Position numbers and translations under genes: made by a program | From: Enterobacter cloacae | Lineage (GTDB): Bacteria; Pseudomonadota; Gammaproteobacteria; Enterobacterales; Enterobacteriaceae | Assembly (NCBI GenBank): GCA_014169315.1 | Contig: AP022133.1 | Location: 1,798,001 to 1,862,000, forward strand | Length of the DNA: 64,000 nt | Direction of reading: 5' to 3' | The notes under the pieces: generated by a model | Database searches by the model: none | Seen by the model: only the letters and a program-made list of their open reading frames with translations | What the model was told of the DNA's origin: nothing | Part shown: piece by piece, positions 1 through 64,000 of the stretch | Numbering within the stretch: the stretch's first letter is position 1 | Layout of the letters: each line of letters opens with the position of its first letter

Positions 1-818
1 ATCCCCTGGCCATCGGCAGTGAGCAGATGCCAGGCGGGCATCTGGTGTTTCTTCCACGCGAGGTCGGAAATGGCCTGCTCGGGGGCTTCCGTTTCCGCAG
101 TGATCCAGATCCCGCCTGCGCAGGAGAGGGCAATATAAGGACTGTCCGGATCAAGGATTTGGCTACAGCCCCAGCTGACAAATTCGTCAACATAGCGGGT
201 GTAGTTGGTGAACAGCACGAATGGCTGGAAATGTTCGGCTGGCGTGCCTGTGTAGTGACGTAAACGTGCCAGGGAGAAATCCACACGGCGGGCATCGAAA
301 TGCGACAACGGGGAGAATTCTGCCGGGTGATAAACCCCGTCAGCCGTCTCATCACCAATCTGCGAAAGTTCGGTGGTCGGGAAGTGGCGCGTCAGTCCCG
401 CGCTCATGGAGCGGTCGAGCGTCAGTGCTGAACCGTCAATCACGTACGGATACGGGATCTCATGCTGTGACGGTTCAACGGAAATGTGCGCGCCGTAATC
501 CTGGTACAGCAGCGTGAGCTGTTCTTCGAGATAAGGACGAAACAGTGCAGGGCGGGTCACCGTAGTGCTGTAGCAGCCGGAGTGGGTAAAGCGCGCATAG
601 GCACGGGTTTTCGGGGTGTTGCTGGCGCTGCCGTCCCAGGTCACAGAGAGTGAAGGGTAAACAAAAAGGCCACGGTTTCTGGCCTTATCGTCGGGGAGTT
701 TTCCGGTTTCGATATACTCGCTGATAGCACAGCGTAATGCGTTGACGGACTGTTCATACAGCGCATTAAGTTTTTCCAGTGCCTGAGCAGGGGTCAGGCT
801 GGAGCCCTTATTATTCAT
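1..818 (-). CDS. amn: AMP nucleosidase, N-terminal part (cut by window edge)
   Basis: Reading the minus strand from the ATG at 818-816 gives an open frame to the window edge, about 272 residues. The start MNNKGSSLTPAQALEKLNALYEQ and the later stretch FSPLSHFDARRVDFSLARL match E. coli Amn closely. The full enzyme is about 480 residues; only the N-terminal half lies here. Amn hydrolyses AMP to adenine and ribose 5-phosphate in the cytoplasm and helps set the purine nucleotide pool. An AGGAG ribosome binding site lies 6 bases before the ATG. shiA lies 76 bases upstream on the same strand, the same gene pair as in E. coli. The C-terminal catalytic half is outside the window, so integrity cannot be judged. 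Confidence 0.95.
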   Translation of the reverse strand, partial: MNNKGSSLTPAQALEKLNALYEQSVNALRCAISEYIETGKLPDDKARNRGLFVYPSLSVTWDGSASNTPKTRAYARFTHSGCYSTTVTRPALFRPYLEEQLTLLYQDYGAHISVEPSQHEIPYPYVIDGSALTLDRSMSAGLTRHFPTTELSQIGDETADGVYHPAEFSPLSHFDARRVDFSLARLRHYTGTPAEHFQPFVLFTNYTRYVDEFVSWGCSQILDPDSPYIALSCAGGIWITAETEAPEQAISDLAWKKHQMPAWHLLTADGQG

Positions 819-894
819 GTCTGTCTCCTTGTTCCACAGGTGTGCGGCTATACCCGATAGTATGTCACACGCCTGTGAAACAAAAGTGAGGAGA

Positions 895-2208
895 TCAGGA
901 GTGAGTTGTCTCTTTCATCCAGAGCGCGGTGGCGGCAGACAGCAGGCAGCCTGCGAGCAGATACAGCGCCACGCTGTGCCAGTTGCCGCCCGAGAACGTG
1001 ACCAGCGCGGCGGCAATAAACGGCGTAAACCCACCGCCGACCACGCTTGCCACCTGATATCCCACGCCCGCCCCACTGTAGCGATAACGTGCGCCGAACA
1101 GTTCGGTAAACATCGGTTGCTGCACACACACCACCATATCGTGCGCGATGTTTGCCAGCATGATCGCAAAGAAGACAATCCAGAAGACCGATTGCGCCTC
1201 CAGCGCCATAAAGAACGGCCAGGCGCTGAGCGTGCCAATCAGGGCCCCGGTGATGTAAATACGGCGACGTCCATATCTGTCCGCAAGCCAGGCGAAGCAG
1301 GGGATGGTCAGGCAGCTAATCCCGCCAACCAGGAGCCCAATATTCAGAAATAACTCACGCGGCAGACCGAGATTTTGCGTTGAATAGTTCAGGGCAAAGG
1401 CGGTCACGATATACATCGTCAGCAGTTCACACAGGCGCAGGGCAATGATTTTCAGGAACGCACCAGGGTGTTGAACCAGCGCGTCCATCACCGGAAGCCG
1501 TTTTTTGGCGACCGGCTTTTCCCGCTGCTGTTCAAATTCTGTGGACTCTTCCATTCCGTTGCGGATCCACAGCGCGGCGATGACCAGCACAACGCTGAAG
1601 ATAAACGGAATACGCCAGCCCCAGCTCAGGAACTGTTCGTCAGTGGTGAGTTGGCTGATGAGTGACACCAGGCCGGTGGAGAGCAGCAGGCCAACACCGT
1701 AACCCACCTGCACGCCGCTGCTATAAAATGCTTTCTTGTTTTTCGGCGCGCTTTCGACAGATAACAGTGCCGCGCCACCCCATTCCCCGCCCACGGCGAA
1801 GCCCTGAATAGCGCGCAGCGTTACCAGTAGTACCGGTGCCCACCAGCCAATGGAGGCAAACGAGGGCAAAACGCCGATGAGTGCGGTAGCAATACCCATC
1901 ATCCAGACGGTCAGCATCAGCATGCGTTTGCGGCCAAGGCGGTCACCAAAGTGGCCGAATATCACGCCACCCAGCGGACGAAAAAGGAAACCTACACCAA
2001 ACGTTGCGAACGCGGCAAGGGTACCCATTGCGGGGCCGATCTGGGGGAAGAATTCACGGTTAAACACCAGTGCGGCGGTGATGCCGTAGAGCAGAAAATC
2101 ATACCAGTCGACGACGGCTCCCGCGAAACTGCCGAGTGCTGCGCGGCGGGCGCGATTGAGCGAAGGTGTCTCCTCGTTGGATCGTGCGGAGATGAGAGTG
2201 GATTCCAT
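895..2208 (-). CDS. shiA: Shikimate:H+ symporter ShiA
   Basis: A 437-residue major facilitator protein of the metabolite:H+ symporter group, nearly identical in wording to E. coli ShiA (438 residues), for example SFAGAVVDWYDFLLYG near the N-terminus and GHFGDRLGRKRMLML for the loop 2-3 signature. About 12 membrane helices are expected. ShiA takes up shikimate and related hydroxylated ring acids across the inner membrane. An AGGACA-like ribosome binding site precedes the ATG. Upstream, a perfect 20-base palindrome (2268-2287) is a plausible operator. The gene is upstream of amn and on the same strand, and they may be cotranscribed. Confidence 0.95.
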   Translation of the reverse strand: MESTLISARSNEETPSLNRARRAALGSFAGAVVDWYDFLLYGITAALVFNREFFPQIGPAMGTLAAFATFGVGFLFRPLGGVIFGHFGDRLGRKRMLMLTVWMMGIATALIGVLPSFASIGWWAPVLLVTLRAIQGFAVGGEWGGAALLSVESAPKNKKAFYSSGVQVGYGVGLLLSTGLVSLISQLTTDEQFLSWGWRIPFIFSVVLVIAALWIRNGMEESTEFEQQREKPVAKKRLPVMDALVQHPGAFLKIIALRLCELLTMYIVTAFALNYSTQNLGLPRELFLNIGLLVGGISCLTIPCFAWLADRYGRRRIYITGALIGTLSAWPFFMALEAQSVFWIVFFAIMLANIAHDMVVCVQQPMFTELFGARYRYSGAGVGYQVASVVGGGFTPFIAAALVTFSGGNWHSVALYLLAGCLLSAATALWMKETTHS

Positions 2209-2267
2209 AGTTGTCCTGTCTGTACTGATTTTTAATTATTGGTATTGGGAAAGGTTGCTCACCTTAC

Positions 2268-2287
2268 TCCCGTCAAATTTGACGGGA
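2268..2287. promoter_or_regulatory. Perfect 20-base palindrome upstream of shiA
   Basis: Bases 2268-2287 form a perfect palindrome with 10-base arms (TCCCGTCAAA and its reverse complement) and no spacer. It sits 60 bases upstream of the shiA start. Perfect symmetry of this length in a promoter region usually marks a binding site for a dimeric repressor or activator. I do not recognise the regulator. It cannot be a transcription terminator because there is no loop and no T-run. Confidence 0.5.
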
Positions 2288-2387
2288 ACAATGAGACTAC
2301 CGCGGCAGACGGTGAGAGGAAAATGATTTTATTTCCCAATGGTGTTAGAAAACACCTGAATAAGAAGAGATAGTGTTGATGGCAGAT

Positions 2388-2415
2388 AAAAAAAGCCTCT
2401 GCGTCGGGCAGAGGC
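2388..2415 (-). terminator. Intrinsic terminator, minus strand, with no assigned gene
   Basis: On the minus strand GCCTCT pairs with AGAGGC around a 9-base loop, followed by seven T residues (A-run 2388-2394 on the plus strand). This is a good rho-independent terminator. No minus-strand protein gene lies upstream of it in 2416-2894, so it probably ends a small RNA or a leader transcript described in the next entry. Confidence 0.65.
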
Positions 2416-2545
2416 AAACATGTCAGAGCTTACACACTCCTGTGGTTTGCCTGATTACCCTGAAAACTGGCGGTCAATGACAACCCACATAGAGTTCTTG
2501 ACGCTCACCGGGCAAACCGTTCACGGTAAATCCGGTTAATACAGA
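2416..2545 (-). ncRNA. Candidate structured small RNA ending at the 2388 terminator
   Basis: Between the terminator and about 2545 the minus strand holds paired segments: GGTTTGCC (plus-strand GGCAAACC, 2511-2518) is complementary to the segment at 2444-2451 across 59 bases. A short frame inside starts GTG AGC GTC and stops after about 17 codons. A structured transcript of roughly 130-150 bases with an intrinsic terminator would explain the otherwise genic-looking sequence. I could not place it in a known RNA family and no convincing promoter was identified. It could also be a remnant of a degraded gene. Confidence 0.35.
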
Positions 2546-2684
2546 ACATCGGTCATTTTACTGGAGCATTCAGGAAAATGACGTAGATCCCCCTCCTGAT
2601 TCATCAAAAAATAAAACCAGCCATGCCGGAGTTAATAAATTGATTATTCAATATGAGTAATCAAATAATGATGAAAATAGCACT

Positions 2685-2712
2685 TGTCGACACATTACCT
2701 CTCATGTCGACG
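2685..2712. promoter_or_regulatory. Two TGTCGAC elements 20 bases apart upstream of the region A operon
   Basis: TGTCGACA (2685-2692) and TGTCGACG (2705-2712) are direct repeats with a 20-base period, about two helical turns, and each contains the palindrome GTCGAC. They lie about 200 bases before the first gene of the region A operon. The rest of 2546-2909 is AT-rich, with no gene I can support. Spaced repeats like these are typical of cooperative regulator binding, but the regulator is not identified. The LysR gene at 9480 is one candidate. Confidence 0.35.
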
Positions 2713-2909
2713 CAGAAACATTACTCTCTTAAAACGAAGAGGTAAATATCCCGTATTCAATAATCAGTCTGCTTTATGACCGGGTGTTCGCAAATTTGTC
2801 AGGTATGGCAAGGCGTTGCGTTGTGCGTTTACTAATATGCAACAGTCTGTTTAGCTATTCATTGTTCTCATCGTGATGTTATTTCGCTAGATTTGTGAAA
2901 CCCCGATTT

Positions 2910-4142
2910 ATGGTTAAAACGATGATGAATAAAACTTTGCCCATGCCCCTGGTGGTATTAATCGCGTGCCTTTCTGTTGGCGGGTTAATTTCTACTGATA
3001 TATTTTTGCCCGCTCTTGGCGAAATGCAATTATTCTATAAAGTTACGGAGGCACAAATACAGGATGCCATCGCCCTGTTTTTATTTGGTGTGGCATTTTC
3101 GCAACTGGTTTATGGCCCGCTAAGCGACTGTCTTGGCAGAAAGAAAACGCTCATCGCAGGGCTATTGATCTGGCTGGTTTCTACGGTTGGCGTTATTTAC
3201 TCAACGCATATCAACGAATTGCTTATTTTGCGTCTTTTCCAGGGGATTGGCTCCTGCGCCGGTATTACCATCAGCCGCGCCATCATCAATGACATGATGG
3301 ATAAAAAATCGTCGGCACAGCTGTATCTGGTGATCTTCCCGTTCGTGGGGATGTCACCGGCGATTGCCCCGATGATAGGTGGTATTTTGACTCAACACTT
3401 CGGCTGGCGGGCCTGTTTTATCTTTTTAACCTTATTTATCATCATGACTCTGGTGCTGTGTTTCTCTGCACTGCGCGAGACATTACCCGTCGAAAAAAGG
3501 CAAAAGCTGAGCGTACTGGCGGCAGCCGTAAGTACCGTTAACGTGCTACGAAATAAACAATTTCTTTTTTACGCAGCCATTCCTTGTTTTGCCTATGCGG
3601 CCTACTTTGCTTATATCGTCGAGTCACCGTTTATGCTTGGCAGACTGGGGCTTTCGCCGGTTTATGTGGGTTACACCTATATTTTACTTTCCGTGAGCTA
3701 TGTGGCCGGAAATCTTACTGCCAAAAAACGCTCCCGCAGCGTGGGTATTGAAGAAACGATTCGCCAGGGATATCGCATTTTTGTTGTGGGCGGCATCATT
3801 TTTGCCCTGCAGATGTACCTGAGCCCTGTACCGCTGCTGACCAGTATTATCACCATCTCAATTCTGACCTTCGGTAACGGTTTTCTGCTTCCATTGGGCA
3901 CGGCTTCGGCCATTGCTGCACACCCACAGGCATCCGGTACCGCCTCTGGCGTAATGGGCGCATTACAGCTCGGTAGTGCAGCCATCGCAACCTTCCTGAT
4001 TGGGAAACTTTCAGCTCATGCGCCTGGCATGACGGCATTCATTATTGCCTGCGTCTGCGTGCTCGGTTTCCTCGTTTATGTTTTTGGTCAATCTGGATTT
4101 ATGGAATTTGTCTCCAACAAAGAGAGTAATATCAATGATTAA
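2910..4142 (+). CDS. MFS transporter, Bcr/CflA-like (DHA1 type)
   Basis: About 410 residues with 12 hydrophobic segments. The N-terminal helix holds the D..LPAL signature of the Bcr/CflA drug and metabolite exporters (STDIFLPALGEM), and the loop after helix 2 has GPLSDCLGRKKTL. Family members export drugs or metabolites by proton antiport; as first gene of a catabolic-looking operon it could instead bring in the substrate. Start is uncertain: GTG 2895, ATG 2910, ATG 2922 and ATG 2925 are in frame and none has a strong ribosome binding site. The stop overlaps the next gene by 8 bases, so translation is probably coupled. Confidence 0.85.
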   Translation: MVKTMMNKTLPMPLVVLIACLSVGGLISTDIFLPALGEMQLFYKVTEAQIQDAIALFLFGVAFSQLVYGPLSDCLGRKKTLIAGLLIWLVSTVGVIYSTHINELLILRLFQGIGSCAGITISRAIINDMMDKKSSAQLYLVIFPFVGMSPAIAPMIGGILTQHFGWRACFIFLTLFIIMTLVLCFSALRETLPVEKRQKLSVLAAAVSTVNVLRNKQFLFYAAIPCFAYAAYFAYIVESPFMLGRLGLSPVYVGYTYILLSVSYVAGNLTAKKRSRSVGIEETIRQGYRIFVVGGIIFALQMYLSPVPLLTSIITISILTFGNGFLLPLGTASAIAAHPQASGTASGVMGALQLGSAAIATFLIGKLSAHAPGMTAFIIACVCVLGFLVYVFGQSGFMEFVSNKESNIND

Positions 4143-5076
4143 TAATATAGATGTCACATTGCGGGATGGCGGTTATCAGAACAACTTTCATTTCCCGACA
4201 GATTACGCCATTAAGCATGTCCGGGCTCTGGTAGACAGCGGTGTGGAATGGATTGAAATTGGTTACCGGAACGGTTCATTTAAACCTATTCCCGATATTG
4301 GGATGACAGGAATGTCTTGCGATAGTTATATCCAGCAGATCCACAATGCGGTACCTGAAGCCAAATTAGTGGTTATTGCGCACCCACACAATATTGACCA
4401 GGAAGATATCATCAGCATGAAAATGCTGGGTGTGGCGATGCTTCGTATTTGTATTAAAACCGATAATCCACAACCCGCGCTGGCGTTATGTGAGTTCGCG
4501 AAAAAAAATGGCCTGAGCGTCAGCATGAACTTTACCCGTGCCAGTCAAATTAACGCGAAAACGCTTGTCGAGGTTGCGGCGCAATGCGAGAAGGCCGGGG
4601 CCGATATTATCTATATTGCGGATTCTAACGGTAGCCTGCGGCCTGAACAGACGGCTCGTCTGGTGAACATCCTTAAATGTACCACCCGTCTGGAGGTGGG
4701 TTTCCACGCGCACGATAACCTGGGTCTGGCAATGGCAAATTCCATTGAAGCTGTTAAAGCCGGGGCGACCTTTATCGACAGTTCACTCACCGGTATGGGA
4801 AAAGGGGCGGGGAATCTGGCCCTGGAAACCTGGCTGTCGCTGTGCAATTTCGATGAAGGTCAAGAGCGTTATCAAACGGAATGGATCTTCAACCAGGTTC
4901 ATCAGCTTGAGTCTGAGGCCTGCTATAACGCCTCGCACCGTAGCGTGGTCGACATGATCCTGGGGGTGAAAAACCTGAGCGTGGATCACCGGAAAATGAT
5001 TGAAGAGAAACTGTCGGAAGCCAGAGAGAACACATTCAGCGCCATCGATAGCGTCATCACGGAGACGGCGGCATGA
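4135..5076 (+). CDS. DRE-TIM metallolyase, HMG-CoA lyase / hydroxy-oxovalerate aldolase-like
   Basis: 313 residues. The N-terminus has the metal and substrate signature DVTLRDGGYQNN, followed by a TIM-barrel pattern: WIEIGYR, IAHPHN, IADSNGSLRP and GFHAHDNLGLA, with the metal-binding HAHDN pair. These residues are those of DRE-TIM aldolases and lyases that split or form carbon-carbon bonds next to pyruvate or acetyl-CoA. The TLRDGGY variant differs from the TLRDGMH of catabolic DmpG-type aldolases, so the substrate is not assigned. No C-terminal communication domain is visible and no partner acetaldehyde dehydrogenase is nearby. The ATG at 4135 overlaps the upstream stop by 8 bases; an upstream in-frame start at 4045 would lie deep inside the transporter gene and is rejected. 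Confidence 0.85.
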   Translation: MINNIDVTLRDGGYQNNFHFPTDYAIKHVRALVDSGVEWIEIGYRNGSFKPIPDIGMTGMSCDSYIQQIHNAVPEAKLVVIAHPHNIDQEDIISMKMLGVAMLRICIKTDNPQPALALCEFAKKNGLSVSMNFTRASQINAKTLVEVAAQCEKAGADIIYIADSNGSLRPEQTARLVNILKCTTRLEVGFHAHDNLGLAMANSIEAVKAGATFIDSSLTGMGKGAGNLALETWLSLCNFDEGQERYQTEWIFNQVHQLESEACYNASHRSVVDMILGVKNLSVDHRKMIEEKLSEARENTFSAIDSVITETAA

Positions 5077-5789
5077 AAACGCAGGACGCAGTCATTCTGG
5101 CACCGGTGATGCCCGTCTGGGACGGTGGTGCGTTTTGTTCCCCGCTGGTGACGTTGCTGGAACAAAAGGGATATTCGGTTACGGTCATCGACACATTGAG
5201 CCTGATTGAACGTGATGATCCACAGAGCGCAATAGAGAGTCTTTGTCAGACGCTGAACTCCCGCTCTCAACGCCCCTGGCTGCTGGTGGGGTTTGCAATG
5301 GCGGGCACATTAGCGCAGATGCTGGCACCCCATTTGCGTGGGGTGAGCGGGGTCGTCACCGTCAGTGCGCCAGGCTTTGCGGACGAAAAATTAACCACAC
5401 GCCTGGTGCGCCTGGTTTCAATGCTCGAAAAAGGTGAGCTTGGGCCCGCGGTGGATGTCCTGCATCACTATGTTTTACCGGAAGGCCAGCCAGCCCCGGA
5501 GGCCACATTTACGCTGCCGGATGCCGGGAAAATGTCCGCGATCCAGCGAATGTTAACGGGATTCTCACTGTTGCTGAAGATGGATGCCCGTGCCGACATC
5601 GCCCGTTATGACGGGAAATACCTTGCGATTGTGGGTGAAAAATCCCAGCTGGCTTCATGGGAAAACCAAACCCATAGCCACCGTCCTCTGCACACTTACA
5701 AACGTATTCCGGGAGCCGGTATGCGTCCGTGGAATGATAACCCCATCGCGATGAACAGCCTGCTAAACGAATGGATTGCAACCTTATGA
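5073..5789 (+). CDS. Alpha/beta-hydrolase-fold protein with all three triad residues replaced
   Basis: 238 residues with the layout of a small alpha/beta hydrolase: strand, LLVGFAMAGTLAQ nucleophile elbow, GEKSQL after a late strand, and GAGMRPWNDNP near the C-terminus. At each catalytic position the usual residue is missing: Ala75 where the elbow Ser belongs (GFAMAG rather than GxSxG), Ser191 where the acid Asp is expected (GEKS versus GEKD), and Met217 where the His is expected (GAGM versus GAGH). It is therefore probably a non-hydrolytic binding or scaffold protein, or uses other chemistry. Four-base overlaps (ATGA) join it to both neighbours, so it is made together with the aldolase and the dehydrogenase fusion. 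Confidence 0.75.
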   Translation: MKTQDAVILAPVMPVWDGGAFCSPLVTLLEQKGYSVTVIDTLSLIERDDPQSAIESLCQTLNSRSQRPWLLVGFAMAGTLAQMLAPHLRGVSGVVTVSAPGFADEKLTTRLVRLVSMLEKGELGPAVDVLHHYVLPEGQPAPEATFTLPDAGKMSAIQRMLTGFSLLLKMDARADIARYDGKYLAIVGEKSQLASWENQTHSHRPLHTYKRIPGAGMRPWNDNPIAMNSLLNEWIATL

Positions 5790-7948
5790 AAAAAAATGTG
5801 CTGGTTTTACCTGGGGATGGCATTGGTCAGGAAGTCTGCGAAGCGGCGTTACCCGTCATTAGCGCGATGGGGCTTCCCATTACTCTGACGTTTGGCGAGA
5901 TAGGCTGGACGTGCTGGGAGCGGGAAGGCAACCCTGTGCCTGCCCGAACCTGGGAACAGATTGCCCATGCGGACGCGGTGCTTCTGGGGGCAATCACCAG
6001 TAAGGGAAAAGTACAGGCTCAACAGGCATTGCCTTTGTCGCTGCAACAGCAAGCGATTGAGTATGTTTCCCCGGTGATTCAACTGCGTCAGAAGCTGGGG
6101 CTGTATGCCAATATCCGCCCGGTGAAATATGTGTCCGGCGATCGCCGTCCCTTCCGCTGCTGCGTGATCCGCGAAAACACCGAAGGGTTGTACGCGGGGA
6201 TGGATTTTAAAGGCGTGGGGCCAGAGGTTGCTGGCTGGCTTAAACACCCGAATCTTGAAAAGTATGGCCCGGAAGAGGCGGCCTGGTCCGTGCGGTTGCA
6301 AACCCGCTATGGGCTGGAGCGCCTGTTTCAGACAGCCTTTGACTATGCGCGCAAACACCATTTTACCCGCGTCACTTTTGCGGATAAACCGAATGTGATG
6401 CGTGAGAGTGGCCATTTTGCGGCAACGATTTTCCATCAGGTAGCCGCCCGTTTTCCGGATATCACGGCGGACATCCACAATGTGGATGCGATTGCCCTCT
6501 GGCTGGTACGTAAGCCCCATGAGTTTGGTGTGATTGTCGCTGAAAATATGTTCGGTGATATTTTGTCCGATCTGGCGGCAGGCGTGATGGGAGGGCTTGG
6601 CCTGGCACCCAGCGCCAATATCGGTAGTCAGGTGGCTTACTTTGAACCCGTACACGGTAGTGCGCCGGGGATGGCCGGGAAGGGGAAAGCCAACCCGTGC
6701 GCCATGTTTTACACCATCGCCCTGATGCTGGAATACCTGGGCTTTGGGCCGCAGGCGGAAAAACTGCAGCAGGTTGTCGATCGCGTTATTCGGGACGGGA
6801 AGGTTGCCACCTACGATTTAGGCGGTACGGCGACGACCGACGAGATGGCGCAGGCGATCCTCCGTGAACTGACCCAGCCAGTCATTAGTAAAACCGCCAG
6901 CGTTATCACCATTGGCGATGAACTCCTGTCAGGGCAATACGTTAACAGCAATCAGCAGCATATTAGCCAGCGTCTTGAAAAATCACGGTATCAGGTGAGA
7001 TTTCAGGCGGCCTGTGCAGATAATCTTTCGCAGATTAGCTCACTCGTTACCTCACGCATCGGTCAGGACGATCTGATTGTTATTTGTGGTGGGCTTGGTC
7101 CCACTTCCGACGATAAAACCCGCGAAGCGGTGGCACACGCCATCGGCAAACCGCTTGTTCACGACGAGGGGGTGTGGGAGACCATTCAGACACAGCTCAG
7201 GGCGTTTGGGGTGAAAAACGATCCTTCAAACTGCCTTCAGGCGCGTTTCCCTGAAGGGACGACCGTACTGGATAACGCCTCCGGGACAGCACCTGGATTT
7301 TGCGCCCACGTCGCGGGAAGCCGGCTGGTTGTTCTGCCGGGGCCGCCTTCTCAGGCCTTGCCGATGCTGGATGATGCGTTATCAGACAAAGGGACACGTG
7401 AGCCTGAAAGGAAAAAACACAGCTGGACGCTTATTGGGATCAGTGAAAGCGAAGTGGGTTCCATCGTCAATGCCTTAGTCACGTCTTCCGCCTGGGATGT
7501 GCATTTTTTATGGAAAAGCCCTTATGTGATTGTGCAGATTGAGACGCCTGAGCATAGCCCTTTACCGTTGCCGGTAAGGCAAAGTCTGGATCTCGCCTTG
7601 CGCCCTTATCTGGTCAGCAAACGTAATAAAACGGCAGGCGAAATTTTGCAGGACGCGTGCAGCGTACGCTGGCAAACGTCAGATGCCGAACTCTCTACAT
7701 ACTTGCCTGCAGAGTGCCGCTCCCGGCGGGGTGAATCTCCGGTGCAAATTGACGTTACGGTCGCCCCCTCGCTGACCGATCTTCTGAGCAGCGGTGAACG
7801 CCTGGGGCAGATGACGATGTCGGTTCGCCATCAGGATGGCAAAACGCATCAGATGACTTTCCCGATGAACAGAGCACTTCTGGCGCAGAACCTCCCGGAA
7901 TACGCCGCCTGGTGCGTATTGAAAACGCTGACAACGCAAAATGGATAA
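5786..7948 (+). CDS. Fusion: isopropylmalate/isocitrate-type dehydrogenase + CinA-like domain
   Basis: 720 residues. Residues 1 to about 365 form a complete beta-decarboxylating dehydrogenase of the LeuB/Icd/tartrate dehydrogenase family: LPGDGIGQEV, KLGLYANIRPVK, RENTEGLYAG, FADKPNVMRESG, AENMFGDILSDLAAGVMGG and FEPVHGSAPG supply the substrate, metal and NAD sites. From about residue 370 a CinA N-terminal (MoCF-type) domain follows: IGDELLSGQYVNSN, CGGLGPTSDDKTREA, then TAPGF. After about 540 a KH-like segment (IGISESEVGSIV) and a divergent tail follow, without the ESCTGG motif of the CinA nicotinamide-nucleotide amidase domain. The frame is continuous, with no sign of a frameshift. The ATG at 5786 overlaps the upstream stop by 4 bases. 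Substrate unknown. Confidence 0.85.
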   Translation: MKKNVLVLPGDGIGQEVCEAALPVISAMGLPITLTFGEIGWTCWEREGNPVPARTWEQIAHADAVLLGAITSKGKVQAQQALPLSLQQQAIEYVSPVIQLRQKLGLYANIRPVKYVSGDRRPFRCCVIRENTEGLYAGMDFKGVGPEVAGWLKHPNLEKYGPEEAAWSVRLQTRYGLERLFQTAFDYARKHHFTRVTFADKPNVMRESGHFAATIFHQVAARFPDITADIHNVDAIALWLVRKPHEFGVIVAENMFGDILSDLAAGVMGGLGLAPSANIGSQVAYFEPVHGSAPGMAGKGKANPCAMFYTIALMLEYLGFGPQAEKLQQVVDRVIRDGKVATYDLGGTATTDEMAQAILRELTQPVISKTASVITIGDELLSGQYVNSNQQHISQRLEKSRYQVRFQAACADNLSQISSLVTSRIGQDDLIVICGGLGPTSDDKTREAVAHAIGKPLVHDEGVWETIQTQLRAFGVKNDPSNCLQARFPEGTTVLDNASGTAPGFCAHVAGSRLVVLPGPPSQALPMLDDALSDKGTREPERKKHSWTLIGISESEVGSIVNALVTSSAWDVHFLWKSPYVIVQIETPEHSPLPLPVRQSLDLALRPYLVSKRNKTAGEILQDACSVRWQTSDAELSTYLPAECRSRRGESPVQIDVTVAPSLTDLLSSGERLGQMTMSVRHQDGKTHQMTFPMNRALLAQNLPEYAAWCVLKTLTTQNG

Positions 7949-8624
7949 AACAACCATGACAACTCAACATACCCTTCAGACGCGCCTGCTGGCGCTGGAT
8001 ACGGCTGCCATCTCGGATGCGCTGGACAGTTTGTATATTGCGGGTGGGCTGGCCGGTATTAAGCCGCAGGCGGGTGGTAAAAAAATTGCGGGGCCAGCTT
8101 TTACCGTCAAGTATGAAGCCTGTACGCCTGAGAAAAATCAGTTTATGAATGCAGGAAATTACATTGATGAGGTACCGGCTGGGGCGGTTATTGTCGTGGA
8201 CAATGGCGGACGTACAGACTGCACGAGCTGGGGCAACATTCTGACCACTAAAGCGCTGCAAAAAGGTATCGCCGGGTCGGTTATTTATGGCTCAGCCAGG
8301 GATATCGCGGATATCCGCCAGATGGGGTACTCCTTGTTTTCCAGCAATATCTATATGGTTTCCGGGAAAAACCGGGCACGGGTCAGTGCGGTACAGTGTG
8401 CGCTGGATATCGGTGGCGTGACGGTTTGCCCGGGTGACTGGGTGTTCGGGGATGACAACGGTGTTCTGGTGATCCCTGGCGAACATCTGGAAGAGGTGAT
8501 CCGCCGGGCTGAAAATGTTGAGAACACGGAGCGGAAAATCATCGGTGCCATTAATGGCGGCACGTCGCTTGACGTTGCCCGCCAACAGCTTGGCTACCAT
8601 GTTCCCTGGGAAGCGAAAGCATGA
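7941..8624 (+). CDS. RraA-like / 4-hydroxy-4-methyl-2-oxoglutarate aldolase family protein
   Basis: 227 residues with the RraA fold pattern: AAISDALDSL at the start, GPAFTVKY, a GAVIVVDNGG strand, then GSVIYGSARDIADI, which contains the Arg-Asp pair used by class II pyruvate aldolases of this family, and finally GDWVFGDDNGVLVIP. HMG/CHA aldolases split 4-hydroxy-4-methyl-2-oxoglutarate or related acids to pyruvate, or decarboxylate oxaloacetate. The retained Arg-Asp pair argues for an enzyme rather than an RNase E regulator. The ATG at 7941 overlaps the upstream stop by 8 bases; an ATG at 7956 is the alternative start. It overlaps the next gene by 4 bases. Confidence 0.85.
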   Translation: MDKTTMTTQHTLQTRLLALDTAAISDALDSLYIAGGLAGIKPQAGGKKIAGPAFTVKYEACTPEKNQFMNAGNYIDEVPAGAVIVVDNGGRTDCTSWGNILTTKALQKGIAGSVIYGSARDIADIRQMGYSLFSSNIYMVSGKNRARVSAVQCALDIGGVTVCPGDWVFGDDNGVLVIPGEHLEEVIRRAENVENTERKIIGAINGGTSLDVARQQLGYHVPWEAKA

Positions 8625-9514
8625 CCCGTCAGTTTTTTGACTACTGGGCCCCCCGGTTGCGTTTCCTTGACGTCCACTATCATGCTCGTCCGGACAGCTA
8701 TCACCGGCGTTATTCCGCAGCGGAGGCCGGAGAACGGTACGCCCGGCACCAGGGGGGCGTGGTGTTAAAGAATCATCTGGGGAGTGTCAGCGCTCTGGCC
8801 GCCGCGATGCAGGAGATGGCACTGCCGGTGTTTGGATCGGTGGTGCTGAACGCAGCCGTCGGGGGGATCAACCTCAACGTTGTCCGCCAGGCGTTGAGTC
8901 AGTATCAGTTCGACGGTGCTCCCCGGTTGCTGGTGCATCTGCCAACGGTGATTCCCACAGCGCACAAGAGTACGTTGTCCCGAACCTTCAGCAACGAATA
9001 TGCCCGACATTTTGCCGGGCTACCGCTCACGATCGCGGATGAGGACGGTAAATTGCGCCCTGAGGTAGAGGCATTAATCTATTTCGCCAGGCATCATGAC
9101 ATTGTGATCTCGTCCGGGCACGCCACGAAAGATCAAACCTTGCGTCTTATTGAGGCCGTCGAGCGGGTAGGGGGTTGTCGTCTTATGCTGAATCAGCCTG
9201 CGAACCCCATGACGGGGTTCTCTGCCAGCGAGCTACGGGCGTTGGGAGAACACGACTGGCTTTATGTTGAGCAATGTGCGTTGACTGTCTACCTCGGCTA
9301 TCAGCCACTTGACGATCTGTATGAGGTGCTGACAGGAGTGAATAACGTGGTCTATAGCTCCGATTTGGGTCAGCCAGGACAGCCTGACATCGGTGACTGG
9401 CTGGAAGACAGTCACCGCTGGTTTCAGGCCGCCGGGATTGACGCAGAGCGAAGAGATGCTGTCACCCGCCTGAACCCGCTCAGGATGCTGGAGCCGGGGC
9501 GGTCGCAAGGTTGA
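8621..9514 (+). CDS. DUF6282-like metal-dependent hydrolase
   Basis: 297 residues. The N-terminus FLDVHYHARPDSYHRR gives a DxHxH-type metal site, followed by GGVVLKNHLGS (Lys-Asn-His) and later DIVISSGHAT, the pattern of the DUF6282 group within the amidohydrolase/PHP-like metal hydrolases. The C-terminal VVYSSDLGQPGQPD supplies a probable acidic metal ligand. Substrate unknown; a cyclic ester or amide opened before the aldolases act would fit the operon. It begins with a 4-base overlap with the RraA-like gene, and its 3' end overlaps the convergent LysR gene by 35 bases, so transcription of the two may interfere. Confidence 0.7.
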   Translation: MTRQFFDYWAPRLRFLDVHYHARPDSYHRRYSAAEAGERYARHQGGVVLKNHLGSVSALAAAMQEMALPVFGSVVLNAAVGGINLNVVRQALSQYQFDGAPRLLVHLPTVIPTAHKSTLSRTFSNEYARHFAGLPLTIADEDGKLRPEVEALIYFARHHDIVISSGHATKDQTLRLIEAVERVGGCRLMLNQPANPMTGFSASELRALGEHDWLYVEQCALTVYLGYQPLDDLYEVLTGVNNVVYSSDLGQPGQPDIGDWLEDSHRWFQAAGIDAERRDAVTRLNPLRMLEPGRSQG

Positions 9515-10373
9515 GGGTTCGGATAAAATCAATAAACGCCTGTTCTTTGGGGGACGGGTGAGGATTGATGTGCACCACATACATCGGCAGCGGTGCAGGC
9601 ATAAAGGCATCAAGCGCGGTGATGATGTCGCCTGACTCAATCCCCGCTTTCAGCGTGAAGTCCGGGAGGTAACATATTCCCAACCCGTGATGCACCATAC
9701 TGCAGAGATCGAGGCTGTTACTGACTCTGGAGACGTAATGAGGACGGATCTCAACGGGTTCGTCCTCAATAACAAACTTCCAGCTGCGGCGGTGATTATC
9801 AAAGTGCAGAAGACAGGTGTGCTTGTGCAGTTCGTCAGGATGCTGCGGAATGCCATGCTGCAGCGCATAGCCTCGCGAAAGACAAGTGTGTTTTCGCCAG
9901 TAGCCAATCAACGTGTAGTAAAGGTTGCTGTCGGGTAACGGTCCACACTGAAGCGCCAGATCAAAGCCGTGGCTGAACAACTCCATACAGTGATTTCCGG
10001 TCACAATATCCAGTTTTATATTCGGATAACGCTCAAAAAATGATTTCAGATGCGGGATGACGTGCTGGTTATTAATCGAGTGGGGAATACCCACCTTGAG
10101 GCTACCGCTGATCTCGTTACTGAGACTTTTCACATCCCTGAGGCAGGATTCATATTCATCGATAATCAGCTGACAGCGCTGATAAAACTGTTCTCCTGCC
10201 GACGTCAGGGAAATGCGCCGAGAATTGCGTTTGATAAGCTGCGCATTAACTTCACATTCCAGCTTTTCAATTCTGCGGCTTATCATGGCGGGTGAGAGTT
10301 TCATGGCGATCGCCGCAGCGCGGAACCCCTGGCACTCCACCACCATTCTGAATGCTTTCATATTTTCCAGCAT
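9480..10373 (-). CDS. LysR-family regulator (region A)
   Basis: 297 residues. Residues 1-60 are a LysR helix-turn-helix domain (FRMVVECQGFRAAAIAMKLSPAMISRRIEKLE) and the remainder is the two-lobe effector domain (GSLKVGIPHSI). It resembles the cluster of LysR proteins that act locally on redox or catabolic genes. An AGGAGG ribosome binding site lies 6 bases before the ATG. It converges on the six-gene operon rather than diverging from it, unusual for a LysR regulator of its neighbour; it might act at the operon promoter 7 kb away or at its own promoter opposite erfK. Target not shown by sequence. Confidence 0.85.
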   Translation of the reverse strand: MLENMKAFRMVVECQGFRAAAIAMKLSPAMISRRIEKLECEVNAQLIKRNSRRISLTSAGEQFYQRCQLIIDEYESCLRDVKSLSNEISGSLKVGIPHSINNQHVIPHLKSFFERYPNIKLDIVTGNHCMELFSHGFDLALQCGPLPDSNLYYTLIGYWRKHTCLSRGYALQHGIPQHPDELHKHTCLLHFDNHRRSWKFVIEDEPVEIRPHYVSRVSNSLDLCSMVHHGLGICYLPDFTLKAGIESGDIITALDAFMPAPLPMYVVHINPHPSPKEQAFIDFIRTLNLATAPAPAS

Positions 10374-10584
10374 CGTGTCCTCCTGACCTGTTCAAGCCTC
10401 TCTATTCTGGCACGATTTCTTTAGCATATTGTGCTGGTTTTTAACATGAATAGATTACTGGATGCGGGTTTTTCTGCATGATGTGCCAGCGAAGAGATGG
10501 TCTGTTCGTATGGCTTTCCTCACAAAATCTTCAGCCAGAGGTTATAGTTAGCCTATCACTACCATGTTTTATAACAGGGAAATT

Positions 10585-11481
10585 ATGATCCGTTTATCCA
10601 CGCTTGCTCTGGTGCTTGCCGCCGTCGCCCCTTGTGCTCTGGCCGTTACGTATCCGCTTCCACCTGAGGGTAGCCGTCTTGTCGGTGCCCCGTTAACGGT
10701 GGTCGTTCCGAAAGGAAATACCCAACCGCTGGAGTATTATGCTGCGCAGTACGGGCAAGGGCTGAGCAACATGCTGGAAGCCAATCCTGGCGCGGATCCC
10801 TTTTTGCCGAAAGCCGGTACTTCGCTAACCATTCCCCAGCAGCTGATTTTGCCGGACACCGCACGTCAGGGCATCGTGATTAACGTGGCTGAAATGCGGC
10901 TCTACTACTACCCGGAGGGGAGCAATACCGTGGATGTTTTGCCAATTGGTGTTGGTCAGGCAGGACGCGAAACGCCACGTAACTGGGTGACGAGAGTAGA
11001 GCGCAAGCAGGAAGCGCCAGGCTGGACGCCAACGCCGAACACCCGACGTGAGTATGCGAAAGAGGGGAAAACATTACCGGCCTACGTGCCACCGGGTGAG
11101 GATAACCCTATGGGGTTGTATGCGATCTACATTGGTAAGCTGTACGCTATTCATGGCACTAATGCCAACTTTGGTATTGGCTTGCGCGTCAGCCAGGGCT
11201 GCATCCGCCTGCGCAACAATGATATTAAATACCTGTTCGATAACGTGCCGGTAGGCACGCGTGTGCAGTTTATCGATCGTCCCGTCAAAACGACCACTGA
11301 ACCGGATGGTAGCCATTGGGTAGAAGTGCATGAGCCGCTGTCACGTAACCGCGCTGAATTTGAATCGACGAATAAAGTGCCACTGCCGATCTCGCCTGCA
11401 TTACGGGCGCAACTCACCGCCGAAGGCGCTGGTGCCGTGCTGGAACGTCGGTCAGGTATGCCGGTGAAGATTGGGCTCTGA
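10585..11481 (+). CDS. erfK: L,D-transpeptidase ErfK (LdtA)
   Basis: 298 residues from the ATG at 10585, which has AGGG before it; an upstream in-frame ATG at 10564 has a poorer site. A signal peptide ([20 protein letters not shown]) directs export. A LysM-like segment ([20 protein letters not shown]) precedes the YkuD catalytic domain, with the active-site pattern HGTNA...SQGCIRLRN (catalytic Cys and His). ErfK/LdtA attaches Braun lipoprotein to peptidoglycan in the periplasm. The protein has the usual family length. In E. coli erfK lies near asnV and nac; here region B has been inserted between them. Confidence 0.95.
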
Positions 11482-11622
11482 AGATATTGCCGGTTTTTCC
11501 GCCAGAGTGTAGCTAACGTAAAAGACTGGCAAATTCCACGCGTTGTTTATACCGAAAAATCCCCCTGTATAGGGCCGTGCGCGGGTGCGGCCTCTGCTCA
11601 TCAGACCCTTTCACGCATCAAC

Positions 11623-11679
11623 AATTTCGATAGAGATATCGAAATTATCCATTAGAGCAGGGATGACAATTGCTCTAAT
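11623..11679. promoter_or_regulatory. Two adjacent perfect inverted repeats before region B
   Basis: In the 327-base gap 11482-11808, AATTTCGATA (11623-11632) pairs with 11637-11646 across 4 bases, and ATTAGAGCA (11651-11659) pairs with 11671-11679 across 11 bases. The second has the arm-N11-arm layout typical of LysR-type or similar dimer operators. Neither is followed by a T-run, so they are more likely operators than terminators. A GGAG ribosome binding site before the ATG at 11809 ends the gap. No other gene is visible in it. Confidence 0.5.
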
Positions 11680-11808
11680 AATACTAACAAGAATGTGGAG
11701 GACGTTATATCCATCATTTTAGTGTTTCACTGGTGTATCTGAGGGGGGGCCTGGATCACATTATGTGGAGCCTATGATAAAAGTAAAAATAATAATACGG
11801 AGCATTAA

Positions 11809-12591
11809 ATGTTTATCCGACCACTTAAATTAACTCAGCATGTCGACGTACAGGGACCTGAAAATGCGACGACATTGATACTTCTTCACTCCCTGGGAAC
11901 GGATTTGCACCTCTGGGATTTGCAGATGCCGCGATTAACCGAACGCTATCGTGTTGTCAGACTGGATATTCGGGGGCACGGGCTAAGTGCGGTCAATGCG
12001 TTACCGTTTTCAATGTCCGATCTGGCCGATGATGTTATCTCTGTGCTGGATCACCTGAAAATCAATACGTTTTATGTCGCCGGGGTCTCGATAGGTGGCA
12101 CGATAGCGCAATGGATCGGATTCAAATTGCCTGAACGGGTACTGGGTATGGTTATTATCGATACCTCACTGGTGAATGCCGCTCCACCTTCGGTATGGCG
12201 TGCGCGGGCGGAAGATGTTTTCCAGCATGGTCTTGAGCATCTTGAAAGGGGCATTATCAGCAATTGGGTTACGCCGAAATTTATCGACTCTCCCGAGGCT
12301 GATGGCCTAAGGCAGATGCTGCGTCGTACAACGGTTGAAGCTTTCTCTGGCTGTTCTTTAGCTATTGCCGATACTGATTTGACAAATATGCATATTCCCG
12401 GTGTCAGGGCCGTTGTGGTCAGAGGTGCAGAGGACAAACTGACGCCACAAGATTATGCGCAGCGTCTGGCGCAAAAGCGCAATGCAGAATTACATGTCAT
12501 TCCTGGTGCTTCTCATTTACCAAATTTCGAACAACCTGATGCGCTCACCGACGAAATTATTTCGTTTATCGAGAAGGTTAATACACATTGA
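11809..12591 (+). CDS. Alpha/beta hydrolase, 3-oxoadipate enol-lactonase-like
   Basis: 260 residues with an intact alpha/beta-hydrolase triad: nucleophile Ser94 in AGVSIGG, acid Asp in RGAEDKLTP, and His in PGASHLPNFEQP, plus the oxyanion region LLHSLGTDLHLW and DIRGHGLS. Overall wording is nearest the enol-lactonase (PcaD/CatD) branch, but no other protocatechuate or catechol gene is present, so substrate is unassigned; lactone or ester hydrolysis is likely. Cytoplasmic, no signal peptide. First gene of a five-gene plus-strand run; GGAG ribosome binding site. Confidence 0.85.
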   Translation: MFIRPLKLTQHVDVQGPENATTLILLHSLGTDLHLWDLQMPRLTERYRVVRLDIRGHGLSAVNALPFSMSDLADDVISVLDHLKINTFYVAGVSIGGTIAQWIGFKLPERVLGMVIIDTSLVNAAPPSVWRARAEDVFQHGLEHLERGIISNWVTPKFIDSPEADGLRQMLRRTTVEAFSGCSLAIADTDLTNMHIPGVRAVVVRGAEDKLTPQDYAQRLAQKRNAELHVIPGASHLPNFEQPDALTDEIISFIEKVNTH

Positions 12592-12685
12592 CGGTCATCA
12601 GAATCGATAAGGAGTGCATGAGCGCTGTTAATGAATAAATATAGCAGCGGGTGGAAATCCCTGTTGTGGGAATGGAGTCAATTAT

Positions 12686-13234
12686 ATGAATCGTCGGTTG
12701 TTTATCGGTGGATGCCTGGGTTTATGCACTGGTGCCGTAGTGCTTCCTGCTGCGTTGAGATGGTTAGATGTTCAAGGTGAAATCATTGAGATGGAACTGA
12801 ATAGCGGAACCGTAACGCTGCAATTATTTTCAGACGTTGCACCTAATCATGTAGCAAGAATAAAAACATTGGTGCAGTCATCATTTTATGAGGGTATACC
12901 ATTCTCCCGGGTTATTGAGGGGTTCATGGCGCAAACGGGTGACCCGGTAAGGAATACGGAGTTTGATCACAAATCATTACCTAAGCTGGCTGCGGAATTT
13001 AATAACCTACCGTTTGAACGCGGTACTCTCGGAATGGCGAGATCGAGAAATCCGCATAGTGCCTGCCATCAATTTTTTATCACCTCAACCAGAACCCATT
13101 TTTTGGATCAAAATTATACTGCATTCGGAAAAGTCATAAAAGGTATGGAATTGATTGACCAACTCCGTCGTGGTGATGCCGGGATCGGTACGGTTGTTAA
13201 TCCTGATGTTATAAAAAGAATGCGCCTAATTTAA
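12686..13234 (+). CDS. Cyclophilin-type peptidyl-prolyl isomerase with N-terminal export signal
   Basis: 182 residues. Residues 1-28 (MNRRLFIGGCLGLCTG...) carry twin arginines followed by a hydrophobic run, resembling a Tat signal or a signal anchor. The remainder is a cyclophilin: FSRVIEGFMAQTGDP holds the catalytic Arg and QTGD, then GMARSRNPHSACHQFFIT and FLDQNYTAFGKVIKGMELID. The Trp of the FLDGxxTVWG segment is replaced by Phe, as in many bacterial cyclophilins. It would act on proline bonds in the periplasm or at the membrane. Its presence among metabolic genes is odd. GGAG ribosome binding site. Confidence 0.85.
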   Translation: MNRRLFIGGCLGLCTGAVVLPAALRWLDVQGEIIEMELNSGTVTLQLFSDVAPNHVARIKTLVQSSFYEGIPFSRVIEGFMAQTGDPVRNTEFDHKSLPKLAAEFNNLPFERGTLGMARSRNPHSACHQFFITSTRTHFLDQNYTAFGKVIKGMELIDQLRRGDAGIGTVVNPDVIKRMRLI

Positions 13235-13287
13235 GGTTGGGGTGGTTTAATTACGTAATGATATTTATTCACAGGAGCTGACATCAA

Positions 13288-13614
13288 ATGCCCAGCATTG
13301 CTATTTATACATCTGCAAGTCACCGGATAGCTTCCAGTGCTTTTGCTGAGTTCTCAACTTCTTTAGCTAATCTGGCCATGGAAATTCTGAAAGCAAAAGA
13401 AAATAATATCCACATTAGCTATTTAACTACGGAGATAGGTTTTGGGACACCTGTTTATTTTGAGGCGAAACTCAGACAGGAAGTTTTTCGTAGCAAACCT
13501 GTAATGGATGAGTTTTTGCATCAGGTTGATATCTTAATTAAAGAAAAAATGGGCGTTGTGGCGAGAATTCGCTGTTTTCTTTACGACGCTGATAGTATTA
13601 GTGCTAAAAATTGA
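13288..13614 (+). CDS. Tautomerase-like small protein (Pro1)
   Basis: 108 residues starting MPSIAIYTS, so that removal of Met leaves an N-terminal proline, the general base of the 4-oxalocrotonate tautomerase/MIF fold. The order strand-helix-strand with VYFEAKLRQEVFRSKPVMDEFL matches the family in outline. Length sits between the 62-residue tautomerases and the 126-residue CHMI type. It would enolise or ketonise a 2-oxo or 2-hydroxy-enol intermediate. AGGAG ribosome binding site before the ATG. I place the family with moderate confidence; the substrate is unknown. Confidence 0.6.
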   Translation: MPSIAIYTSASHRIASSAFAEFSTSLANLAMEILKAKENNIHISYLTTEIGFGTPVYFEAKLRQEVFRSKPVMDEFLHQVDILIKEKMGVVARIRCFLYDADSISAKN

Positions 13615-13624
13615 AGGATAAATC

Positions 13625-14458
13625 ATGAGTGAAAAATTTCCATTGAAGAATCTTGGTGATGTCTCTGTCACCGCGGTAAGCGATGGCTATCTCCAGGTTG
13701 ATTTTGGACTGCTTGCAAATGTAGACGAGTCTGAGTGTAGACAAATTCAGGACAATGCCTGCATACGTGAGCATAATGCGGTTCATATTAATACTTTTCT
13801 GGTCCGACGGAAAGGGAAGAACATCCTGATCGATAGTGGTGCCGGTGGTATTAAGGGCTGGGGAGGTAACCTGGTTAACAATCTTGCTGAACTTGGGATC
13901 AAACCTGATGATATTGATGCAGTGCTGCTCACACATACCCACCCTGACCATATTGGTGGGTTGATAAACTCACAAGGAGAGGCCATTTTTCCTTTTGCGG
14001 AATTGCTGATCAGCGCTGATGAATTTAATTACATAGAAGATGATGAAAATTTTGAGTCTGTCAGCGATCGTGTTAAAGGTAATTTCCTTTTAGCGCGGAG
14101 TATATTCAAAAAGTATCAGAATAAAATTCGTTTAATTAATGAAGGTGAAATTTTACCTGGTATCTTTTCGATTCCATTAAAAGGCCATACACCTGGTCAT
14201 ACGGGATACAGAATAGAGGGTAGTAATGGGAATTTGTTAATTTGGGGCGATATTGTCCATTTTCCCCATATCCAATTATTAAAACCAGATGTATCGATAG
14301 CCTTCGATTCGGATCCACAATTGGCAGCAGAGACACGAGTCAGGATCCTTGATATCGTTAGCTCAGACAGGATCCTTGTTGGTGGAATGCATTTGGGGGA
14401 GCAAGGATTTAGCTATATAGAAAAACGCCAGTCAGGATACGGAATTGTCGATATTTAG
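13625..14458 (+). CDS. Metallo-beta-lactamase-fold hydrolase
   Basis: 277 residues. Metal ligands are clear: HTHPDH (His104, His106, Asp108, His109), HTPGH further on, WGDIVH, and a final GGMH. An N-terminal segment HINTFLVRRKGKNILIDSGAG is typical of the lactonase-type members such as AiiA-like N-acyl-homoserine lactonases, but I cannot exclude other hydrolases. Cytoplasmic; no signal peptide. Two zinc ions would be expected. AGGA ribosome binding site 10 bases after the preceding stop. Lactone opening would be chemically consistent with the other hydrolase in this operon. Confidence 0.85.
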   Translation: MSEKFPLKNLGDVSVTAVSDGYLQVDFGLLANVDESECRQIQDNACIREHNAVHINTFLVRRKGKNILIDSGAGGIKGWGGNLVNNLAELGIKPDDIDAVLLTHTHPDHIGGLINSQGEAIFPFAELLISADEFNYIEDDENFESVSDRVKGNFLLARSIFKKYQNKIRLINEGEILPGIFSIPLKGHTPGHTGYRIEGSNGNLLIWGDIVHFPHIQLLKPDVSIAFDSDPQLAAETRVRILDIVSSDRILVGGMHLGEQGFSYIEKRQSGYGIVDI

Positions 14459-14716
14459 CAATGAACAAAGTGGTGATTGCAGAATATAAATAAGTTCTCC
14501 GTGCGTTAGTTTTTTAACAGCCTGGTTTCTATTGATCCGGGAAGATATTGCTTTGCCGTTATTAATGTTTCATACCTGTAGTCTAATATTAGTTTGGAAA
14601 TAAATTGTCGATAAAAATACTATCTATAGGGGTGTGTAATGAATTTTGTAATAACCAGAAAAGTCAATGATGATGCTATTCACGGCGAAGCTAATAAAAT
14701 ATCGGGGAGGAACCCA

Positions 14717-15853
14717 ATGACTACAGGAGAGTTATCGTTGCGACCCAAATTGCCTTCGATCACCGGAAGTCGATTTTGGGCCGCTTTTTTAGTCTTTTTA
14801 TTTCATTCATCCCTGCCCAGCGATCTTGCTCCATTTGCAGACCCAACCATTCAGCATATTTATACGGTTATGGTTAGTAAGGCCGGATGGTTAGGGGTTT
14901 CATATTTCTTTATACTAAGCGGATTTATTATGGTGTGGTCAGCCAAAGATAGCGATACTGTCGGGGATTTTTACCTGCGGCGTTTTGCTAAAATCTACCC
15001 CACTCATTGTCTGACCTGGGCCATTGCATTTATAATTGGTGCAATTAGTATTTATCAGTATAAATTATGGTCATCAAATCTACTGTTGTTGAATACCTGG
15101 TTTGACGATGTGCGATACTTCTTTGTGGGCAACAGACCCAGTTGGTCTTTATGCATTGAAGCGATGTTTTATCTCTCTTTCCCATTCCTTTTTAGAATAA
15201 TGAAAGCCATACCTGAAAAGTATGATTTTCTGGGATTAATTGCTGTCACTGCAGCCTCCTTCCTGGTCCAAATGTCCATTTATAGCTGGGTTGAACCGAA
15301 TAAAATGATGGGGGCTTTTCCCATTTCCCAGCATCACTTCTGGATGTCATATATTTTCCCACCAGCACGAATTTTTGAGTTTCTGGCCGGTATGTTTGCT
15401 GCGCGATTGCTGATCAATGGACGGGAAATCATGCTGCCGAAAATTACCTCGCTTGCCTTACTTGTTGCAACATATATCGGATCTATGTATATCCCATTCC
15501 AGTTCAGTATGAGTGTTGTATTTATCATTCCAGTTTGTTTGTTAATTACTTCTCTTGCGGGTGATGATTTAAAAACCAGAAAGACGGTATTTAACCATAA
15601 TACATCGGTTTGGTTAGGTGAGATCTCCTATGCATTCTATATGGTACATTTTTTAGTGCTCTTCTATTTTTTGAATTTGACGGCGGGAAGGAAGTTTGAT
15701 CTGGTGGAAGGAGGGGGGCTTATTGTGGTTACGCTGATTCTGTCAATTGCCTGCGCGTCATTTGTGTACAAGTACTTTGAAGTACCGATGATGAAAATCA
15801 TTCTGGTGAAGTTCAGAACGAAAAAGTTGATCAGCATTCGCGAATCTTCGTAA
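14717..15853 (+). CDS. Membrane acyltransferase, family 3 (OafA-like)
   Basis: About 378 residues from the ATG at 14717, which follows a strong GGGGAGG site; an in-frame ATG at 14639 would add 26 residues without a good site. Hydrophobic segments throughout predict about ten membrane helices. The family signatures are SRFWAAFLVFLFHSS (catalytic His at the end of the first helix), YLRRFAKIYPTH, and later helices with SYAFYMVHF. Acyltransferase-3 proteins move acetyl or other acyl groups onto sugars or small molecules at the inner membrane; they also occur in antibiotic gene clusters. The gap upstream (14459-14716) is AT-rich and may hold its own promoter. Confidence 0.85.
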   Translation: MTTGELSLRPKLPSITGSRFWAAFLVFLFHSSLPSDLAPFADPTIQHIYTVMVSKAGWLGVSYFFILSGFIMVWSAKDSDTVGDFYLRRFAKIYPTHCLTWAIAFIIGAISIYQYKLWSSNLLLLNTWFDDVRYFFVGNRPSWSLCIEAMFYLSFPFLFRIMKAIPEKYDFLGLIAVTAASFLVQMSIYSWVEPNKMMGAFPISQHHFWMSYIFPPARIFEFLAGMFAARLLINGREIMLPKITSLALLVATYIGSMYIPFQFSMSVVFIIPVCLLITSLAGDDLKTRKTVFNHNTSVWLGEISYAFYMVHFLVLFYFLNLTAGRKFDLVEGGGLIVVTLILSIACASFVYKYFEVPMMKIILVKFRTKKLISIRESS

Positions 15854-15918
15854 CACCGGAAATGCACTGCTACCAGGGCATTGCCTCATCAAAGCACGAG
15901 GTGGCTTCCGTTCATCCG

Positions 15919-15953
15919 GTGGGAGGGCATGCGTTAAGTAGATGCTCTCCCAC
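15919..15953 (+). terminator. Probable terminator after the first region B operon
   Basis: GTGGGAGGGCAT (15919-15930) pairs with ATGCTCTCCCAC (15942-15953) with one mismatch around an 11-base loop, followed by a short TCTTTA. It lies 66 bases after the acyltransferase stop and ends the plus-strand run before the LysR gene on the other strand. The short T-run makes it a weaker terminator. Confidence 0.5.
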
Positions 15954-16088
15954 TCTTTACTGCTTAATCAGTAAGAAACCTGAAACCTTTTATCGGCTCC
16001 TCCATAAACGACACGGTATCTCCGTTTAGTGAATTTTATCAATAGTGCTCCTGATGAAAGGATACCGTGTAATGCCTGTACAAGTATG

Positions 16089-16976
16089 CTAGTAGCCGAC
16101 ATCGCGCAGCCGTGGGTCCTGAAAGACGGAAGCCACCATATCTGTAAATTTGGCGCTATCCAGATAGGCACAGTCTGTTCGGGATAAAAGCTCTATTTTG
16201 AAATCATTGAACTGGCCGGATAGCTGATGAATTTTTATCTTGCTCTTTACTTCACCACTGATCGAGCAACGCAATACGAGCGACACTCCTTTACCAGCGG
16301 CAATGCTTGAAAACAGCACAGGATAGGATCCACATTCAACCACGCGTTTTGGTGTGATATTTCCTTCATCGAAGAGCACATTGAAATTGCGCGTTGAAGT
16401 TGCACATTTTTTGCTACTAAGCAAAAAAACCTCGCCATCCAGACTGGATATATCGGTTATACGAGGATGACTTTTCTCAGTAATAATCACCAATTCACTG
16501 GAGAGTAATAGGGTTCGCGCATGTTGTGCATTGGAAAAACCGGCACCGATGATTACCGCATCGAACTCATTTTTATCGAAGGCGCTGAGTAAACTTATTG
16601 TATTTCCTATAGAAATGTCGATATTCCAGCCTAGATCCTGGCCTAAATCGATCAATGAACTAATAATATAGGGAGGTAAGCATTCAATTATCCCAACCCT
16701 AATGGTCAACTGACTGTTTTTAGAGTAGGAGATGTTGTTTTTGCAATCATCCGCGAGGTTAAGAATTTTTAGCGCATACTCATAAAGTATCTGGCCTTGC
16801 GCAGTAGGTGAGCACCCGTCTGTTCTTCTGTCTAAAAGGATGACATCAAGGTTATCCTCCAGGCTCCGTATTCGGTGGGAGATGCTGGATTGCACTCGAT
16901 TCAGGCGCTCTGCGGCTTGGGTTATATTCCCTGTCTCCACGACTGTCACGAAGGCAAGAAGTTCACTTATCTTCAT
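16089..16976 (-). CDS. LysR-family regulator (region B)
   Basis: 295 residues from the ATG at 16976, which has GAGG 6 bases upstream; the in-frame ATG at 16988 lacks a site. Residues 1-60 are the winged helix (FVTVVETGNITQAAERLNRVQSSISHRIRSLE), the rest an effector domain (LTIRVGIIECLPPYIISS). It diverges from the PrpD-like gene across a 568-base gap, the classical arrangement for a LysR regulator controlling its neighbour. Likely control of the second region B operon, possibly also the first. The inducer is unknown, presumably a pathway metabolite. Confidence 0.85.
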   Translation of the reverse strand: MKISELLAFVTVVETGNITQAAERLNRVQSSISHRIRSLEDNLDVILLDRRTDGCSPTAQGQILYEYALKILNLADDCKNNISYSKNSQLTIRVGIIECLPPYIISSLIDLGQDLGWNIDISIGNTISLLSAFDKNEFDAVIIGAGFSNAQHARTLLLSSELVIITEKSHPRITDISSLDGEVFLLSSKKCATSTRNFNVLFDEGNITPKRVVECGSYPVLFSSIAAGKGVSLVLRCSISGEVKSKIKIHQLSGQFNDFKIELLSRTDCAYLDSAKFTDMVASVFQDPRLRDVGY

Positions 16977-17544
16977 TTGAGACCTCATGCTGAAAGTTAA
17001 CTCATTGTTTCGATAATGTTTATAATTTATGGCAATGAGTTTGTCACTATGTTTCTAATCCAAAATGTTGAACGAACAAAAATTGGGAGGGGTGGTTGAA
17101 ATTTAATCACTTATTCCTGTCGTCACCCAAAAATCCAGTATAAATAATGATATGTTTATCAATTGCTTACTGATGAGATTGTGCAGAGTTCCACAGTGTC
17201 TCCCTCCTTGTTGGCTTGCAATGAATGTTGTCGGAACGTTTTTACAGAGACGGTTTGGCATTAATCCACATATTTCTTTTTAATATCCTGCGCGCTTTAA
17301 AATCCTATTGTATCGACTACTCACACCATAATACGGCGGGGTATCAATCTTTTCGATGTATACCTCGATTTTATTCGCTGGTTTTTTATTGCCATGCAAA
17401 TTACGATTTTATGTGTGAGGCCTGGATTTTTACTTTGCACTTGTAGATCAACTGGTTATCTAATTATTTATATGCAAATTTATGCCTTCCCTGGCCTTCA
17501 TTATTCGTATTAGTGAAAAATTCTTTTCGTATATGGGATAAAAT
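16977..17544. other. Long AT-rich divergent intergenic region between LysR and PrpD-like genes
   Basis: 568 bases with low GC compared with the flanking core genome. Scattered AT-rich hexamers suit sigma-70 promoters, but I could not pick a clear pair. A 73-codon open frame at 17225-17446 shows no coding character. The region is long enough for LysR binding sites and for H-NS silencing, a common fate of transferred AT-rich DNA. No small RNA or strong hairpin was seen. Confidence 0.4.
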
Positions 17545-18972
17545 ATGGCGCACGCTGAGTTTGATAAAATAATGATCGAGCTGGTTGACTATGCTTATGA
17601 GCAAGCAACCTTTGATAATGAGACGCTCCGCCTGGCGCGTTTTTGTCTGCTGGATTCGATAGGGTGTGCGATTGCTGCCTCTACTGATTCTGATTGTTCC
17701 AGGCTGATGCGCAGTGTGCAATTCAGTAAAAACAGCCAGGGTGTACCTGTAGTGGGCACCGCACTACGCCTGGGGCCGATCGAAGCGGCGTTTCAGATCG
17801 GCTCAATGATCCGCTGGCTTGAGTTTAACGATACATGGCTTGCGCAAGAATGGGGGCATCCATCCGATAACCTGGGGGCTATTCTGGCTGCTGCGGCGTG
17901 GCGTAGTCTCTCCGATAGTCATCAGTCGGCTGTCAATATGGCTGCCGTACTGAACATGATGATTCGTGCTTATGAAATTCATGGTGTACTGTGCCTGTCT
18001 AACTGTTTTAATGCGCTGGGCATTGATCACGTCGTGTTGGTCAAGGTGGCCTCTGCAATCGCTGCTGCCCAGATTCTGGGGTTATCAAAGGATCAAGCGC
18101 TCAGCGCACTGTCCAATGTGATTATCGATGGCCATTCTCTTAGAACCTATCGACATGCGCCAAATGCGGGGACACGTAAATCATGGGCTGCTGGAGATGC
18201 AACGGCACGTGGCCTGCAGTTTGCGCTGTTTGCGCAAACTGGTGAGATGGGATATCCAACGGCACTCACAGCCAGTCGCTGGGGATTTGATGATGCGGTA
18301 CTGAGAGGACAACCGTTCAATCTGACGCGTAATTTATCAGATTTTGTCATCCAGAATATCCTGTTCAAAGTTCCCAATCCTGCTGAATATCATGCCCAGA
18401 CCGCAGTTGAGGTGGCTATTTGCCTTCGTAAGCGGATAATAGATGAAGGTTATTCCCCTGAGAGTATCGAATATGTTCGTGTGGAAACCACACGTCCAGC
18501 GATTCAAATTATTGATAAATCTGGTGCACTGAATAATTCTGCCGATCGCGATCACTGTCTCCAGTACATGATTGCTGTGGGGCTTCAAACCGGAAATCTG
18601 ACCATTAAGGATTTTCATGAACCGCTTGCTTCAGATCCCCGACTGGAGGCGTTACGCCAGAAAATTACCTGCACTGAACGTCCCTCTTTTACCGAAAGCT
18701 ACTACGACCCGGAGAAACGCGCGATCCCGAATGCGCTCTATATCAAGTGTCATGGGATGGCGGAAGAAATATCGGCACTTATCGAATATCCGCTCGGTCA
18801 TGTCCGTCGTCGTGAAGAATGTTTCGACGCACTTCTGACGAAATTCCATCTAAATCTTTCTGACAGCCCGCTGCGTGATAGGGCGGATAGTCTGGCCGAG
18901 ACCCTGACGTCAGGGGCGAAGCTGGATGATATGCCCGTCATTGACTTCCTGAAAATGTTTTCATGGGATTAA
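17545..18972 (+). CDS. MmgE/PrpD-family protein, 2-methylcitrate dehydratase-like
   Basis: 475 residues, close to the 483 of E. coli PrpD. Characteristic stretches: FNDTWLAQEWGHPSDNLG (about residues 94-111), SNCFNALGIDHVVLVKVAS, AGTRKSWAAGDATARG, and PAEYHAQTAVEVA. Family enzymes dehydrate 2-methylcitrate, decarboxylate cis-aconitate or epimerise iminodisuccinate. prpB, prpC and acnD are not nearby, so the propionate pathway itself is not the context. Substrate therefore uncertain; a tricarboxylate or methylcitrate-like acid is the best guess. A 16-base gap separates it from the GAPDH-like gene, so they form an operon. Ribosome binding site weak. Confidence 0.85.
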   Translation: MAHAEFDKIMIELVDYAYEQATFDNETLRLARFCLLDSIGCAIAASTDSDCSRLMRSVQFSKNSQGVPVVGTALRLGPIEAAFQIGSMIRWLEFNDTWLAQEWGHPSDNLGAILAAAAWRSLSDSHQSAVNMAAVLNMMIRAYEIHGVLCLSNCFNALGIDHVVLVKVASAIAAAQILGLSKDQALSALSNVIIDGHSLRTYRHAPNAGTRKSWAAGDATARGLQFALFAQTGEMGYPTALTASRWGFDDAVLRGQPFNLTRNLSDFVIQNILFKVPNPAEYHAQTAVEVAICLRKRIIDEGYSPESIEYVRVETTRPAIQIIDKSGALNNSADRDHCLQYMIAVGLQTGNLTIKDFHEPLASDPRLEALRQKITCTERPSFTESYYDPEKRAIPNALYIKCHGMAEEISALIEYPLGHVRRREECFDALLTKFHLNLSDSPLRDRADSLAETLTSGAKLDDMPVIDFLKMFSWD

Positions 18973-19021
18973 GTTCTTCTCAACATATTTGCGTAAATTC
19001 ATAGGGTTAAAGGTGATTGAA

Positions 19022-20164
19022 GTGAAAAAGGCAATACTGGTTGGCTGTGGTGCTGAGATTGGTGCAAACCTGTTGATTCAGAACGATCCGCAGCAGGATG
19101 GTTTCGCGATTCAGACCGTTGTAACGAATCCACCTTCTGTCGATAAACATTATCCAGAGCTGCGTCCGATTGACGGCATTGTGGCTCGTCTGGCTATGGC
19201 ACATCCCGGTATACAATCCCGGGTCAGCATTATCAACAGTGAAACCCTGCTAGTTGACGGTCGTGAAATTCATTTCTTCTTTGGCGATTTAGCTAAAGGG
19301 GGACCGCTGGTCGAAGGGCGTTTTGATATTGGGTTTATCGCGACCAGCAAACAGGATATGGATCTGAACAGCCCTGTGGCCAGAAATATGCTGGAGCTGG
19401 CCGACGTTGTGTTGGGTGTTGCTGAGGCAGATAGCCTGCCAAGTATCTACGGTTGTCTGGGAGATCTGACCCGCGACGATATTAGCACGATACAACGCCA
19501 GGTCGTTCAATCCGGCATGTACTGTTTGGGATCCTGCCAGACCAATGGTATGCATGCTTCATTGCGTGTTGTGAGCGGCGCACTCAGCGCCATTAATTGC
19601 AACACTTCTCATATTGTGGCGGTTGAAACCGATATTGTGCATCCTGACACGCCCAATGGCGTGCTTGGTACTCGATCGTTTGAGGGACGAATGCAGGATG
19701 CGCGTGACAATCTCCGTCCTGGTTTTTCCCAAATTGCGATGAGCCAGAAAAAAGTAATGCCGTGGGCACCGCTGGTAAATACCGTATCGCTACGTGCCCC
19801 AGTTCATGCGCCAGGATATCAGATAAACCGCTTTATCGTTAAAGATAATGGCGCGTTAAGCATCAGTCTCATTGAAGAGGCTATTGAGCGTGTAAGCAAA
19901 GCGCATCCTCATATTGTCATGGGCTCCAGGACACCTCTGGGGGGACGGGCTTATGCCTATGAACGCCGGTGCTCAACAATTCTCTCTGACCCGAATCATT
20001 TGCTAATTCTCCGCCCTGCGTATCTGGCAAACCAAAATCTGAGTGAAGTCATCATCCAGTCATTTGTTAACAATACGGTCGGTTATACGGCTGTTGTTCG
20101 GGACGTAGCACGCAATATTGCGCAGGGACTACCCGTTGCCACTTTTTTGGGGATTGAGAAATGA
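19022..20164 (+). CDS. GAPDH-like dehydrogenase
   Basis: 380 residues from a GTG at 19022 preceded by AAAGG at 8 bases; a TTG at 18989 is the alternative. The N-terminus KKAILVGCGAEIGANLL is a nucleotide-binding turn. GSCQTNGMHASLRVVSGA carries the catalytic Cys172 in the SCxTN setting of glyceraldehyde-3-phosphate dehydrogenase, and the later D.R.NLRPGFSQIA and VNTVSLRAPV match its C-terminal domain. It diverges from the true glycolytic enzyme in the NAD turn and in the loop before the Cys, so the substrate is probably a different phosphorylated aldehyde or acyl phosphate. Its stop overlaps the next gene's ATG (ATGA). Confidence 0.75.
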   Translation: MKKAILVGCGAEIGANLLIQNDPQQDGFAIQTVVTNPPSVDKHYPELRPIDGIVARLAMAHPGIQSRVSIINSETLLVDGREIHFFFGDLAKGGPLVEGRFDIGFIATSKQDMDLNSPVARNMLELADVVLGVAEADSLPSIYGCLGDLTRDDISTIQRQVVQSGMYCLGSCQTNGMHASLRVVSGALSAINCNTSHIVAVETDIVHPDTPNGVLGTRSFEGRMQDARDNLRPGFSQIAMSQKKVMPWAPLVNTVSLRAPVHAPGYQINRFIVKDNGALSISLIEEAIERVSKAHPHIVMGSRTPLGGRAYAYERRCSTILSDPNHLLILRPAYLANQNLSEVIIQSFVNNTVGYTAVVRDVARNIAQGLPVATFLGIEK

Positions 20165-21141
20165 CAAGTTCACATACCGTTGATTTTTTGAGCTCTGGTT
20201 TTGTCGTGAAGACCGCGAGGTCTGAAGCTTTTAATGGAAAACTAAAAGCTGAAGTCGAGCAGATACAAGCATTATACGAAATCTATCCTGAACTTATGGT
20301 TCCGGTTTTGCACGACGGGCTGGCCGCCGGTCGGCAATTCTATGTTCTTGAAAAGAAAAACTCACTCCCGTTATCCAACATCGTGTTTGATGAGCGGCGA
20401 TCGCTGGCAGAGCGGCGGAGAATTGTTCAGTCTGCGCTGGAAAATATACAAAAGGCCATCAGCCTTGAAATCGATAGCCATTCTGCGTTGGCGAACGATA
20501 TGCCAGCCCGATTGATGGAGGAGTGGGAAGGTACGCGTTTTGCGCACGATCTCTTTAATAAATCGGTTTTGCTCAATGGCACTCGCTTCAATATCTCTGC
20601 CAGAGAGGTCTTTGAAAAATCGCTGGAAATGGCCAGGAGCGAAGCATTTCGTTCGGTTGAAAAGGCGCATTTCAACTTTCATTTTGGTAACGTGCTCTAC
20701 AACGAAGAACGTTCTCAGACCAGCTTTATTGACCCTGATTTTTCTGTCCGTGGTCTCGATCCGCTTTTCGGTTTTTCCCGGTTTGCATTTTCGTTTTGGC
20801 ATGAACTGGCAGCCGAGGTTGAAGATGCAGTCAAAATAGTACCGATGTCAGATGAACTTATGTTTGTTCTGGCGAAACAAGACTACGGCAATATTCTGAG
20901 TGAAATCCCGGAAATAGGGGGGATTTCAGGCCTGATTCCGCTGATGGGCGAGAGTATGCGTAATCGGTTTTATGTTCTCACGACCTACTGTTTCCTCAGG
21001 AGTATCCGTATAAACGGGAGTAAACAGGACTGGAAAGCACCACGTTCTCCCGTGATCGCCCGACCTGAAGAGGTACTTATGTTGGGCATGCTGGCTTACC
21101 TCGAAGGAGCTGGCGTTGAGAGCGAAAGTCTTTGCGCGTAA
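20161..21141 (+). CDS. Aminoglycoside-phosphotransferase-like protein with altered catalytic motif
   Basis: 326 residues. The pattern AHFNFHFGNVLYN, then SFIDPDFSVRGLDPLFGFSRF, corresponds to the HGDxxxxN and metal-binding IDxD motifs of the APH/choline kinase fold. The usual catalytic Asp of HGD is Asn172 and the Gly is Phe171, while the metal Asp191 is kept. It may be a kinase with altered chemistry or an inactive relative. The N-lobe has VVKTARSEAF for a possible ATP Lys. It overlaps the GAPDH-like gene by 4 bases, suggesting joint function: the kinase product would be a natural substrate for a GAPDH-like enzyme, though this is inference. Confidence 0.65.
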   Translation: MTSSHTVDFLSSGFVVKTARSEAFNGKLKAEVEQIQALYEIYPELMVPVLHDGLAAGRQFYVLEKKNSLPLSNIVFDERRSLAERRRIVQSALENIQKAISLEIDSHSALANDMPARLMEEWEGTRFAHDLFNKSVLLNGTRFNISAREVFEKSLEMARSEAFRSVEKAHFNFHFGNVLYNEERSQTSFIDPDFSVRGLDPLFGFSRFAFSFWHELAAEVEDAVKIVPMSDELMFVLAKQDYGNILSEIPEIGGISGLIPLMGESMRNRFYVLTTYCFLRSIRINGSKQDWKAPRSPVIARPEEVLMLGMLAYLEGAGVESESLCA

Positions 21142-21168
21142 TTTCATTCCAATACAGGACCTGAGGAT

Positions 21169-22554
21169 ATGTCGTTGGTAAGCGTTAGCAGTACCTTAGA
21201 ACAAGGGTTTGAGACGCCAAGGCGCTATTTGGCTGCTGCGGCTATTTTGATAGGCGTTCTGATGGCGTCGTTGGACAGTTCCATTGTCAATATTGCTTTG
21301 CCCTCTATTGCCAGTGCATTACAGGTAGATTCGGCCTCCAGTATCTGGATTACCAACGGCTATCAGGTTGCCAGCGCTGCGACGATGCTGATTTGCGCAT
21401 CGCTGGGAACAAGGATAGGGGAGCGACGTTTCTACACGGCCGGGATGGTGTTGTTCACTCTGTCTTCGCTGGGCTGTAGCCTTTCGCCGACCTTTGGCGT
21501 ACTGGTTGCCATGCGCGTACTCCAGGGGGTGAGTTATGCGGTGATGATAAGCGTTGGATTAGGTCTGTATCGGGTGATCTTTCCACCCAATGCGCTGGGA
21601 ACGATATTTGGACTGAATGCACTGGTATTCGCGGTAGGCACGGCCATTGGTCCTGCGTTGGGTGGTTTGATCATCTCTTACCTGTCCTGGCCCTGGCTGT
21701 TCTATATCAATATCCCGTTGGGAGGACTTGCTGTTGTGTTCTCGCTTATCTCCCTGGGGGAAGATACCGAAAAAGAGAAGGGCTTCGACTGGCGTGGGGC
21801 GATTAGCTCAGCGGCAGCATTAGGTTTGATGGTTATTGCTGTTGATCAAATTGGACGCTGGGAGAATAGCACGCTGATATTTTGCGCTGTTGCGTCTGTC
21901 GTGCTGTTTGCCATCTTTTTAAAAGCCCAGAGGAGTTCCAGGAACCCATTATTGCCGCTTGATATATTTCGTTCCAGGCAATACAGCTTTGCGGTGCTCT
22001 CTTCTGTTTCCATGTTTGTCGCGCAGGGGATGGCACTGGTCGGCTTACCCTTTGTGTTGCAGCATACTTATCACTACTCCGTACTGGAATCCGCATACAT
22101 CTTTACACCGTGGCCAGTTGCCGTGGCGTTCTGCGCCCCGCTTGCGGGCAGGCTATCAAACCGTTTCAATCCGACCCAGATATCCACGGTTGGTGTGATG
22201 GTCTTTTGCCTTGGCTTAGGCTCACTGGCTTTGTTGCCGGAAGCCGCGACGGTGGGGGATTTTCTGTGGCGCGTGGCGGTTTGCGGCATTGGTTATGGTT
22301 TCTTCCTTCCGCCAAACAACAAGGAAATGTTTTCAAATGTCGCGGCAAACCGAACGGTAACGGCCTCGGGAGTACTGTCAACCGCCAGAACTGCAGGGCA
22401 ATCTATTGGTGCAGCGTTGGTTGCGATGATAATTGCATTGTTGAATGGATTAACAGGGCACGCGGGCGCGCAGTTTGCCGTCTATGTGTTTGGCGTGGCC
22501 TGTGCTATATCGGCTATATCGTCTCTTGCCAGTACGTTACGTCTGCACCGGTAA
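21169..22554 (+). CDS. MFS transporter, DHA2 type (14 helices)
   Basis: 461 residues with about 14 hydrophobic segments. The N-terminal MASLDSSIVNIALPSIAS is the DHA2 motif D1 and AVGTAIGPALGGLI (motif C) is the antiporter signature GxxxGPxxGG. EmrB/QacA relatives export hydrophobic or charged compounds by proton antiport, which suggests that the operon's product leaves the cell or that the gene gives self-protection. GAGG ribosome binding site 27 bases after the kinase-like gene. It is the last gene of region B, before the tRNA-Asn gene. Confidence 0.85.
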   Translation: MSLVSVSSTLEQGFETPRRYLAAAAILIGVLMASLDSSIVNIALPSIASALQVDSASSIWITNGYQVASAATMLICASLGTRIGERRFYTAGMVLFTLSSLGCSLSPTFGVLVAMRVLQGVSYAVMISVGLGLYRVIFPPNALGTIFGLNALVFAVGTAIGPALGGLIISYLSWPWLFYINIPLGGLAVVFSLISLGEDTEKEKGFDWRGAISSAAALGLMVIAVDQIGRWENSTLIFCAVASVVLFAIFLKAQRSSRNPLLPLDIFRSRQYSFAVLSSVSMFVAQGMALVGLPFVLQHTYHYSVLESAYIFTPWPVAVAFCAPLAGRLSNRFNPTQISTVGVMVFCLGLGSLALLPEAATVGDFLWRVAVCGIGYGFFLPPNNKEMFSNVAANRTVTASGVLSTARTAGQSIGAALVAMIIALLNGLTGHAGAQFAVYVFGVACAISAISSLASTLRLHR

Positions 22555-22683
22555 GTGATTGAGGGGATCTGTGCTTTATGTCAACAGCTGGTCAATGTCG
22601 TTCGGCTGCTGACACGTTGGTCTCAATATGCGTGCGGGCAGATTGCTATGTCAGATGCGATGGAGATGAAACGCAGAAAAGCA

Positions 22684-22710
22684 AAAAGCCTGCTTTAAAA
22701 GCAGGCTTTT
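22684..22710 (-). terminator. Terminator of tRNA-Asn (first copy)
   Basis: AAAAGCCTGC (22684-22693) and GCAGGCTTTT (22701-22710) form a long perfect stem with a T-run on either strand. It lies just downstream of the minus-strand tRNA gene and may also stop transcription from the region B exporter on the plus strand. Confidence 0.75.
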
Positions 22711-22717
22711 CTAAATT

Positions 22718-22793
22718 TGGCTCCTCTGACTGGACTCGAACCAGTGACATACGGATTAACAGTCCGCCGTTCTACCGACTGAACTACAGAGGA
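22718..22793 (-). tRNA. tRNA-Asn (GUU)
   Basis: 76 bases on the minus strand with a complete cloverleaf: acceptor TCCTCTG, GTTCAGTCGGTAGA D-arm, anticodon GTT (plus-strand AAC, 22758-22760), GGTTCGAGTCC T-arm, and encoded CCA. It is identical in sequence to the second copy at 25184-25259. E. coli has four asn tRNA genes in this neighbourhood. It is a plausible site for the arrival of region B, though I saw no integrase and no repeat of the tRNA 3' end near erfK. Confidence 0.97.
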
Positions 22794-22907
22794 ATCGTGT
22801 GAACGGGGCGCATATTATCGACGTCAGCGGTGCTTGTCAAAGGGTGGATCAATGCCTTTTGATCGTTTGCTGACAAAAACAGCAAAGTGACGTTTTTGAC
22901 AACGAAA

Positions 22908-22924
22908 TGCACCGTTATGGTGCG
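22908..22924. promoter_or_regulatory. NtrC-binding site upstream of nac
   Basis: TGCACC-N5-GGTGCG matches the NtrC consensus TGCACC-N5-GGTGCA with one change at the end. It lies about 140 bases upstream of the sigma-54 element, the usual distance for an NtrC enhancer. It supports activation of nac under nitrogen limitation. Confidence 0.8.
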
Positions 22925-23040
22925 GATATACCCCTTATGGGGCAGATCATAAACTGCTGTTTCAGTAATAAAACCAACATCAATGATTAGGTTTCCTTAT
23001 TTTCAGGCGGTTAGCAACAAATCAGACCTCTTCGAAAAAC

Positions 23041-23056
23041 TGGCATTCATATTGCA
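23041..23056 (+). promoter_or_regulatory. Sigma-54 promoter of nac
   Basis: TGGCATTCATATTGCA has the -24 GG and -12 GC separated by exactly 10 bases as in sigma-54 promoters (TGGCAC-N5-TTGCW). Transcription would start near 23066, leaving a 47-base leader to the nac ATG. With the NtrC site upstream it makes nac a nitrogen-starvation gene. Confidence 0.85.
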
Positions 23057-23112
23057 AAACATGTTCAACAACGACAGCCAGTACCGGCACAGCATTTCGA
23101 ACAGGGGGCAAA

Positions 23113-24030
23113 ATGAACTTAAGACGACTGAAATACTTCGTAAAAATCGTCGATATTGGCAGCCTGACGCAAGCGGCGGAAGTGCTGCATATCGCGCAGC
23201 CTGCGCTAAGCCAGCAAGTGGCGACTCTGGAAGGTGAGATGGATCAGCAATTGCTTATCCGCACAAAACGCGGCGTGACCCCAACAGAAGCAGGCAAAAT
23301 TCTCTATACCCATGCTCGTACCATTCTGCGCCAGTGCGAACAGGCTCAGCTGGCGGTGAACAGTGTGGGTCATACGCTGAGCGGACATGTTTCCATCGGG
23401 CTGGCTCCGGGAACGGCGGCCTCCTCTATTACCATGCCGTTGTTGCAGGCCGTGCGTGCCGAACTGCCGGATGTGCTGGTTTATCTGCACGAGAACAGCG
23501 GGTCTGTACTGAATGACAAGCTGCTTAATGGTCAGCTGGATATGGCCGTGCTTTACGACCGTTCTCCGGTTGCCGGGATCACCAGCCAGCCGCTGCTGAA
23601 AGAAGATCTTTACCTGGTAGGGACGCGTGACTGCCCGGGGCAGAGCGTTGATTTAACTGCCGTTGCAGAGATGAATCTCTTCCTGCCGCGTGATTACAGC
23701 GCCGTGCGTGTGCGCGTGGATGAAGCGTTCTCGCTGCGACGTCTGACGGCAAAAATCATTGGCGAAATTGACTCTATCTCAACGCTGACCGCGGCTATTG
23801 CCAGCGGGATGGGCGTCACGGTTCTGCCGGAATCTGCCGCGCGTGCACTGTGCAGTGCGGCAAATGGCTGGATGGCGCGGATCACGACACCATCCATGAG
23901 CTTACCGCTGTCGCTGAACATGTCAGCCCGCGGTTCGTTGTCACCGCAGGCGCAGGCGGTAAAAGAAATTTTGATGTCTCTGGTGAGCAAGCCATCGCTG
24001 GAAAATCGTGAACTGCAGCTCGTGAGCTGA
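23113..24030 (+). CDS. nac: Nitrogen assimilation control protein Nac
   Basis: 305-residue LysR protein closely matching Nac of enteric bacteria: MNLRRLKYFVKIVDIGSL, AEVLHIAQPALSQQVATLEGE in the helix-turn-helix, and a C-terminus ending LQLVS. Nac links the sigma-54/NtrC system to sigma-70 operons, activating hut, put and ure genes and repressing gdhA under nitrogen limitation. It needs no co-inducer. The gene has its own sigma-54 promoter (23041) and precedes cbl on the same strand, as in E. coli. Confidence 0.95.
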   Translation: MNLRRLKYFVKIVDIGSLTQAAEVLHIAQPALSQQVATLEGEMDQQLLIRTKRGVTPTEAGKILYTHARTILRQCEQAQLAVNSVGHTLSGHVSIGLAPGTAASSITMPLLQAVRAELPDVLVYLHENSGSVLNDKLLNGQLDMAVLYDRSPVAGITSQPLLKEDLYLVGTRDCPGQSVDLTAVAEMNLFLPRDYSAVRVRVDEAFSLRRLTAKIIGEIDSISTLTAAIASGMGVTVLPESAARALCSAANGWMARITTPSMSLPLSLNMSARGSLSPQAQAVKEILMSLVSKPSLENRELQLVS

Positions 24031-24126
24031 TATTCCATAAAAGCATAAGATGCTGGTTTTTATTATTTGTTCTGCAGCTCAACTGACTTTAACAATAGTG
24101 TTATGTCAGATGTGCCGGAGTGAATC

Positions 24127-25077
24127 GTGAATTTCCAGCAGCTTAAAATTATCCGTGAGGCGGCCAGACGGGATTACAACCTGACTGAAGTCGCCAATAT
24201 GCTTTATACCTCCCAGTCGGGCGTCAGTCGCCATATCCGCGAGCTGGAAGAAGAGCTTGGTATTGAGATTTTTATCCGCCGTGGTAAGCGCCTGCTTGGC
24301 ATGACGGAGCCTGGCAAGGCATTGCTGACCATCGCGGAGAGGATCCTCAACGAGGCCAGTAATGTGCGCCGCCTGGCGGATCTCTTTACCAATGATGCTT
24401 CAGGCGTACTGACCATCGCCACGACCCACACGCAGGCACGTTACAGCCTGCCGCCAGTGATTAAAGCGTTTCGTGAGCTCTTCCCGGATGTGCGTCTGGA
24501 GTTGATTCAGGGCACCCCGCAGGAAATTGACGTGCTGTTGCAAAACGGTGGGGCAGATATCGGGATCGCCAGCGAGCGGCTGAGCAACGATCCGCTGCTG
24601 GTGGCATTCCCGTGGTTCCGCTGGCACCACAGTTTATTACTTCCCGTCGATCATTCACTTCATCAGGTTTCACCGCTGACGCTGGAAGAGATCGGCAAAT
24701 GGCCGCTGATTACCTACCGGCAGGGTATTACCGGACGTTCGCGCATTGACGAGGCCTTCAACCGCAAAGGGATAACGCCGGATGTGGTGCTGAGCGCCCA
24801 GGATTCGGACGTTATCAAAACATATGTTGGGTTAGGGCTGGGTATTGGCCTGGTAGCGGAACAGTCCGGTGGCGAGCATGACGTGGGGGACCTGGTGCGT
24901 CTTGATACCCGCCACCTGTTTGATGCTAATACCGTATGGCTGGGCCTCAAGCGGGGCCAGTTGCAGCGCAACTATGTGTGGCGGTTTATTGAGTTGTGCA
25001 ATGCCGGGCTGTCGGTGGATGAGATTAAACGCCAGGTCATGGAGCCAGAAGAAGCCGCAATTGATTACCAGATCTAG
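24127..25077 (+). CDS. cbl: LysR-type regulator Cbl
   Basis: 316 residues, clearly Cbl by MNFQQLKIIREAARRDYNLTEVANML and the helix-turn-helix TSQSGVSRHIRELEEELG. Cbl is a CysB-like activator of genes for taurine and alkanesulfonate use (tau, ssu) under sulfate starvation, with adenosine 5'-phosphosulfate acting against it. Residues for effector binding in the CysB-type fold (TTHTQARYSLP) are intact. It lies 96 bases after nac and could be cotranscribed. A strong terminator follows. Confidence 0.95.
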   Translation: MNFQQLKIIREAARRDYNLTEVANMLYTSQSGVSRHIRELEEELGIEIFIRRGKRLLGMTEPGKALLTIAERILNEASNVRRLADLFTNDASGVLTIATTHTQARYSLPPVIKAFRELFPDVRLELIQGTPQEIDVLLQNGGADIGIASERLSNDPLLVAFPWFRWHHSLLLPVDHSLHQVSPLTLEEIGKWPLITYRQGITGRSRIDEAFNRKGITPDVVLSAQDSDVIKTYVGLGLGIGLVAEQSGGEHDVGDLVRLDTRHLFDANTVWLGLKRGQLQRNYVWRFIELCNAGLSVDEIKRQVMEPEEAAIDYQI

Positions 25078-25092
25078 GTGAGGGGTTCTGTC

Positions 25093-25126
25093 AGCCCGGT
25101 AAGCTCAGCGCTGCCGGGCAATTTTT
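25093..25126 (+). terminator. Terminator after cbl
   Basis: GCCCGG (25093-25098) pairs with CCGGGC (25114-25119), extended by flanking pairs, followed by AATTTTT. It lies 15 bases after the cbl stop. Confidence 0.7.
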
Positions 25127-25142
25127 CAGAACGCAGAAAAGC

Positions 25143-25178
25143 AAGAAGCCTGCTTAAGTTTCCTTAAGCAGGCTTCTT
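25143..25178 (-). terminator. Terminator of tRNA-Asn (second copy)
   Basis: A perfect 16-base-pair stem (25143-25158 with 25163-25178, arms AAGAAGCCTGCTTAAG) around a TTTC loop. It lies just past the 3' end of the minus-strand tRNA gene and parallels the hairpin of the first copy, although the loop sequence differs. Confidence 0.75.
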
Positions 25179-25183
25179 AAATT

Positions 25184-25259
25184 TGGCTCCTCTGACTGGA
25201 CTCGAACCAGTGACATACGGATTAACAGTCCGCCGTTCTACCGACTGAACTACAGAGGA
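25184..25259 (-). tRNA. tRNA-Asn (GUU), second copy
   Basis: 76 bases, identical to the gene at 22718-22793, including CCA. The flanks on the downstream side (AAATTTGGC) and upstream side (AATCGTGTGAAC) are also shared, so nac and cbl sit between direct repeats of about 100 bases. Anticodon GTT. Confidence 0.97.
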
Positions 25260-25359
25260 ATCGTGTGAACGAGGCGCATGTTAATGGCCTCGCTAATTTG
25301 TGTCAACACTAAAATTAACACGCTGATTCAATTGATTAATTAAACTGCAAACTGCTGTT

Positions 25360-26157
25360 TTAATGAACCTGGACGGATACGTTATCGCCGGGTTCGCCAT
25401 TTTTACGTAAACGCTGCAGAGGATCTTGCTGATAGAAATGGCAAAAACGTTGCCACAGTGCCGGGAAGCGTGGGGCAAAAAGCTCGGGAGCGCTGAAGAA
25501 ATATTCTGACAGTACGGCAAAACACTCTGCGGGATCGGTTGCAGCGTAAGCATCAATACTGGCCGCACTTTCACCCACCAGGTCTATCTCATCCTGGATG
25601 TTATCCATTGCAGCATGCAGATCGTGCTCCCATCCCGCGACTTCACGAAGTGGGATTAGCGGTACACCACTGGCACGATCGCCGTTGCGGGTATCCAGTT
25701 TATGCGCCACTTCATGCACAATCAGGTTGAATCCCGAAGCATCGAACGAATCCTGAATATCCAGCCAGTTCAGGATAATCGGCCCTTGCTGCCAGCTTTG
25801 CCCGGACTGCACCACCCGCTGGTTATGCACCAGTCCGATATCGTCCTGCCATTCATCATCCACCACGAACGGGGCAGGGTAGATAAGCACTTCGTGGAAA
25901 CCATCCAGCCACTCAATACCCAGTTCCAGTACAGGTAAACAGAAAAGCAGGGCGATACGCGTATTTTTAAGGGGATCCAGTTCGAAACCCTGTAGTGGGA
26001 CCAGGCGCTTTTGCTGCAAAAAACGATCTGCCAGCTGAATCAGCTTTGACTGCTCATCCGGCTGGAGATTAGCCAGTACGGGGATCGCCAGCGCTTCATC
26101 CCACGGCAGCGCCATGCTCGGACCAGCTTCATTCGATTTCCAGGGCCACTTAATCAT
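25360..26157 (-). CDS. mtfA: MtfA, Mlc titration factor
   Basis: 265 residues. [16 protein letters not shown] holds the HExxH zinc motif of this metallopeptidase-like protein, and the C-terminal [17 protein letters not shown] supplies further ligands. MtfA binds the repressor Mlc, releasing it from ptsG control, and has aminopeptidase activity. Cytoplasmic. Length matches the family (265). It lies next to the tRNA-Asn gene as in E. coli (mtfA-asnT). Confidence 0.95.
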
Positions 26158-26254
26158 CGCTTTGCTCGCAAACTCGTTACCAGAACAAAATTGAAAGGTC
26201 AGGGTCTGTTAAAATGCCAACGCCTCATCATGATGGCAACCATCAAAATGGCGC

Positions 26255-26281
26255 GATGCCTGGGCGAGCCAGGCATCTTTT
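26255..26281 (+). terminator. Plus-strand terminator-like hairpin with no upstream gene
   Basis: In the 359-base gap 26158-26516 between mtfA and fumB, GATGCCTGG (26255-26263) pairs with CCAGGCATC (26269-26277) around GCGAG and is followed by four T residues. No plus-strand gene precedes it within 1 kb, so it may end a short transcript starting near the mtfA promoter. Nothing else was seen in the gap apart from the fumB terminator. Confidence 0.5.
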
Positions 26282-26486
26282 CTTCAGGTAAGTTATCATT
26301 TAGGCCGCAGGGTGAATAGCGCTTTGCAACTCTGTCATTCATTTTGTGAACTCAGTCGTGACGCTGAAACACAACCTGCTACTGAATGCTCTTTCTGGCT
26401 GGCGAGTAAAAAGATTTATGTCATTCCTGCAGTCAACAGGAAACATTAATTTTCTGAAAATCAGGGGGTTTTTATGGTGAAGGCAT

Positions 26487-26509
26487 AAAAGCCAGGCATG
26501 GCCTGGCTT
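26487..26509 (-). terminator. Terminator after fumarase
   Basis: AAGCCAGGC and GCCTGGCTT form a 9-base-pair stem with a three-base loop, followed on the minus strand by TTTTA. It lies 7 bases after the fumarase stop. Confidence 0.75.
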
Positions 26510-26516
26510 CGGGTCT

Positions 26517-28166
26517 TTAGCGCTGTGAACAGCCTGCGCACTGTTTGTTCTGGATCTGCTGGAAGAAGTCGTTACCTTTATCATCCACCAGGATAAACGC
26601 CGGGAAGTTCTCCACCTCGATTTTCCAGATAGCCTCCATACCCAGCTCAGGGTAAGCCACACACTCAAGGCGCTTGATGCTGTTTTGCGCCAGTACCGCC
26701 GCCGGGCCGCCAATGCTACCGAGGTAGAAACCGCCGTGTTTATGGCAGGCATCGGTCACCTGCTGGCTACGGTTACCTTTTGCCAGCATGATCATGCTCG
26801 CACCGTGGGATTGCAGTAAGTCCACATACGAGTCCATACGGCCTGCGGTGGTTGGGCCTAACGAGCCAGAGGCATAACCTTCCGGTGTTTTGGCCGGGCC
26901 AGCGTAGTAGATTGGATGATCTTTTACGTACTGCGGCAGTTCTTCGCCGTTGTCGAGCAGCTCTTTCAGCTTCGCGTGGGCGATATCGCGCGCCACGATG
27001 ATGGTACCGTTCAGCGACAGGCGCGTAGACACCGGGTGAGCAGAAAGCTGCGCCAGGATCTCATTCATCGGTTTGTCGAGATGAATACTCACCACATCGC
27101 CTTCGCCCTGTTGACGCAGGGATTCAGGAATGTACTGGCCTGGGTTGTGCTCCAGCTTCTCAATCCAGATGCCGTCGCGGTTGATCTTAGCCTTGATGTT
27201 GCGGTCTGCGGAGCAGGATACACCCATTCCGACCGGGCAAGATGCACCGTGACGCGGCAGACGAATAACGCGGATATCGTGGGCAAAGTATTTGCCGCCA
27301 AACTGCGCGCCAAGCCCCAGATTTTGCGCTTCCTGCAACAGTTCCTGTTCGAGCTGAACATCGCGGAACGCCTGGCCGTGCTCGTTCCCTTCCGTTGGCA
27401 GACCGTCGTAGTAACGGGTGGAGGCGAGCTTCACGGTTTTCAGGGTGCTTTCTGCTGACGTACCGCCAATCACGAAGGCGATATGGTACGGCGGGCACGC
27501 TGCAGTACCGAGGGTGCGCATTTTCTCAACCAGATAATTTTTCAGCTTCGCAGGGGTGATCAGCGCTTTGGTTTCCTGGTAGAGATAGGTTTTGTTGGCA
27601 GAGCCGCCGCCTTTTGCCATGCACAGGAATTTGTATTCGTCGCCATCAACGCTGTAGAGGTCAATTTGCGCAGGCAGGTTAGTGCCGGTGTTGACCTCTT
27701 TATACATATCCAGCGCCGCATTCTGGGAGTAGCGCAGGTTGTCTTCGGTGTAGGTGTTGTAAACGCCCTGACTCAGGGCTGCCTCGTCACCGCCACCGGT
27801 CCAGACGCGCTGGCCTTTTTTACCCATGATGATGGCTGTGCCGGTGTCCTGACAGGTCGGCAATACGCCTTTGGCGGCAATTTCGGAGTTACGCAGGAAC
27901 TGCAGGGCCACGTATTTGTCGTTCTCACTGGCTTCAGGGTCATGAAGAATGGCTGCAACCTGCTTCTGGTGTGAAGGGCGCAGCATAAACGCAGCATCGT
28001 GGAAGGCTTGTTGTGCCAGCAGGGTCAGTGCTTCTGGCTCCACTTTCAGCACTTCCTGACCGTCGAATCCGACAACTGAGACGTGCTCTTTGGTCAGCAG
28101 ATAGTATTCGGTATCGTCGTGCGCGAGCGGGAAGGGGTTCTGGTAAACAAACGGTTTATTCGACAT
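26517..28166 (-). CDS. fumB: Class I fumarase (FumB-like)
   Basis: 549 residues from the ATG at 28166 ([13 protein letters not shown]), with GGAG 9 bases before; an in-frame ATG at 28181 is less likely. The protein is a class I [4Fe-4S] fumarase with cysteines in [20 protein letters not shown] and the conserved [10 protein letters not shown] and [11 protein letters not shown]. It interconverts fumarate and malate. The ending [13 protein letters not shown] is closer to E. coli FumB than FumA, and the anaerobic setting agrees, but the A/B choice is an inference. The gene follows the dicarboxylate transporter across a hairpin that may limit expression. Confidence 0.9.
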
Positions 28167-28181
28167 AGCGTATTGCTCCAT

Positions 28182-28215
28182 AAAAATAAAACCGCCGGAG
28201 GTTTAATCCGGCGGT
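28182..28215 (-). terminator. Hairpin with T-run between transporter and fumarase
   Basis: On the minus strand ACCGCCGGA (28215-28207) pairs with TCCGGCGGT (28199-28191) around seven bases, followed by TTTATTTTTA. The hairpin lies in the 55-base gap between the two genes, ending just before the fumarase ribosome binding site. It should partly terminate transcription and make fumarase a lower-level downstream gene. Confidence 0.7.
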
Positions 28216-28221
28216 CAGGAA

Positions 28222-29730
28222 TCAGAACATCATGGACATCCACGGGTAACCAATCAGCAGCAGGGCCGCCAGGAAGATGGCACCGAAGATGGTGCCCAGA
28301 CGCCAGTAGTCTTTGGTTGGCAGGTAGCCACTACCGTAGTAAATCGGGCTTGGACCAGTACCGTACGGAGTGATGATCCCCATGATACCCAGAGACGTCA
28401 CCATCAGCAGGACGAACACTTCCATATTCATGCCCGGAATGGTGGAGGCGATGGTCAGCATCGCTGGCAGCAGCGCCGTAGTGTGCGCGGTGGTGCTGGC
28501 AAACAGATAATGCAGCAGGTAAAACGCCAGCAGCAGTACGATAGTCGCAACGCCCGGAGAGATACCGCTCATCAGCAGGCCACCTTCTTTACCCAGCCAG
28601 CTAATAAAGCCGGTGGAAGAGAGACCATCTGCCAGAGCAACCAGAGTGGCGAACCAGACGAAGGTATTCCAGGCCGCTTTGTTACCGGTGATATCATTCC
28701 ACTCCAGCACGCCAGTCCAGAGCATTAAACCTACGATTAACAGCGCAGCCATTGCCGGTTCAATCCACGCAGCGGCGAAGATCCACATCAGCAGCGCACA
28801 GCACACAAACACCAGCAGCAGGATTTCATTGCGGGACAGTTTGCCCAGTTTTTCCAGCTCACGGCTCGCCCACAGCGGCACTTCATCGTTCACTTTCACT
28901 TCTGGTGGGTAGAACCAGTAGGCCAGCAGCGGCATGACCAGAATCAACAGCACACCCAGCGGCAGGAAGGCGATAAACCAGGTACCCCAGGAGATGTTAA
29001 TCCCCACGGTGCTTTTCACCAGCGCCAGTGCCAGCAGGTTTGGTGCGAGCGCGGAGAGGAACATTGAGCTGGTGATACAGGCTGCGGTGATCGCTACCCA
29101 CATCAGATACGAACCAATTTTACGCGCGCTCGGGTCGTTAGGTTTTGAACCGTACAGCGGTGGCAGGTTAGCGATAATTGGGTAGATAGTACCGCCGCTA
29201 CGTGCGGTGTTAGACGGCGTAAACGGTGCCAGCAGCAGATCCGCGAAGGTGATGGCATAACCGAGCGTCAGGCTGCGACGGCCCAGATACTTCACCAGAA
29301 TCAGCGCCAGACGGCGACCAAAGCGGGTTTTGTCATAGCCTGCGGCGAACATAAAGGCACCAAAAATCAGCCACACGGTTGAGTTACCAAAACCGCTTAC
29401 CGCCCATTTAAAGGAGGCACCCGCCAGCTTGAATTTTGGGTCGGCCAGTTGGTCCGGGCTGAACAACACCCACTGGCTACAGAGTGCAATTGCGACCACA
29501 CCGGTCAGGCCAATCACTGCGCCTGGCAGCGGTTCGAAGATCAAGCCGACGATCACGCCGACGAAGATAGCGAAGTAGTGCCATGCATAAGGAGGCAGCC
29601 CTTCCGGAACGGGAACAAACAGCAGCAGTACGGCGACGATAATCGGCAGCGCCATCATCAGCAGACGTTTTGCCTTTCCGTCGGGTGCTTTACTCGCCAC
29701 AGGAGGCGTTACAGCAGTTTTTGTATTCAT
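28222..29730 (-). CDS. DASS-family dicarboxylate transporter (CitT/TtdT-like)
   Basis: 502 residues with 12 or more hydrophobic segments. The membrane signatures of divalent anion:sodium or antiport carriers are present: APFTPSNTARSGGTIYPI (SNT motif) and a second half ASTTAHTTALLPAM and ITPYGTGPSPIYYGSGYL. The CitT/TtdT group exchanges C4- or C6-dicarboxylates for succinate across the inner membrane. Next to fumarase and fumarate reductase, malate or fumarate uptake with succinate export is the likely role. It diverges from the reductase gene across a 611-base AT-rich region. Confidence 0.85.
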   Translation of the reverse strand: MNTKTAVTPPVASKAPDGKAKRLLMMALPIIVAVLLLFVPVPEGLPPYAWHYFAIFVGVIVGLIFEPLPGAVIGLTGVVAIALCSQWVLFSPDQLADPKFKLAGASFKWAVSGFGNSTVWLIFGAFMFAAGYDKTRFGRRLALILVKYLGRRSLTLGYAITFADLLLAPFTPSNTARSGGTIYPIIANLPPLYGSKPNDPSARKIGSYLMWVAITAACITSSMFLSALAPNLLALALVKSTVGINISWGTWFIAFLPLGVLLILVMPLLAYWFYPPEVKVNDEVPLWASRELEKLGKLSRNEILLLVFVCCALLMWIFAAAWIEPAMAALLIVGLMLWTGVLEWNDITGNKAAWNTFVWFATLVALADGLSSTGFISWLGKEGGLLMSGISPGVATIVLLLAFYLLHYLFASTTAHTTALLPAMLTIASTIPGMNMEVFVLLMVTSLGIMGIITPYGTGPSPIYYGSGYLPTKDYWRLGTIFGAIFLAALLLIGYPWMSMMF

Positions 29731-29926
29731 AGTTTCGCGTCTTAAGTTGTCAGGAATTCGGTTATATCGTGAAAATACAAATTCGCTTTCTTTAGTTTCT
29801 TTGGTTTTTTTTAGTTATTTAAAGTGCGTTTTTGTGATTTCGCTAATAGTGATTTATCGCATTAAGGTCTGCGGTAAATTAAAAAATGATGATATTTATA
29901 TATTGCGCTTTTGGATGCCTTGATTT

Positions 29927-29940
29927 TTGATCGCGATCAA
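29927..29940. promoter_or_regulatory. Perfect FNR box in the transporter / reductase divergent region
   Basis: TTGAT-CGCG-ATCAA matches the FNR consensus exactly. It lies 197 bases upstream of the DASS transporter and 402 bases upstream of the reductase gene. The rest of 29731-30341 is strongly AT-rich without a gene; repeated TTGATAA-like segments (30030-30060) may be further sites for FNR, ArcA or DcuR. It supports induction without oxygen. Confidence 0.75.
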
Positions 29941-30341
29941 AAAAATAGAATCGCAGAAGTATTTTTCATCGTTTATTAATAACCACTCAGGTGTATGTGG
30001 GTATTGTGTGTTTTTATTTTTTAATTGTTGATTTTTGATAACATTTGATAAGAGTGAGCTTGGTTATCTTATTGTTTTATTTATATTTATTAGGATTCAC
30101 ACAGAGCGATAACGTAAGCAAAAAGTTAACAATGTTTAAATTATTGTGAACGGAGTAATTTATATCTCTAACACCAATGTGTTATTAATGTTATCGAAGG
30201 GATTAAATAGTTTATTAACTAACGTAATAACTTTAGAAACTAAAAAAATCATTATATTAATATTATGAAATCGGCATAAAAAACGAAATAAAACTGGTCC
30301 GACAACGAATTCTTAATTTTTTAAAGTTTGGAGTTTCTATT

Positions 30342-33122
30342 ATGAGCACTAACGAACGTATTTTAAGCCCCTTCACATTACCGAATGGCACGGAACTGAA
30401 AAACCGTTTGTTAATGGCACCGATGACAACCTGTACGGGTTACTATGATGGTACGGTCACCAGCGAGCTGGTGGAGTACTATCGGGCACGTTCAGGCAGC
30501 ATTGGTACCATTATTGTTGAGTGCTGTTTTGTCGACGACCTGGGTCTCGCTTTCCCGGGGGCGATTGGTATTGATAACGACGAAAAAATCGCCGGGCTGG
30601 CGAAAATCGCCGATGCCATCAAGTCCAAAGGTTCTAAAGCCCTTCTGCAGATCTACCACGGTGGTCGCATGGTCGACCCGAAACTGATCGGTGGCCGTAC
30701 ACCTGTTGGCCCAAGCGCAGTTGCTGCGCCGCGTGACGGTGCCGCGACGCCGGTTGCGCTGACCACCGAAGAAGTGGAAGGGATGGTTGGCAAGTTTGGT
30801 GAAGCCGTACGTCGTGCCATCCAGGCTGGTTTTGACGGTGTTGAAATCCACGGGGCAAACACATACCTGATTCAGCAGTTCTACTCTCCGAACTCTAACC
30901 AGCGCGACGACGAGTGGGGCGGCAGCCGTGACAACCGCGCCAGATTCCCGCTGGCGGTGCTGGATATCACTCACAAAATGGTGCGTCAGTACGCGGATGA
31001 TGCTTTTATTATTGGCTACCGCTTCTCCCCTGAAGAGCTGGAAGTTCCTGGCATTCGTTTTGACGACACCATGTACCTGCTGGAAAAACTGGCCGCGCGT
31101 GGCGTGGATTATCTGCACTTTTCTGTAGGTGCGACCCTGCGCCCATCTATCGTCGACACGCAAGATCCCACCTCGCTTATCGAAAAATACTGCGCGATGC
31201 GCTCTGAAACGCTGGCACAGATCCCCGTGATGGGCGTGGGCGGTGTGGTGAATGCCGCCGATGTTAATGACGCGCTGGAACATGGCTACGACCTGATTGC
31301 CGTTGGCCGCGCAACCATCGCGTACCCGGACTGGACTGACCGCATTGCTGCCGGTGAAACGCTTGAGCTGTTCATGGACAGTACCCAGCGCGAAGCGTTA
31401 AGCATTCCAGAACCGCTGTGGCGTTTCTCGCTGGTGGAAGCGATGATCCGCGACATGAGCATGGGTGAATCCAGATTCAAACCGGGTATGTTCGTTGAGA
31501 AAGTGCAGGACGACGCCAATGAGCTTGTCATTAACGTCAGCCTGGAAACCGACCGCATCGCCGATATTGAACTGGCCTCCGGTCCGGGTGAAGACGTGGA
31601 GTTTGTCACCAGCTTTGAAGAGATCCGCACCCGCATTCTGGATGCCAATACCCCGCATGTGGATGCCATCACGGGTGCAACCAGCCAGAGCGAAGCGGTG
31701 AAAAAAGCGGTGTCGAAAGCGATGCTGAAATCCAGCAAAGCGCTGGCGGCGGAAGAAGGGGCTGACCCGAACGAAACCAAAAGCGTTGACGTTGTGGTGG
31801 TGGGTAGCGGCGGTGCTGGTCTGGCGGCGGCAATCCAGGCACACGACGAAGGTGCGAGCGTGCTGATTGTTGAGAAAATGCCCTCCATTGGCGGCAACAC
31901 CATTAAAGCGTCTGCGGGCATGAACGCCGCAGAAACCCGCTTCCAGCGGGTGAAAGGCATTCAGGACAGCAAAGAGTTGTTCTACCAGGAGAGCCTGAAA
32001 GGCGGTGGAAACAAGAACAACCCGGCGCTGCTGCACCGCTTCGTAGAAAACGCGCCAGAGGCTATCGAGTGGCTGGCGGCACGCGGCATCATGCTGAATG
32101 ATATTACCACCACCGGGGGAATGAGCATTGACCGTACCCACCGTCCAAAAGATGGTTCTGCCGTCGGCGGTTATCTGATTAGCGGCCTGGTACGTAACGT
32201 CAACAAGCGTAACATCGACGTGATGCTCGATACCTCCGTTAACGACATCATCTTCGAAAACGGCGAAGTAACCGGTGTACGTCTGACCACCGAAGATAAC
32301 GAAACGATCGTCGTGGCGACCAAAAGCGTGGTGGTGGCAACGGGGGGCTTCAGTGCCAATAGTCAGATGGTTGTGAAATACCGTCCGGACCTGGAAGGGT
32401 TTGTGACCACCAACCACAAAGGGGCGACCGGTGGCGGTATCGCATTGCTGGAACGTATCGGGGCCGGTACGGTCGACATGGGCGAGATCCAGATCCACCC
32501 AACTGTCGAACAGAAAACCTCGTATCTGATTTCCGAATCCATTCGCGGCGGCGGGGCGATTCTGGTTAACCAGAAGGGGAACCGTTTCTTTAACGAGATG
32601 GAAACCCGCGATAAAGTCTCAGCGCAGATCATCGCACTGCCTGAAAAATACGCCTATATCGTCTTTGATGAGCATGTTCGTGCGAAAAACAAAGCGGCGG
32701 ATGAGTACATCGCGAAAGGGTTTGTCACCAGCGCCAGCTCACCTAAAGCGTTGGCTGAAGAACTGGGAATGGATTACCACGCTTTCCTGGCCACGCTGGA
32801 ACGTTACAACGGTTTTGTTGAAAAGCAGCACGATGATGACTTTGGCCGTACTACTGCACTGCGTGCACCAATCAACGAAGGGCCGTTCTACGCCATTCAG
32901 ATTGCACCGGGTGTACACCACACAATGGGCGGCGTGACCATCAACACCGAAACCTGCGTGCTGGATAACAGCCATAACGTACTGCCGGGGGCGTTTGCTG
33001 CGGGTGAGGTTGTCGGCGGGATCCACGGCGGTAACCGTATCGGTGGTAATGCGGTGGCAGATATCATTATTTTTGGTACGCTTGCCGGACATCAGGCGGC
33101 GATGCGCGCAAAAATGGCATAA
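30342..33122 (+). CDS. Soluble fumarate reductase with OYE, FMN_bind and FAD domains
   Basis: 926 residues in three domains. Residues 1 to about 360 are an old-yellow-enzyme-type FMN domain (SPFTLPNGTELKNRLLMAPMT, GVEIHGANTYLIQQFYSP). About 370-455 is an FMN_bind domain with the flavinylation motif DAITGAT (441-447, the last Thr the attachment site). From about 480 a fumarate-reductase-type FAD domain follows (VVVVGSGGAGLAAAIQA, HHTMGGVTINTE, GGIHGGNRIGGNAVAD). The same architecture was described for the NADH:fumarate oxidoreductase of Klebsiella pneumoniae, in the cytoplasm. It reduces fumarate to succinate using NADH. The apbE gene follows, which would attach FMN. GGAG ribosome binding site. 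Confidence 0.9.
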   Translation: MSTNERILSPFTLPNGTELKNRLLMAPMTTCTGYYDGTVTSELVEYYRARSGSIGTIIVECCFVDDLGLAFPGAIGIDNDEKIAGLAKIADAIKSKGSKALLQIYHGGRMVDPKLIGGRTPVGPSAVAAPRDGAATPVALTTEEVEGMVGKFGEAVRRAIQAGFDGVEIHGANTYLIQQFYSPNSNQRDDEWGGSRDNRARFPLAVLDITHKMVRQYADDAFIIGYRFSPEELEVPGIRFDDTMYLLEKLAARGVDYLHFSVGATLRPSIVDTQDPTSLIEKYCAMRSETLAQIPVMGVGGVVNAADVNDALEHGYDLIAVGRATIAYPDWTDRIAAGETLELFMDSTQREALSIPEPLWRFSLVEAMIRDMSMGESRFKPGMFVEKVQDDANELVINVSLETDRIADIELASGPGEDVEFVTSFEEIRTRILDANTPHVDAITGATSQSEAVKKAVSKAMLKSSKALAAEEGADPNETKSVDVVVVGSGGAGLAAAIQAHDEGASVLIVEKMPSIGGNTIKASAGMNAAETRFQRVKGIQDSKELFYQESLKGGGNKNNPALLHRFVENAPEAIEWLAARGIMLNDITTTGGMSIDRTHRPKDGSAVGGYLISGLVRNVNKRNIDVMLDTSVNDIIFENGEVTGVRLTTEDNETIVVATKSVVVATGGFSANSQMVVKYRPDLEGFVTTNHKGATGGGIALLERIGAGTVDMGEIQIHPTVEQKTSYLISESIRGGGAILVNQKGNRFFNEMETRDKVSAQIIALPEKYAYIVFDEHVRAKNKAADEYIAKGFVTSASSPKALAEELGMDYHAFLATLERYNGFVEKQHDDDFGRTTALRAPINEGPFYAIQIAPGVHHTMGGVTINTETCVLDNSHNVLPGAFAAGEVVGGIHGGNRIGGNAVADIIIFGTLAGHQAAMRAKMA

Positions 33123-33138
33123 GGCACCTGTTTTTCAG

Positions 33139-33194
33139 GCCGGATTAACGCGCGTTATCCGGCAATTTCCCCGGCGGCTCGCTGCTTGCCGGGG
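33139..33194. repeat. Two hairpins, REP-like, between reductase and apbE
   Basis: GCCGGAT...ATCCGGC (33139-33163, with an inner AACGCGCGTT palindrome) and CCCCGGC...GCCGGGG (33169-33194). The first resembles enterobacterial REP/BIME units in its GCCGGAT arm. In this position such hairpins often protect the upstream message from 3' degradation and lower expression of the downstream gene. No T-run follows either, so a terminator is less likely. Confidence 0.5.
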
Positions 33195-33215
33195 CTACAT
33201 CTGAGGAAGCATGCC

Positions 33216-34178
33216 ATGCCCGATGACAACCGCGTTTACAGTTATTCCGCTGTCCTGATGGGCTCGCCCATTCTTCTGAAACTCTTTTCCCATGATGAAG
33301 CGCTCGCTTCTCGCGTATTTCGCCTGATCAAACAGTACGAAGATGTGCTCACCGTCAACCGTGCGCATTCGCAGGTGATGGATATCAACCATGCAGCCGG
33401 GCAGCATCCGGTCGCGGTCAGTCGCCCGGTATTTGAACTTATACGCTGCGCAAAAGCCGCCAGCCTGCTCCAGGACAGCGCCTTTAACCTTGCCATTGGT
33501 CCGCTGGTGAAACGCTGGAAAATCGGCTTTCGGGGAGATAGCGTACCGCCAGCCGATGAAATTGCCTCGCTGCTTGCTGTTACCCATCCGGGTGATGTTG
33601 TGCTCGATGATGCAAACAGCAGCGTTTTTCTGACCAGGCCAGGGATGGAGATTGATCTGGGGGCGATTGCCAAAGGTTATATTGCCGACCGGGTGCGGGA
33701 TTATCTGCGCAAAGCGGGGGCTGAACTGGGGTTGATTAACCTGGGCGGTAATATCCAGACGTTAGGTTCGCCGGATGGGGGCTGGAGCGTGGGGCTTAAA
33801 AAACCGTTCGCCGGTGATGAACTGATTGGCACGATGACGGTTGAGAACATGTCCGTTGTGACATCAGGAACGTATGAGCGCTACTTTGAGCAAAACGGCA
33901 AACGCTATCACCACATTCTCAACCCACGTACTGGCTACCCGCTGGACAATGAACTGGACAGCGTAACCGTCGTTTCAAAAGATTCCATTGATGGCGATAT
34001 CTGGACCACGCTGATGTACGGAATGGGCGTGGAGAAAGGGTGTGCTGCCCTGCGTGCGCGCCCTGATATTGAGGCTATCTTTGTGACCAAAACGAAAGAA
34101 GTGGTGTTCTCTTCAGCGCACCACTTCCGTTTTACCTTACTGGACAGCAGCTATCGGGTTACTGGCAGTACTGTTTAA
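33216..34178 (+). CDS. apbE: ApbE-type FAD:protein FMN transferase
   Basis: 320 residues from the ATG at 33216, 8 bases after GAGGA. Family motifs: EIDLGAIAKGYIADRV, LINLGGNIQTLG, and YERYFEQNGKRYHHILNPRTGYP. ApbE moves FMN from FAD onto a threonine of target proteins; the target here is very probably the reductase just upstream. No signal peptide or lipobox is visible, unlike periplasmic ApbE lipoproteins, so it acts in the cytoplasm, where the reductase is. It overlaps the convergent dcuR gene by 20 bases. Confidence 0.92.
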   Translation: MPDDNRVYSYSAVLMGSPILLKLFSHDEALASRVFRLIKQYEDVLTVNRAHSQVMDINHAAGQHPVAVSRPVFELIRCAKAASLLQDSAFNLAIGPLVKRWKIGFRGDSVPPADEIASLLAVTHPGDVVLDDANSSVFLTRPGMEIDLGAIAKGYIADRVRDYLRKAGAELGLINLGGNIQTLGSPDGGWSVGLKKPFAGDELIGTMTVENMSVVTSGTYERYFEQNGKRYHHILNPRTGYPLDNELDSVTVVSKDSIDGDIWTTLMYGMGVEKGCAALRARPDIEAIFVTKTKEVVFSSAHHFRFTLLDSSYRVTGSTV

Positions 34179-34878
34179 GCAGCCCTGTCTGCTCGGGCTG
34201 GAGCCGGTAACGATATACCGGACGCCCGGTGGCACCATAGTGAATGCTGGTGAACAGGATGTTGATTTGAGCCAGCCAGATCAAATACTTGCGACAGGAA
34301 ACGCGCGAGATATTCACCGCGCTCGCCAGGTCATCCGTGGAAAACTCCATCTCCGGGTGCGCGTCAATCCACTGACAGATGGTGCGCAGCGTCTGCGGGG
34401 TTAACCCTTTCGGCAGTTTTTTACTGTCCGCCAGCTCCGGCGCACCGCCGTGCAGCAGTCTGTCCACATCTGCCTGCTCATAATACTGGTGTGAACCCAT
34501 CAGGTTACGTTTTGCCTTCCAGCCGCTCAACGCCTCTTCGAAACGCGGGAACTGGAACGGTTTAATCAGATAATCCACCACGCCGTAATGCATGGAGGTC
34601 TGGATCGTTGCGGCATCGGATGCCGATGAGATCATAATCACATCGATCGGGCGGCCTGACGCACGGATGATGGGCAACAGATCCAGCCCGTTATCCTGTT
34701 GCATATAAACATCCAGCAGCACCAGATCGACAGGCTGGCTCGGGTTATTAATGACTGCCTCGGCCTGGTTGAGCGTAGAGGCGACACCGCAGCAGCTAAA
34801 GCCTTCAACACGGTTGACGTACAGACGGTTGAGGTCAGCTACCATTGCGTCATCATCGACAATTAAAACATTTATCAC
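34159..34878 (-). CDS. dcuR: Response regulator DcuR
   Basis: 239 residues. Residues 1-120 are a receiver domain (MINVLIVDDDAMVADLN acidic pocket, LVLLDVYMQQDNGLDLLP with the phosphorylated Asp, LIKPF Lys). The C-terminal KGLTPQTLRTICQWID and VNISRVSCRKYL form the DNA-binding domain of the CitB/DcuR family. E. coli DcuR differs in few positions. It activates C4-dicarboxylate genes on fumarate or malate signals. It overlaps dcuS by 4 bases; both genes are transcribed away from the transporter and reductase region. Confidence 0.93.
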   Translation of the reverse strand: MINVLIVDDDAMVADLNRLYVNRVEGFSCCGVASTLNQAEAVINNPSQPVDLVLLDVYMQQDNGLDLLPIIRASGRPIDVIMISSASDAATIQTSMHYGVVDYLIKPFQFPRFEEALSGWKAKRNLMGSHQYYEQADVDRLLHGGAPELADSKKLPKGLTPQTLRTICQWIDAHPEMEFSTDDLASAVNISRVSCRKYLIWLAQINILFTSIHYGATGRPVYRYRLQPEQTGLLKQYCQ

Positions 34879-36491
34879 GCGATATTCCTCTCGCTATCCC
34901 AGGGGATGTGAACAAAAAATTGAGTAAATACACCCGGTTCAGACTCGACGCTGATGTCCCCACCGAGATTCTGGATCTGCTGGCGGGCAAGGAACAACCC
35001 AACGCCCCGGTTTTCACCTTTTGTTGAGAAGCCCTTCGTAAAAATATCCTCCAGTGCTACCGGATCGATGCCTGGGCCATCATCGCTGACTTCACAGCTG
35101 AGCCAGCCGCTTTGATAGTGCAGCAGCAGGCTGATTTCACCTTCCGTTTGATCCTGCATAGCGTCCAGTGCATTTTCGATCAGATTCCCCAGCACGGTAA
35201 TGAGTACCGCGACCTGCTCTTCGTTGGCCGTGTCGGGGAGCAGACATTCGTCGGACAGCGTGAGGGTAATTCCGGCCTCTTTTGCCCGGTTGATTTTACC
35301 CAGCAAAAAGCCAGCAATCACCGGAGATTTAATCTTATGCTGAATGGCTCCAATGTCAGTCTGGTAATTATGCGCCGTCTGGATAATGTACTCTTCCAGC
35401 TTGTCATAGCGCTTCATATGCAGCAGCCCCAGGATCACATGCAGCTTATTCATAAACTCATGGGTGTGGGAGCGCAGGGCATCGACGTAGTTGACCATGC
35501 CATCAATACGCTGCATCAGCTGGCTGATTTCCGTTTTATCGCGGAAGGTGCAGATGGCCCCAATCACCCGATTCCGGCTTTTTACCGGCACCATATTACA
35601 AAGTAATAACCGCCCGTTGCAGCTGATCTCCTGGTCCTGGCGGGCAATACCGGTTTTCGACACTTCCCGCAGGCTTGTCAGCAGCGGTTCGCTGGTATTT
35701 TCGGTTTGTTGGCCCGGTAACAGGAGTAACATTTCTCTGCCAGCGTGGTTGACCATCGTGACGCGACCATGAATATCTACCGCCAGGACACCTTCCCGGA
35801 GCGACTGTAGCATCGCCTGACGTTGCTCAAATAGCGCGGAGATTTCGTACGGCTCCAGACCAAACAGGATCCGTTTCAGTACGCGGACAAGACCCCAGAT
35901 CGCCAGCGAACTCATCAGGATACTGAACAGAATGGTCCAGACGGCGTTCAACCGCCCGCGCGTAATTTGATCTTCAACTTTATTGAGGGAGATCCCCACC
36001 ACGACAACGCCAATTTGCTCGTGCTGGGCGTCGTAGACCGGTGTGAACACGCGCAAGGCCTCGGCTAGTGCGCCCCGGTTAACGGAGACATTCTCCTTTC
36101 CTTCCAGAGCGGGTGTCAGATCGTCGCCAATAAAATGCAGGCCTAACAGCGCTTCGTTCGGGTGAGCGTAACGAATACCGCGCATGTCGGTGACCACGGT
36201 GAACAGCAGGTCGTTACGTTGCGTCACGGCCTGAGCGAGGGGCTGGATAATATCGGCCTGTGGGGCCTGCATCAGACCACGCTTCACGTCAGGGCTGTCG
36301 GCAAAGGTGCGGGCAATCCCCAGCGCGGTATCTTTAACATCATCTCGCGTGGCCCGCGTGATTTGCACTGAATAAAGGGCAAAAACCACCAGCAGGACAG
36401 AGCCGATAATGGCGCATACCATGAGTGTGACCAGGGTGTTTAGTTTCATGGGACGTCTGCGCGTCTCAGGAAACGGCTGCAAATCGCTCAT
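34875..36491 (-). CDS. dcuS: C4-dicarboxylate sensor kinase DcuS
   Basis: 538 residues from the ATG at 36491 (GGAG 5 bases upstream). Order: helix 1 near 20-40, periplasmic PAS domain (ARTFADSPDVKRGL, VVTDMRGIRYAHPNEALLG), helix 2 near 185-205, cytoplasmic PAS (FEQRQAMLQSLREGVLAVD), His box HTHEFMNKLHVILGL, and ATPase domain (LGNLIENALDA, DDGPGI, GVGLFLARQQ). It senses fumarate, malate and related acids and phosphorylates DcuR. The domain order and start agree with E. coli DcuS (543 residues). Confidence 0.93.
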   Translation of the reverse strand: MSDLQPFPETRRRPMKLNTLVTLMVCAIIGSVLLVVFALYSVQITRATRDDVKDTALGIARTFADSPDVKRGLMQAPQADIIQPLAQAVTQRNDLLFTVVTDMRGIRYAHPNEALLGLHFIGDDLTPALEGKENVSVNRGALAEALRVFTPVYDAQHEQIGVVVVGISLNKVEDQITRGRLNAVWTILFSILMSSLAIWGLVRVLKRILFGLEPYEISALFEQRQAMLQSLREGVLAVDIHGRVTMVNHAGREMLLLLPGQQTENTSEPLLTSLREVSKTGIARQDQEISCNGRLLLCNMVPVKSRNRVIGAICTFRDKTEISQLMQRIDGMVNYVDALRSHTHEFMNKLHVILGLLHMKRYDKLEEYIIQTAHNYQTDIGAIQHKIKSPVIAGFLLGKINRAKEAGITLTLSDECLLPDTANEEQVAVLITVLGNLIENALDAMQDQTEGEISLLLHYQSGWLSCEVSDDGPGIDPVALEDIFTKGFSTKGENRGVGLFLARQQIQNLGGDISVESEPGVFTQFFVHIPWDSERNIA

Positions 36492-36612
36492 TACCACTCC
36501 GTGATAAAGGAGAAAGGGTAATTATCACCGATGCCGCGCATTTCTTAAAGCTATGTAAAAGCATGCGGTTGCTCTACTTTTCGTGACCCTCCTCGCAGGT
36601 CACCCATATAAA

Positions 36613-36626
36613 ACACTTTATAGTGT
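36613..36626. promoter_or_regulatory. Inverted repeat upstream of MurQ-like gene
   Basis: ACACT-TTAT-AGTGT lies 29 bases before the MurQ-like ATG, overlapping a plausible -10 region. It is a possible operator for a repressor. The gap 36492-36654 also holds the dcuS promoter on the other strand. Confidence 0.35.
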
Positions 36627-36654
36627 GTGGGTACTCATAATAAGGAGGCTGTTT

Positions 36655-37518
36655 ATGAGCATTATGCTTACCGGTTCGGTCAAGGAAAGACGGCACGCCA
36701 GCACGATGAATATCGATAGATTGTCCACGCTGGACATGCTGAAAGTCATTCACCAGGATGATGCACAAATCTCTACGGCCATGACTCCCTGCTTAACGAC
36801 GATTGCCCGCGTGGTCGATAACGCAGCGGCAACCCTGAGTCATGGCGGGCGTTTGGTGATCGTTGGCGCTGGCCCGTCCGGCCGCGCGGCAAAACAGGCG
36901 GCAGATGAATATGCGCCGGGAAAATCCCCGGTGATTGCCATTACGGCAGGTGATGATGCCGGAAGCTACGAGCGTGGTGTCGCTGACCTGCAGGCTATCG
37001 GGTTTGGCGAGCACGACATGATGCTGGCGGTCACCGTCAGTGGAAAAACCCCCTGGGTCTGGGGAGCCATGCGGCATGCGTGGTCGCTGGGGTCGACTGT
37101 CGCCGTTATTACCGATGATGCACAAAGCGAGGCGGCGCAGCTGGCAAGCATGGTCATTGCGCCTGAACTGGGGGCTGATGCCGTTGCCGGGTATATCAAT
37201 ACCAAAGCGGGAATTGCGCAAAAAATGATCCTCAGCATGGTCGCTACCGGGCTGGCAATTCGCACCGGGCGTGTTTACAGCAACCTGCGTGTGGATCTGG
37301 AAGCAAGCAATACCAAATGGGTTGAACGGCAAATTGCGATTGTAATGGAAGCCGGGGGATGCACCCGCGCCGTTGCGAAAGCGGCGCTGGAAAGCTGTAA
37401 CAACAACTGTAAAACAGCGGTGCTGATGGTACTGACCGGGCTGGATGCGTGGAAAGCGCATGAGTTGCTGGCGCAGAATAATGGATTTATTCGGGTGGCA
37501 TTGCAGGAAGCACCGTAA
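36655..37518 (+). CDS. MurQ-like SIS-domain protein (divergent etherase)
   Basis: 287 residues from an ATG preceded by AAGGAGG. The N-terminal VKERRHASTMNIDRLSTLDML is the MurQ (N-acetylmuramic acid 6-phosphate etherase) signature, followed by the SIS phosphosugar site RLVIVGAGPSGRAAKQAA and VTVSGKTPWVWGAM. Relative to E. coli MurQ a segment of about ten residues after AGDDAG is missing, where the VEGAED stretch with a catalytic acid would be. No murP or murR is nearby. Probably acts on a phosphorylated sugar or sugar ether, but the substrate may differ from MurNAc 6-phosphate. Confidence 0.75.
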   Translation: MSIMLTGSVKERRHASTMNIDRLSTLDMLKVIHQDDAQISTAMTPCLTTIARVVDNAAATLSHGGRLVIVGAGPSGRAAKQAADEYAPGKSPVIAITAGDDAGSYERGVADLQAIGFGEHDMMLAVTVSGKTPWVWGAMRHAWSLGSTVAVITDDAQSEAAQLASMVIAPELGADAVAGYINTKAGIAQKMILSMVATGLAIRTGRVYSNLRVDLEASNTKWVERQIAIVMEAGGCTRAVAKAALESCNNNCKTAVLMVLTGLDAWKAHELLAQNNGFIRVALQEAP

Positions 37519-37535
37519 GGGTGTGTGCCAGAGAC

Positions 37536-37562
37536 AAAAAAAGCCCGCTGTATGCGGGCTTT
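37536..37562. terminator. Shared terminator of MurQ-like gene and porin
   Basis: AAAGCCCGC (37540-37548) pairs with GCGGGCTTT (37554-37562) around TGTAT, with A- and T-runs on each side. It serves both convergent genes. Confidence 0.75.
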
Positions 37563-37576
37563 AGTCTTTATGGGGA

Positions 37577-38683
37577 TTAGAACTGATAAACCAGACCTAC
37601 CGCCACGATATCATCAGTGCTGATACCGTTTGCGCTGTAGAAGTTATCGTCTTCATCCAGCAGGTTGATTTTGTAATCAACATAGGTGGACATATTCTTA
37701 TTGAAGTAATACGTTGCGCCAACGTCTGCATATTTCACTAAATCTTTGTCGTTACCGTAGCTGGTGTTCAGGTCTTTACCTTTAGACATCAGGAAAGAGA
37801 CGGCAGGACGCAGACCGAAGTCGAACTGGTACTGTGCAGTGACTTCAAAGTTCTGGGTTTTGTTTGCTACACCGAAGTCACCGTATGGCGTCATGTTGCG
37901 GGTTTCTGCATACATTGCGGCCAGATAGACGCTGTTGGCATCATATTTCATGCCCAGGGTCCAGGCATCCGCTTTGTCACCGCCAGCCGTCGTTTTAGTG
38001 ACCTGATCGTTGGTACGGTCGGAAGAGGAATATGCTGCACCAGCGGTGAAGCCCATTCCGAAGTCGTAGGAGGTTGAAATACCCCAGCCGTCACCGTTTT
38101 CTTTACGAATATCACGGCCGTTGTTGGTGCCTTCCTGATCGTTTGATGCACTTTCATTATTACCCTGGTACTGAAGGGCAAAATTCAGGCCATCGGCCAT
38201 ACCGAAGAAACCATTGTTACGGTAAGTTGCAACACCGTTTGCACGGCCAGTCATAAAGTTATCGGTATGGGTATAGGAGTCGCCGCCGAACTCAGGCAGC
38301 ATATCGGTCCAGCCTTCTACGTCGTATACAACACCGTAATTACGACCGTAGTCAAATGAACCGTATTCACCAAATTTCAGACCCGCAAAACCAAGACGTG
38401 TCCACGATTGTTTGTCACTGCCTTCAGTATTATTTGCCTGAATATTATATTCCCACTGACCATAACCGGTCAGCTGAGCGTTAATCTGGGTTTCGCCTTT
38501 GAAGCCCAAACGTACATAGCTCATGTCGCCGTCAGAACCGGTGTCATCAGAGAAATAGTGCAGACCATCCACTTTACCGTACAGGTCTAATTTATTGCCG
38601 TTGTTGTTGTACACTTCAGCCGCATTTGCAGCACCAGCCATTAATAAGGCAGGTACAATAATTGCCAGAACTTTTCTTTTCAT
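37577..38683 (-). CDS. General porin, OmpC/OmpS family
   Basis: 368 residues with a 21-residue signal peptide ([21 protein letters not shown]) and a 16-strand porin pattern beginning [23 protein letters not shown] and ending in a C-terminal phenylalanine (VGLVYQF) for outer-membrane insertion. Loop 3 carries the [18 protein letters not shown] constriction motif. Trimer forming a nonspecific channel. The location beside drpB and yedJ is that of E. coli yedS (there a pseudogene) and of Salmonella ompS-type quiescent porins. The long AT-rich promoter region suggests H-NS and OmpR control. Confidence 0.92.
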
Positions 38684-39079
38684 TATATATTCCCTTTAAA
38701 GATAATTTATATGAATATATGTAGTGACTCTCCGTAACTACAGGCCAGATACTATTCTATGGGATATTATTTAGGTTCAAAAATAAATGTAATTAAAATA
38801 GTAAAAGAATTACAAAATGTTTCTATTTGTCTATTTATTTTTCTTGTGAATTTCTTTCCCGAATATATAGGGATTAATTATTATTAAGTATTTATTTTGA
38901 ATATTATTCCGTAGTTTTAATTTGCAGGAATTATATTTCATGTGACGTGTAGTCAGAAGAGAACATCATTTTCAACAGCATTACGCCGGGAATGTGCCAG
39001 TCTGCAAATTTGCCAGAGATCAACTTAACGCAAACTTGCGAGCAGAAAGCGTCGCGGAGCCCGACGTTTAATGCCAAAA
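38684..39079. other. AT-rich porin promoter region
   Basis: About 400 bases of AT-rich DNA upstream of the porin on the minus strand; no gene. Several AT tracts are expected for OmpR and H-NS binding. The short palindrome GCAAATTTGC is near 39004 and CGCAA-AC-TTGCG near 39031. Whether a small RNA is encoded, as beside ompN in E. coli, could not be shown. Confidence 0.4.
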
Positions 39080-39095
39080 TGTGACTATCATCACA
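39080..39095. promoter_or_regulatory. CRP site upstream of drpB
   Basis: TGTGA-CTATCA-TCACA matches the CRP consensus half-sites exactly with the required 6-base spacer. Its centre is 65 bases before the drpB ATG, fitting a class I or II activator depending on the transcript start; it is about 400 bases from the porin start. Confidence 0.7.
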
Positions 39096-39152
39096 AAATT
39101 TGAGTGGATATGTGAAAACGGTAACGTGGTTGCCGTGGAGTAAGGATTGAAG

Positions 39153-39422
39153 ATGGAACGAAAAAACGATCGTAGCCTGGGAGGCAAACTGGCTCTGTGG
39201 GTGTTTTACGCTTTTTGCGGATACTTTGTCTGGGCGATGGTTCGCTATATATGGGTAGTGAGTAAAATTCCTTCACTGTCCGATACCATTGTTGACGGGT
39301 CTCTGGGATCGACCAGCGGTAAGTGGCTTGGGGCACTGTTTGGCTTTTTAGTACTGAGCACCGTAGGCCTGATTCTGGGCGGGATTGCCTGGTACACGCG
39401 CCCACGCCAGGACAACCCGTGA
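39153..39422 (+). CDS. drpB: Cell division protein DrpB (YedR)
   Basis: 89 residues from the ATG at 39153, preceded by TAAGGA. MERKNDRSLGGKLALWVFYAFCGYFVW and a second helix WLGALFGFLVLSTVGLILGGIAW give two membrane helices and match E. coli DrpB. DrpB is a small inner-membrane protein that suppresses division defects when in excess. A TTG at 39147 is the alternative start. yedJ follows by 51 bases. Confidence 0.9.
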   Translation: MERKNDRSLGGKLALWVFYAFCGYFVWAMVRYIWVVSKIPSLSDTIVDGSLGSTSGKWLGALFGFLVLSTVGLILGGIAWYTRPRQDNP

Positions 39423-39473
39423 TAGCCGCAGGGAAAATTGCTATTGTAGTGGTTTAAGCGACAGGACGTGATG

Positions 39474-40175
39474 ATGGAAATTGCACAGTGGCAACACCGC
39501 TTTGAGCGCTGGCTTGATGAAAACCACACTACCGACGACGCCGCGCATGATATTTCGCACTTTCGCCGTGTCTGGATGACGGCGCAGAACATCATGGCTA
39601 ACCAGATGGCTGAGCCGCTGGTCGTGCTGACGGCATGTTATTTCCATGACATTGTCAGCCTGCCGAAAAACCATCCCGATCGTAGCCAGTCATCACAGCT
39701 GGCGGCGCGCGAGACGCGTAATATTTTAAGACGCGATTTCCCTGATTTTCCCTCAGAGCACTATGCTGCCGTGGAGCATGCCATTGAGGCGCACAGCTTT
39801 AGCGCAGGCATTACGCCGCAAAGCCCTGAGGCCAAAATTGTGCAGGATGCTGACCGGCTGGAGGCATTAGGCGCTATCGGTCTTGCACGTGTTTTTGCCG
39901 TATCGGGGGCGCTGGGTGTGGCGCTTTTTGATGCAGAAGATCCGTTCGCTGATGCTCGCCCGCTGGACGACAGAACCTTCGCGCTCGACCATTTTCAGAC
40001 CAAGCTACTGCGCTTGCCAGAGACAATGAAAACGGAAGTGGGGCGCGAACTCGCGCGGCATAACGCCGATTTTCTGATCCAGTTTATGGCAAAACTGAGT
40101 GCCGAATTACAGGGTGACTGCCTGGGGTTAGATAGCCAGGTTCAGCACCGCTTTCGCCGCAGTTTGAGTGACTGA
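39474..40175 (+). CDS. yedJ: HD-domain phosphohydrolase YedJ
   Basis: 233 residues. [10 protein letters not shown] and [15 protein letters not shown] form the HD metal site, with AHSFSAG and [19 protein letters not shown] the remaining conserved stretches, all matching E. coli YedJ. A metal-dependent phosphohydrolase with an unknown natural substrate. In-frame starts at 39468 (GTG), 39471 and 39474 (ATG); the last best matches the E. coli N-terminus. Confidence 0.92.
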
Positions 40176-40218
40176 ACTGTGGTAATCTGTTCCCCGTCTT
40201 TATTGCCTGGTTAAAAGA

Positions 40219-41652
40219 ATGCAGGAAAATCGATCAGTGACTAAGCCCGCGTCTGAGCAGGCTGAGAAATCAACGGCAACGGTACAGGCGCTACTGCACC
40301 AGTTGCTGGATATCTATGATGCTAAATCTTTGGCAAACCAGCTGGCAGCACACGGTGAGAGCCACTGGAGCCCGGCAATTCTCAAGAGACTGCTTACCAG
40401 CGAGCGGGCAGGGCATCGCCTGAGCGAGAGCGAGTTCCGTTACCTGCAAAACCTGCTTCCGCGCCCGTCAGCGGCACATCCGAACTATGCCTTTCGTTTT
40501 ATCGATCTCTTTGCCGGTATCGGCGGGATCCGGCACGGGTTTGAAGCCATTGGTGGGCAGTGCGTATTTACCAGCGAGTGGAATAAACATGCGGTTCGTA
40601 CCTATAAAGCCAACTGGTATTGTGACCCTGACGCGCATCATTTCAATGCCGATATCCGCGATGTGACCCTGAGCCACAAAAGCGGTGTGACCGATGCAGA
40701 GGCTGCCGCCCATATTCGCGATACTATTCCTGCACACGATGTCCTTCTGGCTGGTTTTCCGTGCCAGCCTTTCTCGCTTGCCGGGGTATCGAAAAAAAAT
40801 GCCCTCGGACGCGCCCACGGTTTTGCCTGCGATACGCAGGGAACGCTGTTTTTTGACGTTGCCCGTATTATTGATGCCCGTCGTCCGGCCATTTTTGTGC
40901 TGGAAAACGTCAAGAATTTAAAGAGCCATGACGGTGGGAAAACCTTCCGTATTATCATGCAAACGCTCGATGAGCTGGGCTACGACGTGGCCGACTCGCA
41001 GGATATGGGCGCAGATGACCCGAAAATCATCGATGGCAAATTTTTCCTGCCTCAACACCGCGAACGTATTGTGCTGGTGGGCTTCCGTCGCGATCTCAAT
41101 CTGAAGGGGGATTTTACCCTGCGGGATATCCCGTCGTTGTATCCGGCGCGTCGTCCGACCGTGGCTGATCTGCTGGAGCCCGCCATCGATGCCAAATTTA
41201 TCCTGACCCCGGTGCTGTGGAAATACCTCTATCGCTATGCCAAAAAACACCAGGCAAAGGGCAATGGTTTTGGTTTTGGTATGGTTAACCCGAACGATCC
41301 GCACAGCGTGACCCGCACACTGTCCGCCCGCTACTATAAAGACGGCGCGGAAATTCTTATCGACAGAGGGTGGGATAAAGCCCTGGGCGAGAAAGACTTC
41401 GACGACCCGCAGAACCAGCGTCATCGTCCGCGTCGCTTAACGCCACGTGAATGCGCGCGCCTGATGGGGTTTGAAACGCCGCAGGGTTACAGCTTCCGTA
41501 TACCGGTGTCGGACACTCAGGCGTACCGTCAGTTTGGTAATTCCGTGGTGGTTCCCGCATTTGCCGCAGTGGCAAAACTACTGGCCCCACGCATCAAACA
41601 GGCTGTTGCGCTGCGCCAGAGTGAGGCCGTCAATGACGGATGTACACAATAA
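40219..41652 (+). CDS. dcm: DNA-cytosine methyltransferase Dcm
   Basis: 477 residues. C5-methyltransferase motifs in order: [15 protein letters not shown] (I), [12 protein letters not shown] with catalytic Cys182 (IV), FVLENVKN (VI), [11 protein letters not shown] (VIII), then [13 protein letters not shown] and YRQFGNSVV (IX-X). Dcm methylates the inner cytosine of CCWGG. No partner restriction enzyme is nearby; vsr overlaps its 3' end by 20 bases, as in E. coli. The N-terminal 90 residues vary relative to E. coli Dcm but length is normal (472 there). Confidence 0.97.
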
Positions 41653-42136
41653 GGCGACTCGCAGTAAAAATATGCGTGCCATCGGCACGCGTGATACCGC
41701 AATAGAAAAACGGCTAGCCGGGTTACTGGAGCTGGCTGGTTTTGATTTTCGCGTGCAGGATGCCGCGCTTGCCGGGCGTCCCGACTTCGTGGTCGATGCG
41801 TATCAGTGCATCATCTTTACCCACGGCTGCTTCTGGCATCATCATGACTGTTACCTGTTTAAAGTCCCTGCGACCCGCACCGATTTCTGGCTGGACAAAA
41901 TAGGTAAGAATGTGGCGCGAGACAAACGTGATATTGCAACGCTTGTTGCACAAGGCTGGCGGGTGCTGATTGTCTGGGAGTGTGCGCTGCGCGGCAAGCT
42001 GAAGCTGAATGATGTGGAACTGACTGAGCGGCTGGAAGAGTGGATCTGCGGCGGCGGGCAGGCCGCGCAGATCGACACCCAGGGGATCCATCCGCTTAGG
42101 GTTTCTCCACCTCACACGGAACCACCACCGGTTTAG
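41633..42136 (+). CDS. vsr: Very short patch repair endonuclease Vsr
   Basis: 167 residues from the ATG at 41633 in the dcm overlap. [47 protein letters not shown] and [28 protein letters not shown] are the known catalytic and zinc-binding stretches. Vsr nicks 5' of T in T:G mismatches from deaminated Dcm sites. It is about 11 residues longer than E. coli Vsr (156), the extra tail lying in the overlap with the 3' end of yedA (41 bases, opposite strand). Confidence 0.95.
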
Positions 42137-43010
42137 CCGGCAGCAAATATTTCCCCAGCGTGACCAACACCACGGCAAAAACAATCACGCCTAATGCCAG
42201 CCATTCAATGGGAGAGAGCGTTTCGCCACCGAATCCGCTTCCCAGCAGTACGGCCACTACCGGGTTGACATACGCGTAGCTGGTGGCGACGGCAGGGGAG
42301 ACGTTACGGATCAGGAACATATAGGCACTAATGGCAATGATGGAGCCAAACAGCGCCAGGTAACCTACGGCCAGGAAGCCCGACAGATCCGGCACTGCCG
42401 TCAGCTTTTCGCCCGTCAGCATGGAGGCAATCGACAACACAATTCCTGCGGCGAGCATCTCAATTGCGCCAGCCATCATGCCGGACGGTAACTCAATGCG
42501 CGAACCGTACACGGAACCAAACGCCCAGCTCATGGAGCCAATCATGATCAACAGCGCGCCCCACGGATTTCCGCTCAGGTTGCCGCCGCTGTTGAGCAGG
42601 ATAATCCCGGCAAGACCAATCCCAATGCCTAGCCACTCCAGCTTACGGGTGCGGATGCCGAAAAGACGGCTGAAGCAAAGCGTAAACAGCGGCACGGTTG
42701 CGACCACCACTGCGGCGATCCCTGAAGGAACATTCTGGTGCTCCGCGACGGTAACCGCCCCATTCCCCACGGCCAGCAGCAGCAGGCCAATCAGGGCTGC
42801 GTTAAGCAGCGGGCGCAGTGCAGGCAGTTTATGTCCCCGCAGCAGTAAGAAGGACATCAGCAGTATGCCTGCCGAAAGAAAACGAATGCCCGCCATCATC
42901 AGCGGTGGCCAGCTTTCCACGCCGATACGAATGACAAAATAGGTGGAACCCCAGATGATATACAGCGAAAAAAGAGCACCAATGAGCGGTAATAGTTGCC
43001 GGAAACGCAT
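42096..43010 (-). CDS. yedA: EamA-family transporter YedA
   Basis: 304 residues with ten hydrophobic segments and two EamA repeats (LYIIWGSTYFVIRIGV in the first, SYAYVNPVVAVLLG in the second), matching E. coli YedA. Drug/metabolite exporter superfamily; the natural substrate is unknown. Its 3' end overlaps vsr by 41 bases in convergent orientation. Confidence 0.93.
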   Translation of the reverse strand: MRFRQLLPLIGALFSLYIIWGSTYFVIRIGVESWPPLMMAGIRFLSAGILLMSFLLLRGHKLPALRPLLNAALIGLLLLAVGNGAVTVAEHQNVPSGIAAVVVATVPLFTLCFSRLFGIRTRKLEWLGIGIGLAGIILLNSGGNLSGNPWGALLIMIGSMSWAFGSVYGSRIELPSGMMAGAIEMLAAGIVLSIASMLTGEKLTAVPDLSGFLAVGYLALFGSIIAISAYMFLIRNVSPAVATSYAYVNPVVAVLLGSGFGGETLSPIEWLALGVIVFAVVLVTLGKYLLPAKPVVVPCEVEKP

Positions 43011-43188
43011 AGTCCCTCACGACGAAATGAAAAGGTCGCTAACAGTAAACGCCAAAACGGCCAGGCTGGCGAGTTCTTTAATTGTGAGGTAAGTGTGAAT
43101 TTTTTGTTGACGTAAGGTGCCTGTTTCAGGCTTTACGCTTTTGCTCCATACTATTCACTTCATTACTAAAAAAAGAAGGATAGAGATT

Positions 43189-44100
43189 TTGGCAGGAAGT
43201 AGCTTGTTAACATTGCTGGATGATATCGCCACCTTACTGGACGACATTTCGGTGATGGGCAAACTGGCGGCAAAAAAGACCGCCGGTGTACTGGGAGATG
43301 ATTTATCGCTGAACGCCCAGCAGGTGAGTGGGGTTCGGGCCAACCGTGAACTGCCGGTGGTCTGGGGCGTGGCAAAAGGGTCATTCATTAATAAGGTGAT
43401 CCTGGTACCGCTGGCGCTGCTGATAAGCGCCTTTATCCCCTGGGCTATCACGCCTTTGTTGATGGTGGGTGGGGCGTTTCTGTGCTTTGAAGGGGCTGAG
43501 AAGATCCTTCATTCGCTCGCGTCACGTAAAGAGCATGATACCCCTGAGATGCGCCAGCAACGCCTTGAAGCACTGGCTACACAGGATCTCAAAACGTTTG
43601 AGCGCGACAAGATCAAAGGTGCCATCCGCACCGATTTCATCCTTTCGGCGGAGATTGTGGCGATAACGCTCGGGATTGTTGCGGATTCTCCGCTGTTGAA
43701 CCAGGTGCTTATCCTTTCGGGGATAGCCCTTCTGGTCACGGTGGGCGTCTACGGCCTGGTGGGGTTGATCGTCAAACTGGATGATATCGGCTACTGGCTG
43801 GAAGAAAAATCAAGCACCGTGGCAAAAGGTATTGGCAAAAGCCTGCTGGTGCTGGCTCCCTGGCTAATGAAGAGTTTGTCGGTGGTCGGCACGCTGGCGA
43901 TGTTTCTGGTTGGGGGCGGCATTGTGGTGCACGGTATCGCACCGCTACACCATGCCATTGAACATGTCGCTGCGTCTCAGGGGACGCTGGTGGCGGCTAT
44001 CCTGCCAACGCTGTTGAATCTGGTGCTGGGCTTTATCATTGGTGGTATCGTGGTTGCAGTCGTGACGCTGGTTGAAAAAATGCGTGGGACGTCGCACTAA
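43189..44100 (+). CDS. yedI: Inner-membrane protein YedI (DUF808)
   Basis: 303 residues from a TTG start at 43189, with GAAGGA 8 bases before; the resulting [37 protein letters not shown] is the E. coli YedI N-terminus, so the upstream ATG at 43117 is rejected. Several membrane helices, for example [22 protein letters not shown] and [20 protein letters not shown]. Function unknown. Confidence 0.92.
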
Positions 44101-44179
44101 TTTGTTACTTGTTACAGGATGCAAAAAGGCCATTTCTCGTCTAAATTGAAACAGTTTCACCCTGATACAGGAGGCAGGT

Positions 44180-44362
44180 ATGGTCTTTTTGGTCAGTGAT
44201 GAAGTTGAGCCTAAGAAAGGTGGCCCTCGCATGATTGTCACCGGGTATTCCAGCGGAATGGTGGAATGTCGGTGGCATGATGGTTACAGCATCAAGCGCG
44301 AAGCTTTTCGTGAAGAAGAACTTCGGCCGGGTAACGGGCGACAAAAGCACGACAAGGCTTAA
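44180..44362 (+). CDS. yodC: Small protein YodC
   Basis: 60 residues: MVFLVSDEVEPKKGGPRM, then TGYSSGMVECRWHDGY, as in E. coli YodC (DUF2158). Function unknown. A terminator begins 8 bases after its stop. AGGAGG ribosome binding site. Confidence 0.9.
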   Translation: MVFLVSDEVEPKKGGPRMIVTGYSSGMVECRWHDGYSIKREAFREEELRPGNGRQKHDKA

Positions 44363-44369
44363 TCACGTA

Positions 44370-44394
44370 ACGCCCGGCTTTGTCGGGCGTTTTT
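44370..44394 (+). terminator. Terminator after yodC
   Basis: ACGCCCG pairs with CGGGCGT around GCTTTGT and is followed by TTTT. It separates yodC from dgcQ. Confidence 0.8.
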
Positions 44395-44442
44395 ACAGAA
44401 CAATACCGTACCGGGTATGAGAGTAGTCATCAGGGAGTGTGT

Positions 44443-46146
44443 GTGCAGCGCGACACCTATTTTGTAAAACGATCTTTTCTGCAATGGCTGCATAATCGTA
44501 GCAACCCCGGCCTGATTGTTAACATCTGCTTTCTTGTTGTGCTCATTTTTTCTACTCTTCTGACCTGGCGCGAAGTCGTGGTGCTGGAAGGGGCGTATGT
44601 CTCAAGTCAGCGTAATCACCTGGAAACGGTTGCCAGCGCGCTGGACCGACAGCTGCAATTTAGCGTCGATAAACTCCTTTTTTTCCGTAAAAGTATGGGC
44701 GAAGCGCTTCAGACGCCCCTGGGGTTTGATGTCCTGCAAATGGCCGTCGCGCGCTTTAAAACGGTGCGCAACACCCCCTCCTGGCAACTGATTGTCGATA
44801 AAGATCGCACGCTGCCTGTTAATGGCGTCTCGGATGAATTTGTCAGTAAAACCACGTTACTAAACCGCGATGATGAGCATATTAGCCATGAAATCTCCGC
44901 GGCGCTGGAAGTCGGGTATTTACTGCGTCTGGCCTCGTCATCCACTCAGAAAGAAGAGCGCGCGATGTATATTTCGCGTGCCGGGCTCTGGGTCGCTACC
45001 AATACGCCCGTGAATGATGACGAGATCATTTCCCGCTATTATCATTTTGTCACGCGTCCCTGGTTTACCCAGCAATCCGGTCGTGCCAACCGTGCACGGG
45101 CGGTACGCTGGTTTTTCTCCTCAACGACGTCAACAGCACCAGCAGATGCTCCGACGATCACCGCCAGTGTCCCGGTCTATTTCAATAATTACTGGTATGG
45201 CGTTGTCGCGCTGGATTTCTCTGTCGCAACCATGAAGCGCTTGCTAAAGGATGCGGTGGCAGACCATACGGAAGGTGAGTACCAGCTTTACGACACCCGG
45301 TTGAACCTGATTGCGTCCTCTGAAGCCTCTGCCAGCAAGATAAACCTTTTTGACGACGTTGAAAGGGCGCAAATTGCCTCGGCTATTGCAGGTGATACCG
45401 AAGGCGGTCTCCGTCTGGGGAGCCGTTTTGTCAGTTGGGAGCGACTGGATCATTTTAATGGCGTGGTGTTGCGCGTTCATACCCTGGATGAAGGCGTGCG
45501 CGGTGATTTCGGCAGTATCAGCATTGTGCTGGCGCTCCTGTGGGCACTCTTTACCGCCATGCTGTTGATCTCCTGGCTGGTTATCCGCCGGATGGTGAGA
45601 AATATGTACACGCTGCAGAACTCACTGCAGTGGCAGGCCTGGCATGATCCGCTCACCCGTCTGAATAACCGTGGGGCACTGTTTGAGCGGGCAAAACAAC
45701 TGGCGGAAACATGTCAACAGCAGTCACTGCCGTTCTCCGTGATTCAGATCGATCTCGATCACTTCAAAAACATCAATGACCTGTTTGGGCATCAGGCGGG
45801 GGATAAGGTACTGTCTCATGCTGCAGGGCTCATCGCCACCGGGTTACGTACCAGCGATGTTGCCGGGCGTGTTGGTGGGGAGGAGTTTTGTGTGGTACTG
45901 CCAGGGATTGCACTGCCGGAAGCGTCAGCAGTCGCGGAGCGCATTCGCTCAAGGATCGACAGTAAAGAAATTCTGGTGAAAAAAAATACCACCATACGCA
46001 TTAGCGCATCCTTTGGCGTGAGCTGTGCGCATGAAAAGGGGAATTACAACTTCGAACAGCTGCAGTCCATTGCTGACACCCGGTTGTATCAGGCAAAACA
46101 GTATGGACGAAACCGGGTTGTCTGGTGCGATCGTGACAAGGAGTGA
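44443..46146 (+). CDS. dgcQ: Diguanylate cyclase DgcQ (YedQ)
   Basis: 567 residues from a GTG at 44443 with AGGGAG 7 bases upstream. Helix 1 ([20 protein letters not shown]), a periplasmic sensor region of about 300 residues, helix 2 ([20 protein letters not shown]), then a GGDEF domain: [27 protein letters not shown], inhibitory RTSD site five residues before GGEEF (478-482). GGEEF is an active form. It makes cyclic di-GMP; E. coli DgcQ affects cellulose and motility. In E. coli yedP follows; it is absent here. Confidence 0.92.
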
Positions 46147-46259
46147 TCCAACTCCTGTTTCCTGTGGTGAAGGTATAACAAAAGATGCCGTACATCAGAA
46201 AATGTATTCATAACGCAAATATTTTCTTGTCATGCAAAATCGTTGAGGATACTGTTTAC

Positions 46260-46347
46260 AGCACATCAGGATTCCTGGTGTAACGAATTTCAAGTGCTTC
46301 TTGCATAAGCAAGTTTCATCCCGGCCATCCCCATGACCGGGATTTTT
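46260..46347 (+). ncRNA. dsrA: DsrA small RNA
   Basis: The sequence CACATCAGGATTCCTGGTGT, then AACGAATTTCAAGTGCTTCTTGC and ATAAGCAAGTTTCATCCCGG, matches E. coli DsrA stem 1, the rpoS/hns pairing segment and stem 2, and ends with the terminator hairpin ATCCCGG...CCGGGAT followed by seven T residues. DsrA, with Hfq, activates rpoS and represses hns. Relative to E. coli, the U-run in the middle is shorter (AATTTC rather than AATTTTTT) and the terminator loop differs. The 3' end converges on yodD. Length about 88 bases. Confidence 0.9.
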
Positions 46348-46353
46348 TTCGCC

Positions 46354-46575
46354 CTAACGATTTGCTTCAGACACGCTAAAGTCATGAATATCAAGCTCGA
46401 AGGCCTCGGCCAGTTCACGGTAAGTGTGATAATCCCTCCCGTTCACAATGACCCGGTCGGAATGATCGTCCGAGCGGCGAACTTCGGACTCACTGATTTC
46501 ATTGATGGCGGCCAGTAGGGCATCGACATCCACCTCGTTTCTGATGGTGTCGCTGTACGCTTTATCGGTCTTCAT
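46354..46575 (-). CDS. yodD: Small protein YodD
   Basis: 73 residues from the ATG at 46575; an in-frame ATG at 46593 is less likely. VDALLAAINEISESEV and YRELAEAFELDIHDFSVSE match E. coli YodD, a small stress-induced protein of unknown mechanism. It converges on dsrA with a few bases between. The terminator of dsrA may also limit its transcription. Confidence 0.88.
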   Translation of the reverse strand: MKTDKAYSDTIRNEVDVDALLAAINEISESEVRRSDDHSDRVIVNGRDYHTYRELAEAFELDIHDFSVSEANR

Positions 46576-46703
46576 TACGGGTACCTCATTCAACCGTGTC
46601 CACCTTTAAGTATAGACTGCACACAAAAACATCATTCGCGCCCTGTGGCGATGTCAGTTAATGAGATTTGTTCTACACTGGCTCAAAACCGCAGGAGAAA
46701 CGT

Positions 46704-46892
46704 ATGAAGGTCAACGATCGGGTAACCGTCAAAACGGACGGTGGCGCTCGCCGTCCGGGGATAGTGCTGGCAATTGAAGAGTTTAGTGAAGGCACAATGT
46801 ATCTGGTATCACTGGAAGACTACCCGCTCGGCATCTGGTTCTTTAATGAACTGGGGCATGCGGATGGTATCTTTGTGGAAAAAGCAGAGTAG
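46704..46892 (+). CDS. dsrB: DsrB small protein
   Basis: 62 residues from the ATG at 46704 after [24 protein letters not shown] and [16 protein letters not shown] match E. coli DsrB almost fully. Small SH3-like beta protein of unknown function, RpoS-regulated in E. coli. Confidence 0.93.
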
Positions 46893-46938
46893 CGTGGCGT
46901 CGGGTGGCAATCTGCGCGCCCGACATCTGCTGCATAGC

Positions 46939-46963
46939 AAAAATCTCTGGCCAGGCCAGAGAT
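46939..46963 (-). terminator. Terminator of rcsA
   Basis: On the minus strand ATCTCTGG pairs with CCAGAGAT and is followed by TTTT. It lies 31 bases past the rcsA stop. Confidence 0.75.
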
Positions 46964-46994
46964 CAGGAGGAGCAGACTAAAGGTTTTAAGCAGG

Positions 46995-47618
46995 CTAACG
47001 CATGTTGACGAAAATTCCATTCGTCACATTATCCGTCAGGCGAACAACGTGGTAGATCACTTGCTTATTATGCGTTTTTATTTTCCTTTTAATATTACCT
47101 TTATGTGATGAAACGGTTTTTGCTTTAATATTCATCTGATCCGAAATTTGAATAGTCCCTTGCCCGGCCATCCACATTCGCAGCATACTTGATTCAGTCC
47201 TGCTTAATGATAAAGTGGGTAAGTTAACTGCGCCTACATTCTTTACTTCTTTATTCAAATAATCGCCCAGGATGTCATCCAAAGACTCTGGTTTAATCGA
47301 TTTAGAACTGATCAATAAATTTTTACGAACCAACAAATATTCATCAAAGTGAATGTTGGCTATCGCCATAAAAACAATAAACAGAGTTTTGGGATGTTGA
47401 TTAATGATTTGCTTAATTTTCTGACTGTTGGCTGGATCGTGAATGAAACAGTCCTCATTAATAAACACCACGCCTGGCTTGAGGTCATCACAAGCGGCTG
47501 CAAGTTCGTCAACGGTGTGTGCATCGTTGATGTCTCTCTTTCTTACCCCTCTGCTTGCCAGGTACCCGGTTAACCCTAGCCGGGTGTAGCTGCATAAATC
47601 CATAATGATCGTTGACAT
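46995..47618 (-). CDS. rcsA: Capsule and motility regulator RcsA
   Basis: 207 residues. [20 protein letters not shown] at the start and a LuxR-type helix-turn-helix [43 protein letters not shown]. With RcsB it activates colanic acid or related capsule genes and represses flhDC. It is degraded by Lon. An RcsAB-box-like sequence lies 255 bases upstream. It sits between dsrB and fliR as in E. coli. Confidence 0.95.
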
Positions 47619-47872
47619 GGCATACCCTCACTCAATGCGTAACGATAATTCACCATCTGCCTGAGAGCTCATAAACAGCCATACGGGATGGAAAAAAATT
47701 AATAAACCTGTGAGCATGACAAAGACTTTCAGGCGGACTCACTATCCCGTAAAGTTACGTATAATTTGCCAGGAATCATCTCAAAGTAAAGTAAATATTA
47801 AGTATTGTGAGGTGGTTAGAAACAATTAAACCGCGTCAGATATATCCTGGAAGATGTTTTTCGCGATTTATT

Positions 47873-47887
47873 TTAGGAATATCCTCA
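47873..47887. promoter_or_regulatory. RcsAB-box-like site upstream of rcsA
   Basis: TTAGGAATATCCTCA resembles the RcsAB box (TAAGAATATTCCTA type) and its inner AGGAATATCCT is symmetric. It lies in the 296-base AT-rich gap between rcsA and fliR, 28 bases after the fliR stop. Autoregulation of rcsA through such a box is established in E. coli. No gene is seen in 47619-47914. Confidence 0.6.
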
Positions 47888-47914
47888 GAAAGACACTGAG
47901 AACAATGGGGGTTA

Positions 47915-48700
47915 TTATTTACGAGGGAGTTCGCTGACAATATCCGCTAACAGGTTGAATATCTCGCTGAATAAATGTTCACAGAAGGGGGCGATAAGTG
48001 GCATCAGCAATGACATTAATAAAAGTCCGACCGTCAGAGTCACCGGGAAACCAATGACAAATACCGAGAGCTGCGGGGCCATTCTGTTTAGTAAACCCAG
48101 TGCAAGGTTAACGGTCAGCAGCAGGGTAATGATAGGCAGTGCCAGCATCAGTCCGTTGAGGAAAATAAGCCCGGCGGCACGGACGAGGGCCAGAAATGCA
48201 TTGCTGTTCACCGGATTTTCACCAATCGGCAGCGTATGGAATGTATCCACCAGCATGGAGATCAGCCACAGATGACCGTTGAACGAGAGAAACAGCAGCA
48301 TGGCCAGCAGATCGATAATTCGTGCCAGCACGGGCATGTTGAGGTGGCTACCAGGATCGACGAAGGTCGCAAAGGATAGCCCCATCTGCAGACCGATAAG
48401 CTCACCAGCAGTACGAATGGCGGCAAACGCGAGCTGCATGGTAAACCCGACGGCCACGCCAATCATCACCTGCTGCAACGCTACCCACACTGCATTCGCC
48501 GAGAAGATGGGGATATCCACCGGTGGCAGAGAAGGGGCAACGATAATGGTGATAATGATGCCTAGCCCCACTTTGATCCGCTTGGGTATCGATTTCTCGC
48601 TGAGAATGGGGGCGGTTGAAATGAGTGCCAGGATGCGCAGCATCGGCCAGAAATAGACGCCAAGCCACTGAACCCACTGGTCGCTGGTGATGTGCAGCAT
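47915..48700 (-). CDS. fliR: Flagellar export protein FliR
   Basis: 261 residues with several hydrophobic segments ([47 protein letters not shown]). FliR forms the export gate with FliP and FliQ in the flagellar basal body. Last gene of the fliLMNOPQR operon; 7 bases after fliQ. Confidence 0.97.
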
Positions 48701-48707
48701 CGTCGTA

Positions 48708-48977
48708 TTAGCCGATGATATACGGCAGGTTGGTAAACAGGTTGCGCATATAGTCCAGCAACAGGTTTAGCATCCACGGCCCGGCAACGATAATCGCCAC
48801 GAACACGGCGATGATTTTCGGGATGAATGACAGCGTCATTTCGTTAATCTGCGTGGCGGCCTGCAAAATACTGATGATAAGGCCGGTCACGAGCGCAACA
48901 AGCAGCAGGGGCGCGGCAACAGCAATGGCGACTTTCATCGCCTCCGTTCCCATCATCATGACCGATTCTGGCGTCAT
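48708..48977 (-). CDS. fliQ: Flagellar export protein FliQ
   Basis: 89 residues from the ATG at 48977 ([17 protein letters not shown]), the family length; a longer frame upstream lies inside fliP and is rejected. Two membrane helices. Part of the helical FliP5Q4R1 gate. Confidence 0.97.
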
Positions 48978-48987
48978 TGCGCGCTCC

Positions 48988-49725
48988 TCAACTGTAGAAA
49001 CTTTGCGCCAGCGAACTGACAAGCAGTTGCCAGCCATCGACCAGCACAAAGAGCATGATCTTAAAGGGCAGAGCAATGGTGGCGGGGGGAACCATCATCA
49101 TACCGAGTGCCATCAGGACGCTGGCGATCACCAGGTCGATAATCAGGAACGGAATAAAGATGGTAAAGCCAATCTGGAACGCGGTTTTCAGTTCACTGGT
49201 GACATACGCGGGCAGCAGAATACGCATCGGCACGGCTTCCGGGCCTTGCATCTCACCGGTGTGAGACAGACGGGCAAAAAGGGCTAAATCCGCTTCTCGC
49301 GTCTGGCGCAGCATAAACTCGCGCAGAGGCTGGGCCCCTTTTTCCAGCGCGACCTGCATGGAAATCTTATCTTCGCTGAACGGCTGATAAGCGTCGGTGT
49401 AAATCTTATCGATGACCGGCGACATAATGAAAAAGGTCAGAAACAGCGCGAGCCCCAGCAACACCTGGTTCGGCGGGGCAGATGGCGTGCCCAGCGCGTT
49501 ACGCAGCAGGCCAAACACGATGATGATACGGGTGAAGCTGGTCATCATCAGCAGGATCGCCGGAATAAACGTCAGCGAGGTGATAAAGACCAGCGTCTGA
49601 ACCGGGAGCGACCAGCTCTGTCCGCCACCGGCAATGGGGGTAGAGACCAGACCCGGCAATTGCGCATACACGGCGGGAGCGAACAGGCAAAGACCCGCAA
49701 GCGTAAGGGATAACAAACGGCGCAT
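48988..49725 (-). CDS. fliP: Flagellar export protein FliP
   Basis: 245 residues with a cleaved signal peptide ([21 protein letters not shown]) and conserved [26 protein letters not shown] and [32 protein letters not shown]. Forms the core ring of the export gate. It overlaps the fliO stop by one base. Confidence 0.97.
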
Positions 49726-50099
49726 CAGGATCTCCCGGAACGCTTAAGCAAACTCTTCATGACGGACTGAAAATCCGCAGGGGATTCTGCGCTCTCGTCA
49801 CCCGGGGTGGGCGCAGGCGGCAGTTTATGTAAGACGTTGATGGTTGACGCGGTCACGCCCAACACCAGGCGCGCATCGTCAACATCTACAATGACCACGC
49901 GCTCGCGTGGCCCCAGTGACGTGCTGGCGCTGACCTTCATACCGCGTGCTCCGGCGGTTTTACCCGCCAGGCCAAAACGTTTTGCCAGCCATGCGGCGAT
50001 AAGAATAAAGGCAATAATACCGAACAGCGCGCCGCTCACCTGGAGCAGCGGTGAGCCGGGGACAGCGGAAGGTTGCGATAGTGTTGCCTGGGTTTTCAT
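49725..50099 (-). CDS. fliO: Flagellar biosynthesis protein FliO
   Basis: 124 residues with one membrane helix ([19 protein letters not shown]) and a cytoplasmic tail ([22 protein letters not shown]). Helps FliP ring assembly. Typical length. Confidence 0.93.
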
Positions 50100-50101
50100 G
50101 C

Positions 50102-50515
50102 TTAACGGCTCAGACGACGCATACGTTCAGATGGCGTAATGATGTCGGTGATACGCACGCCGTATTTATCGGCGACAACCACGACTTCACCCTGAGCAAT
50201 CAGATAACCGTTGATCAGAATATCCAGTGGCTCACCGGCCAGTCCGTCAAGAGCCACCACGGAACCCTGCGTCAGACGCAGCAGCTCTTTAATGGTCATA
50301 CGGGTACGACCCAGTTCAACGGTCAGTTTAACCGGGATATCCATGATCAGGTCGATGTCCTGCAGCGTGCCGCTGACGTCGCCACCGCCTAATTGCTGGA
50401 ATACCGCGTCCGCCGCGCTTTTGGCCGGGGTGGTTTTTTGCTCGTTTAACGCGTCAGCCCACAGATCGTCCAGTGCTCCGCTGTTTTCATCGGACGGATT
50501 GTTCATGTCACTCAT
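50102..50515 (-). CDS. fliN: Flagellar switch protein FliN
   Basis: 137 residues; C-terminal SpoA domain (IPVKLTVELGRTRMTIKELL, VVALDGLAGEPLDILING). It forms the C-ring with FliM and FliG. 4-base overlap with fliM. Confidence 0.97.
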   Translation of the reverse strand: MSDMNNPSDENSGALDDLWADALNEQKTTPAKSAADAVFQQLGGGDVSGTLQDIDLIMDIPVKLTVELGRTRMTIKELLRLTQGSVVALDGLAGEPLDILINGYLIAQGEVVVVADKYGVRITDIITPSERMRRLSR

Positions 50516-51516
50516 TTGGGCTGTTCCTCATTCAGCGAATTCAAAATCGGGTTGATCAAGTGCTCAACGCGTAACGCATACTGGCCGTTAATCGTGCCGT
50601 ACTGACTGGTCAGCACGGGGACACCATCCACATGGGCAATAATGCGGTCGGGTTTTTCTATCGGCAGAACATCGCCGGGTTGTAATTTCAGGATCTGGGA
50701 TAACCGCAGCGGGATATCGGCGAAGCTCGCCACCAGCTCAAGCTGTGAATGCTGAACCTGACGCACCAGATTTTCACGCCAGTTCTGATCTTCGTTGCGA
50801 GAGTTTTCCAGCGGTGGGTTTACCAGCAGCTCGCGCAGCGGCTCGATCATGCTGAACGGCAGGCAGATGTTGAACTCGCCGGTCAGGTTACCGATCTCCA
50901 CATGGAACGGGGTGTTCACGACAATATCGTTCGGGGAGGTGGTGATATTGGTAAATTTCACCTGCATTTCCGAACGCACGTACTCCACTTCCAGCGGGTT
51001 AATGGCTTTCCACGCGTCGCTGTAAGATTCCAGCGCCAGCTTCAGCATGCGGTTAATGACGCGCTGCTCGGTATGGGTAAATTCGCGTCCTTCCACTTTG
51101 GTCGGGAAACGGCCATCGCCACCAAACAGGTTATCTACCGCAATGAACACCAGACTTGGCGAAAACACCACCAGCCCGGTACCGCGCAGCGGTTTCAGAT
51201 GGATCAGGTTAAGGTTGGTCGGCACCGGCAGGTTGCGGGCAAACTCATGATAAGGCTGAATGCGGATCGCACCGACGGTGATATCCGGGCTACGACGCAG
51301 CAGGTTAAACAGCCCCATACGGAACTGACGAGCAAAACGTTCGTTGATGATCTCCAGCGCCTGCAGACGTTCACGTACCACGCGGCGCTGGGTATTCGGG
51401 TCATAGGGACGAATATTATCGTCACCGCTCAAACCCGGTTGCGGATCATCACTCTTATCGTTGTCGCCGTTAAGCAGCGCATCGATTTCTGCCTGAGAAA
51501 GAATACTGTCGCCCAT
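50512..51516 (-). CDS. fliM: Flagellar switch protein FliM
   Basis: 334 residues. The N-terminal MGDSILSQAEIDALLNG is the CheY-P-binding segment; the middle domain has the GGxG motif (NLFGGDGRFPTK) and the C-terminal SpoA domain follows. C-ring component that switches rotation. Confidence 0.97.
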   Translation of the reverse strand: MGDSILSQAEIDALLNGDNDKSDDPQPGLSGDDNIRPYDPNTQRRVVRERLQALEIINERFARQFRMGLFNLLRRSPDITVGAIRIQPYHEFARNLPVPTNLNLIHLKPLRGTGLVVFSPSLVFIAVDNLFGGDGRFPTKVEGREFTHTEQRVINRMLKLALESYSDAWKAINPLEVEYVRSEMQVKFTNITTSPNDIVVNTPFHVEIGNLTGEFNICLPFSMIEPLRELLVNPPLENSRNEDQNWRENLVRQVQHSQLELVASFADIPLRLSQILKLQPGDVLPIEKPDRIIAHVDGVPVLTSQYGTINGQYALRVEHLINPILNSLNEEQPK

Positions 51517-51520
51517 GTCG

Positions 51521-51991
51521 TTACCGCAGAATGAAGGCTGTGTACAGAACGTCAGTGACTTCCTGCTTAGGTTGACCGTTTACCAGCGGCGTGGCCAGCG
51601 TCTGCTTAATCTCATCGACCAGTTTTTGCTTACCATCAGCGGTGGCCAGTGTCGACGCATCCTGACGCGAGAACAGCAGCAGCAAACGGCTACGGACTTC
51701 AGGCAGGTAATCGTTCAGACGAGAACGCGTGGCTTCGTCTTTCAGACGCAGCGTAATGCCAACATAAAGCACACGATCCGCATCACCCAGGTTGACGGTG
51801 AAGGTATCCAGCGGGAAGAACACCGGAGCCGGCGGAGGGGGTGCTTCAGCTTTGGCTGCAGCGGTGGTAGGTTCCTGCTGCATACGCCAGTAACTATAGC
51901 CCGCGGTGGCGCAGGCGGCGAGCGTGATCAACACCAGCAGCGGGATCCAGATGGAACGCTTACTTTTTTTGGTGATAGCGGAGTCAGTCAT
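51521..51991 (-). CDS. fliL: Flagellar protein FliL
   Basis: 156 residues from the ATG at 51991 ([13 protein letters not shown]), one membrane helix ([22 protein letters not shown]) and a periplasmic domain ([20 protein letters not shown]). Associates with the stator near the basal body. The longer frame upstream is rejected. Confidence 0.95.
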
Positions 51992-52097
51992 CTGATACGA
52001 GCTTCCTGTTTCGGTACAGCTTAATAAGGTGATTATCCCGTGTCCGGCGGACGTCAAAGCGTGGAAAAGACGGGGATAATCACGCTACCTCTGGCGT

Positions 52098-53339
52098 TTA
52101 GGCGAAGATGTCTACGGCACTGTTTCCACGCGCGGCGGATTGCAGTGACACCGGAGTGGGTAATAACTCATCACTCTCTTCGTTAAAACCGCCATTCTGA
52201 CCAGAACGCGAAGCCTGTTGCTGCTGGGATGACGACTGTTGCTGCCCGCTGAAGCTCTCACTGCTGACGCTGCTCTGCGAAAGCTGAATGCCGTTTTCAG
52301 CAAGCGATGTACGCAGCGTTGGCAGTGCAGCTTCCAGTGCCGCGCGCACATGACTATGTGGAGACACCATCTGCAGTTGCGCCTGGTTATCATCCAGTTT
52401 AAGCGAAATTTGCACCTGGCCCAGATCTTCCGGGTGCAGACGCAGTTCTGCTGTTTGTTGCCCCTGTTTCGTGAACAGCGTGATGTGCTGGCTCAGCGTT
52501 TGTTGCCATTCGCTGGTGCCCAGCGGCTGGCTTAACACTGGCGCGGTGGCCACGGTAGCGGCAGGCTGAGAGGTTGCCTGGCTGGTGACAATCGGTGCCA
52601 GAGTGGCGGTCGGCGTTGTTGTTGTTGATGAGGAACTGGCTATGTCCTGTTTCTCGGCTGAAGCGGCCACGGCTGGCGTTGCAGACGCGCTAGCTGGCAG
52701 GGCAGAATCAGCGTTTTGTGCCTGATATTGCGCGGCAGGTTGTGCTTTATCATGGTCATGTCCCGCCAGCGAGTTGTTCAGGGGCTGTTGACCTGCACTG
52801 TTTTGCGTGAGCGCGGCAGAGGTCAACGCCGACTGTGCGGCAATGCCGCCAGCGCTTGTTGGCTGGCTCACCACCGGCGCGGTGGTCTGCTGGTGCGGCA
52901 GCATTGCCATCAGCGCGCTTAATCCCGCCAGCTCGTCTTCACTCAACTCGCTTTTGCTGTCATCTTTTGTATTGGCTGCGGCCAGCGTCTTCAGGGCATC
53001 CGCGTTTGATGCTGGCATCAACCCGGAAACGAGAGATTGCAGCGAGGTCGTCCCGGCCGTCTCATCGCTGGTCGCCGTTGTCTGACGTGAAAGGAGATCG
53101 GCAATTTTTGCCTGCAGGGTCGTTTCGCCTTTGGCATCCTGCGTGGCTTTTGACAGTTTGCTGCCGGCAGCTTTCAGATCAGCCAGGGTCAGCGGCGCAT
53201 CTTTGCCCTTACCGGTAGCATCGGTCAAAGCTCCCGCCAGCAGAGACAGAAAATCTTGCGCACCGTCGGTGCCTTTCCCCGTCTGCGTATCGCCTGACAG
53301 GCCGCTGTCGGTCATCAGCAGTTGTTGCAGTGTGATCAT
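52098..53339 (-). CDS. fliK: Flagellar hook-length control protein FliK
   Basis: 413 residues, rich in Ser, Thr, Ala and Gln in the middle, with the conserved C-terminal domain [48 protein letters not shown]. It measures hook length during export and switches FlhB specificity. The length is within the range for the family (E. coli 375, Salmonella 405). 4-base overlap with fliJ. Confidence 0.95.
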
Positions 53340-53779
53340 TCCGGTTTCCTCATTGATGCGCGCTGGGCAAACTCATCCATTTTCTTCTGATCCTGACGGT
53401 TTTCCGCCAGAGTCGCTGCCGCAACCTGCCTGTCCTGTAAGGTCTGCCAGGCCTGCAGTCGCTGTTTTTTCTCGCGCCAGAAAGTTAGCGCGGTATCCAC
53501 TTTTTGGGTCCATTGATGAAGCTGCTGGCGATGCTGTTCAATCGCCTTTTCCAGCGTCTGAATAAACTGCTGATAGTTAATCCAGCGCTGGCTTCCAATG
53601 CCCTGAGTCATATCGGTATTAAGGTTGGTGCGATATTCATGCTGATAGTCGATTAACATTTTCAACTGTTCTTCAGCCTGCTGGCACCCGCGTCGCATTG
53701 CGCCAAGCTGCAATGCGGCATCATCAACTTCTTTTTCAGCCAGATCTTTTAGCGTTGATAACGCGCTATTTTGCGCCAT
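53336..53779 (-). CDS. fliJ: Flagellar export chaperone FliJ
   Basis: 147 residues, coiled-coil throughout ([19 protein letters not shown]). Central stalk of the FliI ATPase ring and general chaperone for export. Confidence 0.95.
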
Positions 53780-53800
53780 GACCTTCGCCCTCCACCTGTA

Positions 53801-55170
53801 TTACACCTGCGGGAAAATCAGCTCCAGAGCCTGTATCGAATCTTCCCAGTCGGCGCGTTCAAAAATACCTTGTTGCAAAAACGCCTCCAGCTGTGGCCAC
53901 AGGGTAATCGCTTTGTCGAGCATCGGGTCGCTGCCTTTGGCATACGCCCCCACGCTCACCAGATCGCGGTTGCGCTGGAAGCTGGAGAGCAGTTGTTTGA
54001 AGTTACGCACGCGGGCGTAGTGCTTCTCGGTTATCAATGCCGTCATTGCACGGCTGATTGATGCTTCAATATCGATGGCCGGATAGTGCCCGGCTTCGGC
54101 CAGACGGCGGGATAACACAATGTGACCGTCAAGGATCGCACGCGCAGAGTCGGCAATCGGGTCTTGCTGGTCATCGCCTTCGGTCAGAACCGTATAAAAA
54201 GCAGTGATTGAGCCACCGCCGCTGATGCCGTTCCCTGCACGTTCTACCAGAGCCGGGAGCTTAGCAAATACCGAAGGCGGGTAGCCTTTGGTGGCCGGTG
54301 GCTCACCGATCGCCAGCGCGATTTCACGCTGCGCCATGGCGTAACGGGTCAGGGAGTCCATGATCAGCAGCACGTGCTGCCCACGGTCACGAAAATCTTC
54401 TGCAATACGGGTGGCATACGCGGCACCCTGCATACGCAGTAACGGTGAAACATCCGCCGGTGCGGCGATGACCACCGAGCGGGCACGGCCTTCCGCACCC
54501 AGAATGTTTTCAATGAAGTCTTTCACTTCACGGCCACGTTCACCGATCAGGCCCACGACGATAACGTCTGCCTGGGTATAACGCGCCATCATGCCGAGCA
54601 GAACCGATTTACCCACGCCGGAACCGGCGAACAGGCCCATACGCTGCCCACGGCCCACCGTCAGCAGGGCGTTAATCGGGCGCACGCCGGTATCCAGAAC
54701 ATGCTCGATAGGGGTTCGCTGCAGGGGGTTAAACGGCTGGGTGATTAGCGCGCCGGTTTCAGTCGTATCGGGTGAGGGCAGGCCATCGAGCGGCTTGCCG
54801 CTTCCGTCCAGTACGCGGCCGAGCAGCGCAGGGCCAAGCGGCAGCTGTTTACCACTTTGCAGGCCATCGCCGCTGATGTTTTTGGCGTACACGCGCGCGC
54901 CGGGCAGAATGCCTTCCACTTCTTCAAGCGGCATCAGGAACAGACGCTGACCGTTAAAACCGACGACTTCGCTTTCCACTTCACGCGTTTCTTGCCCATC
55001 CTGGCGCTCAATCACGCAGGTCGCACCCAGCGGAAGTTGCAGACCGGTTGCTTCCAGCACCAGACCGGTGGCGCGCGTCAAGCGCCCGTAACGACGAACA
55101 GACGGCAGTTGTGCCATCTTTGCTTCAAAGTTATCGAGCGTGTTGAGCCAGCGCGTGAGGCGTGCAGTCA

Positions 55171-55171
<1 letters not shown>
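53801..55171 (-). CDS. fliI: Flagellum-specific ATP synthase FliI
   Basis: 456 residues from the ATG at 55171 ([13 protein letters not shown]), the family length. Walker A is [16 protein letters not shown], with [14 protein letters not shown] and [19 protein letters not shown]. Drives flagellar type III export. The start overlaps the fliH stop by one base. Confidence 0.97.
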
Positions 55172-58544
<3,373 letters not shown>

Positions 58545-58772
58545 TGCGCACCTCTTAAATCCTGGTGGTTTACGTTATTCGTGTAGAGAAACAAAACTGA
58601 CTCCCGGGTCGGCAAACACGACAAAAGTTCCATATTGATGGCCCTGCCATTATTTGATGATTCGGGATTTTCTATGCGTCAAATAACCTGGTTTTTTCAC
58701 GTTATTTACCGCCATTATCTTATTGACAAGCTGTTAGTCTTGACCGCGTAAAAAACCATCCAGGGGAGAGTC

Positions 58773-59087
58773 ATGGCTATACAGGGCATTGAAGGGGTAA
58801 TCAGTCAGTTGCAGGCAACGGCGATGACGGCCCGTAATCAGAACGTGGCAGCAGAACAGCCGGCCATCAGCTTTGCGGGGCAACTGCACGCCGCTCTTGA
58901 CCGTATCAGCGATACCCAGACCGCTGCGCGTACGCAGGCGGAAAAGTTCACCCTCGGTGAGCCGGGCGTGGCGCTAAACGATGTGATGACCGATTTGCAA
59001 AAAGCATCGGTCTCCCTGCAAATGGGGATCCAGGTGCGTAATAAGCTGGTGTCTGCGTATCAGGACATCATGTCCATGCAGGTGTAG
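58773..59087 (+). CDS. fliE: Flagellar basal-body protein FliE
   Basis: 104 residues, [21 protein letters not shown] at the start and [28 protein letters not shown] at the end. Connects the MS ring to the rod. Transcribed alone, divergent from fliF. Confidence 0.97.
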
Positions 59088-59162
59088 GCGCTTCATATCT
59101 TCTTCTGGCGGCTTCCGCGCTTTAATGCCACAATATTTTTTTCTTCGCATGCAGGAAAGATG

Positions 59163-59576
59163 ATGAAAAAAATAGCAATTATGGGTGCGCTGCTGGCACT
59201 GACCGGGTGCGCTCAGGTTGATAACTATCAGGACGTGATAAAACATCCTGTTCCGGCGCATCTGGCGGGATATTGGCAGTCAAAAGGGCCGCAGAGCAAA
59301 ATGGTCAGCCCGGAGGCGATTGCCACGCTGGTGGTGACGGAGGAGGGCGATACGCTGGATTGCCGTCAGTGGCAGCGCGTATTGGCCGTGCCGGGTAAAA
59401 TTATGCTGCGTTCAGAAAACTATTATAACGTGACCCGCAAGCTGGATATCTACCCGCTGGCGCGTGATGGCCTGACGCTTGAGTATGATGGTATGGTGTT
59501 GCAGAAGGTTGACCGCCCAACGGTGGAATGCGCAGATTATCTGAGCAAAAACCCGCTGGAGAGTAAGCTGCCCTGA
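59163..59576 (+). CDS. yedD: Lipoprotein YedD
   Basis: 137 residues; signal peptide with lipobox MKKIAIMGALLALTGC, so lipid is attached to Cys16. Matches E. coli YedD. Envelope lipoprotein of unknown function. ATGs at 59160 and 59163 are both possible; AGGAAAG precedes. yedE and yedF, which follow in E. coli, are absent between yedD and fliE. Confidence 0.92.
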   Translation: MKKIAIMGALLALTGCAQVDNYQDVIKHPVPAHLAGYWQSKGPQSKMVSPEAIATLVVTEEGDTLDCRQWQRVLAVPGKIMLRSENYYNVTRKLDIYPLARDGLTLEYDGMVLQKVDRPTVECADYLSKNPLESKLP

Positions 59577-59589
59577 GGGTAAAAGCAAA

Positions 59590-59613
59590 ACGGCAACCTT
59601 GTTGCCGTTTTTT
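59590..59613 (+). terminator. Terminator after yedD
   Basis: ACGGCAAC (59590-59597) pairs with GTTGCCGT (59601-59608) and is followed by a T-run. It lies 14 bases after the yedD stop. Confidence 0.8.
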
Positions 59614-59623
59614 GTGTTTTCGT

Positions 59624-59642
59624 CCTCTCCCTGTGGGAGAGG
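59624..59642. repeat. Short inverted repeat of the CCTCTCCC-TGT-GGGAGAGG type
   Basis: A perfect 8-base stem with a 3-base loop, followed by ACGGGGTGAGGGC. This stem with its GGGGTGAGGG tail is a widespread intergenic element in Enterobacter and Klebsiella relatives, from memory. It lies between yedD and amyA. Confidence 0.55.
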
Positions 59643-59679
59643 GACGGGGTGAGGGCATCAGGCTGTACTTTTTCCAGCG

Positions 59680-61167
59680 CTACAGCACATCCTCTATTAC
59701 CCACACGCTCACACTTCCACCTTTGCAGGTAAACGTACCTTCACCGTCCGCCGCTGTTATGACGCTTTCTTCGCAATTGCCCAGAAAATCACGCCACGTT
59801 CTGTTGCCGTAGTTTTCCCCGAGACAAATGACTTTCTCACCATCATCACCATTGGAAAGCACCACCACACAACCGGGATCGTCCTCGGTGCCGCTGCGGC
59901 TAAAGGCGATACAGTTAGGATGGTCAAAAAACAGCGTCTGAACGCCGTGGGCAAAGCGCTGGCGCGCCAGAATCAGCTCGTGAAGCTGTTCAATAACCGG
60001 CATATCAATGTGATACGTTTTACCGTCGCCCCCGGTATCGTCATAGCGTGCGCCGAACAGATCCGGATAAAACACGCTCGGCACACCGTTTTCCCGCAGC
60101 AGGATCAGCGCATACGCCAGCGGTTTAAACCAGGCTTCAACCGGCGCTTCCAGCGCCTGCAAAGGCTGGGTGTCGTGGTTGGCAACCAGCGTCACCGCAT
60201 GAAACGGATCGGCTTCCACCAGCGTGCCGGTGAAGATCTGGCTCATGTCATAGTTTCGCCCCTGGCGCGAAGCTTCATGAAATTTCATCTGCAGAGGGGC
60301 GTCGAACAGCATTGTTTTTCCGTCGACCTGGTTGATGTAATTCTGCAGTTTATCGACTTCATGCGACCAGTATTCGGCCACGATAAACAGCGGCTTACTG
60401 GCAACCTCCTGAACGTGTTCAATCCACTCCTTATAAAACCAGGCTGGAATGTGTTTTACCGCATCCAGACGAAAGCCGTCGCACTGTGTTTGCGCCATCA
60501 CCCAGCGCGCCCAGTATTTTAATTCCTCCGTAACGGCGTGATTGCGAAAATCGATATTTTCGCCCATCAGATAATCAAAATTACCCATTTCATCATCGAC
60601 CTGGTCATTCCAGCCTTCGCCAGTGTAGTCGTTGACGATTTTAAAGATGTTGTCTTCAGTGGGGTTTTCGATGTGGTCGATACCGCTGAAGCATTTAAAA
60701 TCCCAGATAAACTGTGAATATTGCCCGGCGCGGGCAGGGAAGGTGTAGCGCGTCCAGGCCTCGCATTCGATAACGTCATCATCGATTTGCGTACGATCCT
60801 GCTCGTTCACACGCTGCACGCGGATGGACTCTTTTTCATCTGCCCCCATTTTGTGGTTCACCACCACATCAAGCAGCACGGCGATTTGATTGCTCTTTAA
60901 GGCGTCGAGGGCTTCCAGAAGCTGGGGTTTATCACCGTATTTTGTCGCGATGCTGCCTTTCTGGTCGAATTCACCCAGGTCGAAAAGATCGTAAGAGTCG
61001 TATCCAACCGAATACCCGCCTGATGCGCCTTTATACGCCGGGGGTAACCAGATCATATTGACCCCAATTTCATTAAGATTAGGGGCCAGGGCCGTAATTT
61101 CTCGCCACAGTTCACCGCCAGCGGGGTAATACCAGTGAAAGCATTGCAGTAAGGTGGGATTGCGCAT
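59680..61167 (-). CDS. amyA: Cytoplasmic alpha-amylase AmyA
   Basis: 495 residues from the ATG at 61167 ([18 protein letters not shown]), the length of E. coli AmyA. GH13 motifs: [19 protein letters not shown] (catalytic Asp), FIVAEYW (Glu) and LVANHDTQ (Asp). No signal peptide. Degrades glycogen- or maltodextrin-type glucans in the cytoplasm. The location between the fli operons is that of E. coli. Confidence 0.96.
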
Positions 61168-61223
61168 GCACCATCTCCATGAGGTCGCGAAACTCAAGTA
61201 TGGCGTAGCGGGGGAATAAATGC

Positions 61224-61257
61224 CTGGCGAACGACGCGAGAGGAGTTCGTTCGCCAG
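61224..61257 (-). terminator. Hairpin after fliT
   Basis: CTGGCGAACGA (61224-61234) and TCGTTCGCCAG (61247-61257) form a perfect 11-base stem 8 bases past the fliT stop. The T-run on the minus strand is poor (GCATTTATT), so termination may be partial. Confidence 0.55.
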
Positions 61258-61265
61258 TAAAGTGG

Positions 61266-61637
61266 CTAACTGACTTCAGGATTACCTTGCGGAACCAGAA
61301 CGTGACCGCCCTGGTTGCTGTAGGTCGACAGAACGGTTTTTTGCATGGAGGATTGACCCACCAGCTTTGCCAGCTCATCCATTCTGGCTTGCAGCAACGT
61401 TTTAACCTGACTTTCATTATCCAGAATCACCCGTAGCGTCGGACGAAGCTGCTCCTGCAATTGTGCGGAAGGGGCGGTTTCCTGAGTGAGTCTGGCCAGA
61501 GAGTGCACCGCATTAACATAATCGGTTTCACAGGTGATGAGATCATCCCATAACCCCTGACGAGCAAGTCGCAGCATCAACTGGCTCTGCTCAAGGAGTT
61601 GTTGATAGAGAGAATAAAGTTGCGGTGCATTACTCAT
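61266..61637 (-). CDS. fliT: Flagellar chaperone FliT
   Basis: 123 residues, helical ([21 protein letters not shown]). Chaperone for FliD and anti-FlhDC factor. Overlaps the fliS stop by one base. Confidence 0.95.
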
Positions 61638-62047
61638 TAGACGGCGTCCTGAATCAGTTGTGGCGAACCGGCAACCTCCTTCCAGCCGTCAGCGATATTG
61701 CGCAGCAAGATTTCCACCTCTTCGATGGCGCTGGCATCATTATTCACGTTGGCATGCAGGAGTCGTCTTACCATATAGGCATAAAGGGCAATCAGATTTT
61801 GTGTCAGCTCATCACCATTCCCTTCAACCAGGCCGATTTTGAGCCCGTTTTCGATAATGTTGATGGCTTTTGAAAGCGCCAGCCCTTTTGCCGGGATGTT
61901 GCCGTCCTGCAGAAACAGACGCGCGCGTACCAGCGCGCTGAGGGCTCCATCAAATAGCATGATAACCAGCTGATGCTGGCTGGCGCTCATCACCGCGCTT
62001 TCAACTTCTATTTTTGCGTAGGCTTGCGTGCCTTTTGCGCCGTACAT
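61637..62047 (-). CDS. fliS: Flagellin chaperone FliS
   Basis: 136 residues. [36 protein letters not shown] is the FliS signature. Binds FliC C-terminus before export. Follows fliD by 30 bases. Confidence 0.96.
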
Positions 62048-62077
62048 GTTATCCCCCTCGGGTCTGGTTAGCGTTTA

Positions 62078-63487
62078 CTACTTGCTTGACGAGCTGGTAT
62101 CAAACTGCTGCGTCAGGTAGCTGCTGGTGTTGTTCAGCGAGGTCATCATGATGTCCAGTTGGGTAAACTGGGCTTTATACTGTGCAACTGTCGCATCGAT
62201 GCGATCGCTCACGGCGTTGTACTGATCCGTCAGCTTGTTCAGCGTTTTGCTGACACCATCTTTTGCTGCCTGAATAATGCCTTTGCTGGACAGCCAGTCA
62301 GTCATGTGAGTCGCCATGTTGGTAGTGATACCGGTGGTTTTACCGTCACCCACCACCAGGTCTTTCACAGCCTGCGAGTTATTGGTCAGCGCAGTTTGCA
62401 GCTTGGTGTTGTCCAGCTGCAGCTTACCGGTAGACGGATCGGAGGTAATGCCCACCTGCGACAGCGTTTTATAGGCCGTTCCACCTACTGAGGTGCTCAG
62501 CATGGTTTTCAGCTGAGTCTGAATCGTACGCAGCGTGCTGTCACCCAGCAGAGCGCCGTTGTTGGCATCCTGCGTGGAACCTACATCCACTGCCGTATAC
62601 TTGGTCAGCGCGGCAAAGCTGTCCTGGAGGGTGTTGTAGGCATCAACCCATGCTTTAATCGTGGTTGATGCTTTAGACGTATCCTTGCTGATCGTCAGCG
62701 TCTGGTTACCGCTCGTCACATCGTTCAGGTTCAGGGTGATATCTTCCAGCGCATCACTGATAGTGTTGCTGCTGTTTTCGATATCAACGTTGTTAACCTT
62801 CAGCTTTGCGTTTTGCGCGGTCACGCTTTCGCTCATACCGTTGCTGGCGTCGGTATTGGTACCGTTGTAACCCATGAAGGACTGCAGGGCACTGTCACCA
62901 CTTACGCCAATGCTAACGGCATTTGCAGAACCGGTATTGGTTGAGGTAATGGACAGACGGTACTGACCATTGCCAACGTTGATAATACTGGCGCTCACAC
63001 CCGCTTCAGCTTTGTTGATCGCATCGCGGATACCGGTTAACGATGAGTTTGCTGCGCTGATGCCGATGCTTACCGGCGGTTTACCATTACCGGCGGTAAA
63101 GGTGATTGTGCTGTCAGCCGAAGCGATAGCGGTTGTGTTATCCGCCCGGGTATTTTTCGTGGTCAGCGTCTGCGCCTGTGCCAGCTGTGACACGCTGATG
63201 GTGTATTTCCCGGCAATCGCACTCCCGGTCGTGGTTGCACTAAACGCGGTGGTGCTGCTTGCCGTGCTGGTCGCGGTAAACAGGTCGGCGTTATTTAGCG
63301 CGGTGTTGGCCGTCTGAAACGCTGCCAGCGAACTATTTAACGTGCCGTAGGCGCTGAGCTTGGCGGTATAGGAGGTCTGCTGTTTGGAGATCGGCGTCAA
63401 CTGTGCTTTTTCCGCAGTCGTCAGGCTATCCAGAATGTCCGCTAACTTTAGGCCCGAACCGATTCCCAATGATGAAATACTTGCCAT
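62078..63487 (-). CDS. fliD: Flagellar cap protein FliD
   Basis: 469 residues; MASISSLGIGSGLKLADILDSL at the start and LTDQYNAVSDRIDATVAQYKAQFTQLDIMMTSLNNTSSYL at the end are the conserved coiled coils; the middle is variable. Forms the filament cap and helps FliC fold. First gene of fliDST, with a sigma-28 promoter upstream at 63530. Confidence 0.97.
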   Translation of the reverse strand: MASISSLGIGSGLKLADILDSLTTAEKAQLTPISKQQTSYTAKLSAYGTLNSSLAAFQTANTALNNADLFTATSTASSTTAFSATTTGSAIAGKYTISVSQLAQAQTLTTKNTRADNTTAIASADSTITFTAGNGKPPVSIGISAANSSLTGIRDAINKAEAGVSASIINVGNGQYRLSITSTNTGSANAVSIGVSGDSALQSFMGYNGTNTDASNGMSESVTAQNAKLKVNNVDIENSSNTISDALEDITLNLNDVTSGNQTLTISKDTSKASTTIKAWVDAYNTLQDSFAALTKYTAVDVGSTQDANNGALLGDSTLRTIQTQLKTMLSTSVGGTAYKTLSQVGITSDPSTGKLQLDNTKLQTALTNNSQAVKDLVVGDGKTTGITTNMATHMTDWLSSKGIIQAAKDGVSKTLNKLTDQYNAVSDRIDATVAQYKAQFTQLDIMMTSLNNTSSYLTQQFDTSSSSK

Positions 63488-63529
63488 ATTTATTCCTTAA
63501 TGTATCGACACGTAGAACGAATAATGGGG

Positions 63530-63556
63530 TTATCGGCCTCAACAGGGGAAAGTTTA
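63530..63556 (-). promoter_or_regulatory. Sigma-28 promoter of fliDST
   Basis: On the minus strand TAAA (63556-63553), 15 bases, then GCCGATAA (63537-63530) matches the FliA consensus without a mismatch. It lies 43 bases before the fliD ATG. Confidence 0.9.
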
Positions 63557-63649
63557 CGATTAATTTCTTTTTTCTAATGGCAGGAATAAGGCATATAGAG
63601 AAGAGTATTTCTGTGGCTAAAAAAATTATCGAGATCCTGAAAAAAAATC

Positions 63650-63676
63650 TAAAGGTTGTTTTGGGGCAGACGATAA
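63650..63676 (+). promoter_or_regulatory. Sigma-28 promoter of fliC
   Basis: TAAA (63650-63653), 15 bases, then GACGATAA (63669-63676): the FliA consensus with one change (GCCG to GACG). Transcription would start near 63683, 70-75 bases before the fliC ATG. Confidence 0.85.
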
Positions 63677-63756
63677 CACCTTTGACGGCGATGAAGCCGA
63701 AGGGTGGAAACCCAAATCTAACCAAACAGATTTGATGAACAACAGGAAACGTAATC

Positions 63757-64000
63757 ATGGCACAAGTCATTAATACCAACAGCCTCTCGCTGATCACTCA
63801 GAACAACATCAACAAGAACCAGTCTGCTCTGTCTTCTTCTATCGAGCGTCTGTCTTCCGGTCTGCGCATCAACAGCGCAAAAGATGATGCTGCGGGCCAG
63901 GCGATTGCCAACCGCTTCACGTCTAACATCAAGGGTCTGACTCAGGCTGCACGTAACGCAAACGACGGTATCTCTCTGGCGCAGACCACTGAAGGCGCAC
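63757..64000 (+). CDS. fliC: Flagellin FliC, N-terminal part (cut by window edge)
   Basis: The ATG at 63757 opens 81 codons to the window edge: [20 protein letters not shown], then [31 protein letters not shown], the conserved D0/D1 N-terminal domain of enterobacterial flagellin. The variable D2/D3 region and C-terminus are outside the window. Filament subunit, exported by the flagellar type III apparatus, driven by the sigma-28 promoter at 63650. AGGAAAC ribosome binding site. Confidence 0.97.

What the first reader, a model, noticed from the sequence alone, without database searches (positions are those of the whole stretch)
11809..22554. Orphan gene cluster between erfK and tRNA-Asn (region B)
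Two plus-strand operons with a LysR gene between them: hydrolase, exported cyclophilin, tautomerase-like, MBL hydrolase, membrane acyltransferase; then PrpD-like, GAPDH-like, APH-like and a 14-helix exporter. The region is AT-richer than the core genes. A regulator, tailoring enzymes and an exporter would fit a specialised-metabolite cluster; dehydratase, hydrolases and tautomerase would also fit catabolism. I know of no described cluster with this set.
Basis: partly seen in the sequence, partly recalled or inferred. Interest (0 to 1): 0.78.

Follow-up and report, generated by a model that had tools for sequence, protein, structure and literature searches.

The report
Mobile citrate-fed small-molecule gene island
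An 11-kilobase block of ten genes, passed between distantly related bacteria and apparently switched by one regulator, probably makes and exports an unknown small molecule from a citrate-type acid, using a kinase-like and dehydrogenase-like enzyme pair that fits no described family tested.

Summary
In detail: ten intact genes fill 11,809-22,554, inside an AT-rich insertion of about 11.2 kb between erfK and a tRNA-Asn, absent from that place in same-genus relatives. All ten genes recur together in Cedecea, Kosakonia, Xenorhabdus, Serratia, Rahnella and (rearranged) Erwinia. One operator motif stands at both operons in 8 of 8 testable islands. The portable core is PrpD, a GAPDH-fold protein, an APH-fold protein and a DHA2 exporter; Pseudomonas and Marinomonas carry it without operon 1. 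Nine of 12 hosts have neither a methylcitrate synthase over cut-off nor a second high-scoring PrpD, so citrate is the likelier substrate. The GAPDH-fold protein keeps the catalytic Cys; its kinase-fold neighbour has Asn for the catalytic Asp in every homologue aligned, in two clades. I propose ATP-dependent carboxylate activation, reduction to an aldehyde, and export; operon 1 would tailor or degrade a lactone/enol product. Shown: shared operator, spread best explained by horizontal transfer. Inferred: substrate, chemistry, product. My paper searches found no described match; one candidate paper (PNP-3) is not held.

The parts
11482..22671 (.). inserted island (borders approximate to about 100 bp), absent at the same place in same-genus genomes
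   Evidence: L049 and L050: erfK end to tRNA-Asn is 145-150 bp there, 11.2 kb in the window; GC 0.456 against 0.532
11625..11648 (+). LysR-type operator upstream of g1, TTTCGATN7TCGAWWTTAT, palindromic
   Evidence: exact match; 0.05 expected per window at up to 2 mismatches; conserved in 8 islands
11809..12591 (+). g1 alpha/beta hydrolase, enol-lactonase-like (PcaD-related, below cut-off)
12686..13234 (+). g2 cyclophilin-type prolyl isomerase with hydrophobic N-terminus (probable export signal)
   Evidence: PF00160 1.1e-38; N-terminal hydrophobic stretch
13288..13614 (+). g3 108-aa Pro1 tautomerase-like protein
   Evidence: no family match, no PDB relative; Pro2, Arg93, Arg95, Cys96, Asn108 among positions invariant in 10
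13625..14458 (+). g4 MBL-fold lactonase-like hydrolase (AidB-like, below cut-off), HTHPDH motif
14639..15853 (+). g5 membrane O-acyltransferase (Acyl_transf_3)
   Evidence: PF01757 2e-25
16089..16988 (-). g6 LysR-family regulator
   Evidence: PF00126, PF03466
17351..17374 (+). second copy of the operator, upstream of g7
   Evidence: exact match, conserved
17545..18972 (+). g7 PrpD, 2-methylcitrate/citrate dehydratase
   Evidence: over PRK09425 and TIGR02330 cut-offs; 1szq 5.8e-192; methyl-pocket positions conserved
19022..20164 (+). g8 GAPDH-fold dehydrogenase of an unnamed family (start GTG 19022, or an in-frame GTG at 19013)
20161..21141 (+). g9 APH/maltokinase-fold protein with HxNxHxxN in place of HxD
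21169..22554 (+). g10 DHA2/EmrB-type MFS exporter
   Evidence: TIGR00711 251.5 bits, cut-off 230.2
22718..22793 (-). tRNA-Asn at the right edge of the insertion site
   Evidence: empty sites in L049, L050

Best explanation
The island is a horizontally acquired cluster under a shared LysR-type operator that makes and exports a small tricarboxylate-derived metabolite. Shown by computation: both operons share the operator; the block recurs as a unit in distant hosts; g7 is a true PrpD by its curated models; g8 is predicted with a GAPDH fold and keeps its Cys; g9 is predicted with a kinase fold and has Asn for the catalytic Asp; g10 passes a DHA2 exporter cut-off. Inferred: g7 dehydrates citrate and releases free cis-aconitate out of reach of the TCA cycle. 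g9 then activates one carboxylate with ATP. A carboxylate is already an anion and needs no catalytic base, which would explain the fixed Asp-to-Asn change. g8 reduces the acyl phosphate (or adenylate) through a Cys thioester to an aldehyde, as kinase/GAPDH-fold pairs do in Arg and Asp-family pathways (recalled). The aldehyde can close to a hydroxybutenolide, and g10 exports it. g1, g3 and g4 (enol-lactonase-, tautomerase- and lactonase-like) tailor the product or protect the host from it; g5 acylates it; g2's role is open. My split: specialised metabolite plus exporter 0.75; the citrate-to-aldehyde route 0.35.
For: Ten-gene set together in six other genera. Shared operator at both operons in 8 of 8 islands with both upstream regions held. 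Exporter over its subfamily cut-off. Core conserved as far as Telmatospirillum and Microvirga, with a StrB1-like amidinotransferase beside it in Microvirga, 1.3e-134 to 1bwd. No methylcitrate synthase over cut-off in 9 of 12 hosts, and the same 9 have no second high-scoring PrpD. Wild-type E. coli PrpD turns over citrate, with a higher tabulated kcat/Km than on 2-methylcitrate (PMC9468356, passages). g8 and g9 homologues adjacent in a second setting (L029). Asn invariant in 29 and in 11 across two clades.
Against: The methyl pocket of PrpD (W110, G111, I331 in E. coli) is unchanged in 12 of 12, so sequence does not point to citrate over 2-methylcitrate. Xenorhabdus, Marinomonas and Pseudomonas hosts do have a methylcitrate synthase. 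An Asp-to-Asn kinase fold may be catalytically dead. Homology of g8 to GAPDH is weak by sequence (13-20% identity in the fold alignments; hhalign probability 72.6; no PDB match by profile). Operon 1 enzymes look catabolic, and g3 relatives sit beside a CitMHS-type transporter in two genomes (the second judged by likeness). The core goes without operon 1 in two hosts. No product is known, and g6 binding to the operator was not tested.
Confidence: 0.5

Rival explanations
1. Catabolic or detoxifying island: the enzymes take apart an aconitate-, lactone- or enol-type compound met in plants or soil, and the MFS protein moves the substrate or a by-product.
For: LysR gene, enol-lactonase-, tautomerase- and lactonase-like enzymes; g3+g4 relatives in small LysR operons without the core (L068-L072), and g3 relatives beside an esterase-like protein and a CitMHS-type transporter (L073, L074).
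Against: The only transporter found among the ten proteins is of an exporter subfamily; the inferred ATP- and NAD(P)H-using pair is costly for catabolism; a StrB1-like amidinotransferase stands beside the Microvirga core. A role of operon 1 in degrading the island's own product fits both views.
Confidence: 0.2
2. Two independent modules, a lactone-degrading operon and a biosynthetic operon, share a hotspot and a regulator but not a pathway.
For: Core without operon 1 in Pseudomonas and Marinomonas; g3/g4 relatives without the core.
Against: Same operator at both operons; both modules still side by side after rearrangement in Erwinia L007 and in Telmatospirillum L009. In the decayed island of G014 (L067) pieces of both operons remain.
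Confidence: 0.15
3. Propionate or 2-methylcitrate metabolism: g7 acts on 2-methylcitrate and the island handles methylcitrate-cycle intermediates.
For: g7 passes both PrpD equivalog cut-offs and keeps the methyl pocket; 3 of 12 hosts have a methylcitrate synthase over cut-off.
Against: No other methylcitrate-cycle gene among the ten; 9 of 12 hosts lack a methylcitrate synthase over cut-off.
Confidence: 0.1
4. g9 is a true pseudokinase: a scaffold or allosteric partner of g8, or an enzyme of other chemistry such as adenylyl transfer or amide ligation on a kinase fold.
For: Catalytic Asp replaced in every homologue aligned; kinase folds with other chemistry are known (SelO, SidJ; recalled).
Against: Lys17, Glu31, Asn177 and Asp191, which I read as the ATP- and metal-site residues, are invariant, so nucleotide binding is probably kept.
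Confidence: 0.3

Closest known systems
PrpD / 2-methylcitrate dehydratase (E. coli PrpD, 1szq)
   Same: g7 matches over nearly the whole length and over both curated cut-offs
   Different: sits with no other methylcitrate-cycle gene, in hosts of which 9 of 12 lack a methylcitrate synthase over cut-off
Engineered PrpD as citrate dehydratase for itaconate in E. coli (PMC9468356; passages read)
   Same: PrpD used to pull citrate into free cis-aconitate apart from aconitase; the natural island may do the same
   Different: the engineered W110V/G111T/I331L changes are absent from g7, and no gene of the ten is named a cis-aconitate decarboxylase
Glyceraldehyde-3-phosphate dehydrogenase
   Same: fold over nearly the whole chain, catalytic Cys, and an aligned Asn in the NNTVGY/DNETGY stretch (its role recalled)
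   Different: no Pfam, NCBIfam or PDB sequence match, longer, own conserved HPDTP and RPSFSQ-like signatures
APH / maltokinase-type small-molecule kinases
   Same: predicted fold and ATP-site residues
   Different: HxNxHxxN instead of HxD...N in every homologue aligned; Pfam APH score 14.4 below the cut-off 23.2
tbr operon for trans-aconitate biosynthesis and export in Bacillus thuringiensis (described in PMC11495376; passages read)
   Same: small cluster turning a TCA acid into a secreted compound by an enzyme plus an MFS exporter
   Different: tbr holds an aconitate isomerase gene and an exporter gene; here PrpD, a dehydrogenase-/kinase-fold pair and a second operon
Pantoea antibiotic clusters PNP-1 to PNP-5 (PMC11350110, PMC7744662; passages read)
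   Same: small enterobacterial antimicrobial clusters of 6 to 14 genes
   Different: the words PrpD, methylcitrate, glyceraldehyde and MFS do not occur in either main text; the primary paper for the eight-gene PNP-3 is not held, so identity with it is not excluded

Membership tests
PrpD equivalog | score over curated cut-off and substrate-pocket residues | tested here: met
   586.7 (cut-off 575) and 517.3 (458) bits; W103, G104, I322, mapped by me to E. coli W110, G111, I331, in 12 of 12
methylcitrate cycle (prpBCDE) | methylcitrate synthase and lyase with PrpD | tested here: not met
   none among the 10 proteins; synthase over cut-off in 3 of 12 hosts. The lyase was sought only among the island's genes
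GAPDH family | match to GAPDH sequence models | tested here: not met
   no match at E up to 10 in Pfam, none in NCBIfam at 0.001, none in PDB by profile at E up to 1
GAPDH family | fold and catalytic Cys | tested here: met
APH-type kinase | catalytic Asp of HxD | tested here: not met
   Asn in 29 of 29 (window plus 28 of the 44 found) and 11 of 11 across clades
APH-type kinase | kinase fold | tested here: met
DHA2 exporter | TIGR00711 cut-off | tested here: met
   251.5 against 230.2 bits
3-oxoadipate enol-lactonase PcaD | equivalog cut-off | tested here: not met
   213.4 against 255.85 bits
AidB lactonase | equivalog cut-off | tested here: not met
   218.2 against 360 bits
tautomerase superfamily | sequence or fold match, amino-terminal Pro | tested here: inconclusive
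   Pro2 invariant in 10; no sequence match to Pfam or PDB; fold not predicted
specialised-metabolite gene cluster | enzymes kept together across hosts, with a shared operator, a regulator and an exporter | tested here: met
specialised-metabolite gene cluster | a secreted product made by the cluster | not testable with these tools
   needs expression and metabolomics

The most novel reading that the evidence does not exclude
g8 and g9 are a two-component, ATP-dependent carboxylate reductase of a new class: an APH-fold carboxylate kinase that has dropped its catalytic base, handing an acyl phosphate to a GAPDH-fold reductase. The module is reused in at least two settings, a tricarboxylate-derived metabolite cluster and a sugar-type cluster in a relative of Telmatospirillum. 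With it, nature already uses PrpD as a citrate dehydratase to draw cis-aconitate away from the TCA cycle.
Probability: 0.3. Interest if true: 0.82.

Novelty: new variant of a known kind. Interest (0 to 1): 0.62.

Why it matters
If right, it is a class of small-molecule cluster without PKS, NRPS or RiPP parts, which rule-based cluster finders may miss (recalled; none was run). It is scattered through genera known from people, insects, plants and soil (habitats recalled). It would give a natural case of a reaction that engineers built as 'unnatural' (PrpD on citrate, PMC9468356), and a test of whether kinase folds lose the catalytic Asp when the acceptor is a carboxylate. The operator motif and the two protein families make the cluster easy to recognise elsewhere.

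Tried and rejected
Pantoea PNP clusters as a known match: no shared key words in two papers; the PNP-3 paper itself is not held. The ten paper searches that ran gave no paper describing this gene set in the titles and abstract starts listed; searches found none at all. I read passages of four papers and no whole text. Viral contigs: no relative of g8. Plasmids: one 30% relative of g8, no g9, and no second-clade g9; phages: none for the second-clade g8. E. coli: the island has no near match among 5,426 genomes. Integration by tRNA 3'-end duplication: no copy of the tRNA end at the left edge; four 17-19 nt direct-repeat pairs, none spanning both borders; no integrase among the ten proteins. Promoter and terminator scans were near chance level, 18 found against 22.5 and 16 against 11.8. 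The Cedecea P450 (L002 14095-15330) is not part of the conserved set. An aragorn run inside one search printed nothing and was replaced.
Full report
Observation. Pfam and NCBIfam give alpha/beta hydrolase (g1), cyclophilin (g2), MBL hydrolase (g4), Acyl_transf_3 (g5), LysR (g6), PrpD (g7) and DHA2/EmrB transporter (g10). g3, g8 and g9 match nothing at E 0.001; at E up to 10 g9 reaches APH (14.4 bits, cut-off 23.2) and two unrelated models, and g3 and g8 nothing. Gaps are 94, 53, 10 and 180 bp within g1-g5, and 49, -4 and 27 bp within g7-g10, which suits two operons, the second tighter.

Island. In two same-genus genomes erfK is followed after 145-150 bp by tRNA-Asn and then nac-cbl (L049, L050). 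A third (L048) also has tRNA-Asn close to erfK but no nac-cbl in the stretch read. In the window 11.2 kb stand between erfK and the tRNA. Two further relatives have about 3 and 5 kb there, with no island gene in it (L051, L052). Five of the six same-genus genomes were read; the sixth, G525, gave no erfK match of that quality. GC is 0.456 against 0.532, and none of 305 overlapping same-length stretches elsewhere in the window is below 0.507. Kosakonia's island also ends beside a tRNA-Asn, and Erwinia's beside a tRNA-Phe; the other loci show no tRNA next to the island. No integrase or border duplication was found, so the mode of entry is unknown.

Distribution. A pattern scan of the collection of 84,980 species gave 11 loci, a lower bound because it needs exact peptides. 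Five carry all ten genes in the same order (Cedecea davisae, Kosakonia oryziphila, Xenorhabdus thuongxuanensis, Serratia inhibens, Rahnella rivi); Xenorhabdus has an extra ORF between g5 and g6. Erwinia sp. 198 has all ten with g1-g6 inverted. Rahnella perminowiae starts at a contig end with g7. Telmatospirillum has all but g6, rearranged, at 35-67% identity. Marinomonas has g6-g10, Pseudomonas sp. SDI g7-g10 and Microvirga g7-g9, there with only 1.6 kb of contig upstream. For Pseudomonas the whole 35-kb contig, and for Marinomonas about 25 kb on each side of the core, hold no g1-g5. In evenly drawn genome samples, which overlap and each include the window's own genome, g8 was found in 3 of 295 of the family, 1 of 394 of the order, 1 of 369 of the class and 1 of 398 of the phylum. 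Horizontal transfer: eight of ten Xenorhabdus proteins (family Morganellaceae) are closer to the window's than those of Kosakonia (Enterobacteriaceae; its nac and cbl are 89 and 88% identical to the window's); g6 (90.0 against 92.0%) and g8 (87.1 against 87.4%) are not. Protein searches also name Klebsiella aerogenes, Erwinia persicina, Burkholderia gladioli and ubonensis, Gilliamella, Acidithiobacillus, Rubrivivax and others (capped candidate lists).

Shared operator. Aligning the upstream regions showed one motif before g1 and before g7: TTTCGATN7TCGAWWTTAT. The window holds two exact copies, 11,625-11,648 and 17,351-17,374, plus one overlapping reverse copy with one mismatch; 0.05 matches are expected at up to two mismatches, and none of 100 shuffles reached three. 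Two such boxes stand in the window, in L002-L007 and in the decayed island L067: 8 of 8 islands where both upstream regions are held. In Erwinia, where operon 1 is inverted, both are still there; in L067 the second remains although g7 is gone. L008 has too little upstream sequence, and the four non-enterobacterial loci L009-L012 have no exact copy. That g6 binds the boxes is inferred from the palindrome and the linkage.

g7. It passes both PrpD equivalog cut-offs and aligns nearly end to end with E. coli PrpD (1szq, 5.8e-192). The positions that line the methyl pocket in PMC9468356 (W110, G111, I331; passages) are W103, G104 and I322 here, the same residues in 12 of 12 (the number mapping is mine from the alignment). 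Host genomes say more. Of 12, only Xenorhabdus and Marinomonas have a second PrpD of high score; Microvirga has two weak matches at about 1e-6. A methylcitrate synthase over TIGR01800's cut-off is present only in Xenorhabdus, Marinomonas and Pseudomonas; all 12 have matches below it or over it, as expected of ordinary citrate synthases. Thus 9 of 12 have neither. The call's control finds the family over cut-off in 9 of 14 known genomes without saying which, and several hosts are drafts of unstated completeness. PMC9468356 calls wild-type E. coli PrpD promiscuous for citrate, 12-fold less efficient than AcnB; its Table 2 gives kcat/Km 159 on citrate and 0.075 per mM and second on 2-methylcitrate. 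I therefore favour citrate, without proof.

g8 with g9 as a module. In a genome of Telmatospirillum's order (L029; 2 of 199 genomes searched had a g8 match, one of them Telmatospirillum itself) relatives of g8 and g9 are adjacent (34.5 and 37% local identity), among a cytidylyltransferase, two Gfo/Idh oxidoreductases, a radical SAM protein, a HAD hydrolase, a methyltransferase and an SDR, a sugar-type setting. Of 44 g9 records, 18 share the 'longest contig' length with one of the 120 listed g8 records (my reading); of the 7 second-clade g9 records, 3 do (141817, 39765, 36542). Equal length suggests but does not prove one contig. On a Pantoea alhagi plasmid a third g8 relative stands without a g9 relative, with a YrdC-type protein and a PEP-binding protein, and with a g1 relative (41%), a 4-oxalocrotonate tautomerase, a LysR and an EamA transporter nearby.

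Operon 1 elsewhere. In 293 family genomes g3 was found in 17: the three with g8, the decayed island G014, and 13 others of which one is weak. I read 7 of those 13. Five hold g3 and g4 relatives (31-33% and 43-50%) with a 176-179 aa protein X of no family and a LysR gene (L068-L072); X also stands beside the g8 relative's cluster in P. alhagi (47% identity). Two hold g3 with an esterase-like protein and a transporter, CitMHS by Pfam in L073 and alike in L074. These look like small degrading or protecting operons. I therefore read g1, g3 and g4 as tailoring or self-protection against a lactone or enol product, and take the CitMHS partner as a weak hint of a citrate-like substrate.

Decay. G014 (L067) keeps 38 residues of g1, g3 with a stop, g4, g6 and 28 residues of g9. 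It is described only.

Mechanism and confidence. Citrate, by g7, to cis-aconitate; g9 plus ATP to an activated acid; g8 plus NAD(P)H to an aldehyde; g10 exports. Kinase-GAPDH-fold pairs that do such reductions (ArgB/ArgC, LysC/Asd) are recalled. The idea that a carboxylate acceptor makes the catalytic Asp dispensable is mine. Microvirga's StrB1-like amidinotransferase beside g7-g9 (1.3e-134) points to specialised metabolism and to product diversity. Specialised metabolism with export 0.75, the chemical route 0.35, the whole statement 0.5.

Novelty. Known enzyme superfamilies in a set for which my ten paper searches gave no description; the two central proteins pass no Pfam or NCBIfam cut-off (PHROGs and PADLOC were not run). 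I file it as a new variant of a known kind and keep the carboxylate-reductase reading as the novel case.

Noticed in passing
L015 (Pantoea alhagi plasmid NZ_CP019707.1), 5625-14999: A second cluster type built round a distant g8 relative: LysR, 4-oxalocrotonate tautomerase, EamA transporter, g1-like hydrolase, IS3 transposase, YrdC-like, GAPDH-fold, PEP-binding protein and a 172-aa protein of the X family.
   Followed up: partly
L068-L072: Small operon in other Enterobacteriaceae: LysR, X (176-179 aa, no family), g3-type protein and AidB-like lactonase, without the core.
   Followed up: partly
L073 5530-8188, L074 5056-7817: g3-type protein with an esterase-like protein and a transporter (CitMHS by Pfam in L073, alike in L074) beside a LysR gene.
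   Followed up: partly
L067: Decayed copy of the island in another genus, with both operator boxes left.
   Followed up: partly
L012 387-1520: StrB1/SxtG-type amidinotransferase gene directly upstream of the PrpD-GAPDH-APH core in Microvirga; Pfam gives it no match at E 0.01 while a PDB chain matches at 1e-134.
   Followed up: partly
L029 494-11064: Sugar-type cluster in a relative of Telmatospirillum that contains the g8/g9 pair and a 530-aa protein with no Pfam family.
   Followed up: partly
window 12686-13234: A probably exported cyclophilin is part of every intact island that has operon 1 (window, L002-L007, L009); why a secreted-metabolite cluster needs a prolyl isomerase there is unexplained.
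   Followed up: no
window 22718-22793 and 25184-25259: Two tRNA-Asn genes flank nac-cbl; relatives show other DNA of about 3 and 5 kb at the erfK side (L051, L052), so this looks like an insertion hotspot.
   Followed up: partly
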